Source of the DNA: Xanthobacteraceae bacterium
Lineage (GTDB): Bacteria > Pseudomonadota > Alphaproteobacteria > Rhizobiales > Xanthobacteraceae
Length of the DNA stretch: 64,000 bases
Assembly (NCBI GenBank): GCA_024508855.1
Contig: JANINJ010000042.1
Coordinates: 248,001-312,000, forward strand
Direction of reading: 5' to 3'
The translations under genes and the position numbers were made by a program. Of the stretch, positions 1-64,000 are shown in pieces; position 1 is the stretch's first letter, and each line of letters begins with the position of its first letter. The notes beneath the pieces were generated by a model. That model ran no database searches. It saw nothing but the letters and a program-made list of their open reading frames with translations, and was not told where the DNA came from.

Positions 1-305
1 CAGCCATAAACGCCGGGTTCGAAGAAAGCACGATAGACGATGAGTTGTCGACGACCCTCGAATAAATCAGCCAGGCCAACCTTGCCTTGCGGTCCCTCGA
101 ATTCATAGGCTTTCTCGACTGCCATCCATGGCATTCGACGGCGTTCGGCCGCCAATGCGTCTTGAGCGCGCGTTGACGCCTTCTCCTTAACAAGCATTTT
201 CCCCCACGCGTCCGTCCATTCCGCCAGCGACACGATTAGGGGCATGTTGGCGCGCCGTTCTTTATTGGCGTCATCTGTAGAGACAGTCTTTTCGTTGATC
301 GTCAT
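1..305 (-). CDS. DUF899 family protein, N-terminal part (runs off the window)
   Basis: An open frame of about 101 codons starts at the ATG whose complement is at 303-305 and runs off the left edge without a stop. The protein begins MTINEKTVSTDD and carries a block ending in GLADLFEGRRQLIVYRAFFE. This looks like the start of the DUF899 thioredoxin-like family, whose members are usually about 230-260 residues with the fold placed after this segment. An AGGAG-like ribosome site lies just upstream (318-322 region, complement). It diverges from the SDR-sigma pair at 566, and both genes have matching promoter-like elements. The biochemical role of DUF899 proteins is not established; a redox role is only suggested by the fold. 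Family assignment rests on the N-terminal third alone. Confidence 0.72.
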   Translation of the reverse strand, partial: MTINEKTVSTDDANKERRANMPLIVSLAEWTDAWGKMLVKEKASTRAQDALAAERRRMPWMAVEKAYEFEGPQGKVGLADLFEGRRQLIVYRAFFEPGVYG

Positions 306-330
306 GGTCGTGCTCCTGTGGTTACTGTCT

Positions 331-363
331 CTAGGACGGTCGACAAGAGCGAAAAGAGTCAGG
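331..363 (-). promoter_or_regulatory. Candidate ECF-type promoter of the DUF899 gene
   Basis: Read on the minus strand, this 33-nt block starts CCTGACTCTTTT and ends CGTC-N-TAG. It matches the block at 508-540 at 24 of 33 positions, with the differences concentrated in the presumed spacer. The CGTC element (complement of 335-338) lies 30 nt from the DUF899 start codon. CGTC as a -10 element is typical of several ECF sigma groups. That the adjacent sigma factor uses it is inference. Confidence 0.5.
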
Positions 364-507
364 GAATCCTGGCGTGGTCGAGCAGGGACTAGTCACTGCG
401 CGATCCGGGTATTCGATGACAATCGTTGGTTGAGCCGTCAGGACGTTGATGCCTTCGCTGTTCCGGCATCAGCTCGATAATCTCACGCGCCATAGGTCGG
501 ATCAGGG

Positions 508-540
508 CCTGACTCTTTTTCGAGCCGTCGATCGTCTTAG
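508..540 (+). promoter_or_regulatory. Candidate ECF-type promoter of the SDR-sigma operon
   Basis: This is the partner of the minus-strand block at 331-363. It shares CCTGACTCTTTT at the upstream end (508-519), GTCGA-N-CGTC near the downstream end (CGTC at 533-536) and the final TAG. The gap from CGTC to the SDR start at 566 is 30 nt, the same as on the other side. The two elements form one imperfect inverted repeat centred between the divergent genes, as expected if one sigma factor (here possibly the product of 1321-2256) drives both. Confidence 0.5.
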
Positions 541-565
541 CTTCACAAACGTTGGAGCAAAGCAT

Positions 566-1324
566 ATGAGTCTCAAAGATAAAAACGCGATCGTCACCGG
601 CGGAAGTCGCGGCCTTGGTCTGGGCCTGGTTGAAGCGCTTGTGGCCGAAGGCGCAAAGGTCACCGTGGTTGCCCGGCGGGCGGACGCACTCGAGGCCGTC
701 AAGGCCCGCCTCGGAGTTGCGACCATCTCGGCGGACGTAACGGATCGCGCCGCCGCCAACCGCATCCTTTCCGACGTCCAGCCCGATATCCTGGTGCTCA
801 ATGCTGGTGTTGCGCCACGGATGGGGCGACTCGACCAGCTGAGCTGGGAAGACTTTTCCGTGGCCTGGGAAACTGACGTCAAAGCGGGCTTGTTTTGGTT
901 GCAGGCAGCGCTCAATCTGCCACTGAAACCCGGAAGCAGGGTTTTGGTCGGGTCGAGTGGCGCGGCTGTGACTGGTTCGCAGATGTCGGGTGGCTATGGT
1001 GGATCCAAGCGGATGCTGTGGTTCATGGCGAAGTATGCACGTGGAGTTTCGCAGGATTTGAACCTGGGTATTCGTTTCCAGGCCATCGTGCCGCGGCAGA
1101 TGATTCTAGGAACCGGAATCGGAGATGCCGCCGCCAGCGTCTATGCGGATACGATGGGGATCACGCCAGAGCAGTTCGTTGCGAGATTTGGCGCACCGAT
1201 GCCGCCACGGGAATTCGGCGATCGTGTCATTTCGGTCCTGGAAGATCCGAAATATGCCGATGGCATCGTGTTAGGCCTGAACGGCGATTCCGGTGTGACG
1301 ATTATGGAGGGTGCGACAGCTTGA
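566..1324 (+). CDS. SDR family oxidoreductase, first gene of an ECF sigma operon
   Basis: A 252-residue short-chain dehydrogenase/reductase, the normal length of a classical SDR. The cofactor motif TGGSRGLG starts at residue 11, a NAG motif (LNAGVAPR) follows in the middle, and the catalytic YGGSK has Tyr at 144 and Lys at 148. The start was set at ATG 566 because GGAG lies about 10 nt upstream and the protein then begins right at the Rossmann fold; an upstream in-frame start would only add 40 unconserved residues. The stop overlaps the TTG start of the sigma factor, so the two are probably co-translated. The substrate is unknown. The arrangement oxidoreductase-ECF sigma suggests the enzyme is part of that sigma factor's own regulon. 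Confidence 0.88.
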   Translation: MSLKDKNAIVTGGSRGLGLGLVEALVAEGAKVTVVARRADALEAVKARLGVATISADVTDRAAANRILSDVQPDILVLNAGVAPRMGRLDQLSWEDFSVAWETDVKAGLFWLQAALNLPLKPGSRVLVGSSGAAVTGSQMSGGYGGSKRMLWFMAKYARGVSQDLNLGIRFQAIVPRQMILGTGIGDAAASVYADTMGITPEQFVARFGAPMPPREFGDRVISVLEDPKYADGIVLGLNGDSGVTIMEGATA

Positions 1325-2256
1325 CCAGTAGCGGGCACTCTTCAAACGTCGATCGTCGGGCTGAGCTTTCCGCCTTGGCTGAACAGTTGCGGCCTGAGCT
1401 TCACCGCTATTGTTCACGCCTCATGGGATCGGTGATCGAGGGCGAGGACATCGTGCAAGACACACTTGCCAAAGCGTTCGTCGCTCTCGATGCACTGGCC
1501 GAAACGCCCCCGCTGCGCGCCTGGCTTTTCCGGATCGCCCATAACCGCGCACTGGATGTGTTGCGCAGCAAAGCCATCCGGGCGACCGAGCCGATTGAAG
1601 CGGCACACAATATCGTCGACCAAGCAAGTCCTGATCCAGTGGAGGAGTTGATGCGCCAGGAAGCGGTGAAGACCGCGGTATCGCGCTTTGCGGAACTCCC
1701 ACTTCTCCAGCGCAGCGTGATCATCTTGAAAGACGTTCTGGATGAACCACTCGCGGAGATAGCCTTGCTGCTCGATCTCAGCGTCGATGCTGTGAAAGCA
1801 CATCTCGCGCGCGGGCGCGCTCGCCTGCGCGAGATCAATGCGAAAGCCTCTCAGCTTCCCGAAGCCAGATCGCCGTCTGCGGCGGTGGCGCGTTATGCCG
1901 CTCTGTTCAATCGGAAGGACTGGGAGGGCTTGCGCGCGATGCTCGCAGAAGATGTGAAGCTCACGCAATCGACTCATCCCGTCCGAGTGGGTTCCGCGGA
2001 TGTCGGAATGTTCTTCAGCATCTATGCGAAGGCCGACGGACTATGGCTCGTGCCCGCCTGGCTGGAGGACCGAGAGGTTATCGCAGTGTTCGAGAGCCGA
2101 TTGGACACCAAGCCGAGCTACTTCATGTGGCTGGAGTGGCGCGGGAGCGAGATCACGTTCATCCGCGACTATAAGTATGTGCGCTACGTCATGGCGGACG
2201 CGGAGTTGACGTTCTCACCCAACCTCGCAAATCCCGGCAGTGACGATGCGTCCTAG
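1321..2256 (+). CDS. ECF-type RNA polymerase sigma factor with C-terminal SnoaL-like domain
   Basis: A 311-residue sigma-70 family protein. Region 2 occupies about residues 15-80 (GEDIVQDTLAKAF, then LRAWLFRIAHNRALD). Region 4 is at about 120-170 (LLQRSVIILKDV, then a helix-turn-helix ending AVKAHLARGRARLRE). About 120 further residues beginning AVARYAALFNRKDW resemble the SnoaL/NTF2-like fold found at the C terminus of SigJ/ECF41-type factors, where it modulates activity instead of a separate anti-sigma factor. The chosen start is TTG 1321, which overlaps the SDR stop and has GGAGGG about 10 nt upstream. No anti-sigma gene is adjacent, which fits self-regulation by the C-terminal domain. The exact ECF group is uncertain. 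Confidence 0.88.
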   Translation: MTSSGHSSNVDRRAELSALAEQLRPELHRYCSRLMGSVIEGEDIVQDTLAKAFVALDALAETPPLRAWLFRIAHNRALDVLRSKAIRATEPIEAAHNIVDQASPDPVEELMRQEAVKTAVSRFAELPLLQRSVIILKDVLDEPLAEIALLLDLSVDAVKAHLARGRARLREINAKASQLPEARSPSAAVARYAALFNRKDWEGLRAMLAEDVKLTQSTHPVRVGSADVGMFFSIYAKADGLWLVPAWLEDREVIAVFESRLDTKPSYFMWLEWRGSEITFIRDYKYVRYVMADAELTFSPNLANPGSDDAS

Positions 2257-2276
2257 GCGAAAGCCGCCCGGTTTGT

Positions 2277-2297
2277 GTTCGCAATCTGTCTGCGAAC
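2277..2297. terminator. Short hairpin after the sigma gene
   Basis: GTTCGCA (2277-2283) and TGCGAAC (2291-2297) form a 7-bp stem with a 7-nt loop, 20 nt past the sigma factor stop. It lacks a U-tract and may only add to the stronger hairpin just downstream. Confidence 0.3.
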
Positions 2298-2325
2298 CGG
2301 TCGCTTTCATTCCATCGAAAAGCTG

Positions 2326-2363
2326 ATTGGAGTCGCCCCAACATGATTTCGGGCGACTCCAAT
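2326..2363. terminator. Bidirectional terminator between convergent genes
   Basis: A perfect 13-bp stem, ATTGGAGTCGCCC (2326-2338) with GGGCGACTCCAAT (2351-2363) and a 12-nt loop, sits between the converging sigma and PLP-enzyme genes. T-rich sequence follows on the plus side. Position and symmetry fit a terminator shared by both strands. Confidence 0.6.
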
Positions 2364-2374
2364 TTGTATGTCGG

Positions 2375-3718
2375 TCAGGCGACAGCCTGCTGTTGACGTT
2401 CAACGGGACGCTTCAGTTCGTCGTAATCCATCTCGGCCTGCTCGCGCGCGACCTTGAGAATTTGCACCGCGTTGATGATATTCTGCTCCGAATGGTTGGC
2501 CATGACCTGCATGCGAATCCGTGCAGCGCCTTTAGGGACTGCCGGGAATTCGACGAGATTTGCGACGAGGCCCAGCTGGGGGAGCTGCTTGCTGACGAGA
2601 CGGGCGATCCCTTCCGCACCCATCTTGACGCAAACGATTGCGGACGGATCGCCATAGTATTCAAGCCCAGCGTTGCGAAGGTGCTCGCGGAGGCTGAGGA
2701 TGTTCCTCATCAGCGCGTCGCGTTGATGCCGCCCTTCCTCGGACTCGACGATTTCAAAGGCCTTCAACACCGTCGCGGCTTGCACTGGGGACAATGCATT
2801 CGAGAACGTCGCAGGTGCACTGTAGAAGCGGAGATATTCCTTTACCGCACGGCTCTTGCACGCAACAAAGCCGCCGTTCGAGGCGAAGGTCTTGGAGAAG
2901 CTGCCCATGACGATATCGATCTGGCCAAGCATCTCCTGCATGCCGATATGTCCGCGGCCGTCCGGGCCGAGGCAGCCCAGGTCGTGCGCCACGTCGACCA
3001 CCAGCGTCGCATTGAATTCGCGGCACAGCTCCTGAAGCCCGACAAGATCCGGCGTATCGGAGTCCATGGAGAAAAGGCCCTCGGTGACGACGAGGATGCC
3101 GTTTTCCTTGTCCTTGGCGCGAATCTTGGCCAAGAGATTCCGGCAATAGTCGTTATCGAGATGCCGGAAAAGATAGATGTTGTTGGTTGCGGCGCTGGCG
3201 CCCTCCTGCAGGCACGAGTGCGACAGCATGTCCATCACGACGTGATCCGCAGAGCGAACCAGACCCTTGATGACTCCGAAACCGGCCGCCCAGCCGGTCG
3301 GATACAGCACCACTTCATCCATTTGCAGGAATTCCGCGATCTTACGCTCGAGCTTGACGGAATACGATGTGTTTCCGACCAAGGCCGGCGAGCCCGCGCT
3401 GTGCACGCCGCACCGTTCGATGACTTCCTTGGCGGTCGCCTTGATTTCCGAATGCGATGAAAGACTGAGATAGTCCTGCGATGCGAAATTAACCCCACGC
3501 ATCATGTTGCCGCTATCGTCCTGGGCCGAACAAATCGTTCCAGGCCCATCTTCGGTCGCGCGTGAAAACGGCCAGAGGCCATTCTGACGCCGCAGGTTCT
3601 GCCATTTAAAGAAATGTTCGGTCCGCCCCAGAAGATCGGCTCCTCCCGGTACCCGAAAGTCTCTCATGCTGCCGGTGAGTGCTGCGGACGGAATATAAGC
3701 GTTGGTGATGTCTGACAT
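2375..3718 (-). CDS. PLP-dependent alpha-oxoamine-synthase-like aminotransferase (class I/II fold)
   Basis: A 447-residue fold-type I PLP enzyme. NFASQDYLSLSSH at about 77-89 is the N-terminal signature of the alpha-oxoamine synthase group (AONS, KBL, ALAS, serine palmitoyltransferase). DVAHDLG at 242-248 gives the Asp and His that hold the cofactor, and GSFSKTF has the Schiff-base Lys at 276. Known members condense an acyl-CoA with an amino acid. The roughly 50 extra N-terminal residues (HFFKWQNLRRQNGLWPFSR) resemble the SPT-like and CqsA-like branch rather than BioF. An AGGGA site precedes the ATG. It stands alone, so neither acyl donor nor amino acid can be inferred from neighbours. A long-chain base or signal-molecule synthase is possible but unproven. 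Confidence 0.85.
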   Translation of the reverse strand: MSDITNAYIPSAALTGSMRDFRVPGGADLLGRTEHFFKWQNLRRQNGLWPFSRATEDGPGTICSAQDDSGNMMRGVNFASQDYLSLSSHSEIKATAKEVIERCGVHSAGSPALVGNTSYSVKLERKIAEFLQMDEVVLYPTGWAAGFGVIKGLVRSADHVVMDMLSHSCLQEGASAATNNIYLFRHLDNDYCRNLLAKIRAKDKENGILVVTEGLFSMDSDTPDLVGLQELCREFNATLVVDVAHDLGCLGPDGRGHIGMQEMLGQIDIVMGSFSKTFASNGGFVACKSRAVKEYLRFYSAPATFSNALSPVQAATVLKAFEIVESEEGRHQRDALMRNILSLREHLRNAGLEYYGDPSAIVCVKMGAEGIARLVSKQLPQLGLVANLVEFPAVPKGAARIRMQVMANHSEQNIINAVQILKVAREQAEMDYDELKRPVERQQQAVA

Positions 3719-4055
3719 CGCAATTCCCTGTTCTAGGCTCGTTTTGAAAGAAGTTTTCTTCTGAACGAGACGTACGATGCCTGCGGAAACTTAATTCGCG
3801 GTAGGTTTCCTCCGTAGGGGAGCGGTAATTCCAGGCGATGTTGTGGAACACAGTGAGTGGATCGTTACTCGCCGTTCGGGTCGGCGAAAGGACCGTCTTG
3901 CCAAAATCGCCAAACGAACGGCTGCGACCTTCACGCGGATTTCCAGCTCCGCGTTGTCCGCTTATCCAAATCTTAACCATAAATGCGGCATGATCCGGTT
4001 CACGGATTGATGCCTTTTAACGATTTCCCTGATGGCTCCGGAGTCACCCAACGCT
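3719..4055. other. Divergent intergenic region, no gene supported
   Basis: This 337-nt stretch separates the PLP enzyme from the porin-like gene. Reading frames through it have no recognisable product. An imperfect palindrome at 3738-3769 (outer arms CTCGTT and AACGAG, 11 of 16 positions pairing) sits about 20 nt upstream of the PLP-enzyme start and could be an operator. I see no other clear signal. Confidence 0.4.
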
Positions 4056-4802
4056 ATGCGCAGCCTTTGCATTCATACCTTGGGTATTCGTCTTTCACGA
4101 TTGTCCCTTTTGACGTCCGTGGCTTTAACGTTCGGTGCGACGGTTGCAGGCGCAGCGGATTTTTCGATTCCCTACAAGGCTCTTCCGCCAGCCCCAAATC
4201 CCGCGTTCTCGTGGAGCGGTTTCTATCTCGGCGCCGACGTTGGCTATTCCTGGGGACGTGACCACCTGGTCGAATATTTCACGGCAACCAACGTCTTCAC
4301 CGGGTTTGAACAGAAGTACAACCCGAACGGGGTCAGTGGAGGAGTCTATGCTGGCGCCAACTATCAGTTCGGCAGCACCGTCCTTGGTTTTGAGGTCGAT
4401 TTTGAGCCGACGAGAATTACGGGCGGCTGGAGCGATCCGCTTGTCGGTGGCGCAGGAGATACGTCGATCAATTGGCAAGGATCTGCGCGCGGTCGGCTCG
4501 GTTATGCGGTAGACAACGTTCTATTCTACGGAACGGGAGGCCTGGCCTTCGGCAAGATCGGCCACACCTATACCAACCTCCTGACCGGGATTTCCGAAAC
4601 CACCTCGAGCGTCCGAACCGGCTGGACTGCCGGCGCCGGTGTGGAAGTAGCATTCACCCGAAACATCCTGGTGAGGGCCGAATACCGCTACACCGACTAT
4701 GGCCAATCCCGATATGATTCCGTGACGTCGTTTCCCGGCTTGAGCGGGACGCAGGAGCCGCGGTTCAGCTCCGTTCGTGTCGGCGCCGCATATAAATTCT
4801 GA
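4056..4802 (+). CDS. Outer-membrane beta-barrel protein (Omp25/Omp31-like)
   Basis: A 248-residue exported barrel. The N terminus has a basic start, a hydrophobic run (LSLLTSVALTFGATVAGA) and a likely cleavage before ADF. After that come WSGFYLGADVGYSWG, GVYAGANYQFGS, GRLGYAV and LFYGTGGLAFG strands, and the protein ends VRVGAAYKF with a C-terminal aromatic as in outer-membrane barrels. This order matches the small 8-stranded Omp25/Omp31/Rhizobiales surface proteins. ATG 4056 was preferred over an in-frame ATG at 4032 because GGAG lies at 4041-4044 upstream and the signal peptide then has normal length; the earlier start cannot be excluded. A structural or immune-evasion role is known for relatives only. 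Confidence 0.87.
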   Translation: MRSLCIHTLGIRLSRLSLLTSVALTFGATVAGAADFSIPYKALPPAPNPAFSWSGFYLGADVGYSWGRDHLVEYFTATNVFTGFEQKYNPNGVSGGVYAGANYQFGSTVLGFEVDFEPTRITGGWSDPLVGGAGDTSINWQGSARGRLGYAVDNVLFYGTGGLAFGKIGHTYTNLLTGISETTSSVRTGWTAGAGVEVAFTRNILVRAEYRYTDYGQSRYDSVTSFPGLSGTQEPRFSSVRVGAAYKF

Positions 4803-4835
4803 CGGCCGGCCGCAACTCGCGCCAGCCCAGTTGCA

Positions 4836-5225
4836 TCAGACCGCAATGGCGACGCTTGCCGGTTTATCCAGGCAGTCGCGGATTTTGCCGAGCAAGCGCT
4901 GAAGATCGACGGGCTTGGTATCGAAGTCCGAGCAGCCGACCTCGACGCTCTTGTCGCGATCGCTCGCCAGAGCATGCGCGGTCAGCGCGATGATGGGAAT
5001 TGCCGCCGTGGCGGGATTCGATTTGATCAGGGTGGTCGCTTCCCAGCCATCCATTGCGCCCAGCGCTACGTCCATCAGTATCAGATCGGGCATTTCGGTC
5101 GCCGCCATCGATACGCCTTCCGCCCCGTCGACCGCGCAGCACACGGAAAAGCCGTGCCGCTGCAAGCGCCGGCTGAGCATGTCTCGATTCAACTCGTTAT
5201 CCTCGACCAGCAGAATCTTATGCAT
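4836..5225 (-). CDS. Single-domain response regulator, DivK-like
   Basis: A 129-residue protein consisting of one receiver domain. Acidic residues E8 and D9 (LLVEDNEL), phospho-acceptor D52 (LILMDVALG), the conserved Thr in ALTAHAL and Lys in DTKPVD are all present. There is no output domain, so it must signal by protein contact, as DivK or CheY do. The sequence VEDNELN and the overall spacing are close to DivK. Its ATG lies inside the last codons of the histidine kinase upstream (8-nt overlap), so kinase and regulator are co-translated and likely partners. The start was set at 5225; the frame extends upstream but only within the kinase gene. Confidence 0.9.
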   Translation of the reverse strand: MHKILLVEDNELNRDMLSRRLQRHGFSVCCAVDGAEGVSMAATEMPDLILMDVALGAMDGWEATTLIKSNPATAAIPIIALTAHALASDRDKSVEVGCSDFDTKPVDLQRLLGKIRDCLDKPASVAIAV

Positions 5226-6702
5226 GTGACGTTTCCGGAGCCGAGCCGACGAAGGGATCGGAAGTTGCGGATTCAGGTACGAGTGTTGCCGCGGCAAATG
5301 TGCCGGTCGCATCGGCTTTGGCGGCCACCGGAATACGGACGGTAAACCGGCTACCTCTGCCGACATCGCTTTCCACGAGAATGTCGCCGTTCATCAGCTT
5401 GCAGAGTTTCTGGCTCAAGGCGAGGCCGAGACCGGTGCCGCCATATTTGCTGGTACTGGAATCGTCGCCGACGATAAAGGTCTCAAACAACCGGTCCACC
5501 TGATCCGGCGCAATTCCGATACCGGTATCGGCGATAGCAATGACAAGAATGTTTCCGTCTTCGCCCGGTTCAAGCGAGGCCGTTACGTCGATCTTCCCGT
5601 TCTCGGTAAACTTGATCGCGTTATCCAGCAGTTGACCGATCACGTTTCGAAGCTTCGACGCGTCGCAACGCTGGCTTCCGACATCTGGCGAAATCGTGCA
5701 GATCACTCGATTGCCGCCTTCCGCGGCCTGAGGCTCGACCGAGTAGATCAGGTCGCCCAGCAGCCTGTCGATCCGGACCTCGCTGAGATCGAGTTCCATC
5801 TTTCCGGCTTCGATCTTGGACAGTTCGAGGACCTCGTTCACCAGCTTCAGCAGGTGCTGGCCCGCATTGTGAATTTTGGTCAGATCGGCCGTACTGGTGT
5901 CATCGCCTTCGTCCTCGGCTTCCTCCAGCAGGATCTGGCTATAACCGATCACTGCATTGAGCGGCGTGCGCAATTCGTGGCTCATCCTGGCAAGGAATTC
6001 CGCCTTGGCCGCGCCGGCCCGTTCGGCTTCCTCGGTCGCCGAACGCAACTCCGACGCGACGATCATGTGCTTCCGCATCTCGCTTTCGAGGTCGGCCTGG
6101 GAGGCTTGAATCTTTGCGTAATAAACAGCCATCATCGTCACGTATAGCGACGCTGCGATGGTGGAAACGAGGCCCAGCCCTTGCATCGCCGCGACAGGAA
6201 GCTCGGTCTTTGCGGAATAAGAAAAGACGTAAAAGCCGCAGAATATCGCGAGGTTGACGACGAACATCGCAATGACGATCAACCGTAACTTGGTCGACGA
6301 GCCAAGATAGAAGAATGCCAAAATCGGAATGGTCAGAACCCAAGCGACCGTGGGCGAGGTCACGCCGCCGTAGAAATAGCAGCTCCACAAAATGCAGAAG
6401 ATCAGATTCTGGATAGAGACCAGAGCAAGTGGATTGTAGGGAGCGCCTGCGCGAAGAGCGAACGGAAAGACCCAGAACGATGTGATCGAAATCGCCAGAA
6501 CTACAACGGCGAAATTCGGGTGGGGGTCGAATACAAAGAGAGCGGCAGGGACGACGTTCCCGATGAAGGGTCCCAGGATATGGCTGATCAGAAATACGTG
6601 CGCTCGATTCCGTGCATCTCGATCGGCGGCGATGGTTTCTGGAATGAAATAATTTACCAGTCCATCAAATTTCAAAATGATTTCGCTCAGGACACGTTTC
6701 AT
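5218..6702 (-). CDS. Membrane sensor histidine kinase (DivJ-like architecture)
   Basis: A 494-residue kinase. Roughly residues 30-190 contain about six hydrophobic segments, including FYGGVTSPTVAWVL, with no periplasmic sensor domain. A short coiled coil leads to HisKA with the phospho-acceptor His at 242 (MSHELRTPLN). The HATPase domain has the N box DNAIKFTENG, G1 DTGIGIAP and G2 GGTGLGLALS. Start ATG 6702 was chosen by alignment with the neighbouring paralogue (both begin with a short amphipathic helix ending NYFIPE or DWFIPQE); the longer frame would need a TTG without a ribosome site. It overlaps the receiver gene at 4836-5225 and diverges from the second kinase at 6941. The layout recalls DivJ/DivK, but orthology is unproven. 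Confidence 0.9.
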   Translation of the reverse strand: MKRVLSEIILKFDGLVNYFIPETIAADRDARNRAHVFLISHILGPFIGNVVPAALFVFDPHPNFAVVVLAISITSFWVFPFALRAGAPYNPLALVSIQNLIFCILWSCYFYGGVTSPTVAWVLTIPILAFFYLGSSTKLRLIVIAMFVVNLAIFCGFYVFSYSAKTELPVAAMQGLGLVSTIAASLYVTMMAVYYAKIQASQADLESEMRKHMIVASELRSATEEAERAGAAKAEFLARMSHELRTPLNAVIGYSQILLEEAEDEGDDTSTADLTKIHNAGQHLLKLVNEVLELSKIEAGKMELDLSEVRIDRLLGDLIYSVEPQAAEGGNRVICTISPDVGSQRCDASKLRNVIGQLLDNAIKFTENGKIDVTASLEPGEDGNILVIAIADTGIGIAPDQVDRLFETFIVGDDSSTSKYGGTGLGLALSQKLCKLMNGDILVESDVGRGSRFTVRIPVAAKADATGTFAAATLVPESATSDPFVGSAPETSHA

Positions 6703-6940
6703 GGTGGGTTTGCCGCTTTCTGCGAGAAATCCGGAAATTTGAAGCAATTAATCAAATTGGACGCGGCCTGCGCCGAAAATCACCGACCAGGTTACCGGCC
6801 ACCCGGATAACCATCGGCATTTCTACCGAGCATCATAGGTATCGTGTTTTAAGGGCTAATTAATCCGCGGAACCGCCTAAACCAAATTTTAAAAGCGCTT
6901 GCGGTAGGTAGGTGGCGACAGAAGTCGGGAGGGACGCAGT

Positions 6941-8368
6941 ATGCGTGCCGCAAATATATTTCATTTGATTGATTGGTTTATTCCTCAGGAGGCCAAGGCA
7001 GAGCGATCGGAGCTCAGCCTTTCTCGAAACTTTGTATTCACCCATCTCTTCGGACCTGCGCTGTCTCAGGCGATCAGCGTTTTCCTGTACCTGAGCGATC
7101 CCAATCCCGGCGTTGCCTGCTGGATTGTCATTGCCTGCATCTGCTCGTTCTGGGCATTGCCATTCGTCTACAAGTTCACGGCCAGCCTCGAGATTTCGGC
7201 ACTGATTTCGGTGCAGCTCCTCGCCTTCACGTCATTGTTCGGCGCATATTTTTATGGCGGGGTAAGCTCACCGTTCCTGCCCTGGATGATCGTGAGCCTG
7301 CTGCTCGGCTTCTTTTATCTGTCCGATCGGCCGGCACTTATTGCAGCGTTATTTACCGTAAATATTGCCGGCTTCTGTGCGGCCTATGTCTTGTGGGGGT
7401 TTCCCGAACTGGTGGCCCCGGCCCAGTTGGCGACCGTCGGCTGGATCTCGATCCTGTCGGCCACGGTATACATGTCCTGGATGGCCATCTATTACGCCAA
7501 CATGATTACGATGAAGTCCAAACTCGAACGCGAGATGGAATTTCATCGCGAGACGTCACGGCGGCTTCGTGAAGCCAAAAACATGGCGGAAGAGGCAAAC
7601 CGGTCGAAATCAATTTTTCTCGCCAAGATGAGCCATGAATTACGAACGCCCCTCAACGCGGTGATCGGCTTCAGCGAGATTCTCCTCGAGGACATCGAGT
7701 TCGAGGGACGGAACAGCACGAAGCGCGTCGATCTTGAACGGATCAACTCGGCAGGAAAGCATCTTCTTTCGCTCGTCACCGACGTTCTCGATCTCTCGCG
7801 CATCGAATCGAACGTCATCGATCTCACGATCACGCAATTCGATCTGCACGAGATGATCCGCGATGTGATCGCCAACGTCCAACCCATGGTCGAAGCCAAC
7901 CGGAACAAGCTGATCATAAAGTGCCGAAGCGATCTCGGCATCGTGTCGACCGATCAAACCAAGCTGCGTCAGGCGACGTTGAACCTGATGAGCAATGCAG
8001 CGAAGTTCACCGAGAACGGATCCGTGATTCTGACGGCCGAGCGCCACAAAAATCAGGCCGGAGACTGGATCGAAATTCAGGTCCGGGACACCGGGGTAGG
8101 TATCGCGCCTGATGATTTCGAGAGGCTCTTCCGTGATTTCGGTCAAGTGAAACGCGACAAGTCGACCAAATACCAGGGAACGGGGCTGGGTCTCGCCTTG
8201 AGCCAAAAGCTCTGTGCGCTGATGGGCGGCGGGATCTCCGCGACAAGCGAGGTCGGCACCGGATCGTGCTTCACGATCAGGGTGCTCGCATGGATGACCG
8301 AGCAAAGCGAACCTCAGCACAAGTCCTCCGAATTATTTTCAGAGCCATCTGTGGCACCCGCATACTGA
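6941..8368 (+). CDS. Membrane sensor histidine kinase, paralogue of the divergent kinase
   Basis: A 475-residue kinase built like its neighbour: short N-terminal helix ending DWFIPQE, about six membrane segments with the same FYGGVSSPFLPW motif, a coiled coil, HisKA with His at 232 (MSHELRTPLN), and HATPase motifs SNAAKFTENG, DTGVGIAPDD and GTGLGLALSQKLC. GGAGGG lies just before the ATG. The stop is 11 nt from the receiver-GGDEF-EAL gene, which is its likely phosphotransfer partner. The two kinases probably arose by duplication and now face away from each other with different outputs, one a single receiver and one a cyclic-di-GMP enzyme. Confidence 0.9.
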   Translation: MRAANIFHLIDWFIPQEAKAERSELSLSRNFVFTHLFGPALSQAISVFLYLSDPNPGVACWIVIACICSFWALPFVYKFTASLEISALISVQLLAFTSLFGAYFYGGVSSPFLPWMIVSLLLGFFYLSDRPALIAALFTVNIAGFCAAYVLWGFPELVAPAQLATVGWISILSATVYMSWMAIYYANMITMKSKLEREMEFHRETSRRLREAKNMAEEANRSKSIFLAKMSHELRTPLNAVIGFSEILLEDIEFEGRNSTKRVDLERINSAGKHLLSLVTDVLDLSRIESNVIDLTITQFDLHEMIRDVIANVQPMVEANRNKLIIKCRSDLGIVSTDQTKLRQATLNLMSNAAKFTENGSVILTAERHKNQAGDWIEIQVRDTGVGIAPDDFERLFRDFGQVKRDKSTKYQGTGLGLALSQKLCALMGGGISATSEVGTGSCFTIRVLAWMTEQSEPQHKSSELFSEPSVAPAY

Positions 8369-8379
8369 GAGACATACCA

Positions 8380-10263
8380 ATGTCCGGATTTAATGCATCC
8401 GCCCCCTCATTGAGAACGAACGTCGTTCAAATCGGTGAAACCGATGGCGTTTCGCCTTCGCCGGTCCGCTTGCTGATTGTCGATGATATCAGCGACAATC
8501 GAGCGATATTGGCCCGGCGGTTTCAGCGTCGCGGCTACGATGTCGTCGAGGCAAGCAGTGGAACGGCTGCGCTCGATCTGATTGCGGCCCAGGAGTTCGA
8601 TGTCGTCCTGCTGGATGTGATGATGCCGGGTATCGATGGCATCGAAACACTCAAGCGAATTCGCCATCACAAGTCGGCCTCGCTTTTGCCAGTCATCATG
8701 GTGACGGCCAAGTCGGAAAGCAGCAACATTGTCGACGCTCTCGGATCGGGTGCGAATGACTATGTCACGAAACCGGTCGACTTCGACGTTGCGCTGGCGA
8801 GGGTCAATACGCAAGTCAGCCGCCGCCATGCGGAGATGAAAGTCGTTGCTGCAAATGAGAAATTGCGTGAGGCAAACAACGACCTCGAACGGCGCGTCGA
8901 GGAGCGAACCAGCAGCCTGATCGATGCAAATCAGCGGCTCAAAGTCGAAATTGCGGATCGGGAAGAATCGCAAGCGAGATCGCAATACCTAGCCTATCAC
9001 GATTCTCTGACCGGCCTTGGAAACCGCATGCTGTTTCGGGACCAGTTGGATGAGGCGTTGAAGGAATGGCCTACAACGTCGCATCCCGTCGCCGTGCTGT
9101 TCGTTGATCTCGACGGCTTCAAGATGGTCAACGATACGTTGGGCCACTCCGTCGGCGATCAATTCTTGAAATTGATCGCGAACCGCTTGCGCGACATTCT
9201 TCCCGCTACCGGTCGTATTGCAAGATTGGGCGGGGACGAATTTGCCATCCTTCAGACATCGGTCCCTCAGCCGACCTCTGCCGCTACTTTGGCGAGCAAG
9301 ATCATTGAGACGGTGAACCTGCCCGGACACATCGACAACCATGAACTTCTGGTCGGAGCAAGTGTCGGCATCGCGATCAGTGGTGTCGATGGAGCGACGG
9401 CGGAGAGCCTGCTCCGCAGCGCTGATCTCGCGATGTACAGCGCAAAGAACAGTGGCCGGGGCGCTTACAAGCTGTTCGAACCCGAGATGGACGCGATCGT
9501 CCAGACGAGACGCTCGCTCGAGCGGGACATGCGCCACGCCCTGAGCAAAGGCGACTTCAAGCTTTTCTATCAACCCTTGGTGAATCTGAGCACCAAGAAG
9601 GTGAGTTCGTTCGAGGCGTTGATGCGCTGGACGCATCCCGAACGCGGTTACGTGGCCCCCGTAGAGTTCATCCCTGTGGCCGAGGAAACCGGGTTGATCG
9701 TGCAGATCGGAGAATGGGCAATCCGGCAGGCCTGCCAGGATGCGGTGGCATGGCCGGAAGACATTGGCGTGTCGATCAATCTGTCTCCGCTTCAGTTTGT
9801 GAAGGGCAATCTCGTCTCGATCGTTATGAATGCGCTCGCGACATCTGGCCTGAATCCATCTCGTCTGGAATTGGAGATCACGGAGTCGGTGCTTCTCGAT
9901 AAATCCGAGCGCAACATCACCATACTCAGCAAGCTGCGCGAGCTCGGTGCCCGGATTTCCATGGATGATTTCGGAACAGGTTATTCAAGCATCGGATATC
10001 TTCGCAGCTTCCCGTTCGACAAGATCAAAATAGATCAGTCGTTCGTGCGGGATGTGCTGGTAGACGAAGGAAGCTTGGCGATCGTGCGGGCTATCGCAGG
10101 CCTTGGGGTGAGTTTCGGGATCACGACGACTGCGGAAGGCATCGAGACCGAGGAGCAGATGCATCGTTTGAGCCTCGAAGGATGCATCGAAGGTCAAGGC
10201 TATCTGTATAGCAAGCCGATTCCGGCGAACGAAATCGCGGGATTGCTGAATAATATCGACTGA
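8380..10263 (+). CDS. Response regulator with GGDEF and EAL domains (cyclic-di-GMP turnover)
   Basis: A 627-residue protein in three parts. The receiver is at about 28-145, with IVDD and phospho-acceptor D79 (VVLLDVMMPG). A coiled coil (ANEKLREANNDLERRVEER) follows. The diguanylate cyclase domain has RLGGDEFAIL, and the phosphodiesterase domain has FEALMRWTHP, LEITESVLL, MDDFGTGYSS and TAEGIE. Key residues of both enzyme domains look intact, so it could make and break cyclic-di-GMP, with phosphorylation choosing or tuning the activity. ATG 8380 was chosen because it lies 11 nt after the kinase stop; the longer frame overlaps the kinase in a different reading frame. Partner of the kinase at 6941-8368. 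Confidence 0.92.
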   Translation: MSGFNASAPSLRTNVVQIGETDGVSPSPVRLLIVDDISDNRAILARRFQRRGYDVVEASSGTAALDLIAAQEFDVVLLDVMMPGIDGIETLKRIRHHKSASLLPVIMVTAKSESSNIVDALGSGANDYVTKPVDFDVALARVNTQVSRRHAEMKVVAANEKLREANNDLERRVEERTSSLIDANQRLKVEIADREESQARSQYLAYHDSLTGLGNRMLFRDQLDEALKEWPTTSHPVAVLFVDLDGFKMVNDTLGHSVGDQFLKLIANRLRDILPATGRIARLGGDEFAILQTSVPQPTSAATLASKIIETVNLPGHIDNHELLVGASVGIAISGVDGATAESLLRSADLAMYSAKNSGRGAYKLFEPEMDAIVQTRRSLERDMRHALSKGDFKLFYQPLVNLSTKKVSSFEALMRWTHPERGYVAPVEFIPVAEETGLIVQIGEWAIRQACQDAVAWPEDIGVSINLSPLQFVKGNLVSIVMNALATSGLNPSRLELEITESVLLDKSERNITILSKLRELGARISMDDFGTGYSSIGYLRSFPFDKIKIDQSFVRDVLVDEGSLAIVRAIAGLGVSFGITTTAEGIETEEQMHRLSLEGCIEGQGYLYSKPIPANEIAGLLNNID

Positions 10264-10321
10264 CTGTGAAGCGTACCTGCTGGAAGAACGGTAAGGCGCG
10301 GCGGGTGCGGCTTCGGACGGC

Positions 10322-12868
10322 TCAAATTATCTGACGATCGATAGGCTGTATCCGCAGCGCGTCACGCTCGATGCAGGCGGCCACCTGCGGCGCCTCGTCG
10401 GGGGCGACCGGCGAGGAAAAGACGAAGCCCTGCACCAGGTCGCAATCGAGCTTGCCGAGCACATCCACCTCGGCCGGTAATTCTGCTCCTTCCGCCACCA
10501 CCGTCATGCCCAGCCCGCGCGACAAAGCGATGATGCCCTCGAGCAGTTTGTGCTTCTCGGACGCCGTCGAAATGCCATCCACGAAGGCCCGGTCCACCTT
10601 CAGCCGATCGAAGGGCAGGCGCGTCAGATAGCCGAGCGAGGAATAACCGGAACCAAAGTCGTCTAGCGCCAGTTGCACGCCGAGGCCGGAAAGCGCCGTC
10701 AGCGTGTGGCTGATCCGATCCTCGGTATGATCCACGAACAGGCTTTCGGTCAGCTCAAGGCAGAGCAGCTCCGCCGGAAAGCCGGTCTCCGCCAGAACGG
10801 CCGAGACGGCCGCCTGGAAATCCATACTCCAGAGCTGCGCCGGCGAGACGTTCACCGACATCGTTCGCGAAGGCAGCCCGGCATCCAGCCAGGCGCGGCC
10901 CTGGCGGCAGGCCTCGCGCAGCACCCACAGGCCGAGGTCGACAATCAATCCTGAGCTTTCGGCGATGGGAATGAACTCTGCCGGCGAGATTGGCCCACGC
11001 TCGGGATGGGTCCAGCGTAGCAGTGCCTCGAAGCCGGCGACGCGGCCGGTCCTCAGGTCTACCTGCGGTTGGTAATGGGCCCGCAGCGCGTCGGTTTCCA
11101 CTGCACGGCGCAAGTGCCGGCGGAGATCGAGCTTCTGCTCGACGATCTCGGCATAGCGCGGCTCGAACAGCCGGGCTTGGCCGCGGCCGGCCTCCTTGGC
11201 CATGTAGAGCGCCTGATCGGCATTGCGCATGGCGGTCTCGGCCGTCGCGCCGTGCTCGGGCAGGCACGCGACGCCAACGGTAGCGCCGATGAAAGCCTCG
11301 CCCTCAGCAAGAATGGCGGGGCCAGACAAGCTGGCGATAATCTGTTCTGCCAACCGGGTCATCTCGGCCGCGGTCACGGCGGGTCCATCGTTCAGCACGG
11401 CGAATTCGTCGCCGCCGAGCCGGGCGATAAACGTGTTCTCGCCCAGTTCGCGCCTGAGCGTCGCTGCCACCCGGATCAGGAGTTCGTCGCCGGCGGCATG
11501 GCCGAGGGAATCGTTGACCTCCTTGAATCGGTCGAGATCGATCAGCAGCAGCGCGCCGCTTCGCCCGCCAAGGGTGCAGTTCTCGATCAACGTTGCGAGC
11601 TGGCGCTTGAACAGCGCGCGGTTGGCAAGACCGGTCAGAGCGTCGCGATAGGCGAGCTGTTCGAGCCGGCGCTCGGCCTCCTTGCGCTCGGTGACGTCCT
11701 GCACCGTGCCTATGATACCGAGGACCTGGTCATGGGCGATGTCCGCCTTGCAGATTACCGCCAGGTCGTGGACCGTGCCGTCCGGGTGCCGGATGCGCAG
11801 GTCGATGGCCTCGGTGCTGCGCGTGCGGAGAACCCGTTTCTGCAGTTCCAGAAAGCGTTCGGCGTCGTCGCCCAGGAAGAAGGATTTAGTATTTTCGTGG
11901 CTGGGCTCGAACATGTCCGGGTCGAGACCCAGAAGGTGGTAGAGCTCGGGCGCCCAGACCGCGCGGCCAACGTCCAGCCGATAGCTCCACGTCCCGATCC
12001 GGCCGAGCCGGTGCGCTTCCTGCAACGCCCGTGTGCGCTGGTCGAGCATCGCCTCGGCAGCCCTGAGTTCGGTGATATCGCTGGCCGTGCCGCGATAGCC
12101 GAGAAAAGTGCCGTCCTCGGCGAAGATGGGCTTGCCGCTGGTGCGAATACTGACGCGCGACCCGTCCTGGCCGATCAGCGTATAGGTGAAGTCGCGGAAC
12201 GGGCGATAGGCTTCCATGTCGGCCCGGTGCTGCGCCATGGCCTCCCCATCCTCGGGTGCATAGGCCAGTTCCCAGCGTGCCTGCCCGCCGGCGGCCACAC
12301 TCTGGAAGGCGGCATTGCCCGCAAGCAACTTGGGATAGCGTAGCAGCCGATGGGAAGGATCGCTCTCCCAGCACCAATCCGAGGCGGTGCTGACGAAATC
12401 GGCCAGTCGCTGCTCGCTGTCCGCCAGGCGCCGCAGCGCGGAAGTCTCCTCCGTGACATCGCGGACAATGCCGGACACGCGCCGGACCTCACCGTGGGCG
12501 TCGAATTCCGGCTCGCCATGCACTACGCAGTCGAGCAGGCTTCCGTCGGACCTGCGAAGCCTCGTCTGCACCGAGTAGGGCTGCCCACCGGTCCAGCAGG
12601 CCGCGTAACGCGCCTCCAGAATCTCTTGGCTTTCGGGCAGATAGCGCTCGCGCACGGTGGCGATCGGGATAAAGCCATCGGCCGTCTCGAATTCGTAGAA
12701 GGCGGCGAGCTCGGGCGATATCCAGAAATCGGTCGCGTCTGCACTCTCAGATTCCCAATAGCCCATGCGGGCCATCCGGATGGCGCACCGCTGCAGCCGA
12801 TCCTCATGCCAGCGGCGACGCGCTAGCCGCGTGGGGGCCTGCCCTTGCGATAATCTGTGAGCGGCCAT
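10322..12868 (-). CDS. PAS-PAS-PAS-GGDEF-EAL sensor protein
   Basis: An 848-residue cytoplasmic protein with no membrane segment. Three PAS/PAC-type repeats fill about residues 30-415; each ends with a PAC-like strand (VSGIVRDVTEE, YRGTASDITEL, IIGTVQDVTERKEAER). GGDEF follows with LLIDLDRFKEVND and an intact RLGGDEFAVL. EAL then has FEALLRWTHPERG, LCLELTESLF, LDDFGSGYSSLGY and VVAEGAE, so both catalytic sites look complete. It should respond to a small ligand, redox state or light through PAS and alter cyclic-di-GMP. It converges on the receiver-GGDEF-EAL gene, giving two adjacent bifunctional cyclic-di-GMP genes on opposite strands. ATG 12868 begins MAAHRLSQGQ. Confidence 0.9.
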   Translation of the reverse strand: MAAHRLSQGQAPTRLARRRWHEDRLQRCAIRMARMGYWESESADATDFWISPELAAFYEFETADGFIPIATVRERYLPESQEILEARYAACWTGGQPYSVQTRLRRSDGSLLDCVVHGEPEFDAHGEVRRVSGIVRDVTEETSALRRLADSEQRLADFVSTASDWCWESDPSHRLLRYPKLLAGNAAFQSVAAGGQARWELAYAPEDGEAMAQHRADMEAYRPFRDFTYTLIGQDGSRVSIRTSGKPIFAEDGTFLGYRGTASDITELRAAEAMLDQRTRALQEAHRLGRIGTWSYRLDVGRAVWAPELYHLLGLDPDMFEPSHENTKSFFLGDDAERFLELQKRVLRTRSTEAIDLRIRHPDGTVHDLAVICKADIAHDQVLGIIGTVQDVTERKEAERRLEQLAYRDALTGLANRALFKRQLATLIENCTLGGRSGALLLIDLDRFKEVNDSLGHAAGDELLIRVAATLRRELGENTFIARLGGDEFAVLNDGPAVTAAEMTRLAEQIIASLSGPAILAEGEAFIGATVGVACLPEHGATAETAMRNADQALYMAKEAGRGQARLFEPRYAEIVEQKLDLRRHLRRAVETDALRAHYQPQVDLRTGRVAGFEALLRWTHPERGPISPAEFIPIAESSGLIVDLGLWVLREACRQGRAWLDAGLPSRTMSVNVSPAQLWSMDFQAAVSAVLAETGFPAELLCLELTESLFVDHTEDRISHTLTALSGLGVQLALDDFGSGYSSLGYLTRLPFDRLKVDRAFVDGISTASEKHKLLEGIIALSRGLGMTVVAEGAELPAEVDVLGKLDCDLVQGFVFSSPVAPDEAPQVAACIERDALRIQPIDRQII

Positions 12869-13356
12869 CGGTCTCCGACCAAAACGCTGACGTATGCAGC
12901 CAATCCATTAGCATATAGCGCGTCAATCCGGGAGTGACGGAGATGCCAATCCGGGCGCCTTCCGCGTATCTGGTATAGTTTCCGTGAATTTCGCAACCAG
13001 CACCAGGCATGCGGAAGTACCCAATCAGTGCCGCTGTCAGGGTCCCTGAGGCAAATTGCGCGTTCTCGCGGGAGAAAGATTTCTGTTTCATCGGGGGCCG
13101 CAACGAGAAGATGAAACAGAAATTTCGGCTAAGCCTCCCATCGATCAGGTGGTCGAAAATTATATAGCTTTTTCAACGATATATATATGAGTTCGCGGTT
13201 TGGCGCCGAACGTCGCTGATTTCTAGAGCGGACGTTGCATGCCAACCGGTCGTGGTCGTATTCTGATCCAGGGTCGATGTGCGCAGCCGAATGGTGGCGG
13301 TTGTTGTGAGCGACATCCCGTGACACCATCCGAGTGTCGAGTTTCATGACCTTCAG
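12869..13356. other. Gene-free 488-nt divergent region
   Basis: No reading frame here has a recognisable product; the ones present are short, rich in unusual residues and run over gene starts. The stretch contains a perfect inverted repeat (13079-13123) and an AT-rich patch (about 13156-13192, including ATATATATAT), which may hold promoters for the genes on either side. Confidence 0.4.
13079..13123. repeat. Perfect 14-bp inverted repeat in a gene-free region
   Basis: ATTTCTGTTTCATC at 13079-13092 pairs exactly with GATGAAACAGAAAT at 13110-13123 around a 17-nt loop. It is strong enough for a terminator or an RNA stem, but no gene on either strand clearly ends here and a U-tract is weak. Confidence 0.6.
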
Positions 13357-14391
13357 ATGCCTATGTCGCGCCGCACATTTGCCTGGGAAAAACTATCGGA
13401 CGAGGAGTTGCTTACGCGCCGCCTCAGCAGTCTCAAGGTAGGTGTCAAAGGCACCTGGCTCGAGGATTGTCTCGCAACCCTGCATGAAGAACTTGAAGAG
13501 CGCGGGATTTGGCTGCGGCCGCACGCGTGGATTTCGAGCGAATGGTTCAGTCCGGCAAATACGCCCGGCATCGCCGTTCCTTTTTATCTCACTCATCCTC
13601 GCCTGATGAAGATCGAGCGGAAGATGATGCTCGAGGTCGAGGGCGGCACTTGGTCCGAGTGCATGGCAATTCTCCGTCATGAGGCGGGCCATACTGTGCA
13701 GCACGCTTACCAGTTGCAGCGCCGCCGGCGTTGGCAGCAGCTGTTCGGTCTGTCCTCGAAACGCTATCCACGCTATTACCGGCCCAATCCGGCCAGCCGG
13801 CAATATGTCCAGCATCTACGGCTGTGGTACGCGCAAAGTCATCCGGACGAGGACTTCGCCGAAACCTTCGCGGTATGGCTGCGGCCGCGTTCAAACTGGC
13901 GGACTCGTTATGCCGGCTGGCCCGCGCTGAAGAAGCTCGAATATGTCGACGAACTGATGGGCGAGATCGTCGGCAAGCGGCCGCTGCTCACGACGCGCGA
14001 GCGTGTCGAGCCCTTGAATGAACTCAGCCAGACGCTTGGCGAACACTACCGGAAGAAGCAGGCGTTCTACGCCTTCACACCACCGAAAACCTATGACCGC
14101 GATCTATCCCGGCTGTTTTCCGCCGATCCCCGGCATCACCGCTCGCAACCGGCGTCGAGTTTCATCCGGCGGCACCGCGCCGATATCCGGCAACTGGTTT
14201 CGCATTGGACTGGCGAGAACCAGCTCACGCTCGATGCCGTGCTGGACGACATGATTTCGCGCTGCCGTGAGCTCAATCTGCGCGCTGTGGGCTCCGAGCG
14301 GAAGCTCGTACTGGATTTCACCGTGCTGTTGACGGCCAAGACCATGCACGCCCTGTTCGGCCCATCACGACGCAAATGGATCGCGCTATGA
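13357..14391 (+). CDS. Putative zinc-binding metallopeptidase
   Basis: A 344-residue soluble protein. HEAGHTVQHAY near residue 110 is an HExxH zinc-protease motif (H-E-A-G-H), and DEDFAETFAVW about 60 residues on supplies a second acidic zinc-ligand candidate of the ExxxE/F type seen in the putative zinc-binding metallopeptidase (Mx-like) family. No signal peptide is visible, so it probably acts in the cytoplasm. Its stop overlaps the start of the ATP-grasp gene by ATGA, which implies coupled translation and a joint function. The start is ATG 13357; a second ATG two codons on is equally possible, as neither has a clear ribosome site. Substrate unknown. Confidence 0.8.
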   Translation: MPMSRRTFAWEKLSDEELLTRRLSSLKVGVKGTWLEDCLATLHEELEERGIWLRPHAWISSEWFSPANTPGIAVPFYLTHPRLMKIERKMMLEVEGGTWSECMAILRHEAGHTVQHAYQLQRRRRWQQLFGLSSKRYPRYYRPNPASRQYVQHLRLWYAQSHPDEDFAETFAVWLRPRSNWRTRYAGWPALKKLEYVDELMGEIVGKRPLLTTRERVEPLNELSQTLGEHYRKKQAFYAFTPPKTYDRDLSRLFSADPRHHRSQPASSFIRRHRADIRQLVSHWTGENQLTLDAVLDDMISRCRELNLRAVGSERKLVLDFTVLLTAKTMHALFGPSRRKWIAL

Positions 14392-15413
14392 GACGCCTGC
14401 GAATCCTCGTGCTCATGCATCCGGATTTCGTGCCGCCGGATTCGAGCGATGGCTACACCGCGCAGGAAATCAATAAATGGAAAACGGAATACGATGTCGT
14501 CAGCACCTTGCGCGCGGCTGGCCATGACGTTCATCCGCTCGGCGTACAGGAAGAGATCAAGCCGGTGCGCGACGAGATCGAAGGCTTCAAGCCGCATGTG
14601 GTGTTCACGCTGCTGGAAGAATTTCACTATCAGACTGGATATGATCAGCACATCGCAAGCTTCCTCGAATTGATGAAGGTTCCTTATACCGGCTGCAATC
14701 CACGCGGCCTGGTGCTGGCACGTGGCAAGGATCTGTCGAAAACGCTGGTGCACCATCGCCGGATCGCGGTCCCGGCGTTCGCGGTGTTCCCGATGCGCCG
14801 CAAGGTGAAGCGGCCGCCCCGCCTGGCGTTGCCGCTGATCGTCAAGAGCCTGAACGAGGATGGGTCGCACGGCATCTCACAGGCATCCGTTGTCGATACG
14901 GACGAGAAGCTGGCCGAACGCGTCGCCTTCATCCATGAGCGGATCGAAACTGCCGCCATCGCCGAGCAGTTCATCGAAGGACGCGAACTGTATGTGGGTG
15001 TGCTCGGCAACAATCGGCTCAAGGCTCTGCCGGTCTGGGAATTGAAGTTCGGCACCATGGGCGGTGACCACATCGCCACCGAGAAGGTCAAGCACGACAC
15101 CAATTACCAGGAGCGCGTCGGAATCGTGGATGGGCCAGCCAAGGGTCTGGCGCCGGAAGTATCCGCCCGCATTCAGCGAACAGCGAAACGCATTTACCGG
15201 ACGCTGGGGCTTGATGGATATGCGCGCATCGACTTTCGCCTGTCGTCCGACGGGACGCCATATTTCATTGAAGCAAATCCCAATCCTGAAATCGCAAAGA
15301 GCCAGGAATTCGCGACGGCAGCGAAGCACGACGGCCTCGACTACCCGGATTTATTGCACCGCATTCTGGCGCTCGGAATCAGGCGGGCAAAAGCGGGCGT
15401 GTCGGTGGGTTGA
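14388..15413 (+). CDS. ATP-grasp ligase, D-alanine-D-alanine ligase-like
   Basis: A 341-residue ATP-grasp protein. It opens with a Rossmann-like strand (RILVLMHPDFV), and the central part has PLIVKSLNEDGSHGIS for nucleotide binding. GRELYVGVLGN and a C-terminal GYARIDFRLSSDGTPYFIEANPNPEI carry the Asp, Glu and Asn expected to bind magnesium and phosphate. This is the Ddl-like branch, whose members join amino acids or short peptides through an acyl-phosphate. It is unlikely to be the housekeeping Ddl because it is not in a mur/fts cluster and is coupled by ATGA to the metallopeptidase. The start 14388 was taken from that overlap instead of the in-frame ATG at 14376. Confidence 0.82.
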   Translation: MRRLRILVLMHPDFVPPDSSDGYTAQEINKWKTEYDVVSTLRAAGHDVHPLGVQEEIKPVRDEIEGFKPHVVFTLLEEFHYQTGYDQHIASFLELMKVPYTGCNPRGLVLARGKDLSKTLVHHRRIAVPAFAVFPMRRKVKRPPRLALPLIVKSLNEDGSHGISQASVVDTDEKLAERVAFIHERIETAAIAEQFIEGRELYVGVLGNNRLKALPVWELKFGTMGGDHIATEKVKHDTNYQERVGIVDGPAKGLAPEVSARIQRTAKRIYRTLGLDGYARIDFRLSSDGTPYFIEANPNPEIAKSQEFATAAKHDGLDYPDLLHRILALGIRRAKAGVSVG

Positions 15414-15730
15414 AAGGCAAAGCGAGGCGAGTATGCAGGAGATAAATTTCTCCCTGTCGCCTGCTGGTCCATCCGCAGTAGCGCGTTACTCGCCGCAAGG
15501 CTTATAAACATCCAGAGTGCATTGCGAGCAATCTGTGCAACAGAAATTATAGCAAAAATTTCAATGGCATATGACTTCGCAGTTTTGTCCTGAACAGCGG
15601 CCGATCTCGAACACAAGAGAGAATCGCAGGCACAGCCCATCACGAGTGCTCGATTATGAGCGGCATCGGAGTTGCGGATCGAAATTGCTATGATAGCCTG
15701 ACGTGAGAGCAAATCGGGATTGTCGAGCAG
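15414..15730. other. Intergenic region upstream of cyoA, no gene supported
   Basis: The 317-nt gap has only short frames with no recognisable product. The cyoA promoter should lie here. A TATGAT hexamer at 15689-15694 is a possible -10 element, but I see no convincing -35 at the right distance. An in-frame stop at 15704-15706 shows that CyoA cannot be extended upstream. Confidence 0.35.
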
Positions 15731-16567
15731 ATGAACATCCTCGATCCACAAGGTCCGATTGCTGCCGCAGAAAAAACCATCCTGATTGATTCAATCGGAA
15801 TCATGCTGGCGATCGTCCTGCCGACGATCGTTGCGATCTTCGCCTTCGCATACTGGTTTCGCCAATCCAATACCCGCGCGCAGTATTTGCCCAACTGGGA
15901 ATATTCGGGGCGCATCGAGCTCGTGGTCTGGTCGATCCCGACGCTGACCATCATCCTGCTCGGTGGTGTCGCCTGGATCGGCGCGCACCAGCTCGATCCT
16001 GCCCGTCCGGTGGAAGGGACGGGGAGTCCGATCCGGATTCAGGTGGTCTCGCTCGATTGGAAATGGCTCTTCATCTATCCGGACCAGCATATCGCGACGG
16101 TCAATACCTTGACTGTTCCGGTCGGTGCACCGCTGCGCCTGGAGCTGACGTCCGCAAGCGTCATGAACGCGTTCTTTGTCCCTCAACTCGGCAGCCTGAT
16201 CTACACCATGAACGGCATGGTGACGCATCTCGAGCTGCGGGCTGACAATGAAGGCACGCTCCAGGGATTATCGGGACACTTCAGCGGTGACGGTTTTCCC
16301 GACATGCTGTTCGATGTGAATGTGGTATCCGCGCTTTCGTTTCCGGATTGGGTCGCGAGCACCGCGCGCGGCGCCAACCAGGTGTTGAATGCGGAGAGCT
16401 ACCAGAAGCTCGCGCAGCAGTCGGTCCCGAAAGACAAGATGACCTTTCGGCTGGACGATTCCCGGCTATTCGATGCGATCGCGACCCAGAAGCTCCCGCC
16501 GGGTCCGGGGCCGCAATTGACAGACAATCTGGCGAAACCGGAGAGTGGGACGGCCAATGTTCGGTAA
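15731..16567 (+). CDS. cyoA: Cytochrome bo-type quinol oxidase subunit II
   Basis: A 278-residue subunit with two membrane helices (about 20-45 and 65-90, including [17 protein letters not shown]) and a periplasmic cupredoxin domain containing [13 protein letters not shown]. The copper-A ligands of cytochrome c oxidases are missing: the segment reads [14 protein letters not shown], without the paired cysteines, which marks a quinol oxidase. Unusually, the protein starts at [10 protein letters not shown], just where the mature part follows the lipobox cysteine in typical CyoA, and an in-frame stop at 15704 rules out a longer reading. So it has no lipoprotein signal, and export would rely on the first helix. 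It is first in cyoABCD and overlaps cyoB by 11 nt. Confidence 0.9.
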
Positions 16568-18560
16568 GCTAAGTTGGGCGGCGGTTCCGCTTGACCAGCC
16601 GATCCCGCTGATCGCGGGCGCGGTCGTGCTGGTTGCGATCCTCGCGGTGGTGGTCTGGGTCATCGTCGCAGGCCATCTGCCTTATCTCTGGCGCGAATGG
16701 ATCACCAGCGTCGATCATAAACGGATCGGCGTCATGTACGTCCTGCTTGCGTCGGTGATGCTGCTGCGCGGTTTCAGCGACGCCATCATGATGCGGGCGC
16801 AACAGGCCGTGGCTTTCCATTCGCAAGGCTTTTTGCCGCCCGAACATTACAACCAGATATTCTCCGCACACGGCACCATCATGATTTTCTTCGTCGCGAT
16901 GCCGTTTGTCATCGGGCTGATGAATCTTGTCGTGCCGCTGCAACTCGGTGTCCGCGACGTCGCGTTTCCGACGTTGAACTCCGTCGGCTTCTGGCTCACC
17001 GCGACCGGCGCGCTGCTCGTCAACGTCTCGCTTGTAGTCGGCGAATTCGCACGCACCGGCTGGCTGCCGTATCCGCCATTGTCAGAACTGACCTATTCGC
17101 CCGGGGTGGGCGTCGACTATTATCTATGGTCACTGGAGATATCGGGCGTCGGTACGCTGGTCGCCGGAATCAATCTGGTGACGACGGTGCTGAAGATCCG
17201 CACCAAGGGCATGAGCTATCTGCGCATGCCGATGTTCTGCTGGACCACGCTCGCTTCGAATCTGCTGATCATCGCAGCGTTTCCGATCCTGACTGCAACA
17301 CTCGCGATGCTGATCCTCGACCGCTATCTCGGCTTTCATTTCTTTACCAACGAGGCCGGCGGCAATGTGATGATGTTCATGAACTTGATCTGGGCGTGGG
17401 GGCATCCGGAGGTCTACATCCTCATCCTGCCGGCGTTTGGGATTTTCTCGGAAGTGGTCTCGACATTTTCCGGCAAGCCGCTGTTCGGGTATCGCTCGAT
17501 GGTGCTGGCCACGATGGCGATTTGCATCATCTCCTTCATGGTCTGGCTGCACCATTTCTTCACCATGGGTGCCGGCCCCAACGTCAATGCGATCTTCGGT
17601 ATCGCCAGCATGATCATTGCAGTGCCGACCGGCGTGAAGATCTATAACTGGCTGTTCACGATGTATGGCGGCCGCATCCGCTTCACCACGCCGATGATGT
17701 GGTCGATCGGTTTCATGGTGACCTTCATTATCGGCGGGTTGACGGGCGTTCTGGTCGCGGTGCCGCCGGCCGACTTCCTGTTGCACAACAGCCTATTCCT
17801 GGTCGCGCACTTCCACAATGTGATCATCGGCGGCGTGCTGTTCGGCGCCTTCGCAGGCTACACGTACTGGTTCCCGAAGGCATTCGGCTTCCGGCTGCAT
17901 GAGGGGCTCGGCAAGGCCGCGTTCTGGTGTTGGCTGATCGGGTTCTATGTTGCCTTCATGCCGCTTTATGCGGCCGGCTTCCTCGGCATGACCCGGCGCA
18001 TGCAGCATTACGACGTGCCGGAATGGCGGCCATGGCTGATCGTCGCTGGTGTCGGCGCGGTCATCATCACGATCGGGATCATCTTCCAGGTCGCGCAGCT
18101 CGTCATCAGCATCCGCGATCGCGAGAAGCTGCGTGACCTCACGGGCGATCCTTGGGATGGGCGGTCGCTGGAATGGGCCACGGCATCGCCGCCACCGGTA
18201 TTCAATTTCGCGGTGCTGCCCAATATCACCGGCGAGGACGCTTACTGGGCCATGAAGGCCAAGGCCAAGGCCAGAGGGCAGGCCGAGCCGAAGGAGCCCG
18301 ACTACGAGCCGATCGAGTTGCCGCGCAACTCTCCGACCGGATTTGTGTGCGCCTTCTTCGCAACCGTCATGGGCTTCGCGCTGATCTGGCACATCTGGTG
18401 GATGGTGATCGCGGGCTTCATCGGCGCCTTCGCCACCTTTGTCGCGTTTGCCTGGCGGGACCATGACGAATACGAAATTCCCGCGGATGAAGTGGCGCGG
18501 ATCGACCGCATCAATCTTGCCGAACGCCGCAATCTCGTCACCGCAGCAGGGAGCGTGTGA
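16557..18560 (+). CDS. cyoB: Cytochrome bo-type quinol oxidase subunit I
   Basis: A 667-residue haem-copper oxidase core with about 15 predicted membrane helices. Conserved sites include SAHGTIM for a haem His, [14 protein letters not shown] with the copper-B His and cross-linked Tyr, HHFF for two further copper-B ligands, and LVAHFHNVI for the two haem ligands of helix X. TRRMQHYD follows. It reduces oxygen to water with electrons from ubiquinol and pumps protons across the inner membrane. ATG 16557 is preceded by a G-rich site and lies within the end of cyoA. The C-terminal helices end close to the cyoC start with a 1-nt overlap (TGATG). Confidence 0.95.
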
Positions 18561-19198
18561 TGACAACAGTAACCTTGACCCATGGCGGCGAGCGCGACCA
18601 CCCGGGCTTCGAAGCGGCCGAGCACGAGGGACCGGCGCCGAAGCGGATCGTGACCGCTTACGGGTTCTGGATCTTCCTGCTCAGCGACATGGTGATGTTC
18701 TCGTGCTTCTTCGCCACCTTCGCTGTGTTGTCGAAGCAGACGGCGGGCGGACCGAGCGGCGCCGAGCTGTTCGATCTGAAGGATGTCGCGGTCGAGACCG
18801 TCTGCCTGTTGCTGTCGAGCTTCACCTGCGGCATGGCGAGCATTGCGGCCGATGTCCGCAACCGTTTCTGGTTCCAGATCGCAATGGCGGTGACCTGTTT
18901 GCTCGGGCTGGCATTCCTCTTCATCGAGGTCCGGGAGTTTGCCAGCCTGGTCGCGCACGATGCGGGACCGACGCGCAGCGCGTTTCTCTCGGCATTCTTC
19001 ACGCTGGTCGGCTGCCATGGGCTGCACGTCTCCGCCGGCATCCTCTGGCTGCTCACCATGATGGCGCAGGTCGTCGCCAAGGGATTCCGCGCCGATATCC
19101 AGCGCCGCATCGTGTGCTTCGCGCTGTTCTGGCACGCGCTCGACATCATCTGGGTCGCGGTGTTTTCGGTGGTCTATCTGCTTGGGAGTGCGGCATGA
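18560..19198 (+). CDS. cyoC: Cytochrome bo-type quinol oxidase subunit III
   Basis: A 212-residue protein with five membrane helices, as in CyoC (shorter than the seven-helix CoxC). Landmarks are YGFWIFLLSDMVMF near the start, TCGMASIAADV in the middle and CHGLHVSAGILWLLTMM plus FALFWHALDIIWVAVFSVVY at the end, the last being the subunit III signature. It stabilises subunit I and contributes to proton-channel function. The ATG is preceded by AGGGAG. It overlaps cyoB by 1 nt and cyoD by ATGA. Confidence 0.94.
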   Translation: MTTVTLTHGGERDHPGFEAAEHEGPAPKRIVTAYGFWIFLLSDMVMFSCFFATFAVLSKQTAGGPSGAELFDLKDVAVETVCLLLSSFTCGMASIAADVRNRFWFQIAMAVTCLLGLAFLFIEVREFASLVAHDAGPTRSAFLSAFFTLVGCHGLHVSAGILWLLTMMAQVVAKGFRADIQRRIVCFALFWHALDIIWVAVFSVVYLLGSAA

Positions 19199-19584
19199 GC
19201 GACCAGTCTCACGATCTGCATCAAGCCGATCTCGCGCCGGGCGAAGAAAGCGAAGGCGGGATCGGCAATCGTGTTATCGGCTACGTCGTCGGTCTCGGCC
19301 TCGCGCTGCTGTTGACGGCGACCTCGTTCTTCGTTGCCGGCACCGATCTGGTCTGGCAGCCCAGCATTCCCGTGGCGATCGTCGTCCTTGCGATCGCGCA
19401 GATGGGCGTGCATGTGGTGTTCTTCCTTCACATCACGACAGGGCCCGACAATACCAACAACGTAATGGCACTGTTCTTCGGCATTCTCATCATCGTGCTC
19501 GTGATTGGCGGCTCGCTATGGATCATGGAGAATCTCAATCATAACATGATGCCGATGAACCAGATCATGCAGATGCAGCAATAG
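19195..19584 (+). CDS. cyoD: Cytochrome bo-type quinol oxidase subunit IV
   Basis: A 129-residue small subunit with three membrane helices. VIGYVVGLGLALLLTATSFF, VAIVVLAIAQMGVHVVFFLH and a third hydrophobic segment match CyoD, as does the cytoplasmic acidic N terminus. The C-terminal tail is methionine-rich (NHNMMPMNQIMQMQQ), which is odd but occurs in relatives. It is the last gene of the operon; cyoE (haem O synthase) does not follow, so haem O must be made from a gene elsewhere. The start ATG overlaps the cyoC stop. Confidence 0.92.
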   Translation: MSDQSHDLHQADLAPGEESEGGIGNRVIGYVVGLGLALLLTATSFFVAGTDLVWQPSIPVAIVVLAIAQMGVHVVFFLHITTGPDNTNNVMALFFGILIIVLVIGGSLWIMENLNHNMMPMNQIMQMQQ

Positions 19585-19659
19585 CGCGACTGGAAGTACA
19601 CCGATCAGCCGCTGGTAGAAACTCGCCGACCGCGATCTCTATTCTATCTGCAGGTCATG

Positions 19660-19860
19660 CTACCTCATGCCGCCGATGATCATGCGCAGTAACTCCAGAA
19701 CGGCCGGGGGCAGCGTGCGTCCGCGATGGCTCACGATGTGCGAACGGCCCCGGTGCAAGAGCGAACTCTTATCTGACCTTGCATGCTGCAGACCGGCGAG
19801 AACATGAAATCGAAATACAAGGAAACCTCGCTCGGCAGCCTTGCGGTGAACGTCGTTGAA
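19660..19860 (-). pseudogene. Remnant of a LysR-type regulator C terminus
   Basis: On the minus strand an open stretch ends with SHRGRTLPPAVLELLRMI and a stop at 19660-19662. That ending matches the common C terminus of LysR-type effector domains (RRGR-x-L-S/P-PA followed by a short helix). The frame holds about 66 codons upstream and meets an in-frame stop near 19910 without a plausible start or DNA-binding domain. It looks like the last part of a deleted or decayed regulator. Evidence is a short motif only, so this is tentative. Confidence 0.35.
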
Positions 19861-19964
19861 TGCTGACGACGAGGTCGTAGCGGTTCGTCGCTTCCATGCC
19901 GCGAAATGCTATATAGTCTCAACGGCATATAACGCTCGGTCACATTTAGATTCGAAGGAAGACG

Positions 19965-21227
19965 ATGTCCTCTGCGCCAGCGAACGAGTCATCAGACAGA
20001 GCGAATCTCGCATTCGGCCTCGGCGGGACAACGATCTCGCCGGACGATATCAAGGCCGCCGCAGCCACGCTTCGCGGTTCGATCATCGTCACGGATTGCA
20101 GCCGAAGCAGGACGCTGAGCGAGATCTGCGGCTGCAACCTCTGGCTTAAATTCGAAAATCTCCAATTCACCTCGACATTCAAGGAACGGGGCGCACTCAA
20201 CCGGCTCAGCGCACTGTCTGTCGATGAGCGGCGCCGCGGAGTTATTGCGATGTCGGCGGGTAATCATGCCCAGGGCGTCGCCTATCATGCGAAGCGCCTC
20301 GGGATTCCGGCAACGATCGTCATGCCTGTCGGCACGCCGATGGTGAAGATCGAAAATACCCGGCGCCATGGCGCAGAAGTAATTATCTCGGGCCAGACTC
20401 TGGAGGAGGCCGGCAGGTTTGTGCAGGAATGTGCGGGCGCGCGCGGTTTGACGTTGATTCACCCATACGACGATCCGCTGGTGATCGCCGGGCAGGGTAC
20501 GATCGCGTTGGAAATGCTGGAGGCCGTTCCCCAGCTTCAGACATTGATCGTTCCAATCGGAGGCGGCGGTCTCATCTCCGGCATGGCCATCGCCGCGAAG
20601 GCGATCAATCCCGATATCCGCATTATCGGTGTTCAGGCTCGGCTTTATCCGTCGATGTACAATGTCGTCAAAGGAGAGGATCTGCCAATTCGCGGCGATA
20701 CGCTCGCCGAGGGTATCGCCGTCAAGGCGCCGGGGCAGATCACCCGGGACATCATCCGGCGTCTGGTCGACGACATCGTTCTCGTCTCGGACGATCAGAT
20801 CGAACGTGCCGTTGCGATGCTGATTTCCGTTGAGAAGACGGTTGCGGAAGGCGCGGGAGCGGCCGGCCTTGCGGCGGTGCTTGCCCCGCCGGAACGTTTT
20901 CAGGGCGAAAATGTCGGCTTGATCCTGACCGGAGGCAATATCGATACGCGGTTGATCGCCTCTGTATTGACCCGAGACCTGGCCCGCGAAGGAAGACTGA
21001 CTCAGCTGTCCATCGACATCGTCGATCGTCCTGGTCAACTGGCGCTGGTTTGCAACCTGCTGGCGGGAGCGGGCGCGAATGTGATCGAAGTTTCGCATCA
21101 GAGGACATTCTCCGATCTGCCCGCGAAAGCGACCTTGCTTCAGCTCGTGATCGAAACCCGCGACAGACTTCACCTTGAGGAAGTACTGGCGCAACTTGCC
21201 GCGCGTGGTCTCAGCGCCCGAATTTGA
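19965..21227 (+). CDS. Threonine ammonia-lyase (threonine dehydratase) with ACT domain
   Basis: A 420-residue fold-type II PLP enzyme. FTSTFKERGA holds the PLP lysine at 73, SAGNHAQGVAYHA is the substrate-binding loop, and IGGGGLISG binds the cofactor phosphate. The last 80 residues (LSIDIVDRPGQLALVCNLLAGAGANVIEV) form one ACT domain. Length and single ACT domain fit the catabolic/TdcB-like or short IlvA class, which turn threonine into 2-oxobutanoate and ammonia. A GAAGGAAG site precedes the ATG. It is monocistronic between the cyo operon remnant and a convergent SDR. Serine or 3-hydroxyaspartate activity is possible in this family. Confidence 0.9.
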   Translation: MSSAPANESSDRANLAFGLGGTTISPDDIKAAAATLRGSIIVTDCSRSRTLSEICGCNLWLKFENLQFTSTFKERGALNRLSALSVDERRRGVIAMSAGNHAQGVAYHAKRLGIPATIVMPVGTPMVKIENTRRHGAEVIISGQTLEEAGRFVQECAGARGLTLIHPYDDPLVIAGQGTIALEMLEAVPQLQTLIVPIGGGGLISGMAIAAKAINPDIRIIGVQARLYPSMYNVVKGEDLPIRGDTLAEGIAVKAPGQITRDIIRRLVDDIVLVSDDQIERAVAMLISVEKTVAEGAGAAGLAAVLAPPERFQGENVGLILTGGNIDTRLIASVLTRDLAREGRLTQLSIDIVDRPGQLALVCNLLAGAGANVIEVSHQRTFSDLPAKATLLQLVIETRDRLHLEEVLAQLAARGLSARI

Positions 21228-21263
21228 TACCCTTGGGGATCGCATTATTGTGGATGCGTTTTC

Positions 21264-22040
21264 CTAACCCAGCATTCCCGTGTCGCCGCAGATCGAGATC
21301 GCCTGACCGGAAATGGTGCGGCCGCGCGGGCTGCACATGAACAGGATCTGGTCGGCGAGTTGTTGCGGCGTGACGTAGTCCTTGATCGACGTATAGGAGA
21401 ACGCGATCTTCTCCATCTCGGCATAGGAAATACCGCGCTGCTGCGCCTTTGCTTCGAGGACGCGCCGCTGCCGATCGCCTGCGACAAGGCCGGGCAGGAT
21501 TGCATTGACGCGGATGTTGTCCGGCCCGAGTTCGATCGACAGCGATTTGGTGAATCCGATCACGCCCCATTTCGCCGCCGCATAGGGCGTGCGCATGGCA
21601 AATCCCAGCCGCCCGGCAGCCGAAGAGATATTGACGATTGAGGCATTCGTGCTTTGCCGCAGCAACGGCACGGCGAGCCGCGTGCAATTGAATTGTCCGG
21701 TGAGGCAGATATTGACGCATCGATCCCAGTCTTCCGGATGCATCTCTTCGACTTTGGCCGTGGGCCCGGCAATGCCGGCATTGTTGACGAGCACGTCAAG
21801 GCCGCCGAGCGCGCGCTGCGCATCCTTGAATAAGGTTTCGACGGCGGAACGATCGGACACGTCGCAGCGGCTGGACGTCAATGCGGGATCGGATCGCTGC
21901 AAGGCTGTCAGGGCGGCATCGTCCACATCGCAGACGTGAACCCGTGCGCCTTCGCTGACGAATGCGCGGGCAATGGCGAGACCGATGCCGTTGGCGCCCG
22001 CCGTGACGAGGACGCGCAGGCCGTTGATGTCGAGATTCAT
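21264..22040 (-). CDS. SDR family oxidoreductase, co-transcribed with a GntR regulator
   Basis: A 258-residue classical SDR. TAGANGIG near residue 13 binds the cofactor (the first position is T-A-G rather than the usual T-G-G), NNAGIAG follows, and YAAAK is the catalytic Tyr/Lys pair. The end, ISICGDTGMLG, fits dehydrogenases that act on small hydroxy acids or sugars. It lies 23 nt after the GntR gene on the same strand and is therefore probably regulated with the divergent HADH/BKACE pair. The substrate is not identifiable. Confidence 0.88.
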   Translation of the reverse strand: MNLDINGLRVLVTAGANGIGLAIARAFVSEGARVHVCDVDDAALTALQRSDPALTSSRCDVSDRSAVETLFKDAQRALGGLDVLVNNAGIAGPTAKVEEMHPEDWDRCVNICLTGQFNCTRLAVPLLRQSTNASIVNISSAAGRLGFAMRTPYAAAKWGVIGFTKSLSIELGPDNIRVNAILPGLVAGDRQRRVLEAKAQQRGISYAEMEKIAFSYTSIKDYVTPQQLADQILFMCSPRGRTISGQAISICGDTGMLG

Positions 22041-22063
22041 GGAAACTCCCGAGGTGCGATGAA

Positions 22064-22762
22064 TTAATCGGGCAGGTTGCCCCGTGACAGGATGAATTCG
22101 GAAGCGCCCTTGATGTCGGCGGCGATGCTGGCACGCGCCTTTGCGGGATCGCGCTTGACGATAGCCTTCAACACGTCGGCGTGAAACCGCACCGCGCCGC
22201 CAACGCGAATGCGCTCGGGATTTCCGTGCAGATCGAGATTGATTACCGGTCCCGCCTTCAGCCAGAGCGTGCGAACGATCGCGACGAGAGTAGGCGACTT
22301 CGCGGCTTCGTAGACCGCAAAATGAAAATTCTTGTTCACCTCGACGGCCCGCTTGAGGTTGGGCCGTTGTTTGATGCTTTCGGCGCGCATCGCGGCTTCG
22401 GCGGCTGCGATCGCTTGAAGATCATTGTCTTTTCGCATCTCGGCTGCGCGCGCGGCCGCATGTCCTTCGATCACAATGCGCGTGGCAGTCAAATCCCGGA
22501 ACTGCGCCGCCGACATCACCGGCACGCGCACGGCGCGATTGGGTGTCACTTCCAGCGCGCCATCGGCGACCAGCCGCGAAACTGCGGCCCGTACCGGCAT
22601 GATGGAGACGCCGAGCACTTCCGCCGCCGTACGGAGCGAGAGTTTTTCCCCCGGCGCAAGCCGGCCGGACATCAGCAGGTCCGCAAGCTGCGCGTAAGCC
22701 CGCTCGCCGAGCGTCAACCGATCCAGCGGTTCGACTGCGGAAAGGGCGCGGGACAAGCTCAA
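22064..22762 (-). CDS. GntR family transcriptional regulator (FCD/FadR-type)
   Basis: A 232-residue regulator. The winged helix-turn-helix is at about 20-85 (LSLRTAAEVLGVSIMPVRAA, then LVADGALEV). The all-helical FCD ligand domain follows, with NKNFHFAVYEAA and FHADVLKAI giving the histidines that bind a metal in this subfamily. The start is a TTG at 22762 with GGAG six nt upstream; no better in-frame ATG lies ahead of the DNA-binding domain. It is divergent from the HADH/BKACE genes, with a 19-bp palindrome (22833-22851) between them as the probable operator. Members usually sense the substrate or an intermediate of the adjacent pathway. Confidence 0.88.
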   Translation of the reverse strand: MSLSRALSAVEPLDRLTLGERAYAQLADLLMSGRLAPGEKLSLRTAAEVLGVSIMPVRAAVSRLVADGALEVTPNRAVRVPVMSAAQFRDLTATRIVIEGHAAARAAEMRKDNDLQAIAAAEAAMRAESIKQRPNLKRAVEVNKNFHFAVYEAAKSPTLVAIVRTLWLKAGPVINLDLHGNPERIRVGGAVRFHADVLKAIVKRDPAKARASIAADIKGASEFILSRGNLPD

Positions 22763-22832
22763 GGCAGGCTCCAGGTACGATACAGCGGTGGCAATAAGGA
22801 CTCGACAAGCCGGATGTCTTTTGCGACTTTAT

Positions 22833-22851
22833 CCGTGATCACAGATCACGG
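22833..22851. promoter_or_regulatory. Candidate GntR operator
   Basis: CCGTGATC (22833-22840) and GATCACGG (22844-22851) are perfect inverted repeats with a 3-nt centre (ACA). It lies between the GntR gene and the divergent HADH gene, the usual place for an FCD-type GntR site. The link to this regulator is inferred from position. Confidence 0.55.
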
Positions 22852-22939
22852 CAAGCGCGTGCCCGTCACTTCGCGAGAATGGCGGGCTCTCGTGGTGCCC
22901 CGCCGGATTTGTGGCTGCGAGGGATGAAACGGGGAAGAA

Positions 22940-23887
22940 ATGTCGACTGATCGAAGGGTGGCAATCGTTGGCGCAGGTCTTATCGGCTGCGCGTGGGCGG
23001 CGATTTTTGCACGCGCTGGATGGCAGGTTCGCCTCACGGATCCGCATGGTCCAACCCTCGCTGACGCACCCGCGCGCGTAGCGAAGGAATTGCAGGCTCT
23101 GGCGCGTCGTGGTCTTGCACAGGAGCCTGACGCAGCAGCGGCTCGGGTATCGGTGGCGGCCAGCCTCGCGGATGCCGTCAAGGACGTCGCGTTCGTGCAG
23201 GAGAACGGACCGGAGAAGGTCGAAGACAAGATTGCGATCTTTGCCGAGCTCGACCGCCTTGCCCCACCTGATGCGTTGCTCGCATCGTCGACATCGGCCA
23301 TCGTCGCATCGCGCTTCACCGAAAATCTGCCGGGGCGTGCGCGATGCCTTATCGGTCATCCGGTCAACCCGCCCCATCTCATACCGCTGGTCGAACTATG
23401 CGGCGCGCCGTGGACGGCACCTGAGACGATCACGCGCGCTCGCGAGATTTATCGCAGCATCGGGCAGGTGCCGATCACCGTGCATCGCGAAATCAACGGC
23501 TTCATTCTGAACCGCCTCCAAGGCGCGCTGCTGGCGGAGGCGTTCAGGCTGGTGGGCGAGGGATTTGTTTCAGCCGAGGACCTCGACCATACCGTAAAGG
23601 ATGGTCTCGGACTGCGATGGTCGTTTCTCGGGCCATTCGAAACCATCGAATTGAATGCGCCGGGGGGAATTCCTGATTATTGCGAGCGTTACACCGGTTT
23701 TTACAAGGAGCTTGCGGCATCGGCTGCGGGGCCCGACGTCTACAAAAGCCCCAATGTGGACAACGTAATCGGCGCGTGGCCGCACCAGGCTTCCGCAGAG
23801 CGCATTGCCTCGCTGACGCAACGCCGCAACGAGCGCCTTGCGGCGCTCGCCGCTCACAAGGCGCAGCAGGTTGCTACCGAGAGCTGA
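22940..23887 (+). CDS. 3-hydroxyacyl-CoA dehydrogenase family, L-carnitine-dehydrogenase-like
   Basis: A 315-residue NAD-dependent dehydrogenase. GAGLIG at 11-16 starts the Rossmann fold, LIGHPVNPPHLIPLVEL contains the catalytic His and the NPPH segment typical of the carnitine dehydrogenase/lambda-crystallin branch, and NGFILNRLQGALLAEA is the C-terminal helix. Fatty-acid HADH proteins have HFFNPV here, so a polar 3-hydroxy acid (carnitine-like) is a better guess than an acyl-CoA. Some rhizobial carnitine dehydrogenases have an extra thioesterase domain; it is absent. A BKACE-family gene follows 57 nt on, which fits dehydrogenation to a 3-keto acid followed by cleavage. The exact substrate is unproven. 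Confidence 0.85.
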   Translation: MSTDRRVAIVGAGLIGCAWAAIFARAGWQVRLTDPHGPTLADAPARVAKELQALARRGLAQEPDAAAARVSVAASLADAVKDVAFVQENGPEKVEDKIAIFAELDRLAPPDALLASSTSAIVASRFTENLPGRARCLIGHPVNPPHLIPLVELCGAPWTAPETITRAREIYRSIGQVPITVHREINGFILNRLQGALLAEAFRLVGEGFVSAEDLDHTVKDGLGLRWSFLGPFETIELNAPGGIPDYCERYTGFYKELAASAAGPDVYKSPNVDNVIGAWPHQASAERIASLTQRRNERLAALAAHKAQQVATES

Positions 23888-23944
23888 GCAACCGTATTCT
23901 CGGAACGATCTTCAAAGAAACCAACAATCGAAAAGAGAGCAGCG

Positions 23945-24868
23945 ATGAGTCGTAAAGTCATCATTACCTGCGCCGTCACCGGCGCGATCCATACGCCCTC
24001 GATGTCGAAGGCCCTTCCGGTAACGCCGCAGGAAATTGCCGACGCGGCCATCGGCGCGGCTGAGGCCGGTGCAGCGATTGTCCACCTTCACGCGCGCAAT
24101 CCCGAAACCGGGCAGCCTGACCAGAGCCCGGAGGCGTTCGCGCCGTTCCTCAAGATCATCAAGCAGCGTTCGAACTGCGTGATCAATCTGACCACCGGCG
24201 GCTCGCCGACGATGACCGTCGACGAGCGCGTGCGGCCGGCAGCCGTCTACAAGCCGGAGGTCGCGTCTCTCAACATGGGGTCGATGAATTTCGGCCTGTT
24301 CGGCATGCTCAGCCGTTTCAAGGATTTCAAGCACGACTGGGAGCGCAAGCATCTCGAGAACAAAGACATCGTGTTCCGCAATACGTTTCAGGACATCGAA
24401 TTTGTGCTGCGGACGCTATCGGAATCCGGTACGCGGTTCGAATTCGAGTGCTACGACACGGCGCATCTGCACAACCTGAATTACTTCCTGCAGCAGGGTC
24501 TGGTGAAGCCGCCGCTGTTCGTGCAAACGGTGTTCGGTCTTCAGGGCGGCATCGGCGCTCACCCTGATGAGGTGATGCATATGAAGCGCACGGCGGATCG
24601 GTTGTTCGGCGACAAGTATCGCTGGTCGGTGCTCGGCGCGGGCCGCAATCAGTTGCCGATAGCGGCGATGGCGGCGGCGATGGGCGGCAACGTCCGCGTC
24701 GGTCTGGAGGATTCGCTGTGGGGAGGACCGGGCCGGCTTGCCGAATCCAATGCCGAACAGGTCCGCGCGGTGCGCAAGATCATCGAAGGATTGGGCCTGG
24801 AGGTCGCGTCGCCCGACGAGGCGCGCGAGATTCTCCACTTGAAGGGTGGCGATACGCTGGGAGTGTAG
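23945..24868 (+). CDS. BKACE-family beta-keto acid cleavage enzyme
   Basis: A 307-residue TIM-barrel protein of the DUF849/BKACE family. The first strand reads IITCAVTGAIHTPS, IVHLHARNP supplies two zinc-ligand histidines, and VRVGLEDSLWGG carries the C-terminal Glu. These enzymes condense a beta-keto acid with acetyl-CoA to give acetoacetate and a new acyl-CoA. Directly behind a carnitine-dehydrogenase-like gene, it probably cleaves that enzyme's 3-keto product, as the dehydrocarnitine-cleaving members do. The ATG has GAGAG upstream. Substrate preference varies widely in this family. Confidence 0.9.
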   Translation: MSRKVIITCAVTGAIHTPSMSKALPVTPQEIADAAIGAAEAGAAIVHLHARNPETGQPDQSPEAFAPFLKIIKQRSNCVINLTTGGSPTMTVDERVRPAAVYKPEVASLNMGSMNFGLFGMLSRFKDFKHDWERKHLENKDIVFRNTFQDIEFVLRTLSESGTRFEFECYDTAHLHNLNYFLQQGLVKPPLFVQTVFGLQGGIGAHPDEVMHMKRTADRLFGDKYRWSVLGAGRNQLPIAAMAAAMGGNVRVGLEDSLWGGPGRLAESNAEQVRAVRKIIEGLGLEVASPDEAREILHLKGGDTLGV

Positions 24869-24878
24869 GAGCGGCACG

Positions 24879-24911
24879 ACTGCGGGCAACACTCGCCACG
24901 TCGCCCGCAGT
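24879..24911. terminator. Hairpin between convergent genes
   Basis: ACTGCGGGC (24879-24887) pairs with GCCCGCAGT (24903-24911) over a 15-nt loop. It lies between the BKACE stop and the convergent DsbA-fold gene stop, where a shared terminator is expected. Confidence 0.45.
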
Positions 24912-24931
24912 TCACCGGATGTCGACCGCGC

Positions 24932-25561
24932 TCATCCGCGATAGCGGCTGCCGAGCGCGGTCTTGACCGTCTCCGGCGCCTTGATGCGTTCGATTAAAAG
25001 CTCGATGCGGTCGCCGCCCCAGAACAGTTCGCCGTTGAACACCATGGTCGGTACGCCGAACACGCCCAGTTCTTCCGCCTCGGTAATGATGCGGTCGTGC
25101 TCCGCACGCGCGGGGCCGTTGACGTAAGCTTCGAAGTCCTGTGCCGATCCGCCCACCGAGGCGATGACACCGCTGATATCGGCGAGCTCATCGATTTCGA
25201 GATCGTGATTCCAGAAGCGACTGAATACGGTGTCGTGATAAGCGCGGAAAATACCGTGTCGTTGCGCGAACAGCATGCCGGCGCTGGAATAGAACGCGTC
25301 GTAGATCCGCCTGGGACCTTTCATGGTCAGACCCTGCGCGTTGGCGTAACGCCGGGCGTCCATATAGGCGTAGCGCACCTTGCGCCAGAAATGGGGCGTG
25401 CGTTCCTCGACCGTGCCCATGAATTCCGCGACGCGAAGTGTATACGGCAGCCATTCGAGTTCGACGCCGTACTCCTTTTCCATTTCGAAAAGCGGCTTGT
25501 TGGCGACATAGGCATAGGGGCTCTTGTAGTCGGTGTAGACGCGTACGCGGGGCTTCGTCAT
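24932..25561 (-). CDS. DsbA-fold oxidoreductase / 2-hydroxychromene-2-carboxylate isomerase family
   Basis: A 209-residue thioredoxin-fold protein. The N-terminal strand and loop read VYTDYKSPYAYVAN; the SPYAY motif replaces the CxxC of DsbA and provides the serine used by the glutathione-dependent HCCA isomerases and kappa-class GSTs. The GVFGVPTMVFNGELFWGGDRI segment has the cis-Pro loop and the typical C-terminal motif. ATG 25561 was chosen because AGGA precedes it and it follows the upstream CoA ligase stop by 13 nt. It is the last gene of the leftward operon and probably performs a glutathione- or CoA-linked isomerisation in that pathway. Confidence 0.82.
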   Translation of the reverse strand: MTKPRVRVYTDYKSPYAYVANKPLFEMEKEYGVELEWLPYTLRVAEFMGTVEERTPHFWRKVRYAYMDARRYANAQGLTMKGPRRIYDAFYSSAGMLFAQRHGIFRAYHDTVFSRFWNHDLEIDELADISGVIASVGGSAQDFEAYVNGPARAEHDRIITEAEELGVFGVPTMVFNGELFWGGDRIELLIERIKAPETVKTALGSRYRG

Positions 25562-25574
25562 CTGTGGTCCTTGT

Positions 25575-27188
25575 TCAATCGATTCGGGTGCGGCGGATGT
25601 TGATGCCGGCGCGTTCACGGTCCCAGCTATCCGCTGTCAGGCCTTGTCCACGCAAGACGTGCTTCTCGACCTTTTCGGTCGGCGTCTTCGGCAAGCTGTC
25701 GACGATGCGAATGTAGCGCGGCACCATGTGATGCGCCATGCGTGGCAACAGATGTGCGACGATCTCCGCGGGATCGAGCTGCTGGCCGTCAACCGGAGCG
25801 ACGACGGCGAGGATTTCGTCCTCCGATAATTCGCTCGGAACGGCAACCGCAGCCGCCTCGCGAATCTTCGGGTGGCTCAGCAGTTCGACCTCGACCTCAT
25901 AGGAGGAAATGTTCTCGCCGCGGCGACGGATGGTGTCCTTCAGGCGATCGACGAAGCGGAAGTCTCCATCGGCATCGCGGACGAAAATATCTCCGGTATG
26001 AAACCAGCCATTGCGCCACGCATCCGCGGTGGCTTGCGGATTGTTGTGGTAGCCGTGATTCATCGCCCAAGGCGCGTCGGTTCGGAGGATCATTTGACCG
26101 CTCTCGCCAACGCCGACGCTGCAATCGTTGGCGTCGACCAGCCGTACGTCGACACCCGGACGCGGCCGCCCGCAGATACTGTCCTTCACAGGATTTGCGG
26201 CGGAAATCAGCGGTGTGCTGATCTCGGTCATGTTGAAAATCGTGAAGACGTCAGAACCGAAGCGTTCGTGAAATGCTGGGCCGCTCTGGCCGAGCGGCAC
26301 GATGAACACCATGCGCAGGGGATGCTTCCGGTCATCGTTACGCGGCGGTTGCTTGAGCAGGAACGTCGCCATCGCACCGAGCAGAAAAGCCGACGTAACC
26401 TCCAGATCGCGGATTTGCGACCAGAATCGATCTGTCTTGAAACTGTCGACGACGGCGATCGAACTGCCGACGCACAGGGCGACGCACGCCATGAAGGCGC
26501 CGCCGATGTGGAACACCGGCATGTGCAGCAGTTGACGATCCTGCGGCGTGATGCAGGTCCATGTATCGGGGTTCATCGACGAATAGCTGTGCATATAGGA
26601 TGACAGCACGCCCTTGGAACGGCCGGTGGTGCCGGACGTGTAGATGATCGACTGCGTGTCGAACGGCCGGATCGGCCGCGGCTCCGGCGCGGGCGGCGTG
26701 TCGGTACGATCGAGTACTGCGATATCGTGAAAGACGATCCGCTCCGGCGCGTTGCGCGGGGAAGTCGCCGCGCAGATCACCGTGGTGAGGGCAGGCGGAT
26801 CGGTTGCCATGACCGTATCGAGAACGGTCTCATGCAGGATTGCGACGGAGGCGCCCGAATCCGTCAGGATGTGCTGGAGCGCCGAGCCCTTCAGGGCCGG
26901 ATTGACCGGGACGAACACCGCGCCGAGATAATTGATGGCGAACATCACCCGCAATGCCAGCGCGCTGTTGGGCAGCATCAGCACGACGTGGTCGCCCTGT
27001 CGGACGCCGAGTGCGTGAAGGTTGGCGGCCGTGATGCGGATCTGCTGCAGGGTTTGCGCGAAACTCCAGCGTTCGCCGCCATCGAAGGCGGCGAATATCC
27101 GGTCCGGCTTGGCGTGGGCATTGCGCTCTAGAGCGTAGCGCAGCACGCAAATGTCGGCCGGGTAAATGTCGCCTGTGCTGTCGATCAT
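25575..27188 (-). CDS. ATP-dependent acyl-CoA ligase, CaiC-like
   Basis: A 537-residue ANL-superfamily enzyme. IYTSGTTGRSKGV is the P-loop, the adenylate site includes NMTEIS, the hinge region has GDIFVRDADGDFRFVDRLKD, and PKTPTEKVEK supplies the catalytic C-terminal lysine region. Overall it resembles the crotonobetaine/carnitine-CoA ligase branch more than long-chain ligases. It activates a carboxylate through an acyl-adenylate. It sits 1 nt behind the monooxygenase stop and just before the DsbA-fold gene, so all are one transcript. The second ligase at 30575-32077 starts the same operon, implying two different acids are activated. Confidence 0.86.
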   Translation of the reverse strand: MIDSTGDIYPADICVLRYALERNAHAKPDRIFAAFDGGERWSFAQTLQQIRITAANLHALGVRQGDHVVLMLPNSALALRVMFAINYLGAVFVPVNPALKGSALQHILTDSGASVAILHETVLDTVMATDPPALTTVICAATSPRNAPERIVFHDIAVLDRTDTPPAPEPRPIRPFDTQSIIYTSGTTGRSKGVLSSYMHSYSSMNPDTWTCITPQDRQLLHMPVFHIGGAFMACVALCVGSSIAVVDSFKTDRFWSQIRDLEVTSAFLLGAMATFLLKQPPRNDDRKHPLRMVFIVPLGQSGPAFHERFGSDVFTIFNMTEISTPLISAANPVKDSICGRPRPGVDVRLVDANDCSVGVGESGQMILRTDAPWAMNHGYHNNPQATADAWRNGWFHTGDIFVRDADGDFRFVDRLKDTIRRRGENISSYEVEVELLSHPKIREAAAVAVPSELSEDEILAVVAPVDGQQLDPAEIVAHLLPRMAHHMVPRYIRIVDSLPKTPTEKVEKHVLRGQGLTADSWDRERAGINIRRTRID

Positions 27189-27189
27189 G

Positions 27190-29097
27190 TCACGCGGAGG
27201 TCAAACGATACTGTTGCAGGTCGGGATCGTGTGTCATCGCCCAATAGTCCACGAAGCGCCACGGCATGGCAGAGAATACACGTCCGCTCTTGTTGCGGTA
27301 GTAGGTCGACATGCCGGGATGGGTCCAGATCATCTGCTCGTGTTCAGCATCGACCTCGCGGACATAGGCGTCCTTCGCCTCCGCATGCACGTCGATAGCC
27401 GCGATGTCGCGCTCGATCATCTGGACCAGGCACGCGCTGATATAGCGCGACTGGCATTCGGCCTGAAAGATCACGCTGCCGCCATGCGCAGGGCCGGTGT
27501 TGGGGCCGAGCATCAGGAATAGGTTGGGAAAATCCGGCACCGTCAGGCCGAGATAGGCCGTGGGGTTGTCGTTGGCCCATGCATCGGCAAGGCTCTTGCC
27601 GTCACGGCCGGTGATGTGGAGCTTTGCCGCCATCTCGCTGACCTTGAACCCGGTGGAGACCACAATCACATCCGCCGGATGCAGCTTGCCATCGGCGCTG
27701 ACGATGCCATCGCGTGTGATGTGATCGATATTTTCGGTGACGAGTTCGACGTTGGGTTTGCGCAGCGTGCGGAACCAATTGTTGTCGAGCAGAATGCGTT
27801 TGCCATAGGGCGGGTAGGTCGGCATACACTTCGCGATCAGGTCGGGACGGCCTTCCAGTTCGGATAGGATGAAATTCGTCAGTTCTTCGCGATGCCGATC
27901 GTTGCCGGCGTTCACGGCGCGGTCGGGATACGGCCAGTTCGGGTCCTTGCGCAGGAACGGCAGCAAGCCGTCGCCGTAGCGCCAGAACATGTTGAAGCGG
28001 TACCATTCCGCGTAATACGGCACGTGCGCCAGCAGCCACTGCGAACCGTCGGATATCCGGTCTGAATAGCCGGCGACCGGCCGCGACCATTGCGCGGTTC
28101 GCTGATAGACGGTGACGGACGCAACTTCATCTGCGATGTTCGGCACGAGTTGCATGGCGGTCGCACCGGTTCCGATCACCGCCACGCGCTTGCCCTTGAG
28201 ATCGAGCCCCTCCGGCCAGCGCGCCGAATGAAATATCTCGCCCGCGAAATTCTCGGCGCCTTTGAAGGAGGCCATGGAGGGATCGTTCAGCTGGCCGATG
28301 GCGCTGACAAGGATGGCAGAAGATACTTCCCGCGGCCCATCCGGCGTTTCGAGCGTTGAAATCCAGCGTTTTGTCGTCTCGTCCCAGCGTGAAGAGGTCA
28401 GGCGGGTGTTGAGTCGGACGTGTTCGCGAACGCCGAATTGGTCGGCAATGTTCTTCAGGTAATCGAGGATTTCCTGCTGTTGCGAGAAATATCGGGTCCA
28501 GCGGTTACGCGGGCCGAAGGAATAGGAATAGGAGTGGTTCGGCGTATCGACGCCGCAGCCCGGATAACGATTGACGTACCAGGTGCCGCCGATCTCGTCT
28601 TCCTTGTCGACGATGGTGTAGGGAATGCCGAGCCGGTTCAGCGCGACGCCGAGTGCAATCGAGCAAACGCCAGCACCGACGATCAGGACATGGCGATCCT
28701 GCAGCTTTTCTGCGGGCGGTCGCGCGGTCCATTTTGCGTCGCGCTCGACGAGCCCCATTTCCTCGCGGATCATCGGCGCGTATTCGGGCGCAACCTTTTC
28801 GCCCAGCGTCGCGCTCATCATGCGCTGCATCAGGTCATTGCCCGGATCGGTGATGACCGGTTGCGGGTTGCCGCGCAAGATTTTGACGGCCGCTTCCCGG
28901 ATTTCTGCCTGAATCGATTCCGGCAGGCCGGCGCGCGGATCGGGGATCAGGCGCACGTCGCGACGGGGCGTATAGGGCGGCTCCATCCAGCGCATGTCGC
29001 CGGTCATGTGAACCAGGACCATCAACAGCACGCGGATGTCAGCCTGTTCAATGGCTGAAGGGAGGTCGAACTGGTTCGGCGTCGTCGCGATGTTCAT
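27190..29097 (-). CDS. Flavin-binding monooxygenase, Baeyer-Villiger type (HAPMO-like)
   Basis: A 635-residue flavoprotein. About 150 N-terminal residues precede the FAD fold, as in 4-hydroxyacetophenone monooxygenase. The FAD motif reads GAGVCSIALG, with Ser where the third Gly usually is. EIGGTWYVNRYPGCGVDTP is the second FAD contact, FAGEIFHSARWP matches the Baeyer-Villiger fingerprint FxGxxxHxxxWP, and VIGTGATAMQ binds NADPH. Such enzymes insert oxygen next to a carbonyl, giving an ester or lactone. ATG 29097 was chosen over a start 40 codons upstream for its GAGG site and the family N terminus. It sits among CoA ligases and SDRs, consistent with breakdown of a cyclic or aryl ketone. Confidence 0.88.
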   Translation of the reverse strand: MNIATTPNQFDLPSAIEQADIRVLLMVLVHMTGDMRWMEPPYTPRRDVRLIPDPRAGLPESIQAEIREAAVKILRGNPQPVITDPGNDLMQRMMSATLGEKVAPEYAPMIREEMGLVERDAKWTARPPAEKLQDRHVLIVGAGVCSIALGVALNRLGIPYTIVDKEDEIGGTWYVNRYPGCGVDTPNHSYSYSFGPRNRWTRYFSQQQEILDYLKNIADQFGVREHVRLNTRLTSSRWDETTKRWISTLETPDGPREVSSAILVSAIGQLNDPSMASFKGAENFAGEIFHSARWPEGLDLKGKRVAVIGTGATAMQLVPNIADEVASVTVYQRTAQWSRPVAGYSDRISDGSQWLLAHVPYYAEWYRFNMFWRYGDGLLPFLRKDPNWPYPDRAVNAGNDRHREELTNFILSELEGRPDLIAKCMPTYPPYGKRILLDNNWFRTLRKPNVELVTENIDHITRDGIVSADGKLHPADVIVVSTGFKVSEMAAKLHITGRDGKSLADAWANDNPTAYLGLTVPDFPNLFLMLGPNTGPAHGGSVIFQAECQSRYISACLVQMIERDIAAIDVHAEAKDAYVREVDAEHEQMIWTHPGMSTYYRNKSGRVFSAMPWRFVDYWAMTHDPDLQQYRLTSA

Positions 29098-29146
29098 GAT
29101 GGAAGGCCTCACTTTGCGTGACGTGCATCGATAACGAGATTGAAAA

Positions 29147-29929
29147 TCAGGATTTGCTTCCGCCGTTCGGAAGACCCCAGTAGGAATCCCAGGTCGAACC
29201 GGCGAGGAAACCGGCATCGACCGGAAGATTGATGCCGGTGATTGCGCTGCTCATTGGGCTGAGCAGCCACACGATGGCCTCCGCGACTTCGGACGGCTGC
29301 ACCAGCCGCCCCATCGCGGCGTTGCGTGACAGGCGCTCTTCGCTCATCGCGTCGGAATCGATCCCGGCCTGCAATGCCACCGTGCGGGTGAAGCCCGGCG
29401 AGACGGCATTGACGCGCACGCCGGCGCGGCCCCACTCGCCAGCCATTGATAGTGTCAGTTGAATCACGCCCGCCTTGGCGGCGGTATAGGCGTGGATCGG
29501 TCCGGAGGTCATGCCGGCAACGGAAGCGACATTGACGATGGCGCCGTGCCGTCGCGCGGCCATGCGCACGCCGACGGCGCGGGCTACCAAGAAGGTTCCG
29601 CGCAGGTCGATGTTCACCTCGCGATCCCAGTTCTCCATCCGGATACGTTCGAGGCTGTGCATCTTGCCGAATACCCCAGCCGCATTGACCAGCCCTGTAA
29701 TCGGTCCGTACTTCTCCTCGATGGCGGCGACGCCGGACGTCACACTTTCCTCACGCGCGACATCGAAGCTTTCGGGCCAGACCAGCACCGAGGCATTGGC
29801 GCCGGCCGGCGTTTCGGGAACGATATCGACCACCACCACACGATGGCCGCGTTCAGCCAGCATGACCGCAGTTGCCGCGCCGATGCCGCGGCTGCCACCG
29901 GTGACAAGAATGATGCCGTCGTTTGTCAT
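29147..29929 (-). CDS. SDR family oxidoreductase (TetR/BVMO operon)
   Basis: A 260-residue classical SDR with TGGSRGIG at about 11-18, NAAGVFG, VNVASVAG and catalytic YTAAK. The C terminus (VDAGFLAGSTWDSYWGL) is clearly related to that of the SDR in the divergent transporter operon (VDCGWLAATPWNTYGGL), so they are recent paralogues. Its start overlaps the TetR stop by 4 nt. A likely task is oxidising a secondary alcohol to the ketone used by the monooxygenase 49 nt downstream; that is inference from order. Confidence 0.88.
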   Translation of the reverse strand: MTNDGIILVTGGSRGIGAATAVMLAERGHRVVVVDIVPETPAGANASVLVWPESFDVAREESVTSGVAAIEEKYGPITGLVNAAGVFGKMHSLERIRMENWDREVNIDLRGTFLVARAVGVRMAARRHGAIVNVASVAGMTSGPIHAYTAAKAGVIQLTLSMAGEWGRAGVRVNAVSPGFTRTVALQAGIDSDAMSEERLSRNAAMGRLVQPSEVAEAIVWLLSPMSSAITGINLPVDAGFLAGSTWDSYWGLPNGGSKS

Positions 29930-30582
29930 GATTTCTTCTTCTGAGTGGCAGGTTTGAACAAGCCGCGGGTGACAAGTTTTTCGTAAGCCGTGATCACATC
30001 GTTCGGCACCGACGTCGTGTCGTCGCCGGATGCATAGCGTCGACTGAGATAACCGCGTGCACCCATGAACATGTGGACGATGGCCTCGAACTCTTCGTCG
30101 CTGTAGTCCACGATCTCATCGGAAGCGCGGGCGCGTTTAAGGATGCGGACGAACGCGGTGGCGACGTTGTCGAGATGTTTCTGGTAGCCCGCAGGCGCGA
30201 AGAACTCCGCCTCGTTGAGGATGCGCTGGAATTCCGGAACCTGATGAACGAACTCAAAGAACGCCCGGAAGCCGGCCATTTCACGCTCGGCCGCAGGCAT
30301 TTCCGGGCCCGCGCGTTCGCGAATGAAATGCACCATGTCGATGCCGATGGTCGGCAACAACTGGTCGAGCAGTTCCTGGCGATTTCCGAAATGATTGTAG
30401 AATGTGCCCTGTGCGACACCGGCCAGTTCGGTGATGCGGGCCACGGACGCTTCGGCGTAGCCGAACTTGCCGACGACCTTGGTGGCAGCATCGAAAAGCC
30501 GCCGCCGGGTCTCTTCGTTGCGTTCAGCGCGGCTGAGTTTCTCGACCTTGCGGCCGGCGCGAAGGGGAATGGTTCTAGCCAT
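29926..30582 (-). CDS. TetR family transcriptional regulator
   Basis: A 218-residue regulator. The helix-turn-helix lies at about 27-75 (RLFDAATKVVGKFGYAEASV, then ITELAGVAQGTFYNHFGNRQ), followed by a helical ligand domain without a family signature I can name. The start lies inside the last codons of the CoA ligase (8-nt overlap) behind GGAGGAAG. Being embedded in the operon it probably controls, it is a good candidate to bind the 21-bp palindrome at 32134-32154 in the divergent promoter region and release it when a CoA ester or ketone accumulates. Confidence 0.88.
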   Translation of the reverse strand: MARTIPLRAGRKVEKLSRAERNEETRRRLFDAATKVVGKFGYAEASVARITELAGVAQGTFYNHFGNRQELLDQLLPTIGIDMVHFIRERAGPEMPAAEREMAGFRAFFEFVHQVPEFQRILNEAEFFAPAGYQKHLDNVATAFVRILKRARASDEIVDYSDEEFEAIVHMFMGARGYLSRRYASGDDTTSVPNDVITAYEKLVTRGLFKPATQKKKS

Positions 30583-32077
30583 CCGCAGCTTCCTCCAGTT
30601 CGGCGCGCAACACGCGTTTGAGAACCTTGCCGGAAGGATTTCGCGGCAGGCTGTCGCGAATGATCAGTTGTTTGGGCACCTTGAATGAGGCCAGTCGCGC
30701 GCGGCAGTGCGTAGTCAATGTTTCCAGATCGAGCGTTGCATTCTGCGCAAGAGCGACCACGGCGACCGGCCGTTCGCCCCAGCGCGGGTCGGGAATGCCG
30801 ACGACGGCCACCTCGCTGACCTGCGGCAGATCGTAAATCACCCGCTCGACTTCCGACGACGAGATGTTCTCGCCACCGGAGATGATGATGTCCTTCTTGC
30901 GATCGGTCAGATAGAGAAAGCCGTCGGCATCGAGATAGCCGATGTCTCCGCTGCGAAACCAGTCGCCGAAAAACGCCGCCGCGGTCCGCTCCGGATCTTT
31001 CCAGTACCCTCGCGTGACCTTCGGCCCACGCAAGCAGATTTCTCCGGGTTCGCCAGTTGCGACCGGCTGCCCGGCGTCATCGCGGATTTCGATTTGGACG
31101 TGGGCAATGGCGCGGCCGGTCGATCCGATTTTTTCGATCTCGAAGCCCGGCTCCATGAACGTGTCGCCGCCGCAGGTTTCGGTCAGGCCGTAAGCATCGA
31201 TGTATCGGCCGTTTTTGAAATACTCCGAGAAGGAACGGATGCGCGATTCCGGCGTCTTCTCGCCGCCGCCGATCGCCCATTGCAGGCTGGATACGTCATA
31301 GCGGTCGCGCTGCGGGCAGGCGAGCATGGCGGATGTCATGACCGGTGCGAGCCACGCTCCATTGAGTTGTTCGGTTTCGATTGCGGCGAGCGTCTGTTCT
31401 GCATCGAAGTTGCGCTGGATGCAGAGCATGCCGCCTTGCCACAGCACCGCGATGCCCGGCAGATCGAGCGCGCCGACGTGATAGAGCGGGCCGACAACGA
31501 GCAATCGCGTCTCGCGCGTAAGCCCCAGAACGAGAACCTGATCGGCTGATTTCCAGTAAATGTTCTCGTAGCTCAGCATCACGCCTTTGGGGCGGTCGGT
31601 GGTGCCGGAGGTGTACATCAGCCGCGTGAGATCGGTGGGCGACCGATGCTGCATCGGAGCCGGTGTCGCATCCGGTGCGAGACGGGTGGCATCCGCTTGC
31701 GCGGCTTCATCAACCAGCACGATGGGCGCGGGCCCTGCAGCGCTGGCGGCGAGTTCGTCATCGACGATCAGAATGCGCGCTCCGGAATTCTCGACGATGT
31801 AGGCGACTTCGTCGGCGGACAGGCGGAAATTGATCGGCAGGAAAATCGCGCCGATATGGCTTGTGGCGAACGCGATATCGAGAAACGCCGCACTGTTTTT
31901 CATCAGCACGGCGACGACGTCATCCGCGCCGATGCCTCGCGAAACGAGCCATCCGCCCACGTGCCGGATCCGTGCGTCGAAGGCGGCGTAGGAAATTTCC
32001 TGGCCGCGGTATTTCAGCGCACAGCGCTGCGGCGTGCGGCGTGCGTGGTAGGCGATGAAGCTCGATAAATTGATCAT
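30575..32077 (-). CDS. AMP-dependent acyl-CoA ligase (first gene of the leftward operon)
   Basis: A 500-residue ANL enzyme. The P-loop is MYTSGTTDRPKGV, with Asp replacing the usual Gly after TT. DAYGLTETCGG is the adenylate motif, WFRSGDIGYLDADGFLYLTDRKKD the hinge, and NPSGKVLKR holds the catalytic lysine. Length and motifs fit medium/long-chain or aromatic acid ligases. It is the first gene of a six-gene leftward operon, divergent from the binding-protein gene at 32260, so substrate import and activation probably share control. The P-loop substitution is unusual but occurs in a flexible loop and need not abolish activity. Confidence 0.87.
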   Translation of the reverse strand: MINLSSFIAYHARRTPQRCALKYRGQEISYAAFDARIRHVGGWLVSRGIGADDVVAVLMKNSAAFLDIAFATSHIGAIFLPINFRLSADEVAYIVENSGARILIVDDELAASAAGPAPIVLVDEAAQADATRLAPDATPAPMQHRSPTDLTRLMYTSGTTDRPKGVMLSYENIYWKSADQVLVLGLTRETRLLVVGPLYHVGALDLPGIAVLWQGGMLCIQRNFDAEQTLAAIETEQLNGAWLAPVMTSAMLACPQRDRYDVSSLQWAIGGGEKTPESRIRSFSEYFKNGRYIDAYGLTETCGGDTFMEPGFEIEKIGSTGRAIAHVQIEIRDDAGQPVATGEPGEICLRGPKVTRGYWKDPERTAAAFFGDWFRSGDIGYLDADGFLYLTDRKKDIIISGGENISSSEVERVIYDLPQVSEVAVVGIPDPRWGERPVAVVALAQNATLDLETLTTHCRARLASFKVPKQLIIRDSLPRNPSGKVLKRVLRAELEEAADG

Positions 32078-32133
32078 TTCACCGGCGAAACGTTGGGTTG
32101 GCGACGTTTTGAATCGCGTTCCTGTATCAATTC

Positions 32134-32154
32134 TGAATTATGACTCGTAATTCA
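32134..32154. promoter_or_regulatory. Candidate TetR operator in the divergent promoter region
   Basis: TGAATTA (32134-32140) and TAATTCA (32148-32154) are perfect inverted arms around TGACTCG; counting the centre, 9 of 10 base pairs are symmetric. The site lies between the two divergent catabolic operons, one of which encodes a TetR protein. A 21-bp palindrome of this shape is typical for TetR-family dimers. Confidence 0.55.
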
Positions 32155-32259
32155 TTTTTCGCTTGACGTCATCCCTGTTGCTCTGAAATTCTTGCGAATA
32201 CGGAGACAGAACGATCTCCGGTCGGGATCAGGAAACGCGTTTCCTTTGAGGAGGGAAGA

Positions 32260-33519
32260 ATGACAACACCCAGCAAGCCGGGCATCAACCGGCGCACGAC
32301 GCTCGCATTGATGGGTGCGGGTGCCTTCACCGCTGCGACACCCTGGGTGGCGCGCGCGCAAGCCAAGACCATCAAGATCGGCATGCCGACCATTCTGTCC
32401 GGACGCGTCGCCCAACTCGGCACGTCGTCGCGCAACGCGGTGATGATCGAAGTCGAGAAGATCAATGCCGCCGGCGGTCTTGCCGGGCGACAGATCGAAA
32501 TGGTGATCCGCGATTCCAAGGGCCAGCCGCAGGAAGCCGCACGCATTGCGCGCGAGCTGGTCAACACCGACGGTTGCGAAATGCTGATCGATGGCGAAGC
32601 GTCGTCGGGCTCATTCGCGGTCCACGAAGTCGCCCGCGACATCGGCGTGCTCTGCATTCACACCTGCTCTGAAGCGTCCTCGCTCACGGCCGACCCGAAG
32701 CAGCATATTCCGAACGCGTTCCGCTGCGTGCGGCAGGGCATCCACGATTCGATCGCCGGCGGCAATTACGCTGCGGGGATTGCCAAGGCCAAGGGTCTCA
32801 AGAAGTGGGCGACCTGTTCGCCGGACTATGCATACGGCCGCGACACCACGGCGGAGTTCGTCACCTATCTCAAGCATTTCGCGCCGGACGTCGAGATCAT
32901 CAGCGAAACCTGGCCGAAGCTGTTCCAGCCCGACTACACCGAAACCGTCACCAAGATTTTGCAGGCGAAGCCACAGGCGCTCTATTCGGCGCTGTGGGGC
33001 GGTGACCTGACCTCCTACATCGACCAGGCCAACATCTACGCGATGTTCACGCAGATGGAGGTGTTCGCGGTCAACATGGCCGACTACACCGCGCTCACGG
33101 TGGTGAAGAATTTGCCGAAAGGCATTCATTCCGGCAATCGCTACATCAAGACATTCCCTGCGACCGCCGAAAACGCCGCGTGGGGCGACGCCTACAAGGC
33201 CAAGTACAAGGAATATCCGACCAACTGGTCTTGGCAGAACGCCACCGCAATGATGTTCCTCAGCGAGGCGGTGAAGAAGGTCAATTCCACCGACGGCAAG
33301 AAGGTCGCCGAAGCGCTGACCGGCCTGACGATCAAGTGCCCGTTCGGCGCAGATGGCACCGTGACCATGCGCGCCGACGATCACACCCTGATCGGTTACG
33401 CGATCGGGTGGGGCACCACCATTCCAACCGAACCTTACGTGCCCGACGTCCAGAGCGGGGACTGGAAGCAGATCCTGGCTCTTGAGGCGGAATGGAAAAA
33501 GAGCAAGGGTTACACCTGA
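32260..33519 (+). CDS. ABC transporter substrate-binding protein, branched-chain amino acid type (Tat signal)
   Basis: A 419-residue periplasmic binding protein. The N terminus has twin arginines at 11-12 (NRRTTLAL), a hydrophobic stretch and a likely cleavage after ARAQA, so export by Tat is likely. The mature part (IKIGMPTILSGRVAQLG, NAAGGLAGRQIEMVIRDS) is a Peripla_BP_6/LivJ-type fold. Binding proteins of this class near CoA ligases usually take up aromatic or aliphatic carboxylates, not amino acids. GAGGAGGG precedes the ATG. A stem-loop follows 15 nt after the stop, before the permease genes. Confidence 0.9.
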   Translation: MTTPSKPGINRRTTLALMGAGAFTAATPWVARAQAKTIKIGMPTILSGRVAQLGTSSRNAVMIEVEKINAAGGLAGRQIEMVIRDSKGQPQEAARIARELVNTDGCEMLIDGEASSGSFAVHEVARDIGVLCIHTCSEASSLTADPKQHIPNAFRCVRQGIHDSIAGGNYAAGIAKAKGLKKWATCSPDYAYGRDTTAEFVTYLKHFAPDVEIISETWPKLFQPDYTETVTKILQAKPQALYSALWGGDLTSYIDQANIYAMFTQMEVFAVNMADYTALTVVKNLPKGIHSGNRYIKTFPATAENAAWGDAYKAKYKEYPTNWSWQNATAMMFLSEAVKKVNSTDGKKVAEALTGLTIKCPFGADGTVTMRADDHTLIGYAIGWGTTIPTEPYVPDVQSGDWKQILALEAEWKKSKGYT

Positions 33520-33534
33520 TCGCAACGTCGCATC

Positions 33535-33565
33535 GAACAGGAGTCCGCTATGCGGGCTCCTGTTC
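33535..33565 (+). terminator. Intra-operon stem-loop after the binding-protein gene
   Basis: GAACAGGAGTCCGC (33535-33548) pairs with GCGGGCTCCTGTTC (33552-33565), with 13 Watson-Crick pairs, one G-U pair and a 3-nt loop. There is no U-tract, so it may protect the upstream mRNA end or attenuate rather than fully terminate before LivH. Confidence 0.55.
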
Positions 33566-33577
33566 ACGTGATCAAAG

Positions 33578-34525
33578 ATGCAATTGCCGGCATCCGTCGG
33601 CGATTCTGAACGGACGAATCCCTTGGATCTCGACGCGCTTATCGGTTGTTTCGCAAGCTCTGCCTGTGTGGTGACGCAGACCACCAGCGGCCTCATCATC
33701 GGCATGCTGCTGTTTCTCGTTGCCGTCGGGCTGACGCTGATTTTTGGCGTGCTCAAGATCGTCAATTTCAGCCACGGCGCGTTCTATATGTTCGGCGCCT
33801 ATTTCGCCCTGACGGGCTATCAGCTCACGGGTAGCTTTACGTTGGCGATGCTGTGCGGTGCCGTAGGCACCGCCGTGATCGGTTTGATATTCGAGCGCGT
33901 GTTCATCAGCCGCGTCTACGGTCGCGACGTGTTGATGCAACTCCTCGTCTGCTATGCCTTCGTGTTGATCTTCGACGACACGGTGAAGTTGATCTGGGGT
34001 CCCGAATTCAAATCGATGGGTATGCCGGATGCATTCCGGGTGCCGCCATGGTTCATCGCCGGTGGCATCGTGCCGCCATTTTATGTCCTGCTGATCGCGG
34101 TGGCGCTTGCGGTCGCGGCGCTGCTGGGTATCGGGCTTGCGCGTTCGCGGCTCGGCAAGGTCATTCGGGCGGCGGCGCAAAATCCGGATATGGTGTCTTC
34201 GCTGGGCATCAATACCGCCGTGATCTACGGCAGCGTATTCGCGCTCGGATGCGGTCTGGCGGGATTGGCCGGTGCCCTGGCTGCACCGGTGCGTTCGATG
34301 ACACCGGGCATGGGATTTTCCGTTTTGATCGAATCCTTCATCGTTACGGTGATCGGCGGCATGGGCTCTATTCTCGGTGCCCTGATCGGCGCGTTGCTGA
34401 TCGGCCTGATCCGCTCGTTTGGGTCGCTGGGCTTTCCCCTGTTCACCGACGGATTGATGTACCTGTTCATGGTCATCATTCTTGTGGCGCGGCCGACCGG
34501 CCTGTTCGGCAAGGATGTCGCATGA
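33578..34525 (+). CDS. Branched-chain-type ABC transporter permease (LivH-like)
   Basis: A 315-residue inner-membrane protein with about eight hydrophobic segments. Landmarks are VGLTLIFGVLKIVNFSHGAFYM near the N terminus and the LivH loop RSRLGKVIRAAAQNPDMVSSLGI, which contacts the ATPases. It forms the channel with LivM. ATG 33578 has no ribosome site; an in-frame TTG at 33623, with GGACGAA upstream, would give a more typical LivH start (DLDALIGCF) and may be the real one. It follows the stem-loop after the binding-protein gene and overlaps LivM by ATGA. Confidence 0.88.
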   Translation: MQLPASVGDSERTNPLDLDALIGCFASSACVVTQTTSGLIIGMLLFLVAVGLTLIFGVLKIVNFSHGAFYMFGAYFALTGYQLTGSFTLAMLCGAVGTAVIGLIFERVFISRVYGRDVLMQLLVCYAFVLIFDDTVKLIWGPEFKSMGMPDAFRVPPWFIAGGIVPPFYVLLIAVALAVAALLGIGLARSRLGKVIRAAAQNPDMVSSLGINTAVIYGSVFALGCGLAGLAGALAAPVRSMTPGMGFSVLIESFIVTVIGGMGSILGALIGALLIGLIRSFGSLGFPLFTDGLMYLFMVIILVARPTGLFGKDVA

Positions 34526-35547
34526 GTGAGGTGAGGGCCGAGACCAGCGTCGTGACGCGCAGTGCGGATAGCGCCAGGCCAAGGCCGTGGTACTTCGACA
34601 TTCTGATCGCAATTGTTGCCTTTGCGATCCTGGTAACGCTTCCGATGCTGTTCACCAGCAAGGCGCTTCCCGATTTCGTCATCCGCTGCGCGGCGTTCGG
34701 TCTGTTCGCGACGTCCCTGAACCTGCTGGTCGGCTACACCGGGATGATTTCGTTCGGTCACGGGATGTTCTTCGGCCTGGGGGCGTACGGTTTCGGCCTG
34801 CTGATGCAACGCGCCGATGTCTCCATCCCGACTGCGATCGTCTGCACGCTGCTGATCTCGGCGGTTGCGGCAGTTGTGATCGGCGCCATCTGCGTTCGGT
34901 TGAAGGAAATCTACTTCGCCTTCGTCACGCTGGCGTTCCAGATGCTGATTCACAGCGTCATTCTGTCATGGCAACCGTTGACCGGAGGCGACCAGGGATT
35001 GCGCGGTGGCATCAAGCGCCCGGTATTCTGGGGCATCGATCTTTCCAACCATACTCATCTCTACATTTTCAGTTGCGCGCTGCTGGTGATCGGCCTGCTT
35101 CTGATGCGCCAGATCGCCCAATCGCCGTTCGGTTACACGTTGCGCATGATCCGCGACAATCCGGTACGCGCCAGCTTCATCGGCATCAATGTCTGGCGCG
35201 CCAAGCTGACGGTGTTTGTGCTGGCAGCGATCTTCGCCAGCGTCGGCGGCATCATCATGAGTTTGTTCGTGTCGGGTGCCTATCCCGAGTTCGCCTATTG
35301 GACGATTTCCGGCGAGGGCATCTTCATCAACATGCTGGGCGGTGTCACCACGTTCCTCGGGCCGATGGTGGGAACGGTACTGCTCCTGATCCTCAACGAC
35401 ACCGCGACGCGCCTGACCGAGCACTATGGCCTCGTGCTCGGCGTGGTGATTCTGTTCTTCGCCCTCGGCCTGCGAAAGGGTCTGATGGATTTTGTGGTGG
35501 ATTGGCTTCAATCGCGGCGCGAGAGTTCGAAAGGACGGCATTCATGA
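34522..35547 (+). CDS. Branched-chain-type ABC transporter permease (LivM-like)
   Basis: A 341-residue permease with about nine membrane segments. NLLVGYTGMISFGHGMFFGLGAYG is the LivM signature, and RQIAQSPFGYTLRMIRDNPVRASFIGI is the ATPase-contact loop. The start ATG overlaps the LivH stop and the end overlaps the SDR start (ATGA), so translation is coupled. It partners LivH for import of the compound bound by the Tat-exported binding protein. Confidence 0.92.
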   Translation: MSEVRAETSVVTRSADSARPRPWYFDILIAIVAFAILVTLPMLFTSKALPDFVIRCAAFGLFATSLNLLVGYTGMISFGHGMFFGLGAYGFGLLMQRADVSIPTAIVCTLLISAVAAVVIGAICVRLKEIYFAFVTLAFQMLIHSVILSWQPLTGGDQGLRGGIKRPVFWGIDLSNHTHLYIFSCALLVIGLLLMRQIAQSPFGYTLRMIRDNPVRASFIGINVWRAKLTVFVLAAIFASVGGIIMSLFVSGAYPEFAYWTISGEGIFINMLGGVTTFLGPMVGTVLLLILNDTATRLTEHYGLVLGVVILFFALGLRKGLMDFVVDWLQSRRESSKGRHS

Positions 35548-36332
35548 ATGGAGCGAAGGCCGAACGCATTTATGTCGTGACCGGCGGCGCCAGCGGCATC
35601 GGCGCGGCTTGCGCGCGCGAGTTTGCCGCCATTGGAAATGGAACTGTCGTGATTGTCGATCGCGATCTCGCCAAGGCGCAGGCTGTGGCAACGGAGGTCG
35701 GCGGCCGCGCCTATGCGCTTGATGTTGGCGACGAGCGGGCAGTCGAAGACTGCGCCGCCAGGATCGAACGCGAGTGCGGCCCGGTCGATGTGCTGGTCAA
35801 CAGCGCGGGCATTATCCAGGTGCCGGTGCCGCCGCACGACTTGCCGATGGATCGTTGGGACGACATCGTCCGTATCGATCAGCGTGGGACGTATGTCGCG
35901 TGTACGGCGTTTGCGCGTGCGATGATCGCGCGCCGCCGCGGCAGCATCGTCAATATCGCTTCCATTGCCGGCATGCGCTCGATGCCGCTGCATGCCTATG
36001 CGCCTGCAAAAGCGGCCGTCATTTCCATGACCTCCTGCCTCGCGTCCGAATGGGGCTGGGCTGGTGTGCGCGTCAATGCGGTATCACCCGGCTATACGTT
36101 GACGCCGGCATTGCAGGACGCGATCGATCGCGGCCAGCGCGATGTCTCCATTCTTTCGGCCAATGCGGCGTTGCGCCGGCTGGTGACGCCGGAGGAAATC
36201 GCGCGCGTCGTCGCGTTCCTGGCCTCCGATGCGGCTTCCGCCATGACCGGAGTGAATGTGCCCGTCGATTGCGGATGGTTGGCGGCGACGCCGTGGAACA
36301 CCTACGGCGGTCTCAGGGAGGCAAACGGCTGA
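35544..36332 (+). CDS. SDR family oxidoreductase inserted in a liv transporter operon
   Basis: A 262-residue classical SDR with TGGASGIG at about 14-21, NSAGIIQ, VNIASIAGM and catalytic YAPAK. Its C terminus (VDCGWLAATPWNTYGGL) pairs it with the SDR of the divergent operon. It overlaps LivM by ATGA and ends 3 nt before LivG, so it is built into the transporter operon between permeases and ATPases. The enzyme probably acts on the imported substrate or its first metabolite. Identity of that substrate is unknown. Confidence 0.88.
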   Translation: MNGAKAERIYVVTGGASGIGAACAREFAAIGNGTVVIVDRDLAKAQAVATEVGGRAYALDVGDERAVEDCAARIERECGPVDVLVNSAGIIQVPVPPHDLPMDRWDDIVRIDQRGTYVACTAFARAMIARRRGSIVNIASIAGMRSMPLHAYAPAKAAVISMTSCLASEWGWAGVRVNAVSPGYTLTPALQDAIDRGQRDVSILSANAALRRLVTPEEIARVVAFLASDAASAMTGVNVPVDCGWLAATPWNTYGGLREANG

Positions 36333-36335
36333 GCG

Positions 36336-37091
36336 ATGCTGCAGGTCCAGCACATCTCCAAGGCGTTCGGCGGCGTCAAGGCAACTGACGACGTGACGCT
36401 CGATTTTGCCACCGGTTCGTTGACGGCGGTGATCGGACCCAATGGCGCCGGCAAGAGCACCTTCTTCAATTTGATCACCGGTGCGCTGAAGCCGGATACC
36501 GGTCGTATCCTGCTCGACGGCACCGATTTGGTGGGACGTTCGCCGCCCGACATCGTACGTCATGGCATCGGCCGCGCATTTCAGGTAGCGAGCATCTTTC
36601 CATCGCTCACCGTGGGCGAAGCCATGCTGGCAGCAGTGGGCGCCGATCAGCGCCGCGCCGGTGTGCTGCACCGGCGGTTTCCGCTCGCCGAGACTCGCGA
36701 TCGCGCCGAATATGCGATGGAATTGCTGGGTCTCGCCGGCAAGCGGGATCGCACCGCCGCGACGTTGTCTCACGGCGACCAGAAGCTGCTCGATATCGCG
36801 CTTGCGCTCGTGCTCGAGCCGAAGGTTCTGCTGCTCGATGAGCCGACAGCAGGCATGGGCACCGAAGAGCGCTGGCGCATGATCGAAAGGGTTCATGAGC
36901 TCTGGACGCGCGAGAAGATCACGGTGGTCTTCATCGAACACGACATGGATATCGTCTTCAAGATTGCCCCGTCGATTGTGGTGCTATGCTATGGCCGTAT
37001 CCTTGCCACCGGCACCCCGGATGAAATCCGAAAGAACTCTGCGGTGATCGAAGCGTATCTCGGCACCGAACATCACGCGGGGGCGGCATGA
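36336..37091 (+). CDS. ABC transporter ATP-binding protein (LivG-like)
   Basis: A 251-residue ATPase. Walker A GPNGAGKST at 34-42, signature LSHGDQKLLDIALAL, Walker B VLLLDEPTAGMG and the switch His in VFIEHDMDIVF are all present. The C-terminal extension (ILATGTPDEIRKNSAVIEAYLG) is that of LivG. It follows the SDR by 3 nt and overlaps LivF by ATGA. Confidence 0.93.
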   Translation: MLQVQHISKAFGGVKATDDVTLDFATGSLTAVIGPNGAGKSTFFNLITGALKPDTGRILLDGTDLVGRSPPDIVRHGIGRAFQVASIFPSLTVGEAMLAAVGADQRRAGVLHRRFPLAETRDRAEYAMELLGLAGKRDRTAATLSHGDQKLLDIALALVLEPKVLLLDEPTAGMGTEERWRMIERVHELWTREKITVVFIEHDMDIVFKIAPSIVVLCYGRILATGTPDEIRKNSAVIEAYLGTEHHAGAA

Positions 37092-37804
37092 GCACGCAAC
37101 CGGTCATCGAGGTCGACAATCTCGACGTCTATTACGGCACCAGCCAGATTCTATTTGGCGTCGGCCTCTCGGTTCAGCCGGGTGAGACGATGGCGCTGCT
37201 GGGCCGTAACGGCGCCGGAAAATCGACGACGATGAAGGCGATCGCGGGCCTTGCGCCGGCGCGGCGCGGCCGCGTGGTGCTGCGTGGCCGCGTAGTATCC
37301 GGGTTGAAGCCCTATCATATCGCGCGCGCCGGCCTCGGCTTCGTGCCGGAAGACCGGCAGATCTTCCCGGACCACAGCGTCGAAGACAATCTCGTCATCG
37401 GCCACAAGAAAGGCCCCGATGGCCAGGACGACTGGCCGATCAAGCGTATCTACGAGGTATTTCCTTTGCTTTTGCCGCTGCGCGATCGCATTGCAGGCCG
37501 CCTGTCCGGCGGCGAGCAGCAGATGCTGGCGATTGCGCGCACGCTGATGGGTAACCCCGTGCTGTTGCTGCTCGACGAGCCCAGCGAAGGCCTCGCGCCG
37601 ATCATCGTCCAGCGCATCGGCGAATTGCTGCGGCAGTTGCGCGCTACCGGCGCCACCGTGCTGATCGCCGAACAGAACATGCATTTCTGTCTCGGCATCG
37701 CGAGCCAGGCGACTGTCATCGACAAGGGGCAGATCGTCTACAGCGCTTCGATCGAAGACCTGAAAGCCAACGAGAATATCCGCCAGCGCTATCTGGCGCT
37801 GTAA
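37088..37804 (+). CDS. ABC transporter ATP-binding protein (LivF-like)
   Basis: A 238-residue ATPase. Walker A GRNGAGKST begins at 39, the signature is RLSGGEQQMLAIARTL, Walker B is LLLLDEPSEGLAP, and IAEQNMHFCL has Gln/Asn at the switch position, as is usual for LivF. The LGFVPEDRQIFPDHSVEDNL segment is the LivF Q-loop region. It pairs with LivG and is coupled to it by an ATGA overlap. Confidence 0.93.
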   Translation: MSTQPVIEVDNLDVYYGTSQILFGVGLSVQPGETMALLGRNGAGKSTTMKAIAGLAPARRGRVVLRGRVVSGLKPYHIARAGLGFVPEDRQIFPDHSVEDNLVIGHKKGPDGQDDWPIKRIYEVFPLLLPLRDRIAGRLSGGEQQMLAIARTLMGNPVLLLLDEPSEGLAPIIVQRIGELLRQLRATGATVLIAEQNMHFCLGIASQATVIDKGQIVYSASIEDLKANENIRQRYLAL

Positions 37805-37834
37805 TTACGACGTCCTCTCAGCAAAGAGGCTGCC

Positions 37835-39172
37835 ATGACCACGTTGACCCAAGACATCGCTGCGTTCACCTCGGCCCTCACGCTCGACACCTTGCCGCCG
37901 CAGGTCGTCGAGAAGGCGCGGACCTGCCTGCTGAACGCCTTCGGCATGGGCTTGAACGGACTCGATACACCCTATGTCAAAGTGGCGCGCGAAGCGGTAC
38001 TGGCGACCGAGGGTGAGGTCGCCAATGGCGCTACCTTGCTCGGCGATGGCCGCCGCACCACGATCGCCGGTGCCTGTCTGGCGAATTCGGCACTGTTTCA
38101 TGGCCGTGCGCAGGAAGACACCTGCGGCGCCGCGCATTTCGGCACGGTGCTGATCCCGATGCTGACCGCGATGATCGAGGTGCAGCACTATCCGTTGGAT
38201 CGATTGATTCCTTCTTTGGTGGCCGGTTACGAGGCCGGCGGTCTGCTGGAATTAGCGTTTGCCGGAAAGACAACACCCGCGGGCTTTCGTTCCACCGCGA
38301 CCTATGGCTCGATCGCCGCGGCTGCGGCGGCATCGCGTCTGATGGGTCTCGATGCAGCGGCGACGGCTGCAGCACTGGCGAACGCAGCATCGTTCTCCGG
38401 TGGCGTATTGCAGTCTTTTGCCGATGGCACCGACGAGTGGCGCTACCAGCCCGGCATCGCCGCACGTAACGGTCTCACCGCGGCGGCACTCGCGCGGGCG
38501 GGCTCAGTATCGGCGCCGCTCGCGCTCGAAGGCAAGGCGGGCTTCGTCAAAGGCTTTGCCGGTGTCGAAGTGCCCGCCAATCTCCCGGCGTCCCTCGGCC
38601 ACGACTGGGCGACCCTGCGCGTCACGTTCAAGCCGTATCCGGTCTGTGCCTTCAATCAGACGCCGGTGACCGGCGCGTTGAAACTGCGCGAAACGCTCAA
38701 CGGTGAAATGCCAAGCGCGGTGCGCGTGCGCATGAACCCGTACGAGACCGGATATGCCGGCATGGATGCGGTCGGACCGTTCAATTCCATTTCCGGAACA
38801 CTGATGAGCATCCCGTTCTGCATCGCGACGACGTTGATCCATGGCGTGCCGGACATGAAGCGGATGACCACCTACGACGATGATGCCGTAGAGGCCCTGA
38901 TCGGCCGTACCGTTCTCGTCAGCGATCCGGCCGTGCCTACTCTCAGTGCGGTGATCGAAGCCGATACCGCCAATGGGACAAAGGTCCAGGAACAGCGAAT
39001 GACCGCCGCGGACTACGCATACGATCGCGCGACGCTCTCGAAGATGTTGCGCCGGATCGGCGACGAGCAGGGCGTGCCGCCAGCGGCCTTTACCCGTATC
39101 GAGGAATTTGCCGATCGTCTCCCGACGGGGGCCATCACCGACGCCGTCGCCTCGTTCGTAATACGCGGATGA
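37835..39172 (+). CDS. MmgE/PrpD family protein
   Basis: A 445-residue protein of the MmgE/PrpD family, all-helical with a lid domain. The start (QDIAAFTSALTLDTLPPQVVEKARTCLLNAFGM) and the middle (GSIAAAAAASRLMGLDAA, then KPYPVCAFNQTPVTGAL) are characteristic. Known members dehydrate 2-methylcitrate or act on itaconate and related tricarboxylates; many near catabolic genes have no known substrate. It lies 30 nt behind LivF on the same strand and is probably the end of the transporter operon. Confidence 0.88.
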   Translation: MTTLTQDIAAFTSALTLDTLPPQVVEKARTCLLNAFGMGLNGLDTPYVKVAREAVLATEGEVANGATLLGDGRRTTIAGACLANSALFHGRAQEDTCGAAHFGTVLIPMLTAMIEVQHYPLDRLIPSLVAGYEAGGLLELAFAGKTTPAGFRSTATYGSIAAAAAASRLMGLDAAATAAALANAASFSGGVLQSFADGTDEWRYQPGIAARNGLTAAALARAGSVSAPLALEGKAGFVKGFAGVEVPANLPASLGHDWATLRVTFKPYPVCAFNQTPVTGALKLRETLNGEMPSAVRVRMNPYETGYAGMDAVGPFNSISGTLMSIPFCIATTLIHGVPDMKRMTTYDDDAVEALIGRTVLVSDPAVPTLSAVIEADTANGTKVQEQRMTAADYAYDRATLSKMLRRIGDEQGVPPAAFTRIEEFADRLPTGAITDAVASFVIRG

Positions 39173-39266
39173 GTTATGACGTTTCGGTAGCCATTCGGCT
39201 TCAGAAACTGGGCGCAGCCAGCCACTGGATGATGGCAACGATTGCGTTCGCCTGTATTGTTGCGAG

Positions 39267-40361
39267 ATGCATGAGTTGAAGCAAAACCTGGACACAAGCG
39301 AGCGCTCCGCGCTGCTTTCGGCTGCCGATACGGTCCCGGCGGACTGGAATCGATTGGCGGATTACCTTCGAACGCAGGGAATGACTTTCGACCCCGCGCA
39401 ACCTGTCCGGCAATTTGCCGGCGGCCTGGCGAACCGGAATTATTTGATTACGGTGGATGGCAAGAAGGCTGTCTTGCGCCGCCCGCCCGACGGCGAACTG
39501 CCGCCCGGTGCGCACGATATGGCCCGCGAACATAAAATCCTGTCGCGGCTCTCCCGTGCATTACCGTTCATTGCGCCGAGTTTGCATTATTGCGACCGGC
39601 GCGACGTGATTGGCGTGCCGTTCCAGTTGATCGAATATCGAAGCGGCATTGTCATCCGTGGGGCGGAATTATCACCGGTCGCTTCGCACCCGGATGCGCC
39701 GGAGGTATTGTGTGAGATGCTGGTGACGACGCTGGCCAGCCTGCATGGTGTCGATGCCGGTGCGGTTGGCCTCGACGATCTCGGCAAGCCCGAAGGATTC
39801 ATTGCACGGGCGATCGCCGGCTGGTCGAAGCGCGGCGCGCTGGTGGCCGGCTCGGAATCGACGCAAGAGTTGATCGACGACATTTCAATGTGGCTCGGCC
39901 GTCAGCGTTTTCGCGAACGGCCGGCCACATTGCTGCATTGCGACTTCAAACTCGACAACATGATCCTCGATCCGGCAAACCTGTCGCCGGTGGCGCTGGT
40001 CGATTGGGACATGGGCACGCGCGGCGATCCGTTGTTCGATCTCGCGACGTTGCTGAGTTACTGGGCCGAGCCAGGCGATCCGGACGGATGGCGGGAATTG
40101 CAGCAGATGCCGACGACGAATCCCGGCTTCTGGACGCGTGCGGACGTGGCGAAGCATTACGCGAGCTTGACCGGATGCGATCTTGACGACCTGCCGCCGA
40201 TGCGCGTGCTGGCGCTGTTCAAGCTCGGCATTGTCTTTCTGCAGTTGCACCGGCAGTGGGTGAATGGCGCGGTGAAGGACGACCGGTATGCCGGGTTTTC
40301 CCGGCTCGGCGAGAACATGTTGCAGATCGCGCGTGGCGTTTCGACTGGAGAAGTAACCTGA
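39267..40361 (+). CDS. Phosphotransferase of the APH/choline-kinase fold, ACAD10/11 N-terminal type
   Basis: A 364-residue kinase-like protein. LRRPPDGELPPGAHDMAREH holds the nucleotide loop region, LLHCDFKLDNMIL is the catalytic loop with Asp 226, and VDWDMGTRGDPLFDLA is the metal-binding DFG-like motif. The overall pattern matches the APH-type domain that in animals is fused to acyl-CoA dehydrogenase in ACAD10/ACAD11, and LvaA-like proteins of levulinate catabolism. Those phosphorylate the hydroxyl of 4-hydroxyacyl-CoA. Here it overlaps an acyl-CoA dehydrogenase by 1 nt (TGATG). Antibiotic resistance is therefore an unlikely role. Confidence 0.87.
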   Translation: MHELKQNLDTSERSALLSAADTVPADWNRLADYLRTQGMTFDPAQPVRQFAGGLANRNYLITVDGKKAVLRRPPDGELPPGAHDMAREHKILSRLSRALPFIAPSLHYCDRRDVIGVPFQLIEYRSGIVIRGAELSPVASHPDAPEVLCEMLVTTLASLHGVDAGAVGLDDLGKPEGFIARAIAGWSKRGALVAGSESTQELIDDISMWLGRQRFRERPATLLHCDFKLDNMILDPANLSPVALVDWDMGTRGDPLFDLATLLSYWAEPGDPDGWRELQQMPTTNPGFWTRADVAKHYASLTGCDLDDLPPMRVLALFKLGIVFLQLHRQWVNGAVKDDRYAGFSRLGENMLQIARGVSTGEVT

Positions 40362-41554
40362 TGAATGAACTCGACCTCAATTTTGCGCTGCCTGCGCGCG
40401 TGAACGAACTGGCAGACAAGGTGAAAGCCTTCGTCCGCGATCAGGTCGTTCCGTATGAGAAGGACCCGCGCTGGACCTCACATGGGCCGACCGATGAGTT
40501 GCGCCGCGAACTCAATCAATTGGCAAGGCGTTTCGGTGTGTTCGCGCCGCATGCGCCGCGTGAATATGGTGGAGCCGAGCTGTCGCATATCGGCCGTGCC
40601 GCGGTGTTCACGGCCGCCGGTTACTCGATGCTGGGGCCGGTGGCGCTGCATTGCGCCGCGCCGGACGAAGGCAATATCCATCTCCTCGATGTCATCGCCA
40701 ACCCGGAGCAGCGGGAACGCTATCTCAAGCCATTGGCAACGGGCGAAGGCCGCTCGTGCTTCTGCATGACCGAGCCCGCACCCGGCGCCGGTTCGGATCC
40801 AGGGCAAATGCAGACCACCGCGCGGCGGGTCGGCAACGAATGGGTGATCGACGGCGACAAGTGGCTCATCACCGGCGCCGAGGGTGCGGCGTTTGCCATC
40901 ATCATGGCCAAGGTGGTCGGTGGCGAAGGAGACGGCGGCGCGACGATGTTCCTCGCCGACATGCCGAACCCCGCGATCAGGATCGAACGCACGCTCGATA
41001 CGATGGATTCGAGTTTTGTCGGCGGTCATGCGGTCGTCAAGCTCGACGGCTTGCGGCTTCCGGCTGATGCGGTGCTGGGCGAGGTAGGCCAGGGCTTTCG
41101 GCACGCGCAGGTGCGCCTCGCACCGGCACGGTTGACGCATTGCATGCGCTGGCTCGGCTCCGCCATTCGCGCACATGAAATCGCCACCGATTATGCGCGG
41201 CGCCGTACCGCATTCGGCAAGCCGCTCGGCGCGCATGAAGGCGTCTCGTTCATGCTGGCGGACAATGCGATGGACATTCACACCGCACAGCTGACGATCT
41301 GGCACACCGCATGGGTGCTCGACAAGGGCGAGCGCGGCTCGACCGAAAGCTCGATGGCGAAGGTACTTTGCTCCGAAGCCGTGGCGCGCGTCGCCGACCG
41401 TTCGCTGCAGATACTGGGTGGCCTCGGCATTACGCGCGATACCGTGGTCGAGCGCTTTTATCGCGATGTTCGCGCATTCCGCGTCTACGATGGGCCGTCG
41501 GAAGTCCACCGTTGGGCGCTGGGCCGCCGCATCGTTCAGGGAAGCGCCAATTAA
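40361..41554 (+). CDS. Acyl-CoA dehydrogenase, partner of the APH-type kinase
   Basis: A 397-residue flavoenzyme. CFCMTEPAPGAGSDP and WVIDGDKWLITGAEG are the FAD and substrate motifs, RRTAFGKPLGAHEGV lies in the C-terminal domain, and RVYDGPSEVHRWALGRRI is the C-terminal motif seen in the ACAD10/11 and LvaC type. In that type the enzyme helps to remove phosphate from a 4-phosphoacyl-CoA to give an enoyl-CoA. The start was placed at ATG 40361 on the kinase stop. It is followed 26 nt on by an acyl-CoA synthetase. Confidence 0.9.
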   Translation: MNELDLNFALPARVNELADKVKAFVRDQVVPYEKDPRWTSHGPTDELRRELNQLARRFGVFAPHAPREYGGAELSHIGRAAVFTAAGYSMLGPVALHCAAPDEGNIHLLDVIANPEQRERYLKPLATGEGRSCFCMTEPAPGAGSDPGQMQTTARRVGNEWVIDGDKWLITGAEGAAFAIIMAKVVGGEGDGGATMFLADMPNPAIRIERTLDTMDSSFVGGHAVVKLDGLRLPADAVLGEVGQGFRHAQVRLAPARLTHCMRWLGSAIRAHEIATDYARRRTAFGKPLGAHEGVSFMLADNAMDIHTAQLTIWHTAWVLDKGERGSTESSMAKVLCSEAVARVADRSLQILGGLGITRDTVVERFYRDVRAFRVYDGPSEVHRWALGRRIVQGSAN

Positions 41555-41580
41555 CCAACAAGAATAAACGGGAGCGATGC

Positions 41581-43200
41581 ATGCGGGACGTTTTCTCGTT
41601 CGCGGCACAGGCGAAAATGGAAAGCCATGCCGAAATGTGCGCGAACTTCGACTGGCAGGTGCCCGAGCGATTCAATTTCGCCACCGACGTCGTCGACCGC
41701 TGGGCGACCGAACATGACGGCTCGGCGCTGATCTGGCAGAACGCAGCGGGGGAGGAGCGCGCGTTCGACTATTCGGATCTGTCGCAACTATCCTGCCGGC
41801 TTGCGAATGTGTTGCGTGCGCGCGGGGTCGGGAAAGGCGACCGCGTCATCGTTATGCTTCCTCGGCTGCCGGAATGGTTCATCGCGGTGATCGCCGCGAT
41901 GCGCATCGGCGCAGTACCTATTCCGTGCGTCGAGATGCTGACGGCGCGCGATATCGCCTATCGCGTTGAAAATTCCGAGGCCAAGGCGGCGATCTGCCGT
42001 CCCGAACATGCCGCCAAATTCGCTTCCGTCGAAAACGCAATTCCGGTTCGGATTGCGATCGGAGAGGCCGCGGGCTGGCTCGATTGGCACCGCGAAATGG
42101 AAAGCGCTGCGGAGACGATCGAGCCTGCGATCGTGGAAGCCGAAGATCCCGCCATCATGTATTACACTTCGGGTTCGACCGGCCATCCCAAGGCGGTGGT
42201 TCATGCCTCGCGTGCGATCTATGCGTGGCGCGTTTCGGCTATTTACTGGCTGGATCTCCGCCCCGGCGAAGTCATCTGGTGCACCGCCGATACCGGTTGG
42301 GCGAAGGCGGGGACCAGCATCATTTTCGGTCCGCTCAGTTGTGGCGCATGCTCCTTCTTTTACGATGGACCCTTCGATCCGAAAATCCGGCCGCAACTGC
42401 TGCGCAAGCACAAGGTGACGGTCTATTGCGCGCCGGGCACCGAACTGTCGCGCGTCGTGCATGACGTGCAGCGCAGCGACCTCGTATCGTTGCGCCGTGT
42501 CGTGACCGCCGGCGAGGCGATGAATCCGGCGGTAGCCGACCGCTGGGAGCAAGCCACCGGGATTCGCATTGACGAAGCCTATGGGCAGACCGAGGCGCTG
42601 ATGGTTGCGCTGAACTATCCCGGTGTACCGGTGCGGTACGGCTCGATGGGGCTACCGTCGCCCGGATCGGACCTCGATGTGATCGATGCCGCTGGTCAAC
42701 GGCTGCCGCCGGGACAGGAGGGCGATCTGGCGCTGAGGGTTCCCAATCCGCAGTTGATGCTGGGATACTGGAAGGACGCGGACAAAACGGCGTCGTGTTT
42801 TGTCGATGGTCCGGAAGGCCGCTGGTATTTGACCAACGACCGTGCCGAGAAGGATGCCGACGGTTACTTCTGGTACCGCGGGCGTTCCGACGATGTGATC
42901 AACTCCGCCGGCTATCGCATCGGACCGCTGGAGGTGGAGAACGCGCTTGCCGAACATCCGGCGGTGCAGATCTGTGCGGTGATCGGAAGTCCGGACGCCG
43001 AGCGTGGCGAGATCGTCAAGGCGTTCATCGTGCTTCGCGATGGCATGGAGGGGACGCCGGAATTGACCCGTGAACTGCAGGATCATGTCAAATCGGTCAC
43101 CGCCCCTTACAAATATCCCCGTGCCATCGAGTATCGCACCGATTTGCCCACGACGATTACCGGCAAGATTCGGCGGCGCTCCTTGCGTGACGGCGAATAG
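41581..43200 (+). CDS. Acyl-CoA synthetase (medium-chain/acetyl-CoA synthetase-like)
   Basis: A 539-residue ANL enzyme. MYYTSGSTGHPKAVVH is the P-loop, WCTADTGWAKAGTSIIFGPL and IDEAYGQTEALM belong to the acetyl/medium-chain (ACSM) branch, the hinge reads WYLTNDRAEKDADGYFWYRGRSDDVI, and TITGKIRRR has the catalytic Lys. The ATG is preceded by GGGAG and starts MRDVFSFAAQ. Its position behind the kinase/dehydrogenase pair is like LvaE in levulinate loci, so it may activate a 4-keto or 4-hydroxy acid. The MarR gene converges on it. Confidence 0.88.
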   Translation: MRDVFSFAAQAKMESHAEMCANFDWQVPERFNFATDVVDRWATEHDGSALIWQNAAGEERAFDYSDLSQLSCRLANVLRARGVGKGDRVIVMLPRLPEWFIAVIAAMRIGAVPIPCVEMLTARDIAYRVENSEAKAAICRPEHAAKFASVENAIPVRIAIGEAAGWLDWHREMESAAETIEPAIVEAEDPAIMYYTSGSTGHPKAVVHASRAIYAWRVSAIYWLDLRPGEVIWCTADTGWAKAGTSIIFGPLSCGACSFFYDGPFDPKIRPQLLRKHKVTVYCAPGTELSRVVHDVQRSDLVSLRRVVTAGEAMNPAVADRWEQATGIRIDEAYGQTEALMVALNYPGVPVRYGSMGLPSPGSDLDVIDAAGQRLPPGQEGDLALRVPNPQLMLGYWKDADKTASCFVDGPEGRWYLTNDRAEKDADGYFWYRGRSDDVINSAGYRIGPLEVENALAEHPAVQICAVIGSPDAERGEIVKAFIVLRDGMEGTPELTRELQDHVKSVTAPYKYPRAIEYRTDLPTTITGKIRRRSLRDGE

Positions 43201-43277
43201 GATTTGTGCGACAAGAAGCCTTGCCGATTGGGTGATCGCTAAATTGCGGCGGCTCGCCTTTCTGGTGATGAGCCGCG

Positions 43278-43925
43278 CTACCGCTTTGTGCGGCGGCTTC
43301 CGCTGCCCTGTTTCTGGCGCTGTCCTGGCTTGGAATTTGCCGACGCCGCATCTCGGTGCTGTTCCAGTGCGATCGAAGCTTCAATGTGTTCGGCCATCTT
43401 GACTGCGCGATCGCCGTTGGCGGCGAGGCGAGACAATAATTTCGACAGTACCTTGAATTCCTCGCGCGTGAGCGTCTCGAACAGTGCGTCGTTGATCGGG
43501 CGCTGAAAGGCGGCGAGCCGCGTCAGGCGGCTGATGCCTTCGTCGGTGACGCTCAACTGCACGCGGCGCCCATCGCTGGGATGTTCGCTCTTCGCAATGA
43601 GGCCGTCGGATACGAGCTTGTTGACTTCGTTGGTGATGAACGCGCCGCTCAGATGCAACCGGGCGGCGAGCTGATTGATGCCCATCGGTTCATCGAGTTT
43701 GGAATGGGTGATCGCGATCAGGATCAGATATTGGGTCGGCGACAGATCGACATAGCCGGCGAACTTGGCCCGCGCGGCTTCCAGGCTGCGGCCGAAGGCG
43801 AAGTAATCGTACAAAAGGCCGCGGAGGGTCTGGTCGCCGTCCTTGTCCAGCAATTCAGGCTTCGAGGCCGTCAAAAGCGCATCAAGCACGGCAACCCTCT
43901 CGCGATCATGGCTCGTGATTCTCAT
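43278..43925 (-). CDS. MarR family transcriptional regulator
   Basis: A 215-residue regulator. The winged helix is at about 70-135 (LSPTQYLILIAITHS, then INQLAARLHLSGAFITNEV and GLIAKSEHPSDGRRVQLSVT). The first 60 and last 40 residues are longer than in typical MarR proteins (about 150); the tail is basic and low-complexity (QRQKQGSGSRRTKR) and could add DNA contacts. It is divergent from the HpaC-HpaB operon and probably represses it in the absence of an aromatic inducer. The operator candidate is at 43939-43968. Confidence 0.88.
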   Translation of the reverse strand: MRITSHDRERVAVLDALLTASKPELLDKDGDQTLRGLLYDYFAFGRSLEAARAKFAGYVDLSPTQYLILIAITHSKLDEPMGINQLAARLHLSGAFITNEVNKLVSDGLIAKSEHPSDGRRVQLSVTDEGISRLTRLAAFQRPINDALFETLTREEFKVLSKLLSRLAANGDRAVKMAEHIEASIALEQHRDAASANSKPGQRQKQGSGSRRTKR

Positions 43926-43938
43926 GGGCGTGCCACTA

Positions 43939-43968
43939 AAGCATGCATATCGCCTATATCCAATGCTT
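43939..43968. promoter_or_regulatory. Candidate MarR operator
   Basis: AAGCAT (43939-43944) and ATGCTT (43963-43968) are inverted arms 18 nt apart in the MarR-HpaC promoter region, 14 nt upstream of the MarR start. The AT-rich interior includes CATAT and TATATC. Arm length is short, so the call rests mainly on position. Confidence 0.35.
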
Positions 43969-44043
43969 GACGATAAGAGATAGCTTCTTTAGAAAGGTAT
44001 ATCACAAAGTAATAATATCCGAAAGCTGCCGGGCGGACGTCAC

Positions 44044-44562
44044 ATGCAGGATCGTGATTTCAGGCGCACTTTGGGCGAATTCGCGACCGGCGTTGCGGTC
44101 GTGACTGCGCGCGGCCGCGGCGAAAGCCTGGTCGGGATGACGATGAGTTCGTTCAATTCCGTTTCCGTCGATCCTCCCCTCGTTCTGTTCAGCGTAGACC
44201 GCAAGTCGCTGAGTCTGCCGGCGATGCTCGAGGCGAAAGGGTTCGCCGTGAATGTGCTGGCCCGCGAGCAGGAAAACATCTCCAATCAATTCGCGCGCGC
44301 CTTGAGCAACAAGTGGGATCAGGTCAGGACCAGCGTGGGTCATGCCGAAGCGCCGTTGATTTCCGGCGCACTCGCTCATTTCGAATGCGAACCCTATGCG
44401 AATTACGACGGCGGCGATCACGTCATCTTCGTGGTCCGGGTGGTTCGCTATGCGGCCCATTCCGACGCACCCGCGCCGCTGATCTTCTTTCGTGGCCGTT
44501 ACCGCGATCTCGTCGACGAAACCCAACGCGAGCCGGCATGGCCGCTGCCTATCCACTATTGA
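44044..44562 (+). CDS. Flavin reductase of a two-component monooxygenase (HpaC-like)
   Basis: A 172-residue split-barrel flavin reductase. The FRRTLGEFATGVAVVTARG start, GMTMSSFNSVSVDPPLVLFSV flavin-binding motif and FAVNVLAREQENISNQFA are family marks. It reduces FAD or FMN with NAD(P)H and hands it to the oxygenase encoded 19 nt downstream. It is the first gene of an eight-gene rightward operon ending at 51823 and lies opposite the MarR gene. Confidence 0.9.
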   Translation: MQDRDFRRTLGEFATGVAVVTARGRGESLVGMTMSSFNSVSVDPPLVLFSVDRKSLSLPAMLEAKGFAVNVLAREQENISNQFARALSNKWDQVRTSVGHAEAPLISGALAHFECEPYANYDGGDHVIFVVRVVRYAAHSDAPAPLIFFRGRYRDLVDETQREPAWPLPIHY

Positions 44563-44581
44563 AATTCGAACCGGAGGAATC

Positions 44582-46057
44582 ATGACCCGTTCAGCCAAGG
44601 AATACCTGTCTGGTCTCAAGGATGGCCGTACTATCTACATCAACGGTGGTCTCGTGGACGACGTGACGACGCATCATGCGTTTCGCAACGTCGCGACGTC
44701 GATGGCAGGTCTGTTCGATTTCGCCAATGCCCCGGCCAATCGCGAACTGATGACGTTCGACACCGACGTGGGCCGCGCCAACCGTATCTGGCAGCTTCCT
44801 GCCTCCTACGCAGAGCTCGTCGAGCGGCGCAAGGCGCTCGAGGCCTGGGCGTCGCTGCATGTCGGGTTCATGGGGCGCGCTCCCGATCACGTCGCGTCCT
44901 GCATTTCCGGCCTCTACATGGGCCTCGATTTGTTCAAGGCCTACGATCCGGCGCGCGCGGGAGCTCTCGAATCCTATTATCGTTATGCACGCGACAAGGA
45001 TCTCTATCTCACCTACGTCATCATCAATCCGCAGGCGGATCGTTCGAAAGAGGCAAGCGAGCAGGCCGACCCGTTCCTGACCGCGGGTGTGGTGGACCGC
45101 GATGCGGAAGGCATCACCATTCGCGGCGCCAAGATGCTCGCCACGGGCGGCGTCGTTGCCGACGAGGTATTCGTCACGACCATTCAGCCGATGCGCCCGG
45201 GCGAAGAGCGCTATGCGATGTCCTTCGCCATTCCGATGAATACGAAGGGCCTCAAGATGCTGTCGCGCAAATCCTACGAGGACGCGGCAGGATCGGTGTT
45301 CGACAATCCGCTCTCCAGCCGTTTCGACGAGAACGACTCGGTACTTTACTTCGATGACGTGAAGGTGCCGTGGGATCGCGTCTTCATCGAGGGCAGCGTC
45401 GAAATGTGCCAGAAGCAGTTTCACGCAACGCCGTGCCACGTCTATCAGAACTATCAGGCGATGGTTCGGTTGAGCGTCAAGCTCAAGTTCCTGACCGGCA
45501 TTGCTCACCGTACCGCCGAGATGAACGGCGTCACCCAGTTTCCGCAGGTCCGCGAGATGCTCGGGCAACTGGCCGCTGAAGCGGGGATGGTCGATGCGCT
45601 GGTCGCGGCGATGGAAGCCAAGGGCACGCAGGTCGGCGCCTATTACGTTCCGGACCGGCATACGCTTTACACCGCGCAGGTGCTGACCCAGCAGCTCTAT
45701 CCGCGCGTCGTCAATACGCTGCGCGAACTGGCAGGCGGCGGCATGATCATGCTGCCGTCATCGGTTGCCGATTTCGCCAATCCGGAAATTGCCGCGCTCA
45801 TCGACAAGACGCAGCAGTCGCCGAAGGCGAATTCGCGCGACCGGGTGAAGTTCTACAAGCTCGCATGGGATGCGGTCGGGTCCGAATTCGGTTCGCGCCA
45901 CCAGCAGTACGAAATGTTCTATTCCGGCGCGACCTTTGTCACCAAAGGCCATTCCTACCGGACCTACGACTGGGCGGGCGCCGACAAGCTCGTTCAGAAC
46001 ATCCTCGATTCCTACGATCTCAACGGCGTCGTGACCTCGCCGGCGAAGGCTGCCTAA
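44582..46057 (+). CDS. 4-hydroxyphenylacetate 3-monooxygenase family oxygenase (HpaB-like)
   Basis: A 491-residue FADH2-dependent oxygenase with the acyl-CoA-dehydrogenase-like fold of HpaB. Marks are SAKEYLSGLKDGRTIYINGG at the start, SYYRYARDKDLYLTYVIINPQADRS for flavin binding, and MIMLPSSVADFANPEI near the end. It hydroxylates a phenolic ring next to an existing hydroxyl. GGAGG lies 7 nt before the ATG. The context differs from classic hpa loci: no ring-cleavage genes follow, but a cupin, a liv transporter and a DUF2848 protein do, so the substrate is probably a different phenol or N-heterocycle. Confidence 0.9.
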   Translation: MTRSAKEYLSGLKDGRTIYINGGLVDDVTTHHAFRNVATSMAGLFDFANAPANRELMTFDTDVGRANRIWQLPASYAELVERRKALEAWASLHVGFMGRAPDHVASCISGLYMGLDLFKAYDPARAGALESYYRYARDKDLYLTYVIINPQADRSKEASEQADPFLTAGVVDRDAEGITIRGAKMLATGGVVADEVFVTTIQPMRPGEERYAMSFAIPMNTKGLKMLSRKSYEDAAGSVFDNPLSSRFDENDSVLYFDDVKVPWDRVFIEGSVEMCQKQFHATPCHVYQNYQAMVRLSVKLKFLTGIAHRTAEMNGVTQFPQVREMLGQLAAEAGMVDALVAAMEAKGTQVGAYYVPDRHTLYTAQVLTQQLYPRVVNTLRELAGGGMIMLPSSVADFANPEIAALIDKTQQSPKANSRDRVKFYKLAWDAVGSEFGSRHQQYEMFYSGATFVTKGHSYRTYDWAGADKLVQNILDSYDLNGVVTSPAKAA

Positions 46058-46077
46058 TTCAATCGGGAGACACCAAG

Positions 46078-46458
46078 ATGCCAGTCAACAAGAAGCATGA
46101 CGAGTTCTACACGCTGGACATGAACAGCGGCTGGGAAGTCCCGGCGGGTTATCCGGCGGGAATCCAGCAGAAGATTCTTTCCGGCGGGCTGGACGAAGCC
46201 AATCGGCGCGGCACGCGTACGCGATTGCTGCGTTTCGAGCCGGGCGTCTACACCACTGCGCCGTTCTCTCATGAATACTGGGAAGAGGTTTATCTCGTCG
46301 CGGGCGATCTGATCGTCGGCAACGATGAAAAGGGTGAAGGCGGCAAGAGCTTTCCACCCAACACCTACGCATGCCGGCCGCCGCACGCAGCCCACGGACC
46401 GTTCAAGTCCGTCAACGGCTGTCTGCTGCTGGAAATGCACTACTTCGACCCGGTGTGA
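46078..46458 (+). CDS. Small cupin-domain protein
   Basis: A 126-residue single-domain cupin. FSHEYWEEVYLVAGDLIVG gives His and Glu of the first cupin motif and PPHAAHGPF the His of the second, so a metal site is likely. It begins 20 nt after the oxygenase stop. It may be a dioxygenase, isomerase or simply a binding protein for the pathway; the sequence does not decide. ATG 46078 follows GGGAGA. Confidence 0.82.
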   Translation: MPVNKKHDEFYTLDMNSGWEVPAGYPAGIQQKILSGGLDEANRRGTRTRLLRFEPGVYTTAPFSHEYWEEVYLVAGDLIVGNDEKGEGGKSFPPNTYACRPPHAAHGPFKSVNGCLLLEMHYFDPV

Positions 46459-46515
46459 TGCCCTTGGGCATCCATCGGCACGCTCGATCATCTGTTTCAA
46501 AATAAGAGGGGGAAT

Positions 46516-47814
46516 ATGATGAAGTTCAAAGTTGGTCTGACGGCACTTGCGTTCGCGGCCGGCCTGGCATCCATGGTGCCGGCTGCCGCGCAGGAGAAGC
46601 CGAGCTCTTTGGGGCTTGGTATTTTCACGTTCACTTCGGGCCCGGCGGCCGCCTACGGCATGCCCGGCAAGAATGCCGCCGATCTGATGATCGACGACTT
46701 CAACGCCAAGGGCGGCATTGAGGGCGTTCCGGTGAAGCCGATCTATGTCGACGAAGCGCAGGGCGCGCAGGGCGTGATCGCGGAATATCGCCGTCTCGCC
46801 GGCGACCCGAAAAATCAGGTGATGGTAGCGGCATTGTCCAGCGCAAACTGTCTGGCGCTGGCTCCGATCGCGGAACAGCTCCAGGTGCCGACCGTCGGCT
46901 GGAACTGCGATACGCATCAGTTGCTGATCGACGGCAAGAGCAAGTACGTATTTCGCCCGAATGGCAACACCATTCCCGAATTCATCGCCTATGCGATCTA
47001 TCTCCTCGATCGCAAACCGGACGTGAAGACGGTTGCGATCATCAATCCGGACTATGCGTTCGGCCACGATGGTGCGAACATCTTCAAGGCGGCGCTGAAG
47101 GCCCTGAAGCCGGATATCCAGATCGTTGCGGAGCTCTATCCGAAGATGGGCTCGCCGAACTATCAGACCGAGATTTCCCGTCTCGCCACGATGCATCCGG
47201 ATGTGGTGTTCTCCAACCTCTGGGGCGCGGATCTCGAGAATTTCGTGCGGCAGGCGACGCCCCGCGGCCTGTTCACCTCCAGCCAGGTCATTCTCGCGCT
47301 GGGCGAGACGATCCTGCAGCGCGTGCCGTTGCCGGATGGCGTGATCGTCGGCGTGCTCGGCGATGGCTGGTGGATGTCGCCCGATGCCAAGGCGAATGCA
47401 GAGACGGCAAAATTTGCGGAAGACTACAAGGCCCGCTTCGGCGAATATCCGGTATTCCCGTCCATCAAGATGGCGAACGCCCTGATCTATGTGAAAGCGG
47501 CCTACAAGGCGGCGATGCAGAAGAACGGCGGCAAGTGGCCGACCCGCGCGGAAATCGCTGACGCGATGAAAGGCAGCACCGTCGCGACCCTCACCGGCAC
47601 CACGCACACCCGTGCTGACAATGACGGCCTCGTCGACCAGATCGTTGGCGTCACCGTCAAGTCGCCCGACAAGCCGTTCCCCGTGATCGGCGACATGGTT
47701 CGCTACAAGGGCGACAGCTTGATGCCGAAGGCGGACCAGGACCCGATCGCCTGGATTTCGACGCTGAAGCCTGAATTCGTCAAAACCCTGCCCAAGCCGG
47801 GAAGCTACAAGTAA
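46516..47814 (+). CDS. ABC transporter substrate-binding protein (LivJ-type), aromatic operon
   Basis: A 432-residue periplasmic protein with a Sec signal (MKFKVGLTALAFAAGLAS, cleavage likely after AAAQ). The mature protein shows YGMPGKNAADLMIDDFN and GGIEGVPVKPIYVDEAQG of the Peripla_BP_6 family. Two start codons in tandem (46516 and 46519) follow GAGGGGG; the second has better spacing. It is 57 nt after the cupin gene and followed by a strong stem-loop. It probably delivers the substrate of the HpaB-type oxygenase. Confidence 0.9.
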   Translation: MMKFKVGLTALAFAAGLASMVPAAAQEKPSSLGLGIFTFTSGPAAAYGMPGKNAADLMIDDFNAKGGIEGVPVKPIYVDEAQGAQGVIAEYRRLAGDPKNQVMVAALSSANCLALAPIAEQLQVPTVGWNCDTHQLLIDGKSKYVFRPNGNTIPEFIAYAIYLLDRKPDVKTVAIINPDYAFGHDGANIFKAALKALKPDIQIVAELYPKMGSPNYQTEISRLATMHPDVVFSNLWGADLENFVRQATPRGLFTSSQVILALGETILQRVPLPDGVIVGVLGDGWWMSPDAKANAETAKFAEDYKARFGEYPVFPSIKMANALIYVKAAYKAAMQKNGGKWPTRAEIADAMKGSTVATLTGTTHTRADNDGLVDQIVGVTVKSPDKPFPVIGDMVRYKGDSLMPKADQDPIAWISTLKPEFVKTLPKPGSYK

Positions 47815-47829
47815 GCGCGTCACAATAAA

Positions 47830-47872
47830 CCAGAGCCTTTCACCGGTTCCATGAAACGGTGAAAGGCTCTGG
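47830..47872 (+). terminator. Strong stem-loop after the binding-protein gene
   Basis: CCAGAGCCTTTCACCG (47830-47845) and CGGTGAAAGGCTCTGG (47857-47872) form a perfect 16-bp stem over an 11-nt loop, 15 nt after the stop and 24 nt before LivH. It lacks a U-tract and is inside the operon, so mRNA 3'-end stabilisation or partial attenuation is more likely than full termination. Confidence 0.65.
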
Positions 47873-47896
47873 CAGCTATTCCGAGCAGGTAGGTCG

Positions 47897-48796
47897 ATGT
47901 CGAATACTGTCATCCCGTTGTTGCTGGACAGTCTCGCCAGCGCCGCGTTGATCTTCTTCGCGGCTGTTGGCCTGACGCTGGTATTCAGCGTGCTCCGTGT
48001 GCTGAATGTCGCGCACGGCAGCCTCTATTCGATCGGCGCCTATGTCGCGGCGTCGATCTGCCTTTTTATCGCGAGCAGGCAGCTCAGCCCGTACCTGTCA
48101 TTCGTGGCGTTGTTGTTCAGCGCCGTGTTTGTCGCAGCCATACTCGGTCCGCTCATCGAGCGGACCTTGATCCGGTGGACCTACGGCAAATCGGAAGCCG
48201 TCCAGATCCTGATCACCTTTGGGTTGTTTCTGATGCTGGAAGACCTGCAACGCATGGTCTTCGGTGTGCAGTCGCTTTACGAAGACGCGCCAGTGCGGCT
48301 GCTGGGCACGTCCCAGATCGGCGGGGTGGTCTACCTGAACTATCAGATTTTCCTGATCGGAATGGCGGTTTTGGTCGTCATCGGGCTGCGGATGCTGATC
48401 CGGCATACGCGGCTCGGACGGCTGATTACTGCGGTGGTGGCTGATCGCGAAATGGCACAGTCGATCGGCATCGACACCAATCGCATTTTCATTCTGGCAT
48501 TCTCGCTGGGCGTGTTTCTCGCAGCACTCGGTGGCGCGCTGGCGATGCCGACCTCCGGTGTCGCGCCGGGGCTGGGTGCCGACACCATGGTGCTTGCATT
48601 TGCGGTGGCGGCGATCGGCGGTCTCGGTCAGATCGAGGGTGCCGCGGTCGCGGCGCTGATCGTGGGATTGGCCCGCGTGCTGGCCATCTATTTCGTCCCG
48701 TCTTTGGACGCGGTCGCGCCCTATGCGGCGATGCTGGTCGTTCTGCTCATTCGTCCGTATGGCCTGTTCGGCGCGGTTACCGCGAGGAGAATATGA
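47897..48796 (+). CDS. Branched-chain-type ABC transporter permease (LivH-like), aromatic operon
   Basis: A 299-residue permease with about eight membrane segments. VGLTLVFSVLRVLNVAHGSLYSIGAY is the LivH N-terminal signature and RHTRLGRLITAVVADREMAQSIGI the ATPase-contact loop. It ends RPYGLFG, typical of the family. It overlaps LivM by ATGA and forms the channel for the compound bound by the protein at 46516-47814. Confidence 0.92.
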   Translation: MSNTVIPLLLDSLASAALIFFAAVGLTLVFSVLRVLNVAHGSLYSIGAYVAASICLFIASRQLSPYLSFVALLFSAVFVAAILGPLIERTLIRWTYGKSEAVQILITFGLFLMLEDLQRMVFGVQSLYEDAPVRLLGTSQIGGVVYLNYQIFLIGMAVLVVIGLRMLIRHTRLGRLITAVVADREMAQSIGIDTNRIFILAFSLGVFLAALGGALAMPTSGVAPGLGADTMVLAFAVAAIGGLGQIEGAAVAALIVGLARVLAIYFVPSLDAVAPYAAMLVVLLIRPYGLFGAVTARRI

Positions 48797-49719
48797 TGCG
48801 GGTGGTCCTCGCCGCTGCGTCGGTGGTCGTTCTTGCGATACTGCCGATGTTTGCCCCGTGGCTTCAGTTCGTCTTGACCCTTGCGATCGCCAAGGGGTTT
48901 GCAGCGCTGGGCGTGGCAATCCTGCTTCGCGCCGGGCTGATCTCGATCGGCCATGCCATGTTCTTTGCCGCGAGCGCCTATGGCGTCGCATTTCTCGCGG
49001 CGCGAGGCATTGGAGATTTTGCAAGCCTTCTGGTTCTTTCCGTCGTGATCGCTGCCCTGACGGGCGTCATCGTCGGCGCGTTCCTCGTTCGCTATCGCGC
49101 GATTTTCTTCGCGATGCTGAACCTCGCCGTGTCGATGGTCTTCTATTCGCTGTTCGCCAAGCTTTACGGCATCACCGGCGGATCGGACGGAATGGCGGTG
49201 CCGATTCCGAGCGTCTTTGGCATGGTGCTCAGCGAACCCGCTTTCAAGGATGTCCTGTTCTATCTCAGTCTCGTACTGATGGTGGTCATCGGCCTTGGCA
49301 TTCATCGCTATCTGGATAGTCCGCTCGGCCACGCGCTGTCGGCCGTGCATACCAACGAGGTCCGGCTTGAATATCTCGGCATTCCGGTCTGGGCAGTACT
49401 CCTGATTGCGTACGTAGTGTCCGCGGCGCTCGCCGGTCTGGGCGGCGCCATTGCGGGCTTCGCCATCGGGCGCGTCGTGCCCGACTTCGCGTTCTGGACC
49501 GCCTCGGGACACCTCGTTCTGGTCGCGGTTCTTGGCGGCATCGGCGGCGTGCCCGGTGCGTTCATCGGCGCGCTATTTCTCGAACTGCTTCACACCGCGG
49601 CCGTCACGGTTACGGATGCGTGGAATCTGATCGTGGGAGCTGCGCTCATCGCCGTCATCATGTTCATGCCCAAGGGCCTTTACGGACTCTTCGCGCGCGA
49701 GAAGGGGGCGGAGCGATGA
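48793..49719 (+). CDS. Branched-chain-type ABC transporter permease (LivM-like), aromatic operon
   Basis: A 308-residue permease. AILLRAGLISIGHAMFFAASAYG is the LivM signature (the usual SFGH is SIGH), and LDSPLGHALSAVHTNEVRLEYLGI is the ATPase-contact loop. About eight or nine membrane segments are visible. Its ATG overlaps the LivH stop and its stop overlaps LivG, so LivHMG are tightly coupled. Confidence 0.91.
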   Translation: MMRVVLAAASVVVLAILPMFAPWLQFVLTLAIAKGFAALGVAILLRAGLISIGHAMFFAASAYGVAFLAARGIGDFASLLVLSVVIAALTGVIVGAFLVRYRAIFFAMLNLAVSMVFYSLFAKLYGITGGSDGMAVPIPSVFGMVLSEPAFKDVLFYLSLVLMVVIGLGIHRYLDSPLGHALSAVHTNEVRLEYLGIPVWAVLLIAYVVSAALAGLGGAIAGFAIGRVVPDFAFWTASGHLVLVAVLGGIGGVPGAFIGALFLELLHTAAVTVTDAWNLIVGAALIAVIMFMPKGLYGLFAREKGAER

Positions 49720-50462
49720 TGCAGCCTATCCTTGAAGCGAAGGACCTCCATGTCGCCTTCAACGGCGTCAAGGCGGCCGATGGCGTCAGTCTCAGCATTC
49801 ACGATGGCGAGTTCCTCGCGATCATCGGCCCCAACGGCTCGGGCAAGACGACGGTCCTGAATCTCTGCACCGGTTACGTCCGGCCGAAATCGGGGAGCGT
49901 CCATCTCGACGGTCAGGACATCACGCGTCTGGCGCCGCGCGCGATCGCGCGCCTCGGCGTTGCGCGCGCGTTTCAGATCCCTCAGCTCTTCTCCGATCAG
50001 CGCGTCATCGACAACATGATGCTGTCGCTCGCCGCCAAGGACGGCCTGTGGACCATGATGCGGCCGCTCGAGACCGAGGCGCGGCGGGCGGAGGCCGAAG
50101 CGTTGCTCGGCCTGGTCGGGCTTGCCGACGACAAAAATCGTATCAGCAATACCTTGCCCGAAGGCCATCGGAAGCTGCTCGACATTGCGGTAGCGCTGGC
50201 GCTGAAGCCGCGCCTGCTGCTGTTGGACGAGCCGACCAGCGGGGTCAGCGCGCTGGAGCGCTTCCCGCTGATGGAAGCCTTGATGGGCGCCCTTCGTCAG
50301 CGGCAGATCACCGCGCTGTTCGTCGAGCACGACATGGACGTGGTCGCGCGTTATGCCAACCGCGTTCTGGTCTGGAACGCCGGAAACATCATGGCGGAGG
50401 GGCATCCCGATGAGGTGTTCAAGGATCAGCGGGTCCTGCAAAGCGTCGTAGGGGTCGCGTGA
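49716..50462 (+). CDS. ABC transporter ATP-binding protein (LivG-like) with unusual signature motif
   Basis: A 248-residue ATPase. Walker A GPNGSGKTT at 38-46, Walker B LLLLDEPTSGVSA and switch VEHDMDVVARYA are normal. The ABC signature region reads TLPEGHRKLLDIAVALA, where the LSxG core seen in most ABC ATPases is replaced by LPEG. That motif contacts ATP across the dimer, so activity may depend more on LivF. It overlaps LivM by ATGA and LivF by 1 nt. Confidence 0.9.
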   Translation: MMQPILEAKDLHVAFNGVKAADGVSLSIHDGEFLAIIGPNGSGKTTVLNLCTGYVRPKSGSVHLDGQDITRLAPRAIARLGVARAFQIPQLFSDQRVIDNMMLSLAAKDGLWTMMRPLETEARRAEAEALLGLVGLADDKNRISNTLPEGHRKLLDIAVALALKPRLLLLDEPTSGVSALERFPLMEALMGALRQRQITALFVEHDMDVVARYANRVLVWNAGNIMAEGHPDEVFKDQRVLQSVVGVA

Positions 50463-51130
50463 TGCTCAGCCTCGATAACGTTCAGGTCTCGATCGAAGGC
50501 GTTCGCGTCCTTCGCAACGTCAGTTGCAGGATCGAAGAACGCAAGACCACCGTGTTGATCGGACGCAACGGCGCCGGTAAGACCACCACGCTTCGCGCCA
50601 TCATGGGATTGTTGCCTCTCGACGGTGGCGCCATCCGCCTCGACGACGACGATCTCGTCAAATCTCCAGCGCATCATCGCGCGCAGGCCGGAATCGGTTA
50701 CGCACCGGAAGATCGCCGTCTCGTCGCCGAATTGAGCGTCGAGGAAAATATCAGGCTTCCGGCGCTGGCGCTGAAGTTGAACAAGATCGAAACGAAGCGT
50801 CGCCTGGACGAGGTCTACGCCCTGCTGCCTCAACTGCATACAATGCGGGAAAGGCCGGGAGGAGGGGTCTCCGGCGGGCAGGGCAAGATGGTCGCATTGG
50901 GTCGGGCGCTCATGGTCGCGCGAAAGGTGCTGCTGCTCGACGAGCCGTTTCAGGGGCTGGCGCCGGCGCTTGCGCTGGATTACGCGCGGACGCTCGGCGA
51001 ACTGCGCAAGCACCGCCCCGAACTTGCATTGCTCATCACCGAATCAAGCCCCGCGTTGCTCGACAAGATCGCCGACCGTACATTGCAAATCGAACGCGGC
51101 GAGATTCTCGCCAAACCGACCGAGACATAA
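50462..51130 (+). CDS. ABC transporter ATP-binding protein (LivF-like), aromatic operon
   Basis: A 222-residue ATPase with Walker A GRNGAGKTT at 34-42, IGYAPEDRRLVAELSVEENI, signature GGVSGGQGKMVALGRAL and Walker B LLLDEPFQGLAP. It is a little shorter than usual LivF. ATG 50462 was preferred; a GTG three nt upstream is an alternative, overlapping the LivG stop more. The DUF2848 gene follows 9 nt on. Confidence 0.91.
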   Translation: MLSLDNVQVSIEGVRVLRNVSCRIEERKTTVLIGRNGAGKTTTLRAIMGLLPLDGGAIRLDDDDLVKSPAHHRAQAGIGYAPEDRRLVAELSVEENIRLPALALKLNKIETKRRLDEVYALLPQLHTMRERPGGGVSGGQGKMVALGRALMVARKVLLLDEPFQGLAPALALDYARTLGELRKHRPELALLITESSPALLDKIADRTLQIERGEILAKPTET

Positions 51131-51139
51131 GGAAACCAG

Positions 51140-51823
51140 ATGCTTCTGACATTCGACCGCACGGCACAGGACAGGACCGACCGTGTCGGAGTTGAGATCA
51201 ATTCGCTGATCGTCGCCGGCTGGGCCGGTCGCGATGCCGCCGCCATCGAACATCATATCGAAGAGCTTGCCGCGATTGGCGTACCGCGTCCATCGACCAC
51301 GCCGCTCTACTACCGCGTGGCGGCTCAGACCGCGACGCAGTCGGGCCGTCTGGTGGTGCTGGGGCCGGACAGTTCGGGCGAGGTCGAGCCTCTTGTGATC
51401 GCAATGGCCGATGGGCTCTGGATCGGTATCGGATCCGATCACACCGACCGCAAAGCGGAAGCGATGGGCATCGCCTTGTCGAAGCAGCTGTGCGGCAAGC
51501 CGGTTGGCTCGCAGCTGTGGTCCTATGCCGACGTCGAAGGCCATTGGGACCAACTGGTCATCCGGTCTTGGGCCACGATCGACGGCGAGCGGGTGCTCTA
51601 TCAGGAGAGCTCGGTTTCCACCTTGCGCACCCCACGCGATCTCATCCGCAAGCACACCGGGACGGACACGCTTCCGGCCGGAACGCTGATGTTCTGCGGC
51701 ACCCCCGGCGCAATCGGCGGCATTCGCCCGGCGACGCGTTTCGAGATGGAGTTGAACGATCCGGTCCTCAACCGCTCGCTGACGCACGGTTACGATATCG
51801 AGGTCTTGCCGGTTATTTCCTGA
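51140..51823 (+). CDS. DUF2848 (fumarylacetoacetate-hydrolase-like) family protein
   Basis: A 227-residue protein whose central GIGSDHTDRKAEAMGIALSKQ segment is the mark of DUF2848, a family distantly related to the fumarylacetoacetate hydrolase fold. GTLMFCGTPGAIGGIRPATRFEMEL resembles the C-terminal part of that fold, where a metal and a 2-keto acid bind. It is the last gene of the HpaC-HpaB operon, so hydrolysis, decarboxylation or isomerisation of a ring-derived keto acid is a sensible guess. No member of DUF2848 is known to me with an established reaction. Confidence 0.8.
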   Translation: MLLTFDRTAQDRTDRVGVEINSLIVAGWAGRDAAAIEHHIEELAAIGVPRPSTTPLYYRVAAQTATQSGRLVVLGPDSSGEVEPLVIAMADGLWIGIGSDHTDRKAEAMGIALSKQLCGKPVGSQLWSYADVEGHWDQLVIRSWATIDGERVLYQESSVSTLRTPRDLIRKHTGTDTLPAGTLMFCGTPGAIGGIRPATRFEMELNDPVLNRSLTHGYDIEVLPVIS

Positions 51824-52159
51824 CATCTTGCTTTATCGACACCGTCATGGCCGGGCCCGTCCCGGCCATGACGAACTGAATATTCCCACCGTGTTTTATC
51901 GGTTCTTTTGTGAGCCACGCTCTGAAGTGCTGCAGACTTTGGATGTTCGGTCGTTGCGAAACCACGCGGCAGCGGTCTCGTACTTTGGTCGCCATAACTG
52001 AAATGTATAGCCCATAACGCAATTTAGTAATTTAAGTGGTGCGGTCGGTTTGTATAGTTCGATCAAGCAACCTCGGCAGCATGGATCGCGTGCTCGTCTC
52101 TCCTGCTGCAGGTTGAAAAGCGACGGCTTCAAAGCCGTTGTGGGGTCGAGGAAACCGAG
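51824..52159. other. Intergenic region with repeat, no gene supported
   Basis: This 336-nt gap contains the 31-nt repeat at 51843-51873, an AT-rich area (about 51990-52040) where the promoter of the following operon may lie, and a small hairpin at 52121-52140 (7 of 8 bp, 4-nt loop) just before the leader of the permease gene. Frames on either strand show no family match. Confidence 0.4.
51843..51873. repeat. REP-like palindrome of Bradyrhizobium type
   Basis: CGTCATGGCCGGG (51843-51855) and CCCGGCCATGACG (51861-51873) form a perfect 13-bp stem with a 5-nt loop. Sequences of this form occur widely between genes in Bradyrhizobium-group genomes; placed 20 nt after an operon end it can serve as a terminator. 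Confidence 0.65.
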
Positions 52160-53158
52160 ATGGGCAATCTCATCAAATCGCTGGGCGCGGTACGCTACCT
52201 GAATCAGGAAAAGATCGTCTTCCTGTTGACGGTCATGCTGTTCGCCGTGTTTTCGCTGATCCTTCCGAATTTTCTCGCGGCCAACAATATCCTGTCGCTA
52301 ATCCGGAGCGTTGCCGTTCTCGGCATTCTCGGTCTCGGCATGCTCATCGTGGTCCTCGGGCGCGGCATCGATCTCTCGCTGGTCGCCAACATGGCGATCT
52401 CGGTTGCCTGGAGTCTGCAACTGGTCAGCGGCGGCATGTCAGTCGCCTCCGCCATGACCGTCGGTCTGCTCTTCGCGCTTGGAATGAGCCTGATCACCGG
52501 CTTGCTGATTGCCTACGCGGAAATTCCCTCGCTGTTCGCAACGCTGGCGATGGCCACGTTCGTCTATGGCTTCGGCCGGGCGCACCTGATTACCGGCACG
52601 GACGTTGTTTACCTGCCGTCGGATATCGGCTGGATCATTCATCTCGGGCAGGGAACGTTGCTCGGCATTCCGACCCCGATCCTGGTTGCCGGCGCGGTTG
52701 CGCTGATCGCCTATCTGTTTCTTCGTTTCACGAAACCGGGCCGCTTCATCTACGCCATCGGCGACAATTTCGTCACCGCGCGAACCGGCGGCATGCCGGT
52801 GCGGCCGATGCTGGTGGTGCAGTATGTCATCGCCGGCGGCATTGCATTCATTGCCGGTATCGTCACGGCGACATCGGCGCAGGCGATGAACACGCGCGTC
52901 GTCAATTCCAACATGATCTATGACGTGATCCTCGTCGTGGTGCTGGGCGGTGTCGGTCTGAGCGGCGGCCGCGGCAATGTCCGCAACGTCATCGTCGGCA
53001 CCTTGCTGATCGGCGTGCTGATGAACGGCATGACGATCATGGACCTTCAGTACACCGTCCAGAACGTCGTCAAGAGCCTGATCCTTCTGGTCGCGATCGT
53101 GGCCGACAGCATTCTCAATCCGCGCGACGAGCAGACGGGACAGCAGGGCGACATTTAG
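52160..53158 (+). CDS. ABC transporter permease, ribose (RbsC) type
   Basis: A 332-residue permease with about ten membrane segments. PNFLAANNILSLIRSVAVLGILGLG and GRGIDLSLVANMAIS are the RbsC signatures, and LGGVGLSGGRGNVRNVIVG is the C-terminal motif. It lacks an ATPase directly behind it; the ATPase is five genes down at 57535. It is the first gene of the region 5 operon, and a second permease (fused to a propeller) lies at 54317, so the channel is probably a heterodimer. Confidence 0.92.
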   Translation: MGNLIKSLGAVRYLNQEKIVFLLTVMLFAVFSLILPNFLAANNILSLIRSVAVLGILGLGMLIVVLGRGIDLSLVANMAISVAWSLQLVSGGMSVASAMTVGLLFALGMSLITGLLIAYAEIPSLFATLAMATFVYGFGRAHLITGTDVVYLPSDIGWIIHLGQGTLLGIPTPILVAGAVALIAYLFLRFTKPGRFIYAIGDNFVTARTGGMPVRPMLVVQYVIAGGIAFIAGIVTATSAQAMNTRVVNSNMIYDVILVVVLGGVGLSGGRGNVRNVIVGTLLIGVLMNGMTIMDLQYTVQNVVKSLILLVAIVADSILNPRDEQTGQQGDI

Positions 53159-53205
53159 TTCGAGCAAATATTTTCAATCCAGGGTTTCAACAAGGAGGGA
53201 CGTCC

Positions 53206-54231
53206 GTGAAGAAATTGACTCAGTTAGCGGTGACCGCGGCGGCGCTTGCTGCTCTGACGGTCGGATCCGTGGCGACGCGGGCCGACGAATCGACCGATGC
53301 GTTCCGCGGGCCGGCATTGGCTTCGCTGAAGGGCAAGACCATCGCCTATCTGCCGATTTCGCTCGGTTTCGATCTGGCGCAGGCCTGGGGCGGCGTCGTC
53401 AAGACCGAGGCGCAACGCTACGGCATCAACTTCAAGGCGCAGGATCCGAACTGGGTGACCTCGGCGATGGCGCAGGGCATGACCTCGCTGATCGCCGAGC
53501 ATCCGGATGTCATCGTCACGCAGAATCCCGACGTGCAATCGCTGGCGCGCCTTCTCAAGCAGGCCAACGCTGCCGGCATCGCCGTGATCCAGATGAATAT
53601 GCAGGGTGCCGTGCAGACCGATGCCTATGTCGGTCCCGATTTCGTCGCACTGGGCGAGCAGGCCGCCAAGATGATGGTGGCGAAGTGCGGCAAGGACACG
53701 CAGACCTCGCACAAGGTGTCGCTGGTTGAGGGCGTGCCGACCGGTGGCGTCAGCTTCTATCAGATCGAGGGCATCAAGAAGGTGTTTGCGGAGAATCCCG
53801 AGATCAAGGTGGTGTCGAGCCAGGCGGCCGACTGGGACGCCAGCAAGGCGCGCGCGATCACCGAGACCGTGATTCAGCAGAACCCCGATCTGTGCGGCGT
53901 CATCGACGTCTGGGATGGTCAAGCTGTCGGCACCGGCGCCGCGATCAAGCAAGCCGGAAAGCAGGGTCAGGTTTACTTCGTCACCTCCGGCGGCGGCGCG
54001 CAGGCATCCTGCGACCGTCTCGCCGACGGCACCTTCTCGACTTTCATTAATTACGATGCGCCGGGCATGGGCCGCGACGCCTGGACCGCGATCATGACCT
54101 ATCTGCAGAACAAGCAGAAGGCCGGCGCTATCAAGACCCAGATCTATTCGCCGTTACGGGTCATGACCAAGGCCGATGTCAAAGCCGGCACCTGCTGGGA
54201 TCCCGAGCAGTACGCCAAGCTGCTGCGTTGA
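53206..54231 (+). CDS. ABC transporter substrate-binding protein, ribose (RbsB) type
   Basis: A 341-residue periplasmic protein. A Sec signal (KKLTQLAVTAAALAALTVGS, cleavage near ATRA) is followed by GKTIAYLPISLGFDLAQAWGG and VIDVWDGQAVGTGAAIKQAG of the Peripla_BP_4 family. The start is GTG 53206, with a perfect AAGGAGGG upstream. Ligands of this family are usually sugars or polyols, but the operon also carries an alcohol and an aldehyde dehydrogenase. A stem-loop follows the stop. Confidence 0.9.
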   Translation: MKKLTQLAVTAAALAALTVGSVATRADESTDAFRGPALASLKGKTIAYLPISLGFDLAQAWGGVVKTEAQRYGINFKAQDPNWVTSAMAQGMTSLIAEHPDVIVTQNPDVQSLARLLKQANAAGIAVIQMNMQGAVQTDAYVGPDFVALGEQAAKMMVAKCGKDTQTSHKVSLVEGVPTGGVSFYQIEGIKKVFAENPEIKVVSSQAADWDASKARAITETVIQQNPDLCGVIDVWDGQAVGTGAAIKQAGKQGQVYFVTSGGGAQASCDRLADGTFSTFINYDAPGMGRDAWTAIMTYLQNKQKAGAIKTQIYSPLRVMTKADVKAGTCWDPEQYAKLLR

Positions 54232-54237
54232 CGCTTC

Positions 54238-54269
54238 GAGCGTGACCGCGATCCGTCGCGGTCACGCTC
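54238..54269 (+). terminator. Stem-loop after the ribose-type binding-protein gene
   Basis: GAGCGTGACCGCGA (54238-54251) and TCGCGGTCACGCTC (54256-54269) form a perfect 14-bp stem with a 4-nt loop, 7 nt behind the stop. TTCTCTGATTTT follows, so this one has some U-tract and could terminate partially before the fusion gene. Confidence 0.65.
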
Positions 54270-54316
54270 TTCTCTGATTTTCCCGCCGGCGAACCACGCC
54301 GCATACGAGGCTTCCC

Positions 54317-56443
54317 TTGGCGACGACGAGCACCCTTGCAAAGCTGCGATATCGCTTTGTTCCCGATCATGTGATTGGCGAATTGCTGTCCAAGAAGTGG
54401 ATCGACAACGCGATCCCGTTCCTGGTGCTGCTCTGCGTTGTCGGCCTGTTCGGAACGCTGATTCCGAATTTCTTCTCGGCGTCCAATCTCGCCATCCAGG
54501 CGCGCGAGCTGGGCGAGTTCGGTCTGGTCTGCATGGCGATGATGATCGTCATCGTGGTCGGCGGCCTCGACCTCAGCGTCGGTTCGAATTTCGCGCTCGG
54601 CAATTTCATGACGCTGGCGCTGCTTAATCTTGGCGGCTGGCCGGTATGGCTCGCAATCCCGGCAGTGGTGCTGATCTGCGGCGGCGTCGGTTTCATCAAT
54701 GGTTTCCTGATCGGCTATCTCCGCCTGCGCGCCTTTCTCACCACGCTGGTGACGCTGATTATCGTGCGCGCCGTCGTCGACATGCTGCTGCTCAAATACT
54801 CCAAGGCGATGTCGGTGAGTTTCTACGACTCCAGCGTCTGGGACATGATCGGGCTTGGCGGCGTCGGCGGCGTGCCGTCCAGCTTCATCATCCTGATCGT
54901 GGTGGCTCTGATCGGTCACATCCTGTTGACGCGCAGCCGGCCTGGCTGGCGCGCCATGGCGATCGGCGGCTCGCGTCGCTCCGCACATAACATCGGCCTG
55001 TCGGTGCGCGGTACCGTCTGCGCAGCCTATACGATTTCCGGTATGCTCTGCGGTCTGGCAGGCGTTCTTTATGCCGCGCGGCTCGGCGGTGCTGGCACCG
55101 ATACCGGTATGGGTCTCGAGATTTCGGCGCTTACCGCGGCGGTGCTGGGCGGCAACAGCTTGGGCGGCGGCCGCGGCTCAGTGGTCAAGGCGCTGATTGG
55201 CGCGGTGATCGTTCAATTGATGACCAACGGGGTACTGCGGCTCGGCATGAACAGCGGCTCGGGGCCGATGGTGCTGGGCCTCACGTTGCTGCTGGCGGTG
55301 TTCATCGACGTGCGCTGGCTCAAGAACCGCGACAAGCTGCTGTCGAAGGTCTACGTCTCCCCGACGCTTGTCGAATTGCCGACGCCGCGTCCGACCGATG
55401 CGGAGAAGGGCGGGCCGCTGGCGCTGAACGACCGGCTGAAGGAAGTCGAGATCATCGGCCTCGACGAGGTGGAATCGCCCGAGGACGTGATTCTCGACGA
55501 GAATGATTATCTCTATTGCGGCACCCGCCACGGCGACATCGTGCGCTTCTCGCCGCCGCACTACAAGGAATGGGAAGTCTATGCCCACATCGGCGGATCG
55601 CCGCTCGGCATGGCGTTCGACAAGGTCGGCGACCTTCTGGTGTGCGTTGGCGGGATGGGACTCTACAAGATCGACCGCGACCGCAATGTCATCAAGGTAA
55701 CGGACGAAACCAACCGCTCGCCGTTCTCGGTGGTGGACGATTCCCGGCTGCGACTTGCCGACGACCTCGACATTGCGCCCGACGGCAAGGTTTATTTCAG
55801 CGAAGCGACGATCCGCTACGAGATGCACGACTGGCCGGTGGACGCGCTGGAGAGTCGTGGCAACGGCCGCATCATCTGCTACGACCCCAACACCGGCAAA
55901 ACCCACACCGCCGTGCGCAAGCTGGTGTTCCCGAATGGCGTGTGTCTGTCGCATGACGGGCAGGCGATCCTGTTCGCGGAAAGCTGGGGTTGCCGCATTA
56001 ACCGCTACTGGATCGCCGGGCCGAAGGCCGGAACAGTGGAGCGGATGCTCGACCAGTTGCCGGGCTATCCCGACAACATCAACCGCGCCTCCGACGGCAC
56101 CTATTGGGCGGCGATCATGGGCATGCGCTCGCCGGCGCTGGACGTCGCGCTGCGAATGCCGGGCTTCCGCCGCCGCATGGCGCGGCGCATCGCGCCCGAT
56201 CAGTGGCTCTATCCGAACCTCAACATCGGTTGCGTCATCCGCTTCAACGACAAGGGCGAGATCGTCGAATCGATGTGGGACAAGGGCGCAAGCAATCACC
56301 CGATGATCACCTCGATGCGCGAGCACAAGGGCTGGCTCTACCTCGGCGGCATCACCAATAACCGCATCGGCCGCGTCAAGCTCGGCGACTGGGCCGACAA
56401 GACCTGGAGCGGATATCAGAGCTATTGGGGACAGGTCCGATGA
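54317..56443 (+). CDS. ABC permease (RbsC type) fused to SMP-30/strictosidine-synthase-like beta-propeller
   Basis: A 708-residue protein in two parts. Residues 1 to about 335 are a complete RbsC-type permease: NFFSASNLAIQARELGEFGL, GGLDLSVGSNFALGNFM and LGGNSLGGGRGSVVKALIG. A linker (about 336-375) leads to a six-bladed-propeller domain. It has SPED (E389), FPNG (N540) and GYPDN (D586, N587), which are the positions that bind the metal in SMP-30/gluconolactonase and strictosidine-synthase-like proteins. The start is a TTG at 54317 with GAGG upstream. RbsC termini are cytoplasmic, so the propeller probably sits inside the cell next to the ATPase. The frame is continuous with no sign of frameshift, so the fusion is real in this sequence. 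Confidence 0.9.
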   Translation: MATTSTLAKLRYRFVPDHVIGELLSKKWIDNAIPFLVLLCVVGLFGTLIPNFFSASNLAIQARELGEFGLVCMAMMIVIVVGGLDLSVGSNFALGNFMTLALLNLGGWPVWLAIPAVVLICGGVGFINGFLIGYLRLRAFLTTLVTLIIVRAVVDMLLLKYSKAMSVSFYDSSVWDMIGLGGVGGVPSSFIILIVVALIGHILLTRSRPGWRAMAIGGSRRSAHNIGLSVRGTVCAAYTISGMLCGLAGVLYAARLGGAGTDTGMGLEISALTAAVLGGNSLGGGRGSVVKALIGAVIVQLMTNGVLRLGMNSGSGPMVLGLTLLLAVFIDVRWLKNRDKLLSKVYVSPTLVELPTPRPTDAEKGGPLALNDRLKEVEIIGLDEVESPEDVILDENDYLYCGTRHGDIVRFSPPHYKEWEVYAHIGGSPLGMAFDKVGDLLVCVGGMGLYKIDRDRNVIKVTDETNRSPFSVVDDSRLRLADDLDIAPDGKVYFSEATIRYEMHDWPVDALESRGNGRIICYDPNTGKTHTAVRKLVFPNGVCLSHDGQAILFAESWGCRINRYWIAGPKAGTVERMLDQLPGYPDNINRASDGTYWAAIMGMRSPALDVALRMPGFRRRMARRIAPDQWLYPNLNIGCVIRFNDKGEIVESMWDKGASNHPMITSMREHKGWLYLGGITNNRIGRVKLGDWADKTWSGYQSYWGQVR

Positions 56444-57522
56444 ACGCGATCGGTGGCTGGCTCGAACGGTTCCTGGGGCGCGGCTCGGCGTCGGTGACGG
56501 TGCCGCCGCTGGACGGGGCGCTGAAGCCGAACAGCATCCTCGAAGAGGCTCCAACGGGTATCGCCGTCGCGCAGCCGGATAATCTTGCACTGCTCGATGG
56601 CAAGCCGATCTGGTCCAGCGGCGCGCAGATATTGCGCGCGGGGAGCAATGGTGAGCCGGTGCCGCTCCTGACCGCACCGAGCGCGGTAACGGCGCTGGCG
56701 TGCTCGACCGCAGGTTTGCTGGCCGTGGCATGTCAATCACACGGCATCCTCGTGTTTGATCGCAACGGAAAGGAAGCGCCCGTCAACTGGCGCGACGGCA
56801 GGGCCTATTCCTGCGTCACCGCGCTGGCTTTCGCGAATGACGATATGTTGCTGGTCTGCGTGGGGTCGTCGGATAATCCTCTGGCGGCCTGGCAACGCGA
56901 TCTGCTGGACCAGCGTCACTCCGGAATTCTCTGGCGCATCGACCTCAAGCGAGGCGACGCGACGAAGGTGGCCTCGAAACTGGCATTTCCCAACGGCGTC
57001 TTCGCTGCACCGGACGGCAGCTACGTGGTCAGCGAAAGCTGGGCCAAGCGGCTGATCCGGATCGGTAGCAACGGCAATGTTCTCGGCCAACTGATCGAGG
57101 ACCTTCCGGGTTATCCCGCCCGGGTTGCGCGCTCCAGCCGCGGCGGCTATTGGCTCAGCATCTTCGCGCCGCGAAGTCCCTTGATCGAATTTGTTCTGCG
57201 CGAGGACAAGTATCGGCGGGCGATGATGGCCGAAGTGGCGCCGCAATACTGGATCGCGCCGGCGCTGCAGAGCGGGGTCTCGTTTCATGAGCCCATGCAG
57301 GGCGGCGCGCTGAAGCAGATGGGCATTCTCAAGCCTTGGGCGCCGACGCTTTCCTATGGCCTCGTCGTCGAACTCAACGAGAATTTCGTTCCGATCCGCA
57401 GCATGCACAGCCGGGCCGGCGGCCGCCGCCACGGCATCACGTCGGCGGTCGAGCATGATGGAAAACTGTGGCTGACGAGCAAGGGCGGTGACGAGGTCGT
57501 CCTGCTGAACATCCAAACGTAA
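56440..57522 (+). CDS. SMP-30/strictosidine-synthase-like propeller, probably non-catalytic
   Basis: A 360-residue soluble protein related to the propeller half of its neighbour: LAFPNGVFAAPDGSYVVSESWAKRLIRI and DLPGYPARVARSSRGGYWLS match the same blades. Of the metal-site residues only the Asn of FPNG (N185) is kept; the PED Glu has become APTG, and the DN pair is A227-R228. No signal peptide is visible. Its ATG overlaps the fusion stop (ATGA), so both are translated together. It may bind the first propeller or a ligand instead of catalysing a reaction. Confidence 0.85.
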   Translation: MNAIGGWLERFLGRGSASVTVPPLDGALKPNSILEEAPTGIAVAQPDNLALLDGKPIWSSGAQILRAGSNGEPVPLLTAPSAVTALACSTAGLLAVACQSHGILVFDRNGKEAPVNWRDGRAYSCVTALAFANDDMLLVCVGSSDNPLAAWQRDLLDQRHSGILWRIDLKRGDATKVASKLAFPNGVFAAPDGSYVVSESWAKRLIRIGSNGNVLGQLIEDLPGYPARVARSSRGGYWLSIFAPRSPLIEFVLREDKYRRAMMAEVAPQYWIAPALQSGVSFHEPMQGGALKQMGILKPWAPTLSYGLVVELNENFVPIRSMHSRAGGRRHGITSAVEHDGKLWLTSKGGDEVVLLNIQT

Positions 57523-57534
57523 TCGGATTGAACG

Positions 57535-59034
57535 ATGCAACCGATCGTCGAGTTGAAGAACGTCACCAAGGAGTTCTATGGCGTCCCCGCGCTGCGCGAC
57601 GTCAGCTTCGACTTGGCTCCCGGCGAAGTTCACGCGCTGCTTGGTGAGAACGGCGCCGGAAAATCGACGTTGACCAAGATCATGGCTGGTGTCCACGAAG
57701 TGACGACCGGCGAGCTTCTGGTCGACGGCAAGGTCGAATCCTTCAAGACGCCGGCCGAGGCTCTGCAAAAGGGCATCGCGATGGTGTTTCAGGAAACCAG
57801 CCTGGTACCCTCGCTCACGGTGGCGCAGAACCTCTATCTCGGCAACGAGAAGTTCCTGAACCGGCTGCGCGGAATCTATATCTCGGCACAGCAGTTCCTG
57901 CAGTCGCTGAACTTCGGCGTCGATCCGACGATGTTCGTGTCGCAGCTCGGTGCGGCGCAAAAGCAGATGGTGGAAATCGCGCGGGCGGTTCACCACAAGG
58001 CGAAAGTCATCATCTTCGACGAACCGACGGCGACGCTGACGCCCGAGGAAAAGCACCACTTCTTCTCGCTGATCCGGCGCCTGAAAAGCGATGGCGTGTC
58101 GATCATTTTCATTTCGCATGCGCTGGAGGAAGCGCTCGCGATTTCCGATCGCATCACGATCCTGCGCGACGGGCAGCATGTAATTACCGACGACGTGAAG
58201 AAGTTCGATCGCGACAAGATCATCAATGCGATGGTCGGACGAACGCTTTCCGGCGAACTCTATGGCAAGGCCGGCGACAAGCGCGCGCCGCGTCCCTACG
58301 GCCAGAAGATTCTCAGCGTCCAGAACCTTTCGATGGGAAAGATGGTGCGCAACACCTCGTTTTCCATCTACAGCGGGCAGATCACCGGCATTTTCGGCCT
58401 GATCGGATCGGGGCGGACGGAAACCGCAAAGATCATCTCGGGCGTGGTCAAGCGCGATTTCTTCCACGGCGGCGAAGTCAAACTCGAAGGGCGCTCGGTT
58501 CGCTATCGCGTGCCGCGCAAGGCGGTGAAGGATGGCATCGTCTATGTGACGGAAGACCGCAAGCTCGAGGGTTTCTTCGAAACCAAGTCGATCGCGGAAA
58601 ACATCTACCTCAATCTTCTGGCCGCGGACCTCAACAAGGGCCTCACCGTCAGCTATTCCGAGATGATGGAGCTTGCGCGCCACTGGACCGAAAAACTCAA
58701 TGTCCGCGCGATCAACAATTCGGCGCGGGTCGTCGAACTTTCCGGCGGAAATCAGCAGAAGGTGGTGATCGCGCGTTCGCTGGTGCAGCGGCCGAAGCTG
58801 ATCATTTTCGACGAACCGACGCGCGGCGTCGATGTCGGCGCGATCGCGGAACTGCATCACGTCATCAATCAGCTTGCCGATTCCGGTCTCGCGGTAGTCG
58901 TCATCTCCTCGTACCTGCCGGAAGTCCTCAATCTCGCCGATCGGATTCTGGTCTCGCGCCAGGGCAGGGTAGTCGAGGAATTTTCGATGGAAGACGCGAC
59001 CGAAGAAAAGATCATGTACGCCGCGGTTCACTAG
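57535..59034 (+). CDS. Ribose-type ABC transporter ATP-binding protein with two nucleotide domains
   Basis: A 499-residue RbsA/XylG-type ATPase. N-terminal half: Walker A GENGAGKST near 37, signature QLGAAQKQMVEIARA and Walker B IIFDEPTATLT. C-terminal half: degenerate Walker A GLIGSGRTE, YVTEDRKLEGFF, signature ELSGGNQQKVVIARSL and Walker B IIFDEPTRGVDVG. This one chain provides both ATPase sites for the two permeases of the operon. The start is 12 nt after the second propeller gene. Confidence 0.93.
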   Translation: MQPIVELKNVTKEFYGVPALRDVSFDLAPGEVHALLGENGAGKSTLTKIMAGVHEVTTGELLVDGKVESFKTPAEALQKGIAMVFQETSLVPSLTVAQNLYLGNEKFLNRLRGIYISAQQFLQSLNFGVDPTMFVSQLGAAQKQMVEIARAVHHKAKVIIFDEPTATLTPEEKHHFFSLIRRLKSDGVSIIFISHALEEALAISDRITILRDGQHVITDDVKKFDRDKIINAMVGRTLSGELYGKAGDKRAPRPYGQKILSVQNLSMGKMVRNTSFSIYSGQITGIFGLIGSGRTETAKIISGVVKRDFFHGGEVKLEGRSVRYRVPRKAVKDGIVYVTEDRKLEGFFETKSIAENIYLNLLAADLNKGLTVSYSEMMELARHWTEKLNVRAINNSARVVELSGGNQQKVVIARSLVQRPKLIIFDEPTRGVDVGAIAELHHVINQLADSGLAVVVISSYLPEVLNLADRILVSRQGRVVEEFSMEDATEEKIMYAAVH

Positions 59035-59130
59035 CCGCGCTAACGACGCTCGCGCGATTGGGCTTGGAAAAATCTAACGCGGTTGCCGCTCGAGCGGCCG
59101 CGGCTGCATGGATGCGACAGGGAGTTGTGA

Positions 59131-60258
59131 ATGAAAATCAGGGCCGCCGTTCTTGAAGAAATGGGTCTGGAAGCGCCCTATGCCCGTTCACGCCCTCTCA
59201 AGGTGCAGGACGTCGACCTCGACGGTCCCGGACCGGGCGAGGTTTTGATCAGGATCGCGGCGGCGGGTCTCTGTCATTCCGACCTGTCCGTGATCAATGG
59301 CGATCGGCCCCGGCCATTGCCGATGGTGTTGGGGCACGAAGCGTCCGGCGTCGTCGAAGAAGTGGGCCCCGGCGTCGACGATCTGGTGCGCGGCGATCAT
59401 GTGGTGTGCGTTTTCGTGCCGAGCTGCGGGCATTGCGACCCATGTTCGCAGGGGCGCCCCGCGCTGTGCGAGCCGGGTGCGGAACACAACGGCAAGGGCG
59501 ATCTGCTCACCGGTGAATTCCGCCTGCATCGCGCGGGTAATCGCGTGCATCATCACTGCGGCATCTCGTGCTTTGCCGAATATGCGACCGTATCCCGGCG
59601 TTCGCTGGTGAAGGTGCAGAAGGATGTTCCATTGCACATCGCGGCGTTGATGGGGTGTGCGGTGCTCACAGGCGCGGGTGCGGTGTTCAACGGCGGCGAT
59701 GTCGAGCCCGGCGGGAAGGCGGCGATCGTCGGTCTCGGCGGCGTCGGCCTTGCGGCCATTCTCGGCGCGGCGGCAAACGGTGCGGAGACGATCATTGCGG
59801 TCGACCAACTCGACCGGAAGCTGGAAATGGCCCGCGAACTCGGTGCCACCCACACCTTCAATGCAGCCGATCCGGATGTCGTCGGCAAGGTGAAAGAAGC
59901 CACGAAAGGCGGCGTCGATGCCGCGCTCGAGTTTGCCGGCTCGGTGAAGGCGCTCGAGTTCAGCTATGCCATCACACGCCGGGGTGGAACGACGGTGACG
60001 GCAGGATTGCCGAATCCGAAAGCGATGCTGACATTGCCGGCCGTCTCGCTGGTTGCCGAAGAGCGCACGTTGAAAGGCAGCTATCTCGGTTCCGGCGTGC
60101 CGTCGCGGGACATTCCGCGCTTTCTCGGATTGTTCAATCGCGGAAAGATGCCGGTCGACAAACTGCTGACCCATCGTATTTCCCTCGACGAGATCAACGA
60201 GGGGTTCGATCGTCTGGCCGACGGCAGCGCGATCCGCCAGGTGGTCGAATTCCAGTAA
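59131..60258 (+). CDS. Zinc-dependent alcohol dehydrogenase (class III-like)
   Basis: A 375-residue medium-chain dehydrogenase. Catalytic zinc ligands are C48 (GLCHSD) and H69 (LGHEASG), with a third Cys near 176. Structural zinc ligands are C99, C102, C105 and C113. GLGGVGLAAILGA binds NAD. GEFRLHRAGNRVHHHCGISCFAEYA is the substrate loop of the class III/aryl-alcohol branch. It lies 96 nt after the ATPase gene and 36 nt before an aldehyde dehydrogenase, so the pair would take an alcohol to an acid. Confidence 0.91.
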   Translation: MKIRAAVLEEMGLEAPYARSRPLKVQDVDLDGPGPGEVLIRIAAAGLCHSDLSVINGDRPRPLPMVLGHEASGVVEEVGPGVDDLVRGDHVVCVFVPSCGHCDPCSQGRPALCEPGAEHNGKGDLLTGEFRLHRAGNRVHHHCGISCFAEYATVSRRSLVKVQKDVPLHIAALMGCAVLTGAGAVFNGGDVEPGGKAAIVGLGGVGLAAILGAAANGAETIIAVDQLDRKLEMARELGATHTFNAADPDVVGKVKEATKGGVDAALEFAGSVKALEFSYAITRRGGTTVTAGLPNPKAMLTLPAVSLVAEERTLKGSYLGSGVPSRDIPRFLGLFNRGKMPVDKLLTHRISLDEINEGFDRLADGSAIRQVVEFQ

Positions 60259-60294
60259 GCTGAGTCATCAACAACAAGACCGGAGGAAAGCTCC

Positions 60295-61791
60295 ATGGCG
60301 CGAGTTCAAGGTATCAAGGATTATCAGTGCTTCATCGGTGGCCGTTGGCGCGGCGCGGAGTCCGGCGAAACTTTCGAATCCGTCGATCCGTTTCTCGCCA
60401 AGCCCTGGGCGCGCATTCCGAAATGCGACCAGCGCGATGTCGATGCCGCGGTCGCGGCCGCGCGCAAGGCGCTGGAAAAGGGCGACTGGGCGAACATGCA
60501 CCCCTCCCAGCGCGGAAAGCTGCTGCACAAGCTCGGCGATCTCATTCTGCGCGACGCGGACCATCTCGCCGCGACCGAGGTGCAGGACAACGGCAAGCTC
60601 TATGCGGAGATGCGTGGGCAGGTCGGATATATCCCGCAGTGGTACTATTACTTCGGCGGCCTGGCCGACAAGATCGAGGGTGCCGTCGTTCCGATCGACA
60701 AGGCGGATATGTTCACCTACACCCGCCACGAGCCAGTCGGCGTCGTCGCGGCGATCACGGCGTGGAATTCGCCGCTGTTGCTGTTGACGTGGAAGCTGGC
60801 GGCCGCGCTTGCCGCGGGGTGCACCATCGTCGCCAAGCCGTCGGAATTCACCTCGGCCTCGACGCTGGAATTCGCGCGGCTTGTTGAGGAAGCCGGCTTT
60901 CCGGCGGGCGTCTTCAATGTCGTCACCGGCTTCGGCGCCGAAGTGGGCGAGGCACTGACGACGCACAAGGGCGTCGACAAGATCGCCTTCACCGGCGGCG
61001 AGAACAGCGGCCGGCACATTGCGCGCAATGCCGCGCAGACCTTCAAGCGGCTGACGCTCGAACTCGGCGGCAAGTCGGCGCAACTGGTGTTCCCGGATAC
61101 GGATATCGACAATGCGGTGAAAGGTGTCGTGTCGGGCATCTTCGCGGCGACCGGGCAGACCTGCATCGCAGGCTCGCGGTTGCTGGTGCATGAGAGCATC
61201 CACAACGAATTTCTGGACAAGTTCACCGCGCTGGCGAAAACGGCCCGCATGGGAGATCCGATGGACATGGCGACCCAGGTCGGCCCCGTCACCACGCAGC
61301 CGCAATATCAGCGCATCCTGTCGTGCATCGAGATGGCGCGTAACGAGGGCGCGGAATGCGTGATGGGCGGCAAGGCCGCCGACCGGCCCGAATGCGGCGA
61401 CGGCTGGTTCATCGAACCCACGGTGTTCTCCAACGTATCGAACTCCATGCGGATCGCGCAGGAGGAAGTTTTCGGTCCGGTGCTCTCGGTCATTCGCTTC
61501 CGCGAGGACGAGGAGGCGTACGACATCGCCAACGATACGGCTTACGGACTGGCTGCCGGCGTCTGGACCGACAATCCGCGCCGGATGTTCACCGCGGCGA
61601 AGCGGCTGCGGGCCGGTTCGATCTGGACCAACACCTATCGCGCCGTGAGCTATATGGCGCCGTTCGGCGGCTTCAAGAATTCAGGCATCGGCCGCGAGAG
61701 CGGCCAGGAAGCGATCCTGGAATATCTGGAAACCAAATGTGTCTGGATGTCCTACGGCAAGGATGTGCCGAATCCATTCGTCATGCGGTGA
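60295..61791 (+). CDS. Aldehyde dehydrogenase family protein
   Basis: A 498-residue NAD(P)-dependent aldehyde dehydrogenase. Catalytic Glu 256 is in LELGGKSAQ and Cys 290 in GQTCIAGSRLL; AAITAWNSPLLLLTWKLA and IAFTGGENSGRHIA form the cofactor site. A GGAGG site precedes the ATG. It is the last gene of the region 5 operon. Since the PWN motif reads AWNSP, it belongs to the broad betaine-aldehyde/aromatic-aldehyde type; the substrate probably comes from the adjacent alcohol dehydrogenase. Confidence 0.91.
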   Translation: MARVQGIKDYQCFIGGRWRGAESGETFESVDPFLAKPWARIPKCDQRDVDAAVAAARKALEKGDWANMHPSQRGKLLHKLGDLILRDADHLAATEVQDNGKLYAEMRGQVGYIPQWYYYFGGLADKIEGAVVPIDKADMFTYTRHEPVGVVAAITAWNSPLLLLTWKLAAALAAGCTIVAKPSEFTSASTLEFARLVEEAGFPAGVFNVVTGFGAEVGEALTTHKGVDKIAFTGGENSGRHIARNAAQTFKRLTLELGGKSAQLVFPDTDIDNAVKGVVSGIFAATGQTCIAGSRLLVHESIHNEFLDKFTALAKTARMGDPMDMATQVGPVTTQPQYQRILSCIEMARNEGAECVMGGKAADRPECGDGWFIEPTVFSNVSNSMRIAQEEVFGPVLSVIRFREDEEAYDIANDTAYGLAAGVWTDNPRRMFTAAKRLRAGSIWTNTYRAVSYMAPFGGFKNSGIGRESGQEAILEYLETKCVWMSYGKDVPNPFVMR

Positions 61792-61825
61792 CGGGCGTGT
61801 AGTCGGCGCATGATCGACTGACGCC

Positions 61826-61927
61826 ATCACCCTGAGGTGCCATTGCGAAGCAATGGCCTCGAAGGGTGGTGTCCCACAATCATCCTTCGAGGCTCCACGC
61901 GTTCCGCGTGTCGCACCTCAGGATGAC
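61826..61927. repeat. Bradyrhizobium-type intergenic repeat with nested inverted arms
   Basis: The outer arms are CCCTGAGGTGC at the left end and GCACCTCAGG at the right end. Inner arms are GCCTCGAAGGGTG (61856 region) and CATCCTTCGAGGC (61881 region). Two small hairpins are nested inside: GCCATTGC-GAA-GCAATGGC and CACGC-GTTCC-GCGTG. This clover-like layout recurs between genes in Bradyrhizobium-group genomes. It sits between the convergent aldehyde dehydrogenase and CoA-transferase genes and can end transcription from both sides. Confidence 0.75.
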
Positions 61928-61955
61928 GCGATGCGCTGGTGGTTGCTGGCAGACT

Positions 61956-63077
61956 TCAGGATTTGCTTTTGGCGGGCGTGCCAACGCTATGCTGCCCGAT
62001 AGCCGGAATAGCGCCGTAGGTGCGCTCATCGCCGACGACGATGGCAGCAGGCGCGGGATAGGCGAGGGCACCGCCCGGGCTGTCGACGGCGATGCGGCGC
62101 AGGTGCGGGTGCTTCGCCAGATCGTCCATGGTGTTGACTTCGGCGAAGGCGATGTCAGCCTTGGCGAGCCGATCCCGAAGTGCATCGCGGGTCATGCGGG
62201 CGAAAGCGTCGCCGACGATGGTGTCGGTATGCTGCCGGTTGCGCACGCGCTCCACCATGTTGGCGAGGCGCGGATCGTTCGGCAGATCGGGTTGCTCCAG
62301 CACCTCGGCGCAGAGTTTTTTCCACTCGCGCTCGTTCTGGATCGAGATCAGGATGTCCTTGCCGTCCTTGGAGCGGAACACACCGTAAGGTGCGATCGAA
62401 GGATGGGCGAGGCCGATGCGCTTGGGCGAATGTCCGGCTTCCGCGGCGAGCAGCGGCACCGTGAGCCAGTCTGCCATCACGTCGAACATCGAGATGCGGA
62501 TGTCGGCGCCTTGGCCGGTGACCGAGCGGCCGATCAGCGCTTCGAGGATTGCCGCATGCGCGGTGGCGCCGGTGGCGATGTCGACGATGGAGAGGCCGAC
62601 GCGCGACGCGCTTTCCGGGCCGCCGGTGATCGAGGCCAGGCCGCTCTCGGCCTGGATCAGCAGGTCGTAGGCCTTGCGGTCGGCATAGGGGCCTTCGTCG
62701 CCGTAACCGGAGATTGTGCAGAGGATCAGCTTCGGATAATCCTTGCGCAGCCGTTCGCGTGCAAAGCCGAGCTTGTCCATCGCGCCCGGCTTGAGGTTCT
62801 GCAGCAGCACGTCGGCGCTCGCGATCAGCGCCTCCAGTTCCTTGCGGCCGGCGTCTGTCGCAAGATCGATGACGACGGATTCCTTGCCGCGGTTGAGCCA
62901 GACGAAGTAGCTGCTCTGGCCTTTGGCGAAGGCGTCATAGCCGCGGGCGAAGTCACCCTCCGGCCGTTCGATCTTGATGACGCGCGCGCCAGCATCGGCG
63001 AGGCGCGAACTGCAGAAGGGAGCGGCGACCGCCTGTTCGACGGCAACGACGGTCAATCCCTGAAGAGGTAGCGGCAT
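61956..63077 (-). CDS. CaiB/BaiF family CoA-transferase
   Basis: A 373-residue class III CoA-transferase. RVIKIERPEGDFARGYD near residue 33 and the nucleophilic Asp 138 in RKAYDLLIQAESG are conserved, as is ALIGRSVTGQGADIRISMFD. Members move CoA between carboxylic acids through an aspartyl-CoA intermediate. The start was set at ATG 63077; a 15-codon longer frame would overlap the dehydrogenase. It lies 16 nt behind the acyl-CoA dehydrogenase on the same strand, so they are one transcript, probably for a dicarboxylic or aryl acid. Confidence 0.9.
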   Translation of the reverse strand: MPLPLQGLTVVAVEQAVAAPFCSSRLADAGARVIKIERPEGDFARGYDAFAKGQSSYFVWLNRGKESVVIDLATDAGRKELEALIASADVLLQNLKPGAMDKLGFARERLRKDYPKLILCTISGYGDEGPYADRKAYDLLIQAESGLASITGGPESASRVGLSIVDIATGATAHAAILEALIGRSVTGQGADIRISMFDVMADWLTVPLLAAEAGHSPKRIGLAHPSIAPYGVFRSKDGKDILISIQNEREWKKLCAEVLEQPDLPNDPRLANMVERVRNRQHTDTIVGDAFARMTRDALRDRLAKADIAFAEVNTMDDLAKHPHLRRIAVDSPGGALAYPAPAAIVVGDERTYGAIPAIGQHSVGTPAKSKS

Positions 63078-63093
63078 GGGCGTCTCGGCGATC

Positions 63094-64000
63094 TCAGTAG
63101 GAGCGCGGCATGCCGAGCACATGCTCGGCGACGAAAGACAGGATCAGGTTGGTTGAGATCGGCGCCACCTGATACAGCCGCGTCTCGCGGAACTTGCGCT
63201 CGACGTCGTATTCCTCGGCGAAGCCGAAGCCGCCATGGGTCTGCACCGCCGCGTTCGCGGCTTCCCACGAAGCATCCGCCGCCAGCATCTTGGCCATGTT
63301 GGCTTCCGCGCCGCAGTCGAGCCCGGCTTCGTATTTGCGGGCGGCTTCCTTCACCATCAACTCGGCCGCACGCATCGACGCGTAGGCTTTGGCGATCGGA
63401 AACTGGATGCCCTGGTTCTGTCCGATCGGGCGGCCGAACACCACGCGATCCTTGGCGTAGTTGGTGGCTTTTTCGATGAACCACTTGGCATCGCCGATGC
63501 ATTCGGCGGCGATCAGGATGCGCTCGGCGTTCATGCCGGAGAGGATGTAGCGGAAGCCCTTGCCTTCCTCGCCGATCAGGTTCTCCGCCGGCACCTTCAT
63601 GTTGTCGAAGAATACTTCGGTGGTGGCGTGGTTCATCATGGTGCGGATCGGGCGGATGGTCAGCCCGTTGCCGCGCGCTTCGCGCATGTCGACGATGAAT
63701 ACCGACAGGCCATCGGTACGCTTCTGGGCCTGTTCCTTCGGCGTAGTGCGCGCCAGCAGGATCATCAGGTCGGAATGCTCGGCGCGGCTGGTCCAGATTT
63801 TCTGGCCGTTGACGACGTAATTGTCGCCTTCGCGCTTGGCAAAGGTCTTCAGCGAGGTGGTATCGGTGCCGCTGGTCGGCTCGGTGACGCCGAACGCCTG
63901 CAGCCGCAACTCGCCGCTCGCGATCTTCGGCAGCCACTTGGCCTTCTGCTCATTGGAGCCGTGACGCAGCAGCGTGCCCATGGTGTACATCTGCGCGTGG
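63094..64000 (-). CDS. Acyl-CoA dehydrogenase, C-terminal part (5' end outside the window)
   Basis: At least 302 codons are visible and the frame stays open to the right edge, where it reads HAQMYTMGTLLRHGS upstream of an internal Met. The residues seen include LQAFGVTEPTSGTDT and YVVNGQKIWTSRAEHSD (FAD and acyl-CoA contacts), RVVFGRPIGQNQGIQFPIA, and GGFGFAEEYDVERKFRETRLYQVAPISTNL at the C terminus. It belongs to a CoA-dependent oxidation step and precedes the CaiB-type gene. The start cannot be given from this window. Confidence 0.9.
   Translation of the reverse strand, partial: HAQMYTMGTLLRHGSNEQKAKWLPKIASGELRLQAFGVTEPTSGTDTTSLKTFAKREGDNYVVNGQKIWTSRAEHSDLMILLARTTPKEQAQKRTDGLSVFIVDMREARGNGLTIRPIRTMMNHATTEVFFDNMKVPAENLIGEEGKGFRYILSGMNAERILIAAECIGDAKWFIEKATNYAKDRVVFGRPIGQNQGIQFPIAKAYASMRAAELMVKEAARKYEAGLDCGAEANMAKMLAADASWEAANAAVQTHGGFGFAEEYDVERKFRETRLYQVAPISTNLILSFVAEHVLGMPRSY

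Follow-up and report, generated by a model that had tools for sequence, protein, structure and literature searches.

Hydrolysis is the common chemistry of the propeller superfamily discussed here. According to a review of SSL (strictosidine synthase-like) proteins (PMC4215206), four metal ligands appear to be retained in most of these sequences, which are seen as likelier hydrolases. Another paper (PMC12362111) describes DrSOD of Deinococcus radiodurans as a natural fusion of a Cu/Zn-SOD with a propeller lactonase, in which calcium is held at Glu, Asn, Asn and Asp. TGW6 keeps Glu59, Asn167, Asn226 and Asn272 yet is reported (PMC10958001) to have no Ca site, and the authors point to its single acidic ligand, as against at least two in Ca-binding relatives.

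The window analysed here, a single stretch of 64,000 nucleotides from a Xanthobacteraceae bacterium, carries a gene that we read as coding for one of the two different membrane subunits of an RbsABC-type importer, the second of the heterodimer, with an SSL-type propeller tethered C-terminally by a linker of about 20 residues. The features of this gene and its neighbours, all on the forward strand, are these:

52160–53158, + strand: RbsC1, the first permease, RbsC type, without an extra domain (BPD_transp_2, 1.7e-24)
53206–54231, + strand: RbsB-type periplasmic substrate-binding protein (Peripla_BP_4, 1.1e-47)
54238–54269, + strand: 14-bp intergenic hairpin, after the binding-protein gene and ahead of the fusion gene (folding against shuffles)
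54317–56443, + strand: fusion gene, permease plus propeller, 708 aa (ORF, Pfam, model, alignment of fusions)
54317–55360, + strand: permease half, residues 1–348, ten predicted membrane helices (Pfam, AlphaFold2 helices, charge pattern)
55361–55426, + strand: linker, residues 349–370, variable in sequence (alignment of fusions)
55427–56404, + strand: six-bladed SSL-type propeller, residues 371–696 (Pfam, AlphaFold2, profile and Foldseek matches)
55481–55483, + strand: codon of E389, presumed metal ligand, strand A of blade 1 (81 of 81 fusions)
55760–55765, + strand: D482–D483, strand A of blade 3, at the place of the classical Asn ligand (fusion alignment)
55934–55936, + strand: codon of N540, presumed metal ligand, strand A of blade 4 (81 of 81 fusions)
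56072–56077, + strand: codons of D586–N587, presumed metal ligands, strand A of blade 5 (81 of 81 fusions)
56440–57522, + strand: SSL2, a second, metal-dead SSL propeller whose start overlaps the fusion stop (ATGA; sequence, profile, AlphaFold2)
57535–59034, + strand: RbsA-type double ATPase (ABC_tran, two stretches)
59131–60258, + strand: Zn-type alcohol dehydrogenase (ADH), a neighbour in part of the family (Pfam, NCBIfam)
60295–61791, + strand: aldehyde dehydrogenase (ALDH), a neighbour in part of the family (Pfam, NCBIfam)

An earlier note on this DNA had proposed that a permease and a propeller share one reading frame, and this was borne out. The frame of 708 codons opens with TTG, closes with TGA and has zero internal stops, and both halves exceed the curated Pfam cut-offs: BPD_transp_2 matches residues 68–327 (7.9e-34, 117.4 bits against a gathering score of 26.8), SSL_N matches residues 366–411 (4.9e-12, 46 bits against 18.9) and Str_synth matches residues 482–568 (2.5e-20, 72.8 bits against 25). 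SGL, the SMP-30/gluconolactonase family, also matches, at residues 426–602 (4.4e-12, 46.6 bits against 26.3), and is outscored by Str_synth. Judged by these domain matches, the fused propeller is nearer SSL proteins (Str_synth, SSL_N) than SMP-30. The linker region (residues 347–377) has a mean majority-residue value of 0.66 in the fusion alignment, and the spacing between positions 350 and 371 is 18–21 residues in a 31-row alignment.

Structure modelling agreed with this division. AlphaFold2, run on the fusion with a 31-row alignment, placed the permease helices between residues 6 and 346 and the six blades of the propeller between about 378 and 688, with a mean pLDDT of 77.2 and a pTM of 0.55, a value at which the relative placing of the two domains in the model is unreliable. 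Blades were read from the AlphaFold2 strands. By Foldseek, the best solved matches of the model are strictosidine synthases (E 2.5e-15; best TM-score 0.80 by target length), and further solved matches include TGW6, the lactonase RPA3624, Drp35, DFPase, the gluconolactonase XC5397 and PON1. When a profile of 24 propellers was compared with solved structures, TGW6 (8kg3) came first at 5.1e-29; strictosidine synthases were next, then DFPase (6.8e-7) and Drp35. PON1 and RPA3624 reached just 0.05–0.1, and the corresponding permease profile had zero matches among solved structures.

The permease half has ten helices by AlphaFold2 and hydropathy, of which helix 8 is weak (KD 0.69). Its K/R residues number 4 at the N-terminus, 2 in loop 4–5, 4 in loop 6–7, 1 in loop 8–9 and 6 after helix 10, with zero in loops 1–2, 2–3, 3–4, 5–6, 7–8 and 9–10. 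The helix count is thus even, and both permease ends are predicted to be cytoplasmic. The nearest propeller-free relative, in which the permease C-terminus runs directly into an RbsA ATPase, is found in another locus:

L117, 6433–8973: permease–RbsA double ATPase fusion of 846 aa; a binding protein and a first permease are encoded alongside

Both L117 permeases branch beside the corresponding clades of the fusion system (SH-aLRT 99 each), a placement that is the only one used from a permease tree with five poorly extracted 'other' rows, two of them on very long branches. Neither propeller profile has a match in the 18 kb of L117, and both match in the positive control, L118. The ATPase of an ABC importer must be cytoplasmic, so the C-terminus of the L117 permease should be cytoplasmic too. 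From the charge pattern and this sister permease ending in an ATPase, the fused propeller is predicted to be cytoplasmic, and the earlier note's placing of the propeller on that side is thereby supported at the level of prediction. The note's finer placing, below the channel and next to the ATPase, would go beyond what a model with a pTM of 0.55 can bear. The L117 permease–ATPase fusion is an unusual ABC importer in its own right.

Stand-alone homologues of the propeller have a strongly hydrophobic N-terminal segment in 17 of 19 cases (19-residue mean of at least 1.9), and 18 of the 19 lack Cys in their last 310 residues. This pattern of cysteines and N-termini would fit a fused propeller in the cytoplasm and stand-alone relatives anchored in the periplasm. 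Loci L084–L088 and L102–L113 hold bacterial stand-alone SSL propellers with intact metal ligands, mostly with a hydrophobic N-terminal segment and nearly Cys-free. Separately, Cys 443, 521, 543, 559 and 639 of the fusion (window 55643–56233), which lie over several blades, are kept in 73–79 of 81 fusions.

The putative metal site is intact in every fusion examined. We collected 81 distinct fusions (the window's own included, 44–100% identical to it, forming 66 clusters at 95% identity), and E389, D390, D483, N540, D586 and N587 are invariant in all of them; at position 482, 75 of the fusions have Asp and the other 6 have Asn. The four SSL-type ligand positions E389, D/N482, N540 and D586, which lie on the innermost strands of blades 1, 3, 4 and 5 as read from the AlphaFold2 model, are therefore filled in every fusion, position 482 mostly by Asp instead of Asn. 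The claim that all recognisable ligands are kept (E389, N540, D586 and N587) holds for the residues that it named and had left ligand position 482 off the list. Three of the residues at the putative site (E389, D482 and D586) are acidic. Asn272 of TGW6 aligns with N587 of the fusion when counted on the alignment, and either D586 or N587 could be the ligand. The 19 stand-alone homologues share the same ligands, except that N587 is found in 17. From this sequence pattern, metal binding by the fused propeller is likely.

The conservation extends beyond the ligands. Metal-side loops of the fused propeller have a mean majority-residue value of 0.88, against 0.72 for the opposite loops (0 of 20000 permutations gave a difference as large), and the value stays at 0.88 when the insert at 602–637 is removed. 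In a pairwise comparison, the contrast between the two faces is 11–25 points for the fusion, 13–24 for SSL2 and 7–12 for the stand-alone propellers, a set with greater sequence diversity and more alignment gaps than the fusions have. Two specific activities were considered from catalytic residues. Strictosidine synthase activity was rejected: the column of the catalytic glutamate, Glu309 in the Rauvolfia enzyme, corresponds by hand count on the HMMER alignment to T665, where 80 of the 81 fusions have Thr and the remaining one has a gap. Of the catalytic His dyad of PON1, H115 and H134, the place of H115 would fall by motif on L430 (Leu in 79 of 81 fusions), and the PON1 profile match spans profile positions 176–237 only.

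The tandem gene SSL2 (56440–57522) was absent from the account given in the earlier note. Its Str_synth score of 21.6 bits lies under the Pfam cut-off of 25, and AlphaFold2 nonetheless models it as a six-bladed propeller (pTM 0.83) whose top Foldseek match is a strictosidine synthase. A gene of at least 250 aa directly follows the fusion in 29 of 29 loci, and an SSL2 profile, which was partly built from the tested loci (L014, L017 and L036, plus the L118 and L119 genes, as L058 and L063), matches the gene after the fusion at 31 of 31 fusion places (30 in one scan, and L070 in a second). Over 30 rows the majority letter of SSL2 is D at position 389, T at 482, A at both 483 and 586, and R at 587, so that the ligands are lost there; at position 540, N is still found in 57% of the 30 rows. 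In an unrooted quick tree, which used 17 of the 24 fused rows and 15 of the 30 SSL2 rows and carries a long-branch warning, fused, SSL2 and stand-alone propellers form three groups (support 96, 100 and 97). A face contrast in the metal-dead SSL2 as large as that of the fusion would count against catalysis by the fused propeller. On its own AlphaFold2 model, however, the contrast between the faces of SSL2 comes mainly from an insert at 245–307 (0.81) and the loop at 324–332 (0.89); without the insert, its metal-side loops average 0.53 and the opposite side 0.45. Residues 273–300 of SSL2 (window 57256–57339) have a mean majority-residue value of 0.85, yet a pLDDT under 50. In the model this stretch looks like a docking element, as expected if it folds upon partner binding, and SSL2 probably docks on the complex through residues 273–300 and its N-terminus.

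The genes around the core offer a varied picture. An RbsC1 homologue lies upstream of the fusion in related loci. An ADH homologue is found in 24 of 40 close loci and ALDH follows the core in 22 of 40. Catabolic neighbours are fairly steady within close relatives and vary between subgroups: acyl-CoA oxidation genes on a Paracoccaceae plasmid, in Shinella an HMG-CoA reductase of the degradative type, in Celeribacter a downstream ring-hydroxylating dioxygenase, in Pantoea genes of sugar-phosphate metabolism, and in Paraburkholderia CoA-transferase and MaoC genes. A survey of 74 of 88 neighbours from 25 loci (same strand, 200–700 aa, core homologues excluded and most close loci left out, with a simple gene caller that missed genes and gave no calls for L124 and L036) found no Pfam family more than five times. 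The binding protein has eight NCBIfam matches, all far under cut-off, and no common solute can be inferred from these neighbours or from the sub-cut-off matches.

Between the binding-protein gene and the fusion gene, the segment 54225–54320 folds with a z-score of -4.44, and 0 of 200 shuffles were as stable. The hairpin at 54238–54269 is not one of the seven terminator-like sites predicted, and it perhaps sets the level of the binding protein above that of the permease. Just upstream of the system, at window positions 47897–51823, lies what by eye resembles a branched-chain-type ABC importer with two permeases and two ATPases, followed by a DUF2848/FAA-hydrolase-like gene.

The architecture recurs across many genomes. 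In a scan of species-representative genomes that reaches close relatives only, 40 related loci turned up, and in 37 of them a single frame of 650 aa or more encodes permease and propeller together. Of the remaining three, L022 begins at a contig end and its frame spans residues 161–705 with both halves there, L040 also begins at a contig end and covers residues 357–707 only, and in L043 the propeller's frame is broken close to residue 463. Among the named hosts are Bradyrhizobium, Rhizobium, Mesorhizobium, Shinella, Hoeflea, Gemmobacter, Sulfitobacter, Variovorax and Bordetella hinzii, to which plasmid records add Paraburkholderia and Pantoea. Counting the bacterium's own genome, the fusion is found in 9 of 61 genomes among its relatives, in at least 10 of 385 sampled genomes of the class (with one partial match) and in at least 11 of 398 of the phylum, the last two being lower bounds, with a maximum of two candidates scored per genome. 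With the permease profile alone, each of the 20 places that score above 400 bits belongs to a frame of 707 aa or more, long enough for a C-terminal partner; the next-best places are the permease–ATPase fusion at 328 bits and then ordinary permeases at 219 bits or less. Because these frames are all long, members of this permease clade appear always to have a C-terminal partner in this sample.

These counts bear on the suspicion that the fusion is an artefact, either two genes merged by an annotation or assembly error or a decayed, functionless passenger domain. The break in L043 would fit such a reading, and the single frames in 37 of 40 loci, the 20 of 20 long frames and the strong conservation of the pocket speak against it, so that we give it practically no credence; the sequencing error or hidden frameshift that the earlier note had raised is excluded by the single-frame loci and by the 81 distinct fusions. 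The note's description of the architecture as uncommon holds in the sense of sparse, not in the sense of rare. The family is recognisable by sequence and has more than one copy in some genomes, including two in the bacterium's own, where the second copy of the fusion is 59% identical and is also followed by a second propeller. In L126, two importer copies stand side by side, each with a fusion and SSL2, and in L041 a second importer copy follows and runs off the locus end.

Such genes are already in public records, where plasmid entries are named for a single half (as SMP-30/gluconolactonase family protein, or else as ABC transporter permease or RbsC), and these half-names make the fusion easily overlooked. 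Among the matches listed from open-licence full-text literature, no title or abstract start describes such a fusion, so the permease–propeller architecture itself seems undescribed within that set.

How fast the parts of the system diverge helps in weighing what the propeller does. Over 300 locus pairs, from 25 of 28 loci (the three without SSL2 by BLAST were dropped), median identity is 72% for RbsA, 71% for the fused propeller, 63% for the two permeases, 55% for the binding protein and 48% for SSL2; the propeller is more conserved than its own permease in 261 of 300 pairs, than the binding protein in 288 and than RbsA in 101. By these sequence identities, the propeller matches the ATPase in conservation and lies far above the binding protein. 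We also compared the active face (metal-side loops and inner strands) over the 378 pairs of the 28 loci. In the 84 pairs in which the binding proteins are less than 45% identical, the face is 70% identical and RbsA 65%, and overall the face exceeds RbsA in 357 of 378 pairs, a comparison of a selected part with a whole protein. Together with the varying neighbours, this conservation suggests that the pocket probably meets the same group or partner across subgroups.

We favour the following account. A cytoplasmic SSL (N6P) propeller with a full set of metal ligands would hang from the permease C-terminus, where it would act as a metal-dependent hydrolase during entry, cleaving a bond (ester, lactone or glycosyl-type) that all solutes of this importer class share. 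SSL2, from the next overlapping gene, would probably dock on the importer complex and serve as a non-catalytic docking or assembly partner. To import-coupled hydrolysis of a shared bond, with SSL2 in this role, we assign a probability of roughly 0.4. It is ranked above a ligand-sensing gate, with a scaffold behind both, on the strength of the superfamily chemistry and of the view of SSL proteins taken in the review (PMC4215206). In its favour are the ligands intact in 81 of 81 fusions and largely shared by the stand-alone homologues, the constraint on the whole active face, the predicted cytoplasmic side, the precedent of the DrSOD fusion, and the presence of DFPase, Drp35, the RPA3624 lactonase and PON1 among the solved neighbours by profile and fold. 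The same constancy counts against an enzyme dedicated to one solute, in that the neighbours change from one subgroup to another and the active face changes little even where the binding protein has diverged; a solute-specific lactonase is thereby made less likely. Hydrolysis must also contend with TGW6, the closest solved relative by sequence, being reported to lack a Ca site (PMC10958001), and with the L117 system, whose propeller-free 18 kb indicates that not every such importer requires propellers.

Some of these observations would suit a propeller that senses, the other reading raised in the earlier note. A constant cytoplasmic metabolite or ion, bound at the metal site, could switch the transporter on or off in the manner of the regulatory domains of MetN, ModC and OpuA, with SSL2 as a partner, and the 70% identity of the active face in the 84 divergent pairs, the subgroup-specific neighbourhoods and an overall conservation level with that of the ATPase are all consistent with such a gate. 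We regard it as a possible but less probable reading than hydrolysis, for characterised relatives use a metal site of this conserved kind to hydrolyse their substrates, and the regulatory domains of those other ABC importers sit on ATPases and not on permeases. A purely structural role, in which the fused propeller and SSL2 hold the ATPase on the permease pair or recruit downstream enzymes and the metal is structural, would account for an SSL2 that follows the fusion at every place checked though it has no ligands, for its docking-like, conserved, low-pLDDT stretch at 273–300, and for the L117 permease joined straight to its ATPase, as if tethering were a common need. A scaffold would have no need of a ligand set intact in all 81 fusions or of a pocket conserved on all sides, a feature missing from most metal-side loops of SSL2, and we consider this role unlikely. 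Import-coupled hydrolysis could also be carried further, to an importer class that hydrolyses the common bond of many conjugates (glycosyl, acyl or lactone) at entry, with the dead twin propeller obligatory, so that different released products would feed different downstream pathways; this extension is doubtful.

If import-coupled hydrolysis is correct, ATP-driven import and catalysis would be coupled on one polypeptide. A propeller acting on cargo would weld uptake to the first catabolic step, which would alter the prediction of solutes and pathways for such operons, whereas a propeller that senses would place a regulatory domain on a permease instead of an ATPase.

Set against described systems, the locus resembles RbsABC-type (CUT2) importers in its two BPD_transp_2 permeases, Peripla_BP_4 binding protein and RbsA-like double ATPase, and differs from them in a permease with a C-terminal propeller, in a second propeller gene and in NCBIfam equivalog matches that are all below cut-off. 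The L117 system is alike in that its two permeases adjoin both permease clades in the tree, and unlike in that its permease C-terminus is joined to the ATPase, with no propeller found in its 18 kb. With SSL/N6P proteins, including TGW6 (8kg3), the propeller shares SSL_N and Str_synth, six blades and the metal-ligand positions; here it is fused to a permease and predicted to be cytoplasmic, whereas the stand-alone homologues mostly have a hydrophobic N-terminus and are Cys-poor. TGW6 has one acidic ligand against three in the fusion (E389, D482 and D586). DrSOD involves no transporter and has propeller ligands Glu, Asn, Asn and Asp, and it is like the present gene in being a natural fusion of a metal-binding propeller with an unrelated functional unit.
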